A stretch of 22,404 bases of DNA from Lachnospiraceae bacterium (lineage in GTDB: Bacteria > Bacillota_A > Clostridia > Lachnospirales > Lachnospiraceae). The stretch lies in the NCBI GenBank assembly GCA_003446335.1, contig DMAZ01000106.1:1-22404 (forward strand), read 5' to 3'. Positions 1 through 22,404 of this stretch are shown here, in pieces. The position numbers and the translations under genes were made by a program. A model generated the notes under the pieces. The model was not told the origin of the DNA and made no database searches. It was given only the letters and a program-made list of their open reading frames with translations. Position 1 is the first letter of the stretch. Every line of letters starts with the position of its first letter.

Positions 1-1
1 C

Positions 2-328
2 ATTTTCATCATTATTCTCCAGCAGATCGACGGCAACGTGATCGGACCGAAGATTCTCGGAGATAAGATCGGTATTTCGAGCTTCTGGATCCTGTTCTCC
101 ATACTTTTCTTTGGAAGCTACTGGGGAGTGATCGGAATGATCGTGGGTGTTCCGATTTTCGGTCTGGTATATGATCTGGTGACGAGGATCATGAAACACG
201 GACTGAAAAAGCATGAGAAAACAGAAATTTATGATGAGTATCATCTGGCATATGAGGTAGAAAAAGAAAAACCCGGGAAAAAGCGGGGGAAAGGAATTTT
301 CGGACGTTCCCGTAAACGGTCCGAATAA
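2..328 (+). CDS. AI-2E family transporter, C-terminal part (5' truncated by window edge)
   Basis: An open frame enters the window at base 2 and ends with TAA at 326-328. The visible 108 residues contain the hallmark C-terminal segment of AI-2E/PerM (formerly UPF0118) membrane proteins: a QQIDGNVIGPKILG-type motif followed by two hydrophobic segments (around SFWILFSILFFGSYWGVIG and MIVGVPIFGLVYDLV), then a basic, charged cytoplasmic tail. Members are multi-pass inner-membrane proteins; a few are implicated in AI-2 export or Na+/H+ antiport, but the substrate cannot be told from sequence. A methyltransferase gene follows after 10 bases, suggesting cotranscription. The GTG at base 38 is an internal valine codon, not a start, because the family motif continues upstream of it. 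Family assignment is firm; substrate is unknown. Confidence 0.9.
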   Translation: MFIIILQQIDGNVIGPKILGDKIGISSFWILFSILFFGSYWGVIGMIVGVPIFGLVYDLVTRIMKHGLKKHEKTEIYDEYHLAYEVEKEKPGKKRGKGIFGRSRKRSE

Positions 329-338
329 GTGCAGGAGA

Positions 339-944
339 ATGGAAAAACAGTTTTGGGATAAATATGCACCGGTCTATAACAAATTCATGCGAAAGGACCG
401 GGCAGCATATGCTGAGATATGTGCTTTGATCCGTGAAAAGGCTGAGGGAAAAAAGGTTCTGGAAGTGTGTACCGGAACGGGTCTGATCGCGAAAGAGGTA
501 GCCGATGTGACGGAGTATATGTTCGCGCTTGATTATTCTCCGAAGATGATAGAGCAGGCCCAGAAAGGCGGGCATTCCGATAAGCTGGAGTTCGTGGTAG
601 GGGATGCGATGAAACTTCCCTTCCGTGACGAGAGTTTTGAGGTGGTCATCATTTCAAATTCCCTTCATATTATGCCGGAACCCGGGAAGGCTCTGGATGA
701 AATTCGCAGAGTCCTCACAGCAGACGGTCTGCTGATTGCCCCCACATTTACCCATGCTAAGATGTCACCCGGTCAGCATCTGCTTGCCGGCGCAATGGGA
801 GGAGCGGCCGGATTCAGGACGGAGCATGCCTGGACAAGAGATACCTATGTTGACTTCCTTCATGAAAATGGATGGAAAATCAGGAGAGGAAGAGTCATCA
901 AAGCGTCGTTCCCGGAAGTTTACGTTGAGTGCGTGAAAAAATAA
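339..944 (+). CDS. Class I SAM-dependent methyltransferase
   Basis: This 201-residue protein carries the class I methyltransferase signatures in order: motif I VLEVCTGTG (residues 40-48) for SAM binding, an acidic residue ending the second strand (FALDYSPKMIEQA), a motif II/III-like GDAMKLPFRDESFEVV stretch, and the post-motif LRRVL-like region (EIRRVLTADGLLI). It resembles small UbiE/COQ5-like enzymes; the substrate cannot be assigned. The start gives the usual WDKYAPVY opening of this family, but the GGAG upstream lies only one base before ATG, so translation may depend on coupling to the transporter gene, whose stop is 10 bases upstream. The M14 peptidase gene follows after 14 bases, so the three genes look like an operon. 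Confidence 0.9.
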   Translation: MEKQFWDKYAPVYNKFMRKDRAAYAEICALIREKAEGKKVLEVCTGTGLIAKEVADVTEYMFALDYSPKMIEQAQKGGHSDKLEFVVGDAMKLPFRDESFEVVIISNSLHIMPEPGKALDEIRRVLTADGLLIAPTFTHAKMSPGQHLLAGAMGGAAGFRTEHAWTRDTYVDFLHENGWKIRRGRVIKASFPEVYVECVKK

Positions 945-958
945 AGCGGAGGTAACCA

Positions 959-2350
959 TTGAAAAGCAAATTTCGTACAGTGGCTATCGTAATATTTACA
1001 CTGCTTGCCGGACTGCTGGTAGCGGGAATAGCCTATCTGGGATTCGATCTTTATCTGCAGAATCAGGTCACGGCCCCGGTCCAGGGTGCTGACACATCTT
1101 CAATCGCGGAAATGAGCTTTTCCGATACGAAAGTAGCTGAGGAGGCTGAAGAGGATCAGAAGAAAGGCGTCAAAAAAACAGAGAAAGCGGAGGAAGATTC
1201 CTCCGGTCTCACGAAAGAGGCTGTGAACGGGAAGGATAAGAAGAAGACCGGCGCAGGTGCTAAAAAGAAAGCTACGGCGACCCCGAAGCCGACTCCGACC
1301 CCGGCTCCCTCGAAACCGGAGGATGTGAAAGATATCAGTACCCATGATATGAAGAAGTACCTCGGTGAGATGCCGGGAGAAGATTCGGATATTGTGAGCA
1401 CAGCCACCGAGGTCTATACCTATGAGCAGATGGTAAAGGATCTTTTCTTTCTCGAGCAGAGATATCCCGGTCTCTTTACGTACGGACCGGTCGCTGTTAC
1501 GAAAGATCTCAGACAGATCTACGCCGTGACCCTCGGGAATCCGGAGGCTGCGAATCATGTTGTTGTGCAATATACGGTCCACTCGAGGGAGTATATCAAT
1601 TGTCTGCTTGCAATGAAGCAGATTGAAAGTTACCTAAAGAATTACGCGGCGGGGAATACTTACGGTGACAGATCCTATCCGGATCTTTTTTCGAATTTCT
1701 GCCTGCATGTCATACCGATGGCTAATCCGGATGGTATTGCCGTTGCCCAGTTCGGAATCGATTCAATGAGGACTGAGGCTGCGAGAGCAACGATCCAGTA
1801 TTGCTGGGAATCCGATACGCTCCTGGGCAGGACGGCGGCTCCGATCGAGACCTATCTGAAAACGTTCAAGGCCAATGCCAATGGCGTTGATCTCAATAAG
1901 AATTTTGATGTCGGCTGGAAAGAATATACGGATGGTGTGCCGGTACCCTCCACGGACTGCCACAAAGGAGCCGCCCCGGCTTCCGAGAAAGAGACCCAGG
2001 CTATTCTGAAACTGGTACACGACAATCCTACCGTCGCTGTTATTTCCTACCATTCAGCCGGAAATCTGATTTACTGGAACTACGGTGTTGAGAATGAGGA
2101 TCTTCTGGCGGCAGACAGGAACCTTGCTGTCAATCTGTGTAATGTCACGGGGTATTCTACCGTCGTGTCGGAAAAGTATGATTCTCATCTGGCCGGAGGA
2201 TGTTCGGATTATTTCATGTGGAAGGAAGGGATTCCGTCTGTCACGCTGGAGACGGGAACAGGTACCTGTCCTCTTTCGATCACGGAATATGATGCCATGT
2301 GGAATGCCAACCGGGATGTATATCCGCTGCTGGCTGCCATGTATGGATAA
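959..2350 (+). CDS. Membrane-anchored M14 family zinc carboxypeptidase-like protein
   Basis: Translation probably starts at TTG 959, six bases after a perfect GGAGG (948-952). Residues about 7-28 form one hydrophobic segment, either an uncleaved anchor or a signal peptide. A long Lys/Glu-rich and TPKPTPTPAPS linker (about 56-125) follows, then a peptidase M14 domain (about 150-463). Zinc ligands are visible as HSRE (H208, E211) and the later SYHSAG histidine (H365). The NPDG turn is at 256-259 and the catalytic glutamate is in SVTLETG (E431). The substrate carboxylate-binding motif reads GVDLNKNF (309-316), with Lys where carboxypeptidases usually have Arg. The domain probably works outside the membrane on peptides or peptidoglycan stem peptides; gamma-D-glutamyl-diaminoacid peptidases belong to this family. 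The precise substrate is inference. Confidence 0.88.
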   Translation: MKSKFRTVAIVIFTLLAGLLVAGIAYLGFDLYLQNQVTAPVQGADTSSIAEMSFSDTKVAEEAEEDQKKGVKKTEKAEEDSSGLTKEAVNGKDKKKTGAGAKKKATATPKPTPTPAPSKPEDVKDISTHDMKKYLGEMPGEDSDIVSTATEVYTYEQMVKDLFFLEQRYPGLFTYGPVAVTKDLRQIYAVTLGNPEAANHVVVQYTVHSREYINCLLAMKQIESYLKNYAAGNTYGDRSYPDLFSNFCLHVIPMANPDGIAVAQFGIDSMRTEAARATIQYCWESDTLLGRTAAPIETYLKTFKANANGVDLNKNFDVGWKEYTDGVPVPSTDCHKGAAPASEKETQAILKLVHDNPTVAVISYHSAGNLIYWNYGVENEDLLAADRNLAVNLCNVTGYSTVVSEKYDSHLAGGCSDYFMWKEGIPSVTLETGTGTCPLSITEYDAMWNANRDVYPLLAAMYG

Positions 2351-2383
2351 TAAAATATCAGATTAATATAGGAACATAAATTG

Positions 2384-2485
2384 GGCTGTCGCATACGAAG
2401 ACCCGGTGCCGCGATCCATGACAGACGTTATCAGCAGATGTCTGCCATAGATCGTGACATAGTCTTTGATGCGACAGCCTTTTTT
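2384..2485 (+). terminator. Long nested hairpin with T-run after the peptidase gene
   Basis: GGCTGTCGCAT (2384-2394) pairs exactly with ATGCGACAGCC (2469-2479) and is followed by six T (2480-2485), the form of an intrinsic terminator on the plus strand. The 74-base interior is itself nested: AAGAC/GTCTT (2398-2402 with 2462-2466), CGATCCATG/CATAGATCG (2412-2420 with 2446-2454, one G-U) and CAGAC/GTCTG (2422-2426 with 2440-2444). The whole element is therefore one roughly 96-base imperfect stem, far longer than a typical terminator. It sits between the convergent peptidase and MscS genes. Confidence 0.75.
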
Positions 2486-2500
2486 CGGAAACCATACGGC

Positions 2501-3364
2501 TCATCTGATGTGCACATCGACCTGCGCGAAGGGAATCTCGATACCGGCTTCATCAAAGGCCAGCCGGATACCTTCCGTCAGATCCCATTTCGTCCGAAGA
2601 TATTTCGAGCGTTCGACATAGCCCTGTCCGCCCAGAACAATGGTACTTTCGCCGAGTTCCGAGACAAATACATTGATTTCATGTTCTTTTGAGATGTCCG
2701 GATGATCAGAATAGACTGAATAGAGTACGTCTTTGGCTTTTTTTATATCTTCGTCATATCCTATGCTCACGAACAGATCGACCCTCCGGAAAGGAAAAGC
2801 GCTGCAGTTCGTGACATTGTCGGAAGCCAGCGTACCGTTCGGTACGGAGATGGAACGGTTGTCCGGCGTTGCAATGGTCGTGTAGACAAGGCCGATCGCC
2901 ATGACCGTTCCTTCACCGGAGGAGCAGATGATGTAATCTCCTACGCGGAAAGGATGCATGAACAGGATCAGAAGGCCTCCGGCAAAATGAGCAAGGCTGT
3001 CCTGCAGAGCCAGACCGATGGCAAGTGTGGCGCTGCCCAGGACGGCTATGATCGTGCTTGTACTGAATCCGAGCTGTGCCGCTATGATAAAAACAAGAAG
3101 AATATGCAGAATGGCGTTCAGGACAGAACTGAAAAACTGCCCCGCGGTCATGTCAATATTCAGGCGGGCAAGCGTCTTCTTGAATACTTTCTGGATCGTC
3201 AGAATTATTTTGTGACCAATCAGGAACATGATTACCGCAAAAAGGATTTTTATGCCCAGAATCTGCAGTTTGGGAAGATATCTCTGCAGAAGAGACACTT
3301 TTTCTGCGATTTTCTCTGCAGTTTCCTCTGTTACTTCGCCCGGAATTGAGTTTATAAGATACAT
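2501..3364 (-). CDS. Small-conductance mechanosensitive channel (MscS) family protein
   Basis: This 287-residue protein has the MscS layout. There are three predicted membrane helices (about 34-56, 81-101 and 103-135); the third is Gly/Ala-patterned (GSATLAIGLALQ, 110-121) and leads into FMHPFRVGDYI. A beta domain containing PNGTLASDNVTN follows, and then the mixed alpha/beta C-terminus ending IPFAQVDVHIR. The length matches the minimal MscS class. It would act as a tension-gated channel in the cytoplasmic membrane that releases solutes on hypo-osmotic shock. The ATG at 3364 is preceded on the minus strand by GTGAGGA about 11 bases away; two nearby out-of-frame ATGs are ignored. Upstream adenine deaminase is on the same strand but separated by a terminator-like hairpin, so the gene may be expressed independently or by read-through. 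Confidence 0.92.
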   Translation of the reverse strand: MYLINSIPGEVTEETAEKIAEKVSLLQRYLPKLQILGIKILFAVIMFLIGHKIILTIQKVFKKTLARLNIDMTAGQFFSSVLNAILHILLVFIIAAQLGFSTSTIIAVLGSATLAIGLALQDSLAHFAGGLLILFMHPFRVGDYIICSSGEGTVMAIGLVYTTIATPDNRSISVPNGTLASDNVTNCSAFPFRRVDLFVSIGYDEDIKKAKDVLYSVYSDHPDISKEHEINVFVSELGESTIVLGGQGYVERSKYLRTKWDLTEGIRLAFDEAGIEIPFAQVDVHIR

Positions 3365-3399
3365 GCATTGGTCCTCACTTTATAAATAGAGATAAATAA

Positions 3400-3433
3400 A
3401 GAAAGCGGTACGGCTTTATACCGACCGCTTTCT
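3400..3433 (-). terminator. Intrinsic terminator after adenine deaminase
   Basis: AGAAAGCGGT (3400-3409) and ACCGCTTTCT (3424-3433) form a 10-bp perfect stem, with an inner CGG/CCG pairing. On the minus strand the stem is followed by a T-rich run (TTATTTATCT). It lies directly downstream of the adenine deaminase stop codon and upstream of the MscS gene. Confidence 0.75.
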
Positions 3434-3441
3434 CTATAATA

Positions 3442-5172
3442 TCACAGATATCTCTGTGTTTCCGTATCAATTACGCCCCGGGTCGTAAGTCTTAATGTCG
3501 GGATGACCGGAAGACTCATGAAACTGAGGGTCATGAACGGGTCGATTCCCCGGGATACGCCGAGTTTCCAGGCTTCTTCCTTGGCCTTCTCAAGATCGTC
3601 GTTCACTTCTATAAGCGGGCGGTCGCTCATGAGGCCGGCTATCTCCAGCTGGACGTCTGTCTGTGGTCTTCCGTCCAGATAGACAGTGATACCGCCGTGA
3701 ATGTTGACGATATGGTTGACGGCCGCGGCGATGTCTTCGTCATTGGTCCCGACAGCGATTATATTATGGGAGTCGTGGGAGATACTCGTCGCAACCGCGC
3801 CCTGCTTCAGGCCGTATCCCTTTATATAGCCGATTCCTATGTGGTGTGTATTGTGGTGACGTTCTACTACGGCCATTTTGAGGATATCTTTTTCCGTATC
3901 GATATGATCTGCATATCCCTCATCAGTGGAGGTGATTTCCCCCGGGACCATTCCTATGACACCGCGTGGCCGGTTGTCAGCGAAATTCGCTGCAGTCAGG
4001 TGGTCGACACGGAATGTATTGTGGGCTCTTTTCGTGAGGATTTCCTCGATCTCAGGGGTCTTAAAGGGGACAACGTCTCCGTCATAGCGCAGCACACCGC
4101 GTTTATAGACCTGTTCTACGTGGAAATCGTCCAGATTATCTACGACGATAAAGTCGGCCAGATAACCGGGCGCAATGGCTCCCTTATTATTGAGCAGGAA
4201 ATAGCGCGCGGCATGGTGGGTGGCGGTCTTCATGGCGATGATCGGATCGACGCCCGCATGGATGCATTTCCTTACGTGATAGTCAATATGACCGATTTCC
4301 AGAAGATCATTCGGATGCTTATCGTCTGTCGCGAACATGCAGCGGGAATAATACTCCGGTACAAGGAGCGGTAACAGGGCATCCAGATTCTTGGCTGCTG
4401 TACCGTCACGGATCATGATGAACTGACCTTTCCGAAGCTTCTCCATCGCATCCTCAATTGTTGCGCATTCGTGGTCTGAGTAAACACCTGCAGCAATGTA
4501 GGCGTTCAGACTGTTGCCGGAGAGTCCCGGAGCATGACCGTCTATTTTCTTGTGATGGGATTGAGCGCCCGCGATTTTTTCGATCGGTTCCGCCTGGCCG
4601 TTCACGACACCTACATAGTTCATCATTTCCGCAAGCCCCAGTACGCGGGGATGATCGTAGAACGAATCGATGGCCCGATAATCAAGAGTCGCTCCGGACT
4701 CATCTACAGGAGTGGCCGGAACGCAGGAGGGCAGCATGAAGTGAACATCCACCGGGAGTCCTTCCGTTGCTTCCAGCATATATTCGATTCCGTCGGTTCC
4801 CATGACATTTGCAATTTCATGGGGATCCGTAATGACAGTGGTCGTGCCGTGAGGAAGAACTGCTTTTACGAATTCCACGGGTGTGACAAGGGAGCTTTCC
4901 AGATGGATGTGAGCGTCGATCAGACCGGGGCATATGATCTTACCGCTCAGATCCAGTTCGTTATCGCCGCTGTACTCACCCATTCCGACGAACAGCCCTT
5001 CCGCGATCGCTATATCTCCTCTGCACAGCTCATTGCTGAAGACATTCAGATAAGTGGCATTTTTCAGTACGAGGTCTGCACTTTCACGACCGGCAGCGAC
5101 CTGGATGATTCTCTGCTTTTTCTGAACTTTTCGATTTATTTTAGCGGAGTAACTTTCCTTGTATGTTGGCAT
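3442..5172 (-). CDS. ade: Adenine deaminase
   Basis: This amidohydrolase converts adenine to hypoxanthine and ammonia in purine salvage. The 576-residue length matches bacterial Ade (B. subtilis Ade is about this size). Metal-binding and family motifs are visible: GLIDAHIHLESS (HxH at about residues 88-90), TVITDPHEIANVMG, KIDGHAPGLSG, SDHECAT and FATDDKHPNDL, followed by the C-terminal Ade domain (IGIGYIKGYGLKQGAVATSISHD in pieces). The longest frame begins at 5193, but no ribosome site precedes that ATG. The ATG at 5172 is preceded on the minus strand by CGAGGTGAGGAT (5173-5184), which lies inside the longer frame. A promoter at 5209-5237 would place the transcript start only about nine bases before 5193, which also favours 5172. 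No purine riboswitch fits in the roughly 30-base leader. Confidence 0.96.
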   Translation of the reverse strand: MPTYKESYSAKINRKVQKKQRIIQVAAGRESADLVLKNATYLNVFSNELCRGDIAIAEGLFVGMGEYSGDNELDLSGKIICPGLIDAHIHLESSLVTPVEFVKAVLPHGTTTVITDPHEIANVMGTDGIEYMLEATEGLPVDVHFMLPSCVPATPVDESGATLDYRAIDSFYDHPRVLGLAEMMNYVGVVNGQAEPIEKIAGAQSHHKKIDGHAPGLSGNSLNAYIAAGVYSDHECATIEDAMEKLRKGQFIMIRDGTAAKNLDALLPLLVPEYYSRCMFATDDKHPNDLLEIGHIDYHVRKCIHAGVDPIIAMKTATHHAARYFLLNNKGAIAPGYLADFIVVDNLDDFHVEQVYKRGVLRYDGDVVPFKTPEIEEILTKRAHNTFRVDHLTAANFADNRPRGVIGMVPGEITSTDEGYADHIDTEKDILKMAVVERHHNTHHIGIGYIKGYGLKQGAVATSISHDSHNIIAVGTNDEDIAAAVNHIVNIHGGITVYLDGRPQTDVQLEIAGLMSDRPLIEVNDDLEKAKEEAWKLGVSRGIDPFMTLSFMSLPVIPTLRLTTRGVIDTETQRYL

Positions 5173-5208
5173 ATCCTCACCTCGCTGTTTCATAAGATAT
5201 TGTAAATT

Positions 5209-5237
5209 AATATATCATAGAAGCATGTAATTGTCTA
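5209..5237 (-). promoter_or_regulatory. Predicted sigma-A promoter of adenine deaminase
   Basis: Read on the minus strand, TAGACA (5237-5232) and TATATT (5214-5209) are separated by exactly 17 bases. Each matches the sigma-A consensus at five of six positions. The predicted transcript start near 5202 gives a leader of about 30 bases to the chosen ATG at 5172. Confidence 0.55.
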
Positions 5238-5280
5238 ATCAAATGAACCTCTTTGTGGAAATTCAATACACGATATGGAG

Positions 5281-5300
5281 AAAGTTACTTAAAGTTACTT
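5281..5300. repeat. Tandem 10-bp repeat between ade and the DUF4145 gene
   Basis: AAAGTTACTT occurs twice back to back (5281-5290, 5291-5300), one helical turn apart. It lies between the divergent ade promoter and the DUF4145 gene. A second similarity in the same gap joins GGAAATTCAATACACGATAT (from 5257) and GGAATTTCAATAACAGAATA (from 5402), both followed by TGGAGA. These look like an old leader duplication or paired binding sites. No protein can be assigned. Confidence 0.5.
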
Positions 5301-5435
5301 TGTGATCCGTACCCCGGAATGTGAAACCTTTATGAATCCTTCCCTGACAGGATTGACGTAATCTGCCGGATATATAAGAATAGAATCGGCTCACGAATGA
5401 TGGAATTTCAATAACAGAATATGGAGAGGATAAGG

Positions 5436-6134
5436 ATGAACTATCTGAGAAAGAATTCCAATGAGTTTCAGAGCGGGTATACCGGCTGCTATTTAAAACC
5501 GGCGACCTGCCCTCACTGCGGGACAGGTACCGATGCGGTCTCGACGGCAAGAGAGATTTTCGCGTATTCCGGCAGCTCGAATCTTCTGCTTTCCGCAGCC
5601 AAGTGTACGAGCTGTCACAGGACATTTTTCTTCGCTAACCTCCGGGAATCCGGCAACAGCGATGCAGAGGTCGTCTGCATGTATCCCGACAAAAATATAG
5701 TGTACGAAAACGATACGCTGAAAAAGGTATCTCCGCGCTTTATACGCATGTACAACCAGGCTTTGTATGCGGAGAAGAACGGAGACACGGAACTGGCAGC
5801 TATCGGCTACTGTACGGCACTTACGACACTGATCAAGGACTATGCGATCGGTGTACTCGGAAAACCTGCAGAGGAGGTCGCTTCCAGAAATCTCTATCAG
5901 GTCATAGGGGATTATCTTCTTCAGAAAGAATTGATCAATACACCCGACCTGATACGTATCCTCGGAGATGATTATGTTCATTATAATGATCGTTATCCGA
6001 CCAGGGATCTTGTGATCCTGAAGGGATACATGGAGATTTTTCTTAAACAGATCGAGATGCAGCTTTTGATCAGGAGTGCCGATGATGTGACTTTAAAAAG
6101 CGATATTGACAGAGTGGAAATGAAAGAAGGATAA
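5436..6134 (+). CDS. Zinc-ribbon and DUF4145 domain-containing protein
   Basis: This 232-residue protein has two CxxC pairs (CPHC at about residues 25-28 and CTSC at about 57-60) that form a probable zinc ribbon. A helical C-terminal part (about residues 100-200; RFIRMYNQALYAEKNGDTEL is its first helix) resembles DUF4145 (PF13643). DUF4145 has no established biochemical function; some members are fused to or sit near nucleases, but nothing of that kind is here. The frame opens at ATG 5421 without a ribosome site. The ATG at 5436 is preceded by GGAGAGG at six bases and is preferred. The ROK kinase start lies 48 bases downstream, suggesting cotranscription. A weak TTGACG (5353-5358) is the only -35-like element upstream, with no convincing -10. 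Confidence 0.75.
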   Translation: MNYLRKNSNEFQSGYTGCYLKPATCPHCGTGTDAVSTAREIFAYSGSSNLLLSAAKCTSCHRTFFFANLRESGNSDAEVVCMYPDKNIVYENDTLKKVSPRFIRMYNQALYAEKNGDTELAAIGYCTALTTLIKDYAIGVLGKPAEEVASRNLYQVIGDYLLQKELINTPDLIRILGDDYVHYNDRYPTRDLVILKGYMEIFLKQIEMQLLIRSADDVTLKSDIDRVEMKEG

Positions 6135-6182
6135 TTATACTGGAACAGGTATTGAATACAGCAGGTATTGAAGGAGAACAGT

Positions 6183-7085
6183 ATGAATTATTTTGCCGTT
6201 GACATCGGAGGAACATTTGAAAAATTTGCCGTCATTACTTCCGAAGGAGATTTTCTTGCCAAGGATAAAATTCCGAGTATTATAAATGATCGACAGCGAT
6301 TCCTTGACTCGATAGAGGATCAGTTCCATGCTTATGAGAAGATATACGGAAAACTTGCCGGAATCGCGATCAGCATGGCGGGCGTGCTGGATGTTGAGAA
6401 AGGGTATGCATACAATGCGGGAGCGATCCTGAGCGTCCGGGAGATGAACATAGCCGAATATTTTTCCGAGCGCTGCAAGGTTCCGGTCACGATTGAAAAT
6501 GATGCCAAAGCCGCAGCACAGGCCGAACTCTGGAAAGGGAACCTGAGTGATGTATCGAGCGGCGTGGTCATCGTGCTGGGAACAGCTATCGGAGGAGCCG
6601 TTATTGTAGACAGAAAAATCGTACGGGGAAAGCATTTCTTCGCCGGCGAATTCAGTTATGTGATGAGGGGCGATCACCGGAACGCGGACATCTCGAATAT
6701 GTGGGGATACAACGGGGGAACGCTCGGGCTGGTGAAGATGACTGCTGAGAAGAAGAATATTCCCGAAGAAGAGCTGGATGGTTTTAAGGTCTTTGAACTT
6801 GTGAACAGCGGCGATGAGGAGGCAATGGATATTTTTCGGGATTATTGTGCAGGCCTGGCTTACAGGATCTGGAACCTTCATGCAGTCCTTGACCCGGACA
6901 GGATCCTGATCGGAGGCGGTATAAGCGCTCAGCCGATTCTTCTTGAGACTGTCAGAGAGGAGCTGGATAAAGTGGCGGCCATTCAGCCCAATGATCAGAA
7001 AGCACCCGAAGTAATGACCTGCAGATTCTTCAATGATTCCAACATGATCGGTGCGCTCTACGCGCATCTTCTGAGAAATCCTTAA
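6183..7085 (+). CDS. ROK family sugar kinase-like protein
   Basis: This 300-residue ROK (repressor, ORF, kinase) protein lacks an N-terminal winged helix, so it is a kinase type and not a repressor. The ATP phosphate-binding loop is AVDIGGTFEKFAV near the N-terminus. ENDAKAAAQAE supplies the catalytic aspartate region, GTAIGGAVIV the second phosphate motif and ILIGGGISAQ the adenosine motif. The CxCGxxGC zinc motif of many ROK glucokinases is absent. In its place the segment FAGEFSYVMRGD resembles the GEFGY-type segment of zinc-free beta-glucoside or N-acetylmannosamine kinase-like ROK members. It probably phosphorylates a hexose or amino sugar with ATP in the cytoplasm. A TTG at 6168 could extend the frame, but AAGGAG (6171-6176) lies six bases before ATG 6183, which is preferred. 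The GPH transporter downstream is a possible functional partner. Confidence 0.85.
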   Translation: MNYFAVDIGGTFEKFAVITSEGDFLAKDKIPSIINDRQRFLDSIEDQFHAYEKIYGKLAGIAISMAGVLDVEKGYAYNAGAILSVREMNIAEYFSERCKVPVTIENDAKAAAQAELWKGNLSDVSSGVVIVLGTAIGGAVIVDRKIVRGKHFFAGEFSYVMRGDHRNADISNMWGYNGGTLGLVKMTAEKKNIPEEELDGFKVFELVNSGDEEAMDIFRDYCAGLAYRIWNLHAVLDPDRILIGGGISAQPILLETVREELDKVAAIQPNDQKAPEVMTCRFFNDSNMIGALYAHLLRNP

Positions 7086-7111
7086 GGTTGTACAGACAGC
7101 TGTGGACTGCC

Positions 7112-7140
7112 TTTACAGTGGTCCTGTTCTGTGTTATAGT
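7112..7140 (+). promoter_or_regulatory. folT: Sigma-A promoter of the THF riboswitch-folT unit
   Basis: TTTACA (7112-7117) and TATAGT (7135-7140) are separated by 17 bases. Each matches consensus at five of six positions. The expected transcript start near 7147 lies about 20 bases upstream of the riboswitch P1 stem, as expected for a riboswitch-controlled unit independent of the ROK gene. Confidence 0.7.
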
Positions 7141-7166
7141 AGCTCTGAAAAAGATGAATAGAGTCA

Positions 7167-7266
7167 GGCAGAGTAGAATCCGGCGCGTTAAGTGCTGTGT
7201 GTACGGGGAGTTGACATGCAGACGAAAAGCGATACGCTTGCGGTACCGGATTCGCATCCCACTGCT
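7167..7266 (+). promoter_or_regulatory. Tetrahydrofolate (THF) riboswitch
   Basis: The conserved sequence and fold of the THF riboswitch are present. P1 is GCAG (7168-7171) with CTGC (7262-7265), followed by the conserved AGTAG. P2 is AATCCGG (7177-7183) with CCGGATT (7246-7252). The invariant GCGTTAAGTG core (7185-7194) follows. P3 is CTGTGT (7195-7200) with ATGCAG (7216-7221). ACGAAAAGC and GCGGT flank P4 (AAGCG 7227-7231 with CGCTT 7235-7239). A pseudoknot pairs GGGA (7206-7209) with TCCC (7257-7260). The usual GGGATGT of the pseudoknot strand reads GGGAGT here, apparently one base shorter. The element is known from Firmicutes upstream of folT and folate biosynthesis genes and normally lowers expression when THF binds. 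The downstream folT gene fits exactly. Confidence 0.9.
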
Positions 7267-7283
7267 ACATTAATATGGATATG

Positions 7284-7330
7284 ACCTCCTTATATATGTA
7301 GTTAGCGGATAACTGCGAAAGGAGGTTTTT
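7284..7330 (+). promoter_or_regulatory. Ribosome-site-sequestering hairpin, expression platform of the THF riboswitch
   Basis: ACCTCCTT (7284-7291) is an exact complement of the folT ribosome binding site AAGGAGGT (7319-7326). GTAGTTA (7298-7304) pairs with TAACTGC (7310-7316) inside it, so the hairpin would hide the Shine-Dalgarno sequence. A competing helix, CTACAT (7265-7270) with ATGTAG (7296-7301), overlaps both the 3' edge of the riboswitch P1 and the sequestering hairpin. This fits an OFF switch acting on translation. Five T (7326-7330) follow the stem, so premature termination could also contribute. Confidence 0.75.
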
Positions 7331-7864
7331 ATGTTCAGAGAATCAGCTAAGGAACTCCGAAAAGTGCAGGCTATCGCAATCTGCGGCGTTATGGGAGCAC
7401 TCGCTATCGTTCTTGGGTATGTGGCGACGATCAGGATCGGCGACTATATCCGGGTAGGCTTCTCCTTCCTTCCGAATGTGATCATTGATTTCCTGTTCGG
7501 ACCGGTAGTTGGGGGCGTGTTCGGCGGTGCCATGGATATCATTAAGTATCTGATGAATCCGACCGGTCCCTTTTTTCCGGGATTTACGATCAGCGCAATT
7601 GTCGGAGCGGTGCTGTACGGAGTCATCCTCTATCGGCAGAAGATAACCGTTCTCAGAGTGTTCATGGCTCAACTTGCGGTCAAGGTAGCTGTGAACCTGG
7701 TGCTCAATACGCTGTGGCTCGTAATGCTGTACGGATACGGTCTTATGGCTATTCTTCCGGGGCGTATTATTTCAAATGCCGTTATGCTTCCGATCGACAC
7801 CTTTATAACATATGTGGTGCTTATTTTTATTCAGAAGAACTTAAGGCATCTTCTGAAGTTCTGA
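7331..7864 (+). CDS. folT: Folate ECF transporter S component (FolT-type)
   Basis: This 177-residue hydrophobic protein has about six membrane segments and the folate-family S-component pattern. It has an N-terminal SAKELRKVQ amphipathic lead, FSFLPNVIIDFLFGPVVGG, and the GGAMDIIKYLMNPTGPFFPG / FTISAIVG segment typical of FolT. S components capture the vitamin and work with a shared ECF module (two ATPases and EcfT) encoded elsewhere; none is in this window, as usual for group II transporters. The start ATG 7331 follows AAGGAGGT with a five-T spacer. The upstream THF riboswitch independently supports folate as substrate. Confidence 0.93.
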   Translation: MFRESAKELRKVQAIAICGVMGALAIVLGYVATIRIGDYIRVGFSFLPNVIIDFLFGPVVGGVFGGAMDIIKYLMNPTGPFFPGFTISAIVGAVLYGVILYRQKITVLRVFMAQLAVKVAVNLVLNTLWLVMLYGYGLMAILPGRIISNAVMLPIDTFITYVVLIFIQKNLRHLLKF

Positions 7865-7894
7865 TAAATCATGGCATCGGTTTTGTGAAAAGTA

Positions 7895-7923
7895 TTACTT
7901 TACGTATCTAATGATGGTATACT
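7895..7923 (+). promoter_or_regulatory. Predicted extended -10 promoter for the STAS-kinase pair
   Basis: TATACT (7918-7923) is preceded by TG at the extended -10 position (TGG at 7915-7917). The best -35 is a poor TTACTT (7895-7900) at 17 bases, so recognition would rely on the extended -10. It lies in the gap between folT and the STAS gene, which holds no clear terminator. Confidence 0.5.
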
Positions 7924-7973
7924 AGAATAAATAATTATTTTTTGAAGGCAGATTGTACTGCCGGGGAGGTTTC

Positions 7974-8270
7974 ATGGATATTAATCTTCAGAGAGACGGA
8001 GGCACACTCACGATAGGCATCACGGGCAGATTGGATACGATTACATCGCCGAAGCTCGATGATGCTCTTCACGCTGAAATCAAAGGAGTCACAGAGCTGA
8101 TTTTTGATCTTGATCAGCTTGAGTATATCTCCTCTGCCGGTCTGCGTGTACTGCTTGGGGCTCAGAAAATCATGAACAAGCAGGGCAGTATGGTTGTAAA
8201 GAATGTAAAACCGATGATCATGGAAATATTTGAGGTCACCGGATTCGACAGCATTCTGACGATTGAATAA
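7974..8270 (+). CDS. STAS domain anti-sigma factor antagonist (SpoIIAA/RsbV-like)
   Basis: This 98-residue protein is a single STAS domain. Its signature is GRLDTITSPKL (18-28), a hydrophobic strand IFDLDQLEYI, then SSAGLRVLL, where Ser54 is the expected phosphorylation site by comparison with SpoIIAA. In partner switching the unphosphorylated STAS protein binds an anti-sigma kinase and frees its target; phosphorylation by that kinase breaks the complex. The likely kinase is the next gene, 45 bases downstream. The frame extends to TTG 7953, but GGGGAGG at 7963-7969 immediately upstream of ATG 7974 fixes the start. No sigma factor gene lies beside it, unlike the spoIIA and sigB operons, so its target is unknown. 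Confidence 0.9.
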   Translation: MDINLQRDGGTLTIGITGRLDTITSPKLDDALHAEIKGVTELIFDLDQLEYISSAGLRVLLGAQKIMNKQGSMVVKNVKPMIMEIFEVTGFDSILTIE

Positions 8271-8315
8271 CAAGCTGTCGAAGGTTCTTGTTCAATACAG
8301 AGAAAGGATTTCTAT

Positions 8316-8741
8316 ATGGCAACAATCACTGTTCCTGCCATCCTGGGGAATATACCTGTTGTTACTCAGTTCATAGAAGATAATCTGGAGCAGGCCGGCT
8401 GTCCGATGAAGGAAATGATGCAGATCGAGATGGCCACAGATGAGATTTTCAGTAATATCTCTTACTATGCATATCCGAAAAATGAACCCGGGGAAGCGAC
8501 TGTTCACGTGGATGTGGATGTTTCGTCATCAACAGTGGATGTGACATTTGAAGATGCCGGGATCGCGTTCAACCCTTTGGATATCAGAGAGCCTGACGTA
8601 TCTCTCTCCGTTGAAGAGCGCAGTCCCGGAGGTTTGGGTATTTTCCTGGTACGAAAAGTAATGGATGCTCTGACCTATGAGCGGGTCGGCAATAAGAATG
8701 TTCTTCATATTAGGAAAAAATGGCAGCCTGAGGAAAGTTGA
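8316..8741 (+). CDS. Anti-sigma factor serine kinase-like ATP-binding protein (RsbW/SpoIIAB type)
   Basis: This 141-residue GHKL ATPase has the RsbW/SpoIIAB layout. The N box is EMATDEIFSNISYYAY (E43 and N47 would bind Mg-ATP and catalyse), the G1 box DAGIAFNP (80-87) and the G2 box GGLGIFLV (105-112). The spacing and short length match HATPase_c_2 anti-sigma kinases. It probably phosphorylates the upstream STAS protein on serine and sequesters a sigma factor or another target. GAAAGGA lies upstream of ATG 8316 at suitable spacing. The pair STAS then kinase is the classical order, but the sigma factor that normally follows is missing; the next gene, 144 bases on, is a sugar symporter. Confidence 0.88.
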   Translation: MATITVPAILGNIPVVTQFIEDNLEQAGCPMKEMMQIEMATDEIFSNISYYAYPKNEPGEATVHVDVDVSSSTVDVTFEDAGIAFNPLDIREPDVSLSVEERSPGGLGIFLVRKVMDALTYERVGNKNVLHIRKKWQPEES

Positions 8742-8885
8742 TATCTGAAACAAAGATGTGGAGGAACTAAGACTCTGTTTTACGGGTTCTAAGCTGATGC
8801 CGGTGTGGTATGACATTCCGGATCAGAGCGGAAGAACGGTAATCAGGGTCTTTTATGTTATATTTGGCATGAAAAGGACATCATT

Positions 8886-10310
8886 ATGGAAAACAGACAT
8901 TCACTAAGCGCAGGAGAAAAAGTTTCCTATGGACTCGGAGCTGTAGGCAAGGACATGGTATATATGCTCTCCGCAAGCTATGTACTGTATTATTTTCAGG
9001 ATATTCTTGGTGTCAGTGCTGTCGCTATGGGCTTTATCCTGATGGCAGCCAGAATATTTGACGCATTCAATGATCCGATCATGGGTGTGATCGTAGCGAA
9101 AACGAAGACGAGATGGGGCAAATTCCGTCCATGGCTCCTGATCGGTACGATTACCAATGCAGCCGTTCTTTTCTGCATGTTCTCCTGTCCGCCGGCCCTT
9201 GACGGCCCGGGAATGACAGCATATGCCGCTGTGACTTATATTCTTTGGGGCGTCACATATACGATGATGGATATTCCATATTGGTCTATGATACCGGCGT
9301 TCACGGAAGGAGGCAGGGAGAGAGAAAATCTCACGACTCTTGCCAGATCCTGTGCGGGCGTGGGTTCCGCGATCATCACCATCGTCACTGTGATCTGTGT
9401 CCAGAAGCTGGGCAGGATGATCGGCGGGGCAGGCGCTGCCTCCAGAGAGGTAGAGAGGATAGGATTTAAATATTTTGCGCTGGCCGTCGCCGTGATCTTC
9501 GTGATCACGATCGTACTGACCTGTGTGAATATAAAAGAGAAATCTACAGTGGACATGAAAACGGCTTCTCTCGGGGAGATGTTCCGTGCACTGATCACCA
9601 ACGATCAGACGCTGACCGTTGTTCTGGCGATCGTCCTGATCAACAGTGCCATGTACATCACATCGAACCTGGTCATTTATTTCTTTAAGTATGATTTCGG
9701 CGGAACGACCTGGTATAACAGCTATACCCTTTTTAACACGTTCGGAGGAGCCGTACAGATCCTGTCCATGATGCTGTTCTATCCGCTGCTCCGCAGATTC
9801 TTTACAGGTATCAGGATATTCTACATCTGTCTCTGCATGGAGATCGTCGGATATGGAGTGCTGCTGATTCTGGCCTTTACGAATATGTCGAATGTCTTTC
9901 TGCTTTTCATCCCGGGCTTCTTTATATTTGCGGCGAGCGGCATGCTGAATGTTCTGACCACGGTCTTCCTTGCAAATACCGTAGATTATGGAGAACTCAG
10001 GAATAATCGGAGAGATGAGAGCGTTATTTTTTCCATGCAGACATTTGTCGTAAAACTGGCATCGGGCGTCGCTGCTTTCATTGCGTCTCTGTCTCTTCAG
10101 ATCTTCAGTCTCAGTCAGGATGCGGAAGCGCCCGAGCAGGCTGTTGACTTTTCGCAGTCAGTCGCACAATCGTCGAAAGTAGGTCTTCGGATGACTATGA
10201 CGATCCTTCCGATCATCGGTCTTTTTGCTGCCTGGTTCTGGTTCAGGAAGAGATATATTCTTGATGATCGGAAATTAGAGGAAATATCTCTGGAACTTAA
10301 AAGGAGGTAA
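8886..10310 (+). CDS. GPH family (MelB/XynP-like) sugar:cation symporter
   Basis: This 474-residue protein has about 12 predicted membrane helices and clear GPH family motifs: GKDMVYMLSASYVLYYFQD, then RIFDAFNDPIMG with D59 and D63 spaced like the cation-binding aspartates of MelB, RWGKFRPWLLIGT, and the mid-protein DIPYWSM segment (TYTMMDIPYWSMIPAF). It would import a glycoside, pentoside or hexuronide with Na+ or H+ across the cytoplasmic membrane. AAAAGGA precedes ATG 8886. A TGTTATATT extended -10-like sequence (8856-8864) lies close upstream, so the gene may have its own promoter. No glycosidase sits beside it; the ROK kinase at 6183 could handle an imported sugar, which is inference. 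The lipoprotein gene downstream starts 11 bases after its stop. Confidence 0.92.
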   Translation: MENRHSLSAGEKVSYGLGAVGKDMVYMLSASYVLYYFQDILGVSAVAMGFILMAARIFDAFNDPIMGVIVAKTKTRWGKFRPWLLIGTITNAAVLFCMFSCPPALDGPGMTAYAAVTYILWGVTYTMMDIPYWSMIPAFTEGGRERENLTTLARSCAGVGSAIITIVTVICVQKLGRMIGGAGAASREVERIGFKYFALAVAVIFVITIVLTCVNIKEKSTVDMKTASLGEMFRALITNDQTLTVVLAIVLINSAMYITSNLVIYFFKYDFGGTTWYNSYTLFNTFGGAVQILSMMLFYPLLRRFFTGIRIFYICLCMEIVGYGVLLILAFTNMSNVFLLFIPGFFIFAASGMLNVLTTVFLANTVDYGELRNNRRDESVIFSMQTFVVKLASGVAAFIASLSLQIFSLSQDAEAPEQAVDFSQSVAQSSKVGLRMTMTILPIIGLFAAWFWFRKRYILDDRKLEEISLELKRR

Positions 10311-10321
10311 AGGACATATCG

Positions 10322-11299
10322 ATGAAATCAATAATCAGGCAATTGTCAGTCATTCTTTTCACGTTGGTTCTTGCGGCCGGTATTCTGACTGCCTGCAGCC
10401 GGTCCTCTTCAGACGGAAATGACGGCAGCATACCCGTTTCGGATGAGAGTACTTCATCGCAGAGCAGAGCAGAGCCATCGGATTCCGACGGGGAAGTTCC
10501 CGGTCCGAAAGCGGAAGAGACCTTTCGGTCGACTTTTATCAAATGCGGAAAAGCCGACATGATCGTTCTCGAAGGCAGTTTCGGAACGGCGGTCATCGAT
10601 ACCGGCGAGGCAGAAGACGGAGACAAGCTCGTGGAATATCTCGAGGAGGCTGGAGCGGACAAGGTCAGTTTTTTGATTATTACGCATTTCGACAAGGATC
10701 ATGTCGGAGGCGCGTCTTACCTGCTGGATCATTATCCTGTCGGTAAGATTTATATCCCGGATTACGAGGGGACGTCCGGGGAATATTATGAGTTCATGGA
10801 TAAACTGAAAGAGCTCGGTTACAGAGAAGGGAGCGGTGATCCCGACGGGATGGGCGGGCTTATACGTGTGAAGGAGACGGTTTCTTTTACAGACGGTGAT
10901 GTGCGGTTTACGATTGACCCGCCCTCATCCTATGAGATTCCGTCCGGCGCGGATGAGTATGACAATGACTTTTCACTCATCACGATCGCAGATCACGGCA
11001 GCACGTCGATGCTCTTTATGGGTGATGCGGAAAATATGCGCGATAAAGAGTTTATGGAGAAAAATCTGATCGGGGAGTGTGACCTGATAAAAATTCCGCA
11101 CCACGGAAGGTACCATTCACAGCTGAAGCAGGTGATCTCGTCGTTACGACCGGCTTATGCGGTCATAACGGATTCACAGAAAAATCCTGCGGAGGAGAAG
11201 ACCCTGAGTCTGCTCACCGATAACGGCGTAAAGATATTCAGCACTGCAGAAGGAAATGTGACGGCTGAGAGTGACGGCGCGGGCATAACGGTATCCTGA
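10322..11299 (+). CDS. ComEC/Rec2-like metallo-beta-lactamase fold lipoprotein
   Basis: This 325-residue protein begins with a lipoprotein signal peptide (basic n-region, hydrophobic core and lipobox LTAC with C25). An acidic, Ser-rich linker of about 40 residues follows, then a metallo-beta-lactamase domain. Metal-binding motifs are HFDKDH (H122, D124, D126, H127), the MGDAE aspartate (D235) and IPHHG (H260, H261). The arrangement matches the C-terminal hydrolase domain of ComEC, here alone and lipid-anchored outside the membrane. Such proteins are annotated as MBL-fold hydrolases; a nuclease or phosphodiesterase activity is possible but unproven. AAAGGA seven bases before ATG 10322 serves as ribosome site. 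It is probably cotranscribed with the GPH transporter, though no functional link is evident. Confidence 0.87.
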   Translation: MKSIIRQLSVILFTLVLAAGILTACSRSSSDGNDGSIPVSDESTSSQSRAEPSDSDGEVPGPKAEETFRSTFIKCGKADMIVLEGSFGTAVIDTGEAEDGDKLVEYLEEAGADKVSFLIITHFDKDHVGGASYLLDHYPVGKIYIPDYEGTSGEYYEFMDKLKELGYREGSGDPDGMGGLIRVKETVSFTDGDVRFTIDPPSSYEIPSGADEYDNDFSLITIADHGSTSMLFMGDAENMRDKEFMEKNLIGECDLIKIPHHGRYHSQLKQVISSLRPAYAVITDSQKNPAEEKTLSLLTDNGVKIFSTAEGNVTAESDGAGITVS

Positions 11300-11334
11300 A
11301 ACGCGGGATCGTACCCACAGTGAAGGAAGAATAA

Positions 11335-11396
11335 AACAGCTGCATGAGGACGAAACCTTATCGGTAAGGAATCGCCTTATGCAGCTGTTATTTTAG
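11335..11396. terminator. Bidirectional terminator between convergent lipoprotein and PurF-like genes
   Basis: AACAGCTGCAT (11335-11345) pairs perfectly with ATGCAGCTGTT (11379-11389), followed by ATTTTAG on the plus strand and TTATTCTT on the minus strand. The loop holds its own hairpin, CCTTA-TCGG-TAAGG. It lies in the convergent gap and can serve both genes. Confidence 0.75.
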
Positions 11397-11467
11397 TATT
11401 TATGAACGCACTTGCGCGGCGCGGCAAGAATGCCGAGGTGTTCTTGATTATTTAAAGAGCAACGGAA

Positions 11468-12883
11468 TTATTCCCGGCCATCCCAGCAGTATGTACACAG
11501 ATTCTCTCTCGGAATACCCACGGAATCCAACATATCATCCAGCCGGTTAAAGCGAAGAGAGGTAAATCCCATTTCTTTACAGATTCCGTCAAGCATACGA
11601 CGATAGCGTTCGGTGTCGGGGTTGGTATAATCGTCAAGGACTGTGCGGTCCACGTCCCCTCCTTCCAGGCGATAGATCACTCTTCTGGCAATCAGCTCCA
11701 TTTCCGACGTAGCCCGGGAGAAACTGATATACTTGCAGCCGAACAGGATCGGAGGGCAGGCTGGACGGACATGGACTTCCTTAGCACCGCTCCGGTAGAG
11801 GAATTCTGTGGTCTCCCGGAGCTGAGTACCGCGGACGATGGAATCGTCGATCAAAAGGAGCCGCTGGTCTTCGATCAGCTCCTTGACCGGAATCAGCTTC
11901 ATTTTTGCAATCAGATCCCTCTTTGTCTGAATGGTCGGCATGAAGGATCTGGGCCAGGTCGGCGTATACTTGATGAAGGGGCGGGAGAACGGAACACCGG
12001 ATTCATTGGCATATCCGACCGCATGAGCTGTTCCGGAGTCGGGGACACCTGCCACTGCGTCAATTTCATCTCTTGCCATTTTATCGCGCTTTGCCAGATA
12101 ACTTCCGCAGCGGACGCGCATGCCTTCGACAGAAACACCTTCGTAGCTGGATGCCGGGTAACCATAGTATACCCACAGGAATGTACAGATCCTCATCTTC
12201 TTTCCGGGGGCAGCCAGAGTCGTCACGCCATCCGGTGTCATGATGCAGATTTCTCCGGGCCCGAGTTCCTTGTAATGGTCGTATCCCAGATTCAGATAGG
12301 CAAATGCCTCGAAGCTTGCACAGAAACCCTCAGCCTTCTTTCCGATGACCAGAGGTGTCCTTCCCACACGGTCTCTCGCACAGTAGATTCCGAGAGGTGT
12401 AAGAAGCAGGATGGTCATCGACCCGTCAATAACATCCTGGGCAAATTTAATCCCGTCTACGATATTATCTTTCTGATTGATCAATGCGGCGACAAGCTCT
12501 GTCGCATTGATGATGCCGCCGCTCATCTCATGGAATTGTGTCCCCTGCATGCCCAGAATTTTTTCTGCAAGGGAATCTATGTTATTGATCCTGCCGACTG
12601 TCGTGATTGCATAGGTTCCGTGATGGGAACGGACGATCAGTGGCTGCGGCTCGTAATCGGAAATGCTTCCAACACCCATGTAACCTTCCATCTCGTTCAC
12701 ATCCCGTTCGAACTTTGTGCGGAAAGGACTGTTCTCGATATTGTGAATGGCACGGTTGAACCCCTCTTTCCCGAAGACAGCCATTCCTGCTCTTCTGGTT
12801 CCCAGGTGTGAATGATAATCGGTCCCGAAGAACAGGTCAAAGACACAGTCTTCTTTCAAAGCGGAAGCAAAAAATCCTCCCAT
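11468..12883 (-). CDS. Amidophosphoribosyltransferase (PurF) homologue with degenerate glutaminase site
   Basis: This 471-residue protein has the PurF layout: an Ntn-type glutamine amidotransferase fold (about 1-225) and a type I phosphoribosyltransferase domain (about 260-440). The PRPP motif LLLIDDSIVRGTQ is intact, and the four cysteines that bind the [4Fe-4S] cluster in B. subtilis PurF have counterparts (MRIC, FGC and the C-terminal CTYC). The N-terminal cysteine nucleophile is absent: the protein starts Met-Gly-Gly-Phe-Phe. The AHNGN segment is replaced by TTVGRINN. PurF normally makes phosphoribosylamine from PRPP and glutamine in the first step of purine synthesis; this protein should not hydrolyse glutamine. 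It could use ammonia or have another role. Start: GGAG five bases before ATG 12883; the frame extends 18 codons upstream without a ribosome site. No other pur gene is nearby. Confidence 0.82.
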   Translation of the reverse strand: MGGFFASALKEDCVFDLFFGTDYHSHLGTRRAGMAVFGKEGFNRAIHNIENSPFRTKFERDVNEMEGYMGVGSISDYEPQPLIVRSHHGTYAITTVGRINNIDSLAEKILGMQGTQFHEMSGGIINATELVAALINQKDNIVDGIKFAQDVIDGSMTILLLTPLGIYCARDRVGRTPLVIGKKAEGFCASFEAFAYLNLGYDHYKELGPGEICIMTPDGVTTLAAPGKKMRICTFLWVYYGYPASSYEGVSVEGMRVRCGSYLAKRDKMARDEIDAVAGVPDSGTAHAVGYANESGVPFSRPFIKYTPTWPRSFMPTIQTKRDLIAKMKLIPVKELIEDQRLLLIDDSIVRGTQLRETTEFLYRSGAKEVHVRPACPPILFGCKYISFSRATSEMELIARRVIYRLEGGDVDRTVLDDYTNPDTERYRRMLDGICKEMGFTSLRFNRLDDMLDSVGIPRENLCTYCWDGRE

Positions 12884-12923
12884 ATACTCTCCGTTTCCGC
12901 GCGGATGCGCTATTTGAAAAATT

Positions 12924-12979
12924 GACACAACAAACACCCGGTTCCTCTCTGCGCCTTTGCAGTACGAAATCGGGGTGTC
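12924..12979 (-). promoter_or_regulatory. Possible structured 5' leader of the PurF-like gene
   Basis: On the minus strand GACACCCC (12979-12972) can pair either with GGGTGT (12939-12934) or with GTGTC (12928-12924), two mutually exclusive helices. Inside lie small hairpins CGA-TT-TCG and CTGC-AAAGGC-GCAG, giving a possible branched fold. A TATAAT at 13018-13013 would start the transcript near 13006, leaving a leader of about 120 bases before the ATG. It does not match a riboswitch class I recognise. Confidence 0.35.
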
Positions 12980-13121
12980 TTTTTAACAGATTCTGAAAAT
13001 AATTTCAGCCTTATTATAACAAAAAAATAAAAGTGTGCATGTATTTTTTTTGATAACGGGCGGAAATAACGGCGTATCTGTACATAGAAGGGGAATTATA
13101 ATGTTATATTTTAGGTTTTGA

Positions 13122-13184
13122 ACACAAAACAGACACAAAACAAAGTTAAGCTTGGTGAGAAAACAAAGCGAAACTTGGTAAAAA
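13122..13184. repeat. A-rich direct repeats upstream of the XRE regulator
   Basis: ACACAAAACA occurs at 13122-13131 and 13133-13142 (11-bp period). AACAAAG-n5-CTTGGT occurs at 13139-13156 and 13162-13179 (23-bp period). Spacing near one and two helical turns is typical of binding sites for a dimeric regulator; the XRE protein encoded downstream is the obvious candidate, by inference. Confidence 0.5.
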
Positions 13185-13201
13185 GAGACGGATTTTGCTG
13201 T

Positions 13202-13257
13202 CGATTTTCACTTATCTTGGTTGTAAAGGCATATTTGAGAGTATATTCTCAAAATCG
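13202..13257. promoter_or_regulatory. Nested inverted repeats, candidate operator for the XRE regulator
   Basis: TTTGAGA (13234-13240) and TCTCAAA (13247-13253) form a 7-bp inverted repeat around GTATAT. An outer pair CGATTTT (13202-13208) and AAAATCG (13251-13257) partly overlaps it, so the two pairings would compete in RNA. The site ends about 50 bases before ATG 13309. It could be an operator or a leader hairpin. Confidence 0.4.
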
Positions 13258-13308
13258 GACGGAAACAGATCGTGTCCGGGAACATTTGCATGGAATGGAG
13301 GATTCAAT

Positions 13309-14352
13309 ATGAAATTTACTGAAAGGCTTAGAAACCTCAGGAACAAAGTGGGACTTACGCAGGAAGCGGCAGCCGAAAAGATCGGAGTATCTGTTACTTC
13401 ACTTCAGAACTGGGAGAGCGGCATTAACAAACCCAGCATGTCGAATGTAAAAAAGATCGCGGAGGCTTATGAGACGGGGTGTGACGATCTGGCGGTCGGT
13501 ATGCTGGAGGATGACAGTGCCCGAAAGGATGTGGTATCCAATTTCCCGGAGTTCCTTTTCCCTGACTCCTTCAATGAGGAGATAGCCGAAAAACATATGA
13601 CCAGAGGGCTTCAGGAACTGTTCGGTCTGCTTTATATTTATTCATATGGAAGGAGATATAATTCTATCGAAAATAATGATTTCGACCTTTACAGAATAGA
13701 GCGTCTTCCGTATGAGTATGTCGGCAGGACAGGAGCTTTTGAAGTGCTTTCCATGGTCGAAAAGCTCAGATCCGTTCTGAAGGACCTTGAGGTAAATGAG
13801 GTAAAGGATGCCATCCTGAAGAACCCGCGTGAACTCTTCGATATCAGGACCCTTCCCAAGTCTGATATCTGTGACTATATCAACAGATTGAACTATGCCT
13901 CTGAGGATCTCTCTGATTCCGAGAGAAGACGCAGACATTTTAATATCGACCATACACTGGAAGTTCTGCGTATCCTTCGTGAACATGACGGTGAGATATA
14001 TCTGCTCTGTGATGATGAAAAGAGCATGGCCTACGGGCTCATAAAGACCTCGACCGGTTACGACAAGGATGTTCCGGATGAAATCAGGGCTTATCTGGGT
14101 GTGCCTACCAGAGAAGGAGCTTCCTTCGGAAGGAGCGATGCACTCGGTACCATGATCATTGAGAAGAGAGAAGCGGACGATGAAGAGTATGTTCAGAAAA
14201 AGGAGCAGAACAGAAAGGATGTCGAAGCCTATAATGAGCATCCGGACCTCTACAGCAGAAAGCCGGAGAGCTTCCGGGAGAAATATCGCTATTATCTGAA
14301 GATCACCGAAAAGGGCGATGAACTGCTCGCATGGGCGGGTGAGGAAGTCTGA
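13309..14352 (+). CDS. XRE-type helix-turn-helix protein with uncharacterised C-terminal region
   Basis: Residues about 3-57 of this 347-residue protein are a Cro/CI-type helix-turn-helix (FTERLRNLRNKVGLTQEAAA, then EKIGVSVTSLQNWESGINKP), which should bind DNA. The remaining roughly 280 residues are soluble, charged and without a motif I recognise; they include a region around DHTLEVLRILREHDGEIYLL and a lysine/glutamate-rich stretch near KREADDEEYVQKKEQNRKD. It may sense a ligand or partner. The start is fixed by TGGAGG seven bases before ATG 13309; the frame is open far upstream but without a ribosome site. The gene stands alone, divergent from the PurF-like gene and convergent with the chromate pair, and the repeats upstream suggest autoregulation. 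Confidence 0.8.
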   Translation: MKFTERLRNLRNKVGLTQEAAAEKIGVSVTSLQNWESGINKPSMSNVKKIAEAYETGCDDLAVGMLEDDSARKDVVSNFPEFLFPDSFNEEIAEKHMTRGLQELFGLLYIYSYGRRYNSIENNDFDLYRIERLPYEYVGRTGAFEVLSMVEKLRSVLKDLEVNEVKDAILKNPRELFDIRTLPKSDICDYINRLNYASEDLSDSERRRRHFNIDHTLEVLRILREHDGEIYLLCDDEKSMAYGLIKTSTGYDKDVPDEIRAYLGVPTREGASFGRSDALGTMIIEKREADDEEYVQKKEQNRKDVEAYNEHPDLYSRKPESFREKYRYYLKITEKGDELLAWAGEEV

Positions 14353-14431
14353 GCGGTTTTCCGATCATGATTTCTCATCCGACTGATCCTGCTTTGACTT
14401 ACAGAAAACGGCACATATGAATGACAGATAG

Positions 14432-14469
14432 GGGGTTGTCGCAACAGTCTTGTGCGACAACCCCTTCTT
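14432..14469. terminator. Terminator between convergent XRE and chromate transporter genes
   Basis: GGGGTTGTCGCA (14432-14443) pairs perfectly with TGCGACAACCCC (14453-14464), 12 bp with a 9-base loop, followed by TTCTT on the plus strand. The T-run is weak but the stem is strong, and the position between convergent genes suits a shared terminator. Its TGTCGCA/TGCGACA core is the same as in the long hairpin at 2384-2479. Confidence 0.7.
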
Positions 14470-14480
14470 ATGTGCGACGA

Positions 14481-15053
14481 TCAGACTCCTCCGAACCGGA
14501 AGATGATGCCGAGAATTGCGGATATCATGAGAAATACGACCGGGTGCCATTTCAATTTCTTCATGGCAGCAAAGAGAATGACGGCAAGAATGATCTGAGG
14601 TATATTGAAGAAGCCGACAATGTCGTGATCCTCTGTCAGGGCCGGAAGATTGATCAGGGCTACTTTTACGACATTGACACCGGCCGCGGAAATCATGGCT
14701 ATGGAGGCGGGCCTGAGTCCGTAAAAGGCCTTCACAACATAGACATTGTCCCGGAATTTTTCCAGGAACCGGGAGATGATCAGAATGATGATCACACTCG
14801 GGCATGCGAGACCGAGCGTTGCGATGAGACCTCCGGCTATACCGCCGGTCATATATCCCGCATAGGTAGACATATTGATTCCGATCGCGCCGGGAGTGGA
14901 CTCGGATATGGCGATCATATCAGCGATATCGGCGTGTGTGAACCAGTGTGTATTATTGGACATCTCATACAGGAACGGAAGGGTAGCCAGTCCTCCGCCG
15001 ACAGAGAAGAGTCCGGTCTTGAAGAAGTTCCAGAACAGCTGAAGATAAATCAC
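14481..15053 (-). CDS. Chromate transporter family protein, second half of a ChrA pair
   Basis: This 190-residue membrane protein is a single Chromate_transp domain: GLFSVGGGLATLPFLYEM near the N-terminus, ESTPGAIGINMSTYAG and a GGLIATLGLACPSVIIILII helix, with about five or six hydrophobic segments. Short-chain ChrA proteins occur as adjacent pairs that together replace the fused two-domain ChrA. Some export chromate; in gut-type Clostridia the natural substrate may be another oxyanion. It starts with GTG at 15053, overlapping the stop codon of the upstream partner by four bases, with AAGGAGGG upstream; this is strong evidence for translational coupling and equimolar subunits. Confidence 0.9.
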   Translation of the reverse strand: MIYLQLFWNFFKTGLFSVGGGLATLPFLYEMSNNTHWFTHADIADMIAISESTPGAIGINMSTYAGYMTGGIAGGLIATLGLACPSVIIILIISRFLEKFRDNVYVVKAFYGLRPASIAMISAAGVNVVKVALINLPALTEDHDIVGFFNIPQIILAVILFAAMKKLKWHPVVFLMISAILGIIFRFGGV

Positions 15054-15604
15054 TTCCTGTTACCCTCCTTTCCGAAAAAGACTCCGAAAACGGCTGCCGC
15101 AATGACCATGGTGAAGGCCGGAACGGAGACCGGCAGGAGATCTGAGAAGACCATCAGCAGGAAGATGATCAGATAGATGACCAGTGTCGTCCGGTCGATC
15201 ACGGATTTGCCCCAGAGCTTCAGGATCGCCTGCAGGATGAGAACGCATACACAGACACGAATACCTGCAAAAGCGTTCTTTACGATCGGCAGATCCGCAA
15301 AGTTCGTCAGGAACATGGCAATCAGAAGGATAATAACGATCGGGCAGGTGAGGAAGCCCAGAGTGGCAACGATTCCGCCGATAACCCCTTTCCTCTTATT
15401 TCCTATAAAGGTGGCTACGTTCAGGGCAATGAGCCCCGGGGTACACTGTCCGATGGCAAAGTAATCCATGAGCTCATCAACGGTCACCCAGCCCCGCTTT
15501 TCTGCCAGGTCGCGCTCGAGAAGCGGCAGCATCGCGTAACCGCCGCCGAAATTAACGAGACCTATACGTAAAAATGCATAGTACAGGTCAAAAAGTTCTT
15601 TCAT
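15050..15604 (-). CDS. Chromate transporter family protein, first half of a ChrA pair
   Basis: This 184-residue membrane protein is homologous to its downstream partner: LRIGLVNFGGGYAMLPLLER at the N-terminus, QCTPGLIALNVATFIG, and GGIVATLGFLTCPIVIILL. The frame is open to 15727, but the extra 41 residues are hydrophilic and unlike the family. ATG 15604 begins at the conserved N-terminus, with AAGGAAAGGA upstream as ribosome site. The two proteins presumably assemble as an antiparallel heterodimer that carries an anion across the membrane; substrate is inferred from family only. A near-palindromic hairpin (15640-15658) and an extended -10 promoter (15665-15673) precede it on the minus strand. 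Confidence 0.9.
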   Translation of the reverse strand: MKELFDLYYAFLRIGLVNFGGGYAMLPLLERDLAEKRGWVTVDELMDYFAIGQCTPGLIALNVATFIGNKRKGVIGGIVATLGFLTCPIVIILLIAMFLTNFADLPIVKNAFAGIRVCVCVLILQAILKLWGKSVIDRTTLVIYLIIFLLMVFSDLLPVSVPAFTMVIAAAVFGVFFGKEGNRK

Positions 15605-15639
15605 GTTTTGATTTTTCCTTTCCTTGGTTTTCGGTGAAA

Positions 15640-15658
15640 AAGCGCGCAATGCACGCTT
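15640..15658 (-). promoter_or_regulatory. Possible leader hairpin or attenuator of the chromate pair
   Basis: The 19-base near-palindrome AAGCGCGCAATGCACGCTT is read on the minus strand as AAGCG...CGCTT followed directly by more T (five T in all). It lies between the predicted promoter and the first chromate gene. It may be a weak attenuator or a DNA-binding site. Confidence 0.3.
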
Positions 15659-15664
15659 CGTTTC

Positions 15665-15673
15665 ATTATAGCA
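15665..15673 (-). promoter_or_regulatory. Extended -10 promoter of the chromate transporter pair
   Basis: The minus strand reads TGCTATAAT, a perfect -10 hexamer (15670-15665) with the extended TG (15673-15672). No good -35 is present at the expected distance. It lies about 60 bases upstream of the chosen start. Confidence 0.5.
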
Positions 15674-15682
15674 TATCATAAC

Positions 15683-15711
15683 TTGACTTTTTAATACGGT
15701 TCTCATAAACT
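15683..15711 (+). promoter_or_regulatory. Sigma-A promoter of the CNNM-radical SAM-fumC region
   Basis: TTGACT (15683-15688, five of six) and TAAACT (15706-15711, four of six) are 17 bases apart. The promoter is divergent from that of the chromate pair and leads into the first CNNM gene at 15759. Confidence 0.6.
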
Positions 15712-15758
15712 TTATATATCCTGTCACTTATAAGACATTAAGGAGGATTTGATATTCC

Positions 15759-17111
15759 ATGGACGAAGGGGGTTTGACACCCTGGCTCATATCCGCGCTG
15801 CTGATCCTGTTCGCGGATTACATTGCCATCTGTGAGACGGCACTGGCATCAGCTTCGAAAGTAAAAATGAAGACCCTGGCCGAGCACGGCAATAAGAATG
15901 CTGTGAAGGTCCTCGACGCTCTCGATCATTTTGATCGTACCATCAGCGCCATACTGATACTGACCAATATCGCGCATCTTGCAACGGCTTCCCTGGTCAC
16001 CGTTGCAGTCACCAGAAGGTGGGGACTCTCCGCCGTTACAGTCAGCACGATCCTGACATCTCTTGTAGTCTTCTTCTTCGGTGAAATGCTTCCCAAAAGT
16101 ATTGCGAAAAAATACAGCAACCGATTAGCCCTGTGGTGCATAGGGCCTCTTAGTGTGCTCATAAAGATCCTGACGCCCGGTACGGCAGTTCTGGCAGCGA
16201 TTGGGAATTTTGCCAGTAAACTGACGAAGGGAGATCCTGAAATATCTGTTACGGAAGATGAAATTCATGACATTATTGAGGATATGACGGAATCCGGCAG
16301 TCTGGATGAGGAGCATGGAGAGCTGATTTCCTCCGCGCTGGAATTCAATGATATCACTGTGGAGAGCATCCTGACTCCCCGCGTTGACGTGATGGGAATC
16401 GATATCGATGAAGATGCCGATACCATTCTTGAAATTGTGCGCAATACGAATCACAGCAGACTGCCGGTCTATGAGGGCAGTATCGATAATATTATCGGTA
16501 TTCTCAGGATCCGCAGATATCTTCGTGCCTATATCGGAGCGCGCCGGACGGCAAGGGAAGGAGAGGTTCCGGAGGTCAATATCCTTAAGCTTCTCGATGA
16601 GCCGCTGTATGTTACCGAGAGTGCCAAGGTCGATGAGATCCTTCCCCAGATGTCTGCCCAGAAACAGAACATAGCGATCGTTTCGGATCATTTCGGCGGC
16701 ACAGCAGGAATCGTGACGGTCGAAGATATCGTTGAATCTCTGGTCGGCGAGATCTGGGATGAGGAAGATGAGATAGAGGATCCGTTCATGTATCTCAGGA
16801 ACGGGAGTTATCTTGTGGATGCCGAGGAGACGGTCGAGGACGCATTTGACTTTATCGGCTTTAAGGATCCCGAAAATGATGAGAGCCTCACGAACAAGAG
16901 GATCGGTGAGTGGGTCTATGAGCATTTCTCAATGATCCCGAGAGCAAGGGAGCACTTTGAGTACCACGGCCTTCGCATCTATGTCGCAAGAATGGATCAT
17001 AATCGGATCCGAAAGGTCATGATCACTCCGGCCCAGGAGGGAGACGGCAAGGATGATAAGGATGCTCAGCCGGATGCCCACAGCCGGAAAAAGGGAGGTG
17101 ATGACGCATGA
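15759..17111 (+). CDS. CNNM/CorC family protein (DUF21-CBS-CorC_HlyC), paralogue 1
   Basis: This 450-residue protein has a DUF21/CNNM membrane domain (about 1-150), paired CBS domains (about 190-340; TPRVDVMGIDIDEDADTILE and LPVYEGSIDNIIGILRIRRY mark the first) and a C-terminal CorC_HlyC domain (about 350-435), ending in a charged tail. Family members are Mg2+ or other divalent-cation transporters or regulators, with CBS domains that bind ATP. The GEMLPKSIAKK helix motif is present, but the usual SxSE motif reads AICE and the GNN motif reads ILTNIAHL, so the ion site may be altered. AGGAGG (15741-15746) lies 12 bases before ATG 15759, longer than usual, and no in-frame alternative exists. The gene overlaps paralogue 2 by four bases. 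Confidence 0.92.
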   Translation: MDEGGLTPWLISALLILFADYIAICETALASASKVKMKTLAEHGNKNAVKVLDALDHFDRTISAILILTNIAHLATASLVTVAVTRRWGLSAVTVSTILTSLVVFFFGEMLPKSIAKKYSNRLALWCIGPLSVLIKILTPGTAVLAAIGNFASKLTKGDPEISVTEDEIHDIIEDMTESGSLDEEHGELISSALEFNDITVESILTPRVDVMGIDIDEDADTILEIVRNTNHSRLPVYEGSIDNIIGILRIRRYLRAYIGARRTAREGEVPEVNILKLLDEPLYVTESAKVDEILPQMSAQKQNIAIVSDHFGGTAGIVTVEDIVESLVGEIWDEEDEIEDPFMYLRNGSYLVDAEETVEDAFDFIGFKDPENDESLTNKRIGEWVYEHFSMIPRAREHFEYHGLRIYVARMDHNRIRKVMITPAQEGDGKDDKDAQPDAHSRKKGGDDA

Positions 17112-18376
17112 TAACATATCTTGTCATAGCCGGGATCATACTCTGCATCTACCTCTCGGGTTTTTTCTCGGGCTCGGAGATGTCCTACTCTTCGTGCAAT
17201 ACGATGCGGCTTGAGAGCGAGAAGGAAGAAGGATCGAAAAAGGCCGGTCTTGCACTATACATAGCGGAACACTTTGATGATGCTCTGGGTGCGATACTGA
17301 TCGGGAACAATCTTGTCAACATTGCTTGTTCTTCACTGGGCTCCGTTGCGGTGATCCTTATTGCGGGTACGGACAAATATGCCTGGATCGCCACTGTGCT
17401 CATCACGATCGCCGTCATTATCTTCGGCGAGACGATTCCGAAGATCACGGCGAAAAAAGGGGCAAATATATACGCAAAGAAGTACGCTTATGCGATTCGC
17501 GCGCTCATGATCATCTTAAGGCCGCTGGTCCTCATTGTAGTCGGACTTGTCTACCTCATGACCCTGCCCATGAAAGGGGAGATCGAGGAAGATCCCGATG
17601 AAAAAAAGGAAGAGCTGACGTCCATTATAGAGACGGCCGAAGATGAGAGCGTGATCGATGAAGAGGAGAGTGAGCTGGTCCAGGCGGCGATCGAGTTCAA
17701 TGATACATCCGCCCGGTCAGTCATGACGGCAAGAGTCGATGTGCTGGCGATCGATATTGACGATTCGGAGGAAGAAATCCTTGATACGATCAGTCAGTCC
17801 CACTATACAAGACTCCCTGTCTATGAGGGAAATATCGACCATATTATCGGCGTTCTTCATCTGAACAAATACCTGAAAGCACTGACAGAGGGAGAAGTTA
17901 CCGATATACGCTCTCTGCTCATGGAGCCCTGCTATGTTTATAAGACCATGAAACTTCCGGAAGTGCTGGCTGCATTTCGTCAGGCAAGGCAGCATTTGGG
18001 CATTGTCGTGGATGAATATGGCGGAACGCTCGGCATTATTTCGATGGAGGACGTTCTGGAGGAGGTCGTTGGTGAGATCTGGGATGAGACAGATACGGTA
18101 GAGGATGAGGTCCACAGGCGGAACGACGGGCTCTATGAGATCGATGGGGATATGACGATTCCCGATTTTCTGGAACTCGTCGGTATCAGAGAAGACACCT
18201 TTTCATGCGAGAGTAAGACAGTCGGAGGATGGACGATCGAGAAATTCGGGAGATTCCCCGAGGAGGGGGAGAAGTTCACATATGCCAATATCACTCTCAT
18301 GGTCCTTGAGATGGGAGAGAGGCGTGTTGAACGGGTCCTGGTAAAGATCGATGAAGCTTCGGCCGAATCCGAATGA
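17108..18376 (+). CDS. CNNM/CorC family protein (DUF21-CBS-CorC_HlyC), paralogue 2
   Basis: This 422-residue protein has the same domain order as its upstream neighbour: DUF21 membrane domain (about 1-170), CBS pair (about 195-330, with LPVYEGNIDHIIGVLHLNKY) and CorC_HlyC (about 340-415). Unlike paralogue 1 it keeps canonical membrane motifs: SGFFSGSEMSYSS, GAILIGNNLVNIACSSLGS and IFGETIPKITAKK, so a functional divalent-cation site is likely. Its ATG overlaps the paralogue 1 stop (ATGA at 17108-17111), which points to translational coupling; GGGAGG lies just upstream. The tandem, coupled arrangement suggests a heterodimer, since CNNM/CorC proteins are dimers. The radical SAM gene follows 21 bases after the stop. 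Confidence 0.93.
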   Translation: MITYLVIAGIILCIYLSGFFSGSEMSYSSCNTMRLESEKEEGSKKAGLALYIAEHFDDALGAILIGNNLVNIACSSLGSVAVILIAGTDKYAWIATVLITIAVIIFGETIPKITAKKGANIYAKKYAYAIRALMIILRPLVLIVVGLVYLMTLPMKGEIEEDPDEKKEELTSIIETAEDESVIDEEESELVQAAIEFNDTSARSVMTARVDVLAIDIDDSEEEILDTISQSHYTRLPVYEGNIDHIIGVLHLNKYLKALTEGEVTDIRSLLMEPCYVYKTMKLPEVLAAFRQARQHLGIVVDEYGGTLGIISMEDVLEEVVGEIWDETDTVEDEVHRRNDGLYEIDGDMTIPDFLELVGIREDTFSCESKTVGGWTIEKFGRFPEEGEKFTYANITLMVLEMGERRVERVLVKIDEASAESE

Positions 18377-18397
18377 ACTGTCTGACAGGCGGGAAAA

Positions 18398-19315
18398 ATG
18401 GAAATCCGGACAATATCAGAAGAATTGAAGAAAAAATACGGAACGAAAGTTTACAGGCTGTCTCTTACAAGCGGGTGTACCTGTCCGAATCGGGACGGTA
18501 CGGCGGGATATGGAGGATGTACTTTCTGTTCGGAAGGAGGATCGGGAGATTTCGCATCTCCCTTTCTTTCTGTTCCGGACCAGATCCAATATGCGAAGAC
18601 GGCTGTCTCGGGAAAGATCTCCCCGAAGATCCCGGAGAGTGAAAGAAAATATATTGCATATTTTCAGTCCTTTACCAATACGTACGGAGATCCGGAGAGA
18701 CTGAGTGCTCTGTATGAGGACGCGCTCAGACAGCCGGAGATCGTTGCCCTGTCTCTCGGGACAAGACCGGACTGCCTGCCTGATGAGATCCTGAAGGTAC
18801 TGCGCCTGCTCAGAGAAAAATACGGGAAGGAGGTCTGGATCGAGCTCGGTCTGCAGACAGTACACGACCATACTGCCCGCAGAATTAACAGAGGATACGA
18901 TCTGCCGGTCTTCGAATCCTCCTATCGAATACTGAAAGAACAGGGATTTTCTGTTATAATTCATATTATATATGGTCTCCCCGGAGAGAGCAGGGAAGAG
19001 ATGCTGGATACTGTCCGGTATATATCCGGTCTTACTCCTCATCCGGACGGCGTCAAGCTTCAGCTTTTGCATATTCTGAAAGGAACAAAAATGGCTGAGG
19101 AGTATAAGAGGGATCCTTTCCACATCCTCACGCCGGAGGAGTACACGGATCTGATCGTGGATTCGCTCAGGATATTGCCTGAAGATGTTGTGATCCACAG
19201 GATGACCGGGGACGGGCCGAAAGGGCTGCTCATCGCTCCCTTATGGTCCGGAGACAAGAAACGTGTACTCAACACGCTGAATCGCGCGATACGGAACGCA
19301 GAAAGGCGTTCCTGA
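18398..19315 (+). CDS. TIGR01212 family radical SAM protein (YtqA-like)
   Basis: This 305-residue protein belongs to the TIGR01212/YtqA group of Elp3-like radical SAM proteins. The cluster-binding region is SGCTCPNRDGTAGYGGCTFC (residues 25-44; C29, C41 and C44 are the likely [4Fe-4S] ligands). Further family segments are FQSFTNTYGD, LSLGTRPDCLPDEIL, WIELGLQTVHDHT with RRINRGYD, and IIYGLPGESREEM. A role in RNA or protein modification is suspected for the group but not established here. The ribosome site is weak (GGCGGG); the start follows the CNNM stop by 21 bases. The last seven residues (RNAERRS) and the stop codon are encoded by the first unit of a tandem hairpin repeat that continues downstream, so the C-terminus may be a recent addition. 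Confidence 0.93.
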   Translation: MEIRTISEELKKKYGTKVYRLSLTSGCTCPNRDGTAGYGGCTFCSEGGSGDFASPFLSVPDQIQYAKTAVSGKISPKIPESERKYIAYFQSFTNTYGDPERLSALYEDALRQPEIVALSLGTRPDCLPDEILKVLRLLREKYGKEVWIELGLQTVHDHTARRINRGYDLPVFESSYRILKEQGFSVIIHIIYGLPGESREEMLDTVRYISGLTPHPDGVKLQLLHILKGTKMAEEYKRDPFHILTPEEYTDLIVDSLRILPEDVVIHRMTGDGPKGLLIAPLWSGDKKRVLNTLNRAIRNAERRS

Positions 19316-19389
19316 TGATAGGCAAGAGACGGAACGCAGAGAGGCGTTCCTGATCATAGAGAAGGAGACGGAACGCGGAAAGGCGTTCC
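19293..19389. repeat. Three tandem hairpin repeats (38-39 bp period)
   Basis: GGAACGC-n6-GCGTTCC occurs three times, at 19293-19312, 19331-19350 and 19370-19389, with loops AGAAAG, AGAGAG and GGAAAG. The connecting segments are also alike (TGATGATAGGCAAGAGAC and TGATCATAGAGAAGGAGAC). Unit 1 encodes the C-terminus of the radical SAM protein and the last unit ends just before the fumC ribosome site. Each unit is a 7-bp (unit 3: 8-bp) palindromic stem without a T-run, so these are not ordinary terminators. They may be processing or stability elements, or copies of a dispersed genomic repeat. Confidence 0.85.
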
Positions 19390-19406
19390 GGATAATGGAG
19401 GAAGAT

Positions 19407-20783
19407 ATGGAGTACAGAATAGAACATGATTCAATGGGGGAGGTAAAAGTTCCCGCTGACAGGCTGTGGGGGGCACAGACAGAGCGGAGCCACGAGAATT
19501 TTCCGATTGGTGTCGGCATCGAGACGATGCCCGAAGAAATCATCCATGCTTTCGGAATTTTGAAAAAGGCAGCGGCAAGAGCCAATCATGCACTTGTTCC
19601 GGGGCGCATGACAGAAGAAAAACTGGCTGTCATCGAAAAGGCCTGTGATGAAGTAATTTCGGGAACCCTGCGTGAGGAATTTCCGTTGGTCGTATGGCAG
19701 ACGGGATCCGGCACCCAGTCCAACATGAATACCAATGAAGTCATTGCCAACCGGGCCAATCAGCTTGCCGGTGAGAAGCTCTGTCATCCCAACGATGATA
19801 TTAATATGAGTCAGTCTTCCAATGATACGTTTCCGACAGCCATGCATATTGCAGCTGTTATAGCTCTGGAGGACAGACTTATTCCCGCGATTCAGACACT
19901 GATCGATACCTTTAAAAGGATTGAGGAGGAGAATCCGGATGTTGTCAAATCGGGGCGCACCCATCTTCAGGACGCGACTCCGATCCGTTTTGCCCAGGAA
20001 GTTTCAGGCTGGAGAAGCTCACTGGAAAAAGACGTTGAGCTCATAAGACTGGCGGTAAGACCGCTCCGTCAGCTGGCGCTCGGAGGGACCGCTGTCGGGA
20101 CAGGACTTAATACCCCGAAAGGGTTTGACGTGAAAGTTGCGGAGGAGACAGCCGGGATAACGGGCAAGGCATTTGTCACAGCGCCCAATAAATTCCATGC
20201 GCTCACATCTAAGGACGAGTTGGTCTGTGCCCACGGGGCGATCAAAGCGACGGCCGCGGATATGATGAAGATCGCAAATGATGTTCGCTGGCTTGCCTCG
20301 GGTCCCCGTCTGGGACTCGGTGAGATAACGATTCCGGCAAATGAACCGGGTTCCTCGATCATGCCGGGAAAAGTCAATCCTACCCAGTGCGAGCAGGTGA
20401 CGATGGTCGCCGTTCAGATCATGGGAAATGATGTGGCTGTCGGGTTGGCTGCCTCTCAGGGGAATTTTGAGCTGAACGTATTTATGCCGGTATTGATTTA
20501 TAACTTCCTTCAGTCTGCCAGACTTCTCTCGGAATCGATTCTGGCCTTCAACAATAACTGCGCATCCGGGATTCGGGTAAATGAGGAGAAGATGCATCAT
20601 AATCTGCATAATTCCCTGATGCTGGTCACCGCTCTCAATCCATACATCGGGTACGAAAATGCTGCCAGAGTTGCACATAAGGCGTTTGACGAGAACACGT
20701 CTCTGAAGGAGGCCTGCATATCTCTCGGGTTCATGACTGCGGAGAGGTTCGATGAAGTATTTCATCCTGAAGAGATGGTTTGA
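19407..20783 (+). CDS. fumC: Class II fumarate hydratase
   Basis: This 458-residue enzyme reversibly hydrates fumarate to L-malate without an iron-sulfur cluster, in the cytoplasmic TCA or reductive branch. Class II features are clear: TGSGTQSNMNTNEVIANRA, the SQSSNDTFPTAMHI segment, GRTHLQDATP (catalytic histidine about 186) and the superfamily signature GSSIMPGKVNP (about 315-325) with the catalytic serine. The length is as expected. The frame opens at ATG 19395, but GGAGG (19397-19401) lies inside it, five bases before ATG 19407, so the shorter start is used. The tail of the third hairpin repeat lies directly before this ribosome site, so repeat folding could affect translation. It closes the plus-strand run that starts with the CNNM genes. 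Confidence 0.96.
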   Translation: MEYRIEHDSMGEVKVPADRLWGAQTERSHENFPIGVGIETMPEEIIHAFGILKKAAARANHALVPGRMTEEKLAVIEKACDEVISGTLREEFPLVVWQTGSGTQSNMNTNEVIANRANQLAGEKLCHPNDDINMSQSSNDTFPTAMHIAAVIALEDRLIPAIQTLIDTFKRIEEENPDVVKSGRTHLQDATPIRFAQEVSGWRSSLEKDVELIRLAVRPLRQLALGGTAVGTGLNTPKGFDVKVAEETAGITGKAFVTAPNKFHALTSKDELVCAHGAIKATAADMMKIANDVRWLASGPRLGLGEITIPANEPGSSIMPGKVNPTQCEQVTMVAVQIMGNDVAVGLAASQGNFELNVFMPVLIYNFLQSARLLSESILAFNNNCASGIRVNEEKMHHNLHNSLMLVTALNPYIGYENAARVAHKAFDENTSLKEACISLGFMTAERFDEVFHPEEMV

Positions 20784-20947
20784 GAAGCCGCTGCAAGCGT
20801 CCCGGTCTTCGAGCACGGGAAGCAGCGTAAAGAGTGGATGCCCGCTTCATTTCAAGAACGCCTCGGCGTCAGAGAAAGGTTTTATCCTGCACATTCATCT
20901 CGCGACTCTAAAGACACGAGAATTCTGCATCAGAGATTAAAAACAGA

Positions 20948-20993
20948 AAGACACCGCCTGCAGGGAATAGATAATTCCTGTGAGCGGTGTCTT
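20948..20993. terminator. Bidirectional terminator between fumC and the methyltransferase-STAS gene
   Basis: AAGACACCGC (20948-20957) pairs exactly with GCGGTGTCTT (20984-20993), with an inner imperfect pairing of CAGGGAAT with ATTCCTG. On the plus strand TATTATATAT follows; on the minus strand TTCTGTTTTTAAT follows. It suits the two convergent genes. The 160 bases between the fumC stop and this stem show no gene. Confidence 0.8.
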
Positions 20994-21045
20994 ATTATAT
21001 ATCCTGCTTTTAAATGTTCCTTCACCTGTGTTCCGGAATCACCTT

Positions 21046-22287
21046 TTACAGGCCGAAAATATCTGCGTATCCTGTCATCTCCAGTACGGAGAAGACGTCC
21101 GTTCCGACATTCAGCAGCTTGACCTTGTGCATCGGGGTCCCCTTGTACATGATCAGCAGGACACGAAGTCCGGCAGAAGAGATATAATCGAGATTCGAGA
21201 AATCCAGATGGACCATGCGGAAACTCTTCTTATTCAACTCGTCTTCGTAGAAGTCCAGAAGTTTAGGAGATGTGAGAGAATCCAGACGTCCGTCGAGCGT
21301 AATTTTAAGGATACCGTTAATTATTTCGTGGCGGATGGAAAGTGTTCCGTCAGGGGTCGTGAAGAGAGCTGCCAGCCTGTCCATGGCGGTCGTTGTGTCG
21401 TCCTCCGCGATGACGGAGAGGCAGACGCCGCTGTAGGCATCCCGGCATGCTTCTGCGATTTCTTCGCTCACCAGAGAAAGAGATTCGATATGGATGCCGC
21501 CATCGTAGAACGGCATCTTTTCTTCCTTCAGGTGAAGCTCAGAGAGGATATCGGCCCCGAGCATTTCAACCGGGACCATGTCCTGTGCCACGAATTGTTC
21601 TCCGAAGATCTCTCGAATTTTATCACTGCGCATACTGTTAAAATCTGAAAGAGCATCCTCTCCGCAGACAGCACCGAACCCTGCACGGGTATACGCCGTT
21701 TCATCGAAATCGGGGGTGATCCAGACGCCGCCGTGACGGAGAAGGACTGTGCGAATATTTTCGATGACCGTCCATAGTTCGGACTCGGTAAAGTATGGAA
21801 GCAGACCTTCTGTCACAATGATCAGCTCATCACCGAGGGAATCGGCGGCATCGCTCAGAGAAGCGGCATTGGTCGCGTCGACTTCCCTGTAAGCAATTCC
21901 CTGTGAGGCACCGCCCATGGCAGCCACTGCAGGCTGGATCTGTGCGATGATCGCCGGCAGATCGGCACCGAGGATGTTATAGCCGGCTGCAGCGAGAGCA
22001 GAAACTCTGGGTGAAAAGCCGCAGCCGAGATCGAGAACATTCCGGATACCGGTCTTCTCAATTGCCCTGTTGATGGCTTTGTAGCGGAATTCAGCGTTAA
22101 TTATTTCTGCTGTATCTGTTATTTTGTCAGATGAAAAAGCGCGTTCCGCAGAATCAGGCGAATTTTTTCTGACCGCCTTATAAAGTTCAACGGCTTCCGG
22201 AACCCCGGCTGCCGCAAGAGCGGAAAGGGAGTAGTCTGCCGACGAAACAACGGGATTGATTTTTTCAAATGATTTTAAATCGCTCAT
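21046..22287 (-). CDS. Methyltransferase-STAS fusion protein
   Basis: This 413-residue protein joins two domains. Residues about 40-240 are a class I SAM methyltransferase resembling leucine carboxyl methyltransferase-type O-methyltransferases: NVLDLGCGFSPRVSALAAAG (SAM loop about 84-94), ILGADLPAIIAQIQP and VTEGLLPYFTESEL (about 158-171). Residues about 240-310 are a helical linker. Residues about 315-413 are a STAS domain with GRLDSLTSPKLL, HLDFSNLDYI and SSAGLRVLL; Ser371 is the expected phosphorylation position. The STAS part closely resembles the stand-alone STAS protein at 7974-8270. The start is ATG 22287, eight bases after AGGAG; the longer frame to 22365 has no such site. The methyl acceptor is unknown. 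A STAS domain fused to a methyltransferase suggests control by partner switching, which is inference. Confidence 0.87.
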   Translation of the reverse strand: MSDLKSFEKINPVVSSADYSLSALAAAGVPEAVELYKAVRKNSPDSAERAFSSDKITDTAEIINAEFRYKAINRAIEKTGIRNVLDLGCGFSPRVSALAAAGYNILGADLPAIIAQIQPAVAAMGGASQGIAYREVDATNAASLSDAADSLGDELIIVTEGLLPYFTESELWTVIENIRTVLLRHGGVWITPDFDETAYTRAGFGAVCGEDALSDFNSMRSDKIREIFGEQFVAQDMVPVEMLGADILSELHLKEEKMPFYDGGIHIESLSLVSEEIAEACRDAYSGVCLSVIAEDDTTTAMDRLAALFTTPDGTLSIRHEIINGILKITLDGRLDSLTSPKLLDFYEDELNKKSFRMVHLDFSNLDYISSAGLRVLLIMYKGTPMHKVKLLNVGTDVFSVLEMTGYADIFGL

Positions 22288-22368
22288 GCAAATATCTCCT
22301 GAAAATTTATTCTTCACCGCGCAATACTCGTGACGTGAGTCTACGATACGCGCGCAAAGTGACACCCG

Positions 22369-22400
22369 TCTTCATCGTGGGTACAATCCCGCGATGAAGA
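22369..22400 (+). terminator. Strong hairpin at the right edge of the window
   Basis: TCTTCATCG (22369-22377) pairs with CGATGAAGA (22392-22400), and GGG (22379-22381) with CCC (22388-22390), around TACAAT. The base pair between them is a U-G wobble if the plus strand is the RNA but an A-C mismatch on the minus strand, so a plus-strand transcript fits better. Any T-run would lie beyond the window, and no plus-strand gene precedes it here. It may be a terminator, a leader element or a DNA site. Confidence 0.4.
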
Positions 22401-22404
22401 ATAA

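Follow-up and report, generated by a model that had tools for sequence, protein, structure and literature searches.

A conserved fusion of an LCMT/PPM-type methyltransferase with a STAS domain and its putative control by partner switching

The gene at 21046–22287 (minus strand) of the 22,404-nucleotide stretch of DNA analysed here (the window) specifies a protein of 413 amino acids, with an ATG start, that combines an LCMT/PPM-type SAM methyltransferase with a STAS domain. Known STAS domains are either adaptor proteins in their own right or components of transporters and sensors. The fusion is a member of a conserved family whose most likely role is that of a putative peptide or natural-product O-methyltransferase gated, via STAS, by an RsbW-type kinase. 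The complete scheme, with an RsbW-type kinase and a SpoIIE-type phosphatase as the switch and a peptide or natural product as the substrate, has in our view about an even chance of being correct. In such a widespread family, with the phospho-acceptor domain built into a methyltransferase, partner switching would act directly on a metabolic enzyme, and the family could help to show what is controlled by the kinase/phosphatase modules of these gut anaerobes.

Architecture, conservation and origin of the fusion

An AGGAG ribosome-binding site (22296–22300, minus strand) lies 8 nt upstream of the ATG. The class I SAM methyltransferase domain, of the LCMT/PPM1 fold, occupies residues 1–298 (21394–22287, minus strand). 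When the predicted structure was compared with known structures, residues 5–298 gave LCMT/PPM1 as the best fold match, and the first 13 matches were PPM1, LCMT-1, Rv0731c, ML2640 and TYW4. Its PF04072 score (13.2 bits) is below the Pfam gathering score of 22.3, which is passed by the two relatives tested from a subclade described below, L140 (36.6 bits) and L143 (40.3 bits). The sequence D86-L-G-C-G90 (22018–22032, minus strand), which we take to be motif I, is near invariant across the 75 distinct copies, out of 95 fusion ORFs, on which all conservation counts from the full-length alignment are based. Among the residues presumed to touch SAM, Asp86 is found in 71/75, Cys89, Gly90 and Asp109 each in 74/75, and Asp137 in all; Glu160 is present in 61, the remaining 14 having Asp.

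The C-terminal domain (residues 312–413; 21049–21354, minus strand) of the window fusion has the SpoIIAA-type STAS fold; with NCBIfam TIGR00377 it scores 48.2 bits, under the cut-off of 53.45. Ser371 (codon 21175–21177, minus strand) is located in the loop between strand 3 and helix 2 and aligns with SpoIIAA Ser58. It is retained in 74 of the 75 distinct copies, L156 having Ala, while Asp336, the Asp of the GRLD motif, is present in all 75 and Arg334 in 74; conservation at the key positions of the STAS domain is as strong as in the SAM site. The structure model (pTM 0.69), in which the folds are read per domain and the packing between domains is uncertain, shows two folds joined in one protein. 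The original prediction of an LCMT-like methyltransferase and a full STAS domain in a single ORF is thus borne out by fold, profiles and alignment, and, of the serine pair to which it pointed, Ser371 is the one that matches Ser58. Ser or Thr at the phospho-acceptor place is, however, described as broadly conserved among STAS proteins (PMC7367683), so that Ser371 alone is no proof of a switch.

Comparison of the 75 fused with 76 unfused STAS domains revealed R334, D336, Y368, S370, S371 and A372 to be common to both; the equivalent of Arg334 is Arg in 72/76 of the unfused domains also. The two sets differ at residue 344 in helix 1, a contrast spotted by inspection and without prior prediction (Leu, Ile or Val in 73/75 fused; Glu or Asp in 70/76 unfused), and at residue 380, which is mostly Met in the fused domains and Ala or Leu in the others. 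With the STAS-kinase interface residues taken from PMC10120452, the shared kinase-facing loops together with the change at residue 344 suggest that the fused STAS has retained its kinase face and may have gained a new contact surface.

A genome search with the single window sequence picked up no relative. Of the 93 proteins matched by a profile of the methyltransferase half, 88 possess STAS, and the remaining five are short or garbled sequences. In a STAS-domain tree (134 domains; few columns, quick method) the 57 fused rows need two label changes. The sole unfused row among them, L157, is part of a fusion gene that a stop has broken, and the other 76 unfused rows are separated by a 97% branch. 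The methyltransferase tree, also made by a quick method, carrying a long-branch warning and using 37 of 48 unfused candidates (200–330 aa), places 79 fused rows on one side of a 98% branch and the 37 unfused rows opposite; the two unfused methyltransferases checked (L124 and L181) belong to PF04072. Since both domain trees are compatible with one fusion event, a single origin is the simplest history, and the family is probably old. A chance or degenerate fusion was rejected in view of the 88/93 proteins with STAS, the domain trees and the conserved Ser371 and SAM site. Rarity, degeneracy and loss of the serine or the SAM loop, against which the prediction had been set, were looked for and not seen, apart from the Ala of L156 and a few broken copies.

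Several individual copies deserve mention. L026 and L157 are fusion genes broken into pieces; L156 is intact with Ala in place of Ser371. Two loci on viral contigs gave partial 30% matches confined to residues 34–203. A Methanobrevibacter MAG has a serine-bearing fusion copy (L022, 4881–6152) and, on a separate contig, a STAS-kinase-SpoIIE run (L151, 1884–4452), which reflect either transfer into the archaeon or a binning error. A further copy (WP_014430897.1) is carried by plasmid pSRC2 of Selenomonas ruminantium TAM6421, a named strain in which the partner-switching idea is testable. Where database names are given, members of the family appear as "STAS domain-containing protein," "anti-anti-sigma factor" or "hypothetical protein."

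Genes adjoining the fusion in the window and in relatives

Downstream of the fusion gene lies the convergent fumC; upstream, the window stops after 117 bases. A long hairpin (20948–20993) between the two convergent genes might serve as a two-way terminator: an 80-base stretch of this region gives about -29 kcal/mol per strand, and the terminator scanner reported none. Elsewhere in the window (15759–18376) there is a tandem pair of CNNM/CorC-type ion transporter genes.

The kinase gene at 8316–8741 (plus strand), with which the original prediction suggested testing phosphorylation of the fusion, does specify an RsbW/SpoIIAB-like protein (HATPase_c_2; PF13581, E 3.8e-21) and is a candidate partner. 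Its matches include RsbW (6m36, E 4.8e-5) and SpoIIAB (1til, E 1.3e-3), and NCBIfam RsbW models match it far below their cut-offs. Directly ahead of it is a standalone STAS gene at 7974–8270 (plus strand; PF01740, E 4.1e-16; TIGR00377, 71.4 bits, over the cut-off), which the prediction had not listed and the product of which is likely its own partner; the pair (7974–8741) sits upstream of an MFS sugar transporter gene, 12 kb away from the fusion. Since the kinase has its own STAS beside it, nothing ties it to the fusion at that distance. No match to the SpoIIE profile was obtained in the window, nor any profile match to an NHLP gene or a Nif11-like leader, so that the window does not qualify as an NHLP/Nif11 RiPP locus.

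Across the family the fusion gene has no constant neighbour. Within 5 kb of the 75 distinct loci, SpoIIE is found at four (1.2 expected, P 0.037), a standalone STAS gene at six and a profile-verified kinase at two; any partner-switching gene occurs at eight, the window's copy not among them. The raw kinase count of four included L232 and L234, which carried the label "hat2" alone; as a second kinase this label was rejected, having no Pfam or NCBIfam match. Because the kinase family is present in 46/46 genomes and the phosphatase family in 45/46, with or without the fusion, co-occurrence is uninformative for partner switching.

More telling gene orders are seen in a subclade of 11 fusion loci, which stands on a 100% branch in the methyltransferase tree and includes L140, L142, L143, L232 and L234; in each of these five a standalone STAS gene, at the least, lies in one same-strand run with the fusion. 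In L140 one strand carries SpoIIE (6064–7809), kinase (7784–8206), two STAS genes (8220–8555 and 8590–8901) and the fusion (8903–10132), one base separating the second STAS gene from the fusion. L143 has, on one strand, SpoIIE, STAS, kinase, an NRPS gene (AMP-binding, PP-binding and Condensation domains), a Zn ribbon gene, an HD protein gene and the fusion, the first three lying more than 5 kb from the last. The order in L142 is STAS, fusion, NRPS, Zn ribbon; in L232 an NRPS fragment and a Zn ribbon (by profile), GGDEF, STAS, fusion; in L234 there are 2 bp between STAS and the fusion. In the main group, the fusion of L027 is divergent from genes for SpoIIE, a HATPase kinase and a cyclic-nucleotide-binding protein. 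Kinase, STAS and PP2C phosphatase accompany the fusion in L140 and L143, and divergently in L027. The proposal that the fusion is switched by a partner-switching kinase draws support from these runs and from the conserved Ser371, against which stands the presence of such a gene at just 8/75 loci; partner switching is thereby supported in part, through the relatives, and for the window's copy it is plausible.

A second enzyme-STAS family, with an N-terminal STAS domain and an APH-type phosphotransferase (L239, 13469–14647; L030, 7992–9173), was noted, with 48 similar genes in 11/15 genomes, in places in tandem and near methyltransferase-STAS genes; the one copy tested (L239) contains PF01740 and PF01636. 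We also noted a recurrent condensation-like neighbour of 424–444 aa (L239, 15029–16303; L027, 10316–11590; L248, 4443–5777; and three copies in L012). The copies tested match nothing in Pfam or NCBIfam, and a low-confidence model of the protein (pLDDT 55.5) resembles PapA5/BAHD/condensation enzymes, nearly all of the 50 Foldseek matches listed being of the BAHD/condensation superfamily as judged by their titles.

Both kinds of gene recur near the fusion. STAS-APH genes occur within 5 kb of 7/38 fusion loci (10/48 genes vs 0.34 expected) and a condensation-fold gene near 5/38 (6/21 genes vs 0.15 expected), in 15 genomes the choice of which was not blind, with several loci orthologous and with expectations that take no account of gene length or orthology between loci. 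The 48 STAS-APH genes are what remained of 66 rows after 17 phosphotransferase-part-only rows and one C-terminal fragment were dropped; short fusion fragments were left out too.

The sampled lineages nearest to the window group are L001 and L248 (support 91/80, full-length tree, long-branch warning), both of which have Nif11-like double-glycine leader peptides. The order in L001 is SpoIIE, kinase, NHLP secretion gene, NHLP exporters, ECF sigma, fusion and three Nif11-like leaders, the first of them 22 bp past the fusion; as far as the fusion, L243 is arranged alike, judged by length and sequence start. In L248 the fusion is followed by the condensation-like gene and two Nif11-like leaders. The L001 exporters score over the cut-off (TIGR03796, 949 bits; TIGR03797, 722 bits) and its NHLP secretion gene under it (28.8 bits); the leaders in L001 and L248 reach 17–29 bits against a curated cut-off of 32.3, one L001 leader being without an NCBIfam match. 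L156, the tree placement of which is less secure, has on one strand a STAS-APH gene, an NHLP-type exporter (648 bits, under the cut-off) and the fusion.

NHLP exporters are not commoner near fusions (2/73 loci) than near plain STAS genes (4/50). Leaders are found at 3/73 fusion and 1/50 plain STAS loci, with a profile for which two of its three matching loci had themselves supplied the sequences, and the concentration of peptide genes near the window's lineage was recognised post hoc. In L033, L065, L070 and L080 plain STAS genes share loci with NHLP-type exporters (by profile), L065 having SpoIIE/kinase and Nif11-like leaders in addition; some NHLP peptide loci may routinely include partner-switching genes.

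Proposed mechanism and alternative readings

We propose that an RsbW-type kinase would bind the unphosphorylated STAS domain and phosphorylate Ser371, and that a SpoIIE-type phosphatase would remove the phosphate. In one phospho-state the methyltransferase would be free, in the other bound to a partner. A small peptide or a natural product might be the substrate, the methyl group probably going to the oxygen of a carboxyl or hydroxyl group; this is suggested by the Nif11-like leaders of the nearest lineages and by the NRPS or condensation-fold genes beside other copies. More tentatively, one RsbW-type kinase and a SpoIIE-type phosphatase could directly control how exported peptides or NRPS products mature in gut and rumen anaerobes, through both the STAS-tagged methyltransferase and the APH-type phosphotransferases, with no sigma factor involved.

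It is rather unlikely that the fusion is instead an anti-sigma antagonist, the methyltransferase half of which senses SAM or a substrate and by this binding decides whether STAS can titrate an anti-sigma kinase, the output being transcription and not methylation. The kinase-facing signature shared with free STAS proteins would fit such a role, as would the ECF sigma gene between kinase and fusion in L001 and, by sequence start, in L243. RsbW-type kinases of known systems, however, bind group-3 sigma factors and not ECF factors. Many SAM-site positions are near invariant, which also argues against it. So does the serine-bearing copy in the Methanobrevibacter MAG, if the binning is right, as archaea are not known to have sigma factors.

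Slightly less probable is that STAS is a fixed docking tag which recruits the enzyme, with other STAS enzymes such as the STAS-phosphotransferases, to a stressosome-like complex with no phospho-switch. The excess of STAS-APH genes near the fusion (10 vs about 0.34 expected, at 7/38 loci) and the hydrophobic residue 344 peculiar to fused STAS are what one might expect of it, but docking alone need not demand that Ser371 be kept in 74/75 copies and the GRLD Asp in 75/75, and kinase and phosphatase genes are present in some fusion runs. That STAS is a roleless relic on a simple small-molecule methyltransferase we consider improbable: most copies are away from partner-switching genes and L156 has lost the serine, yet 88/93 profile matches retain STAS, the other five being short or garbled, and its key positions are conserved as strongly as the SAM site.

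Comparison with known systems

The original prediction knew of no described methyltransferase-STAS enzyme; likewise no description was found among the open-access literature matches listed, most subscription journals being outside their coverage. The methyltransferase is like LCMT-1/PPM1 (PF04072) in fold (residues 5–298) and in its conserved SAM site, and differs in that the window copy is under the Pfam cut-off and the fused methyltransferases form a separate 98% branch. The definition of the NHLP exporter and Nif11 leader families goes back to Haft et al. 2010 (PMC2887384), the main text of which has no match for SpoIIE or anti-sigma and one word beginning "stas." L001 resembles these systems in having TIGR03796 and TIGR03797 over the cut-off, with leaders under the cut-off in L001 and L248; the window differs, having neither exporter nor leader.

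Unlike SpoIIAA/RsbV, the STAS domain of the fusion is joined to an enzyme and no sigma factor is tied to it, and the GELD of SpoIIAA has Glu where the GRLD of the fusion has Arg. The BtrU-BtrV-BtrW and HsbA-HsbD systems are partner switches with non-sigma outputs. In SypA-SypE, as described in PMC10120452, phosphorylation of STAS also steers a non-sigma output. In all three the STAS is a separate protein, whereas in the fusion it is part of the enzyme.
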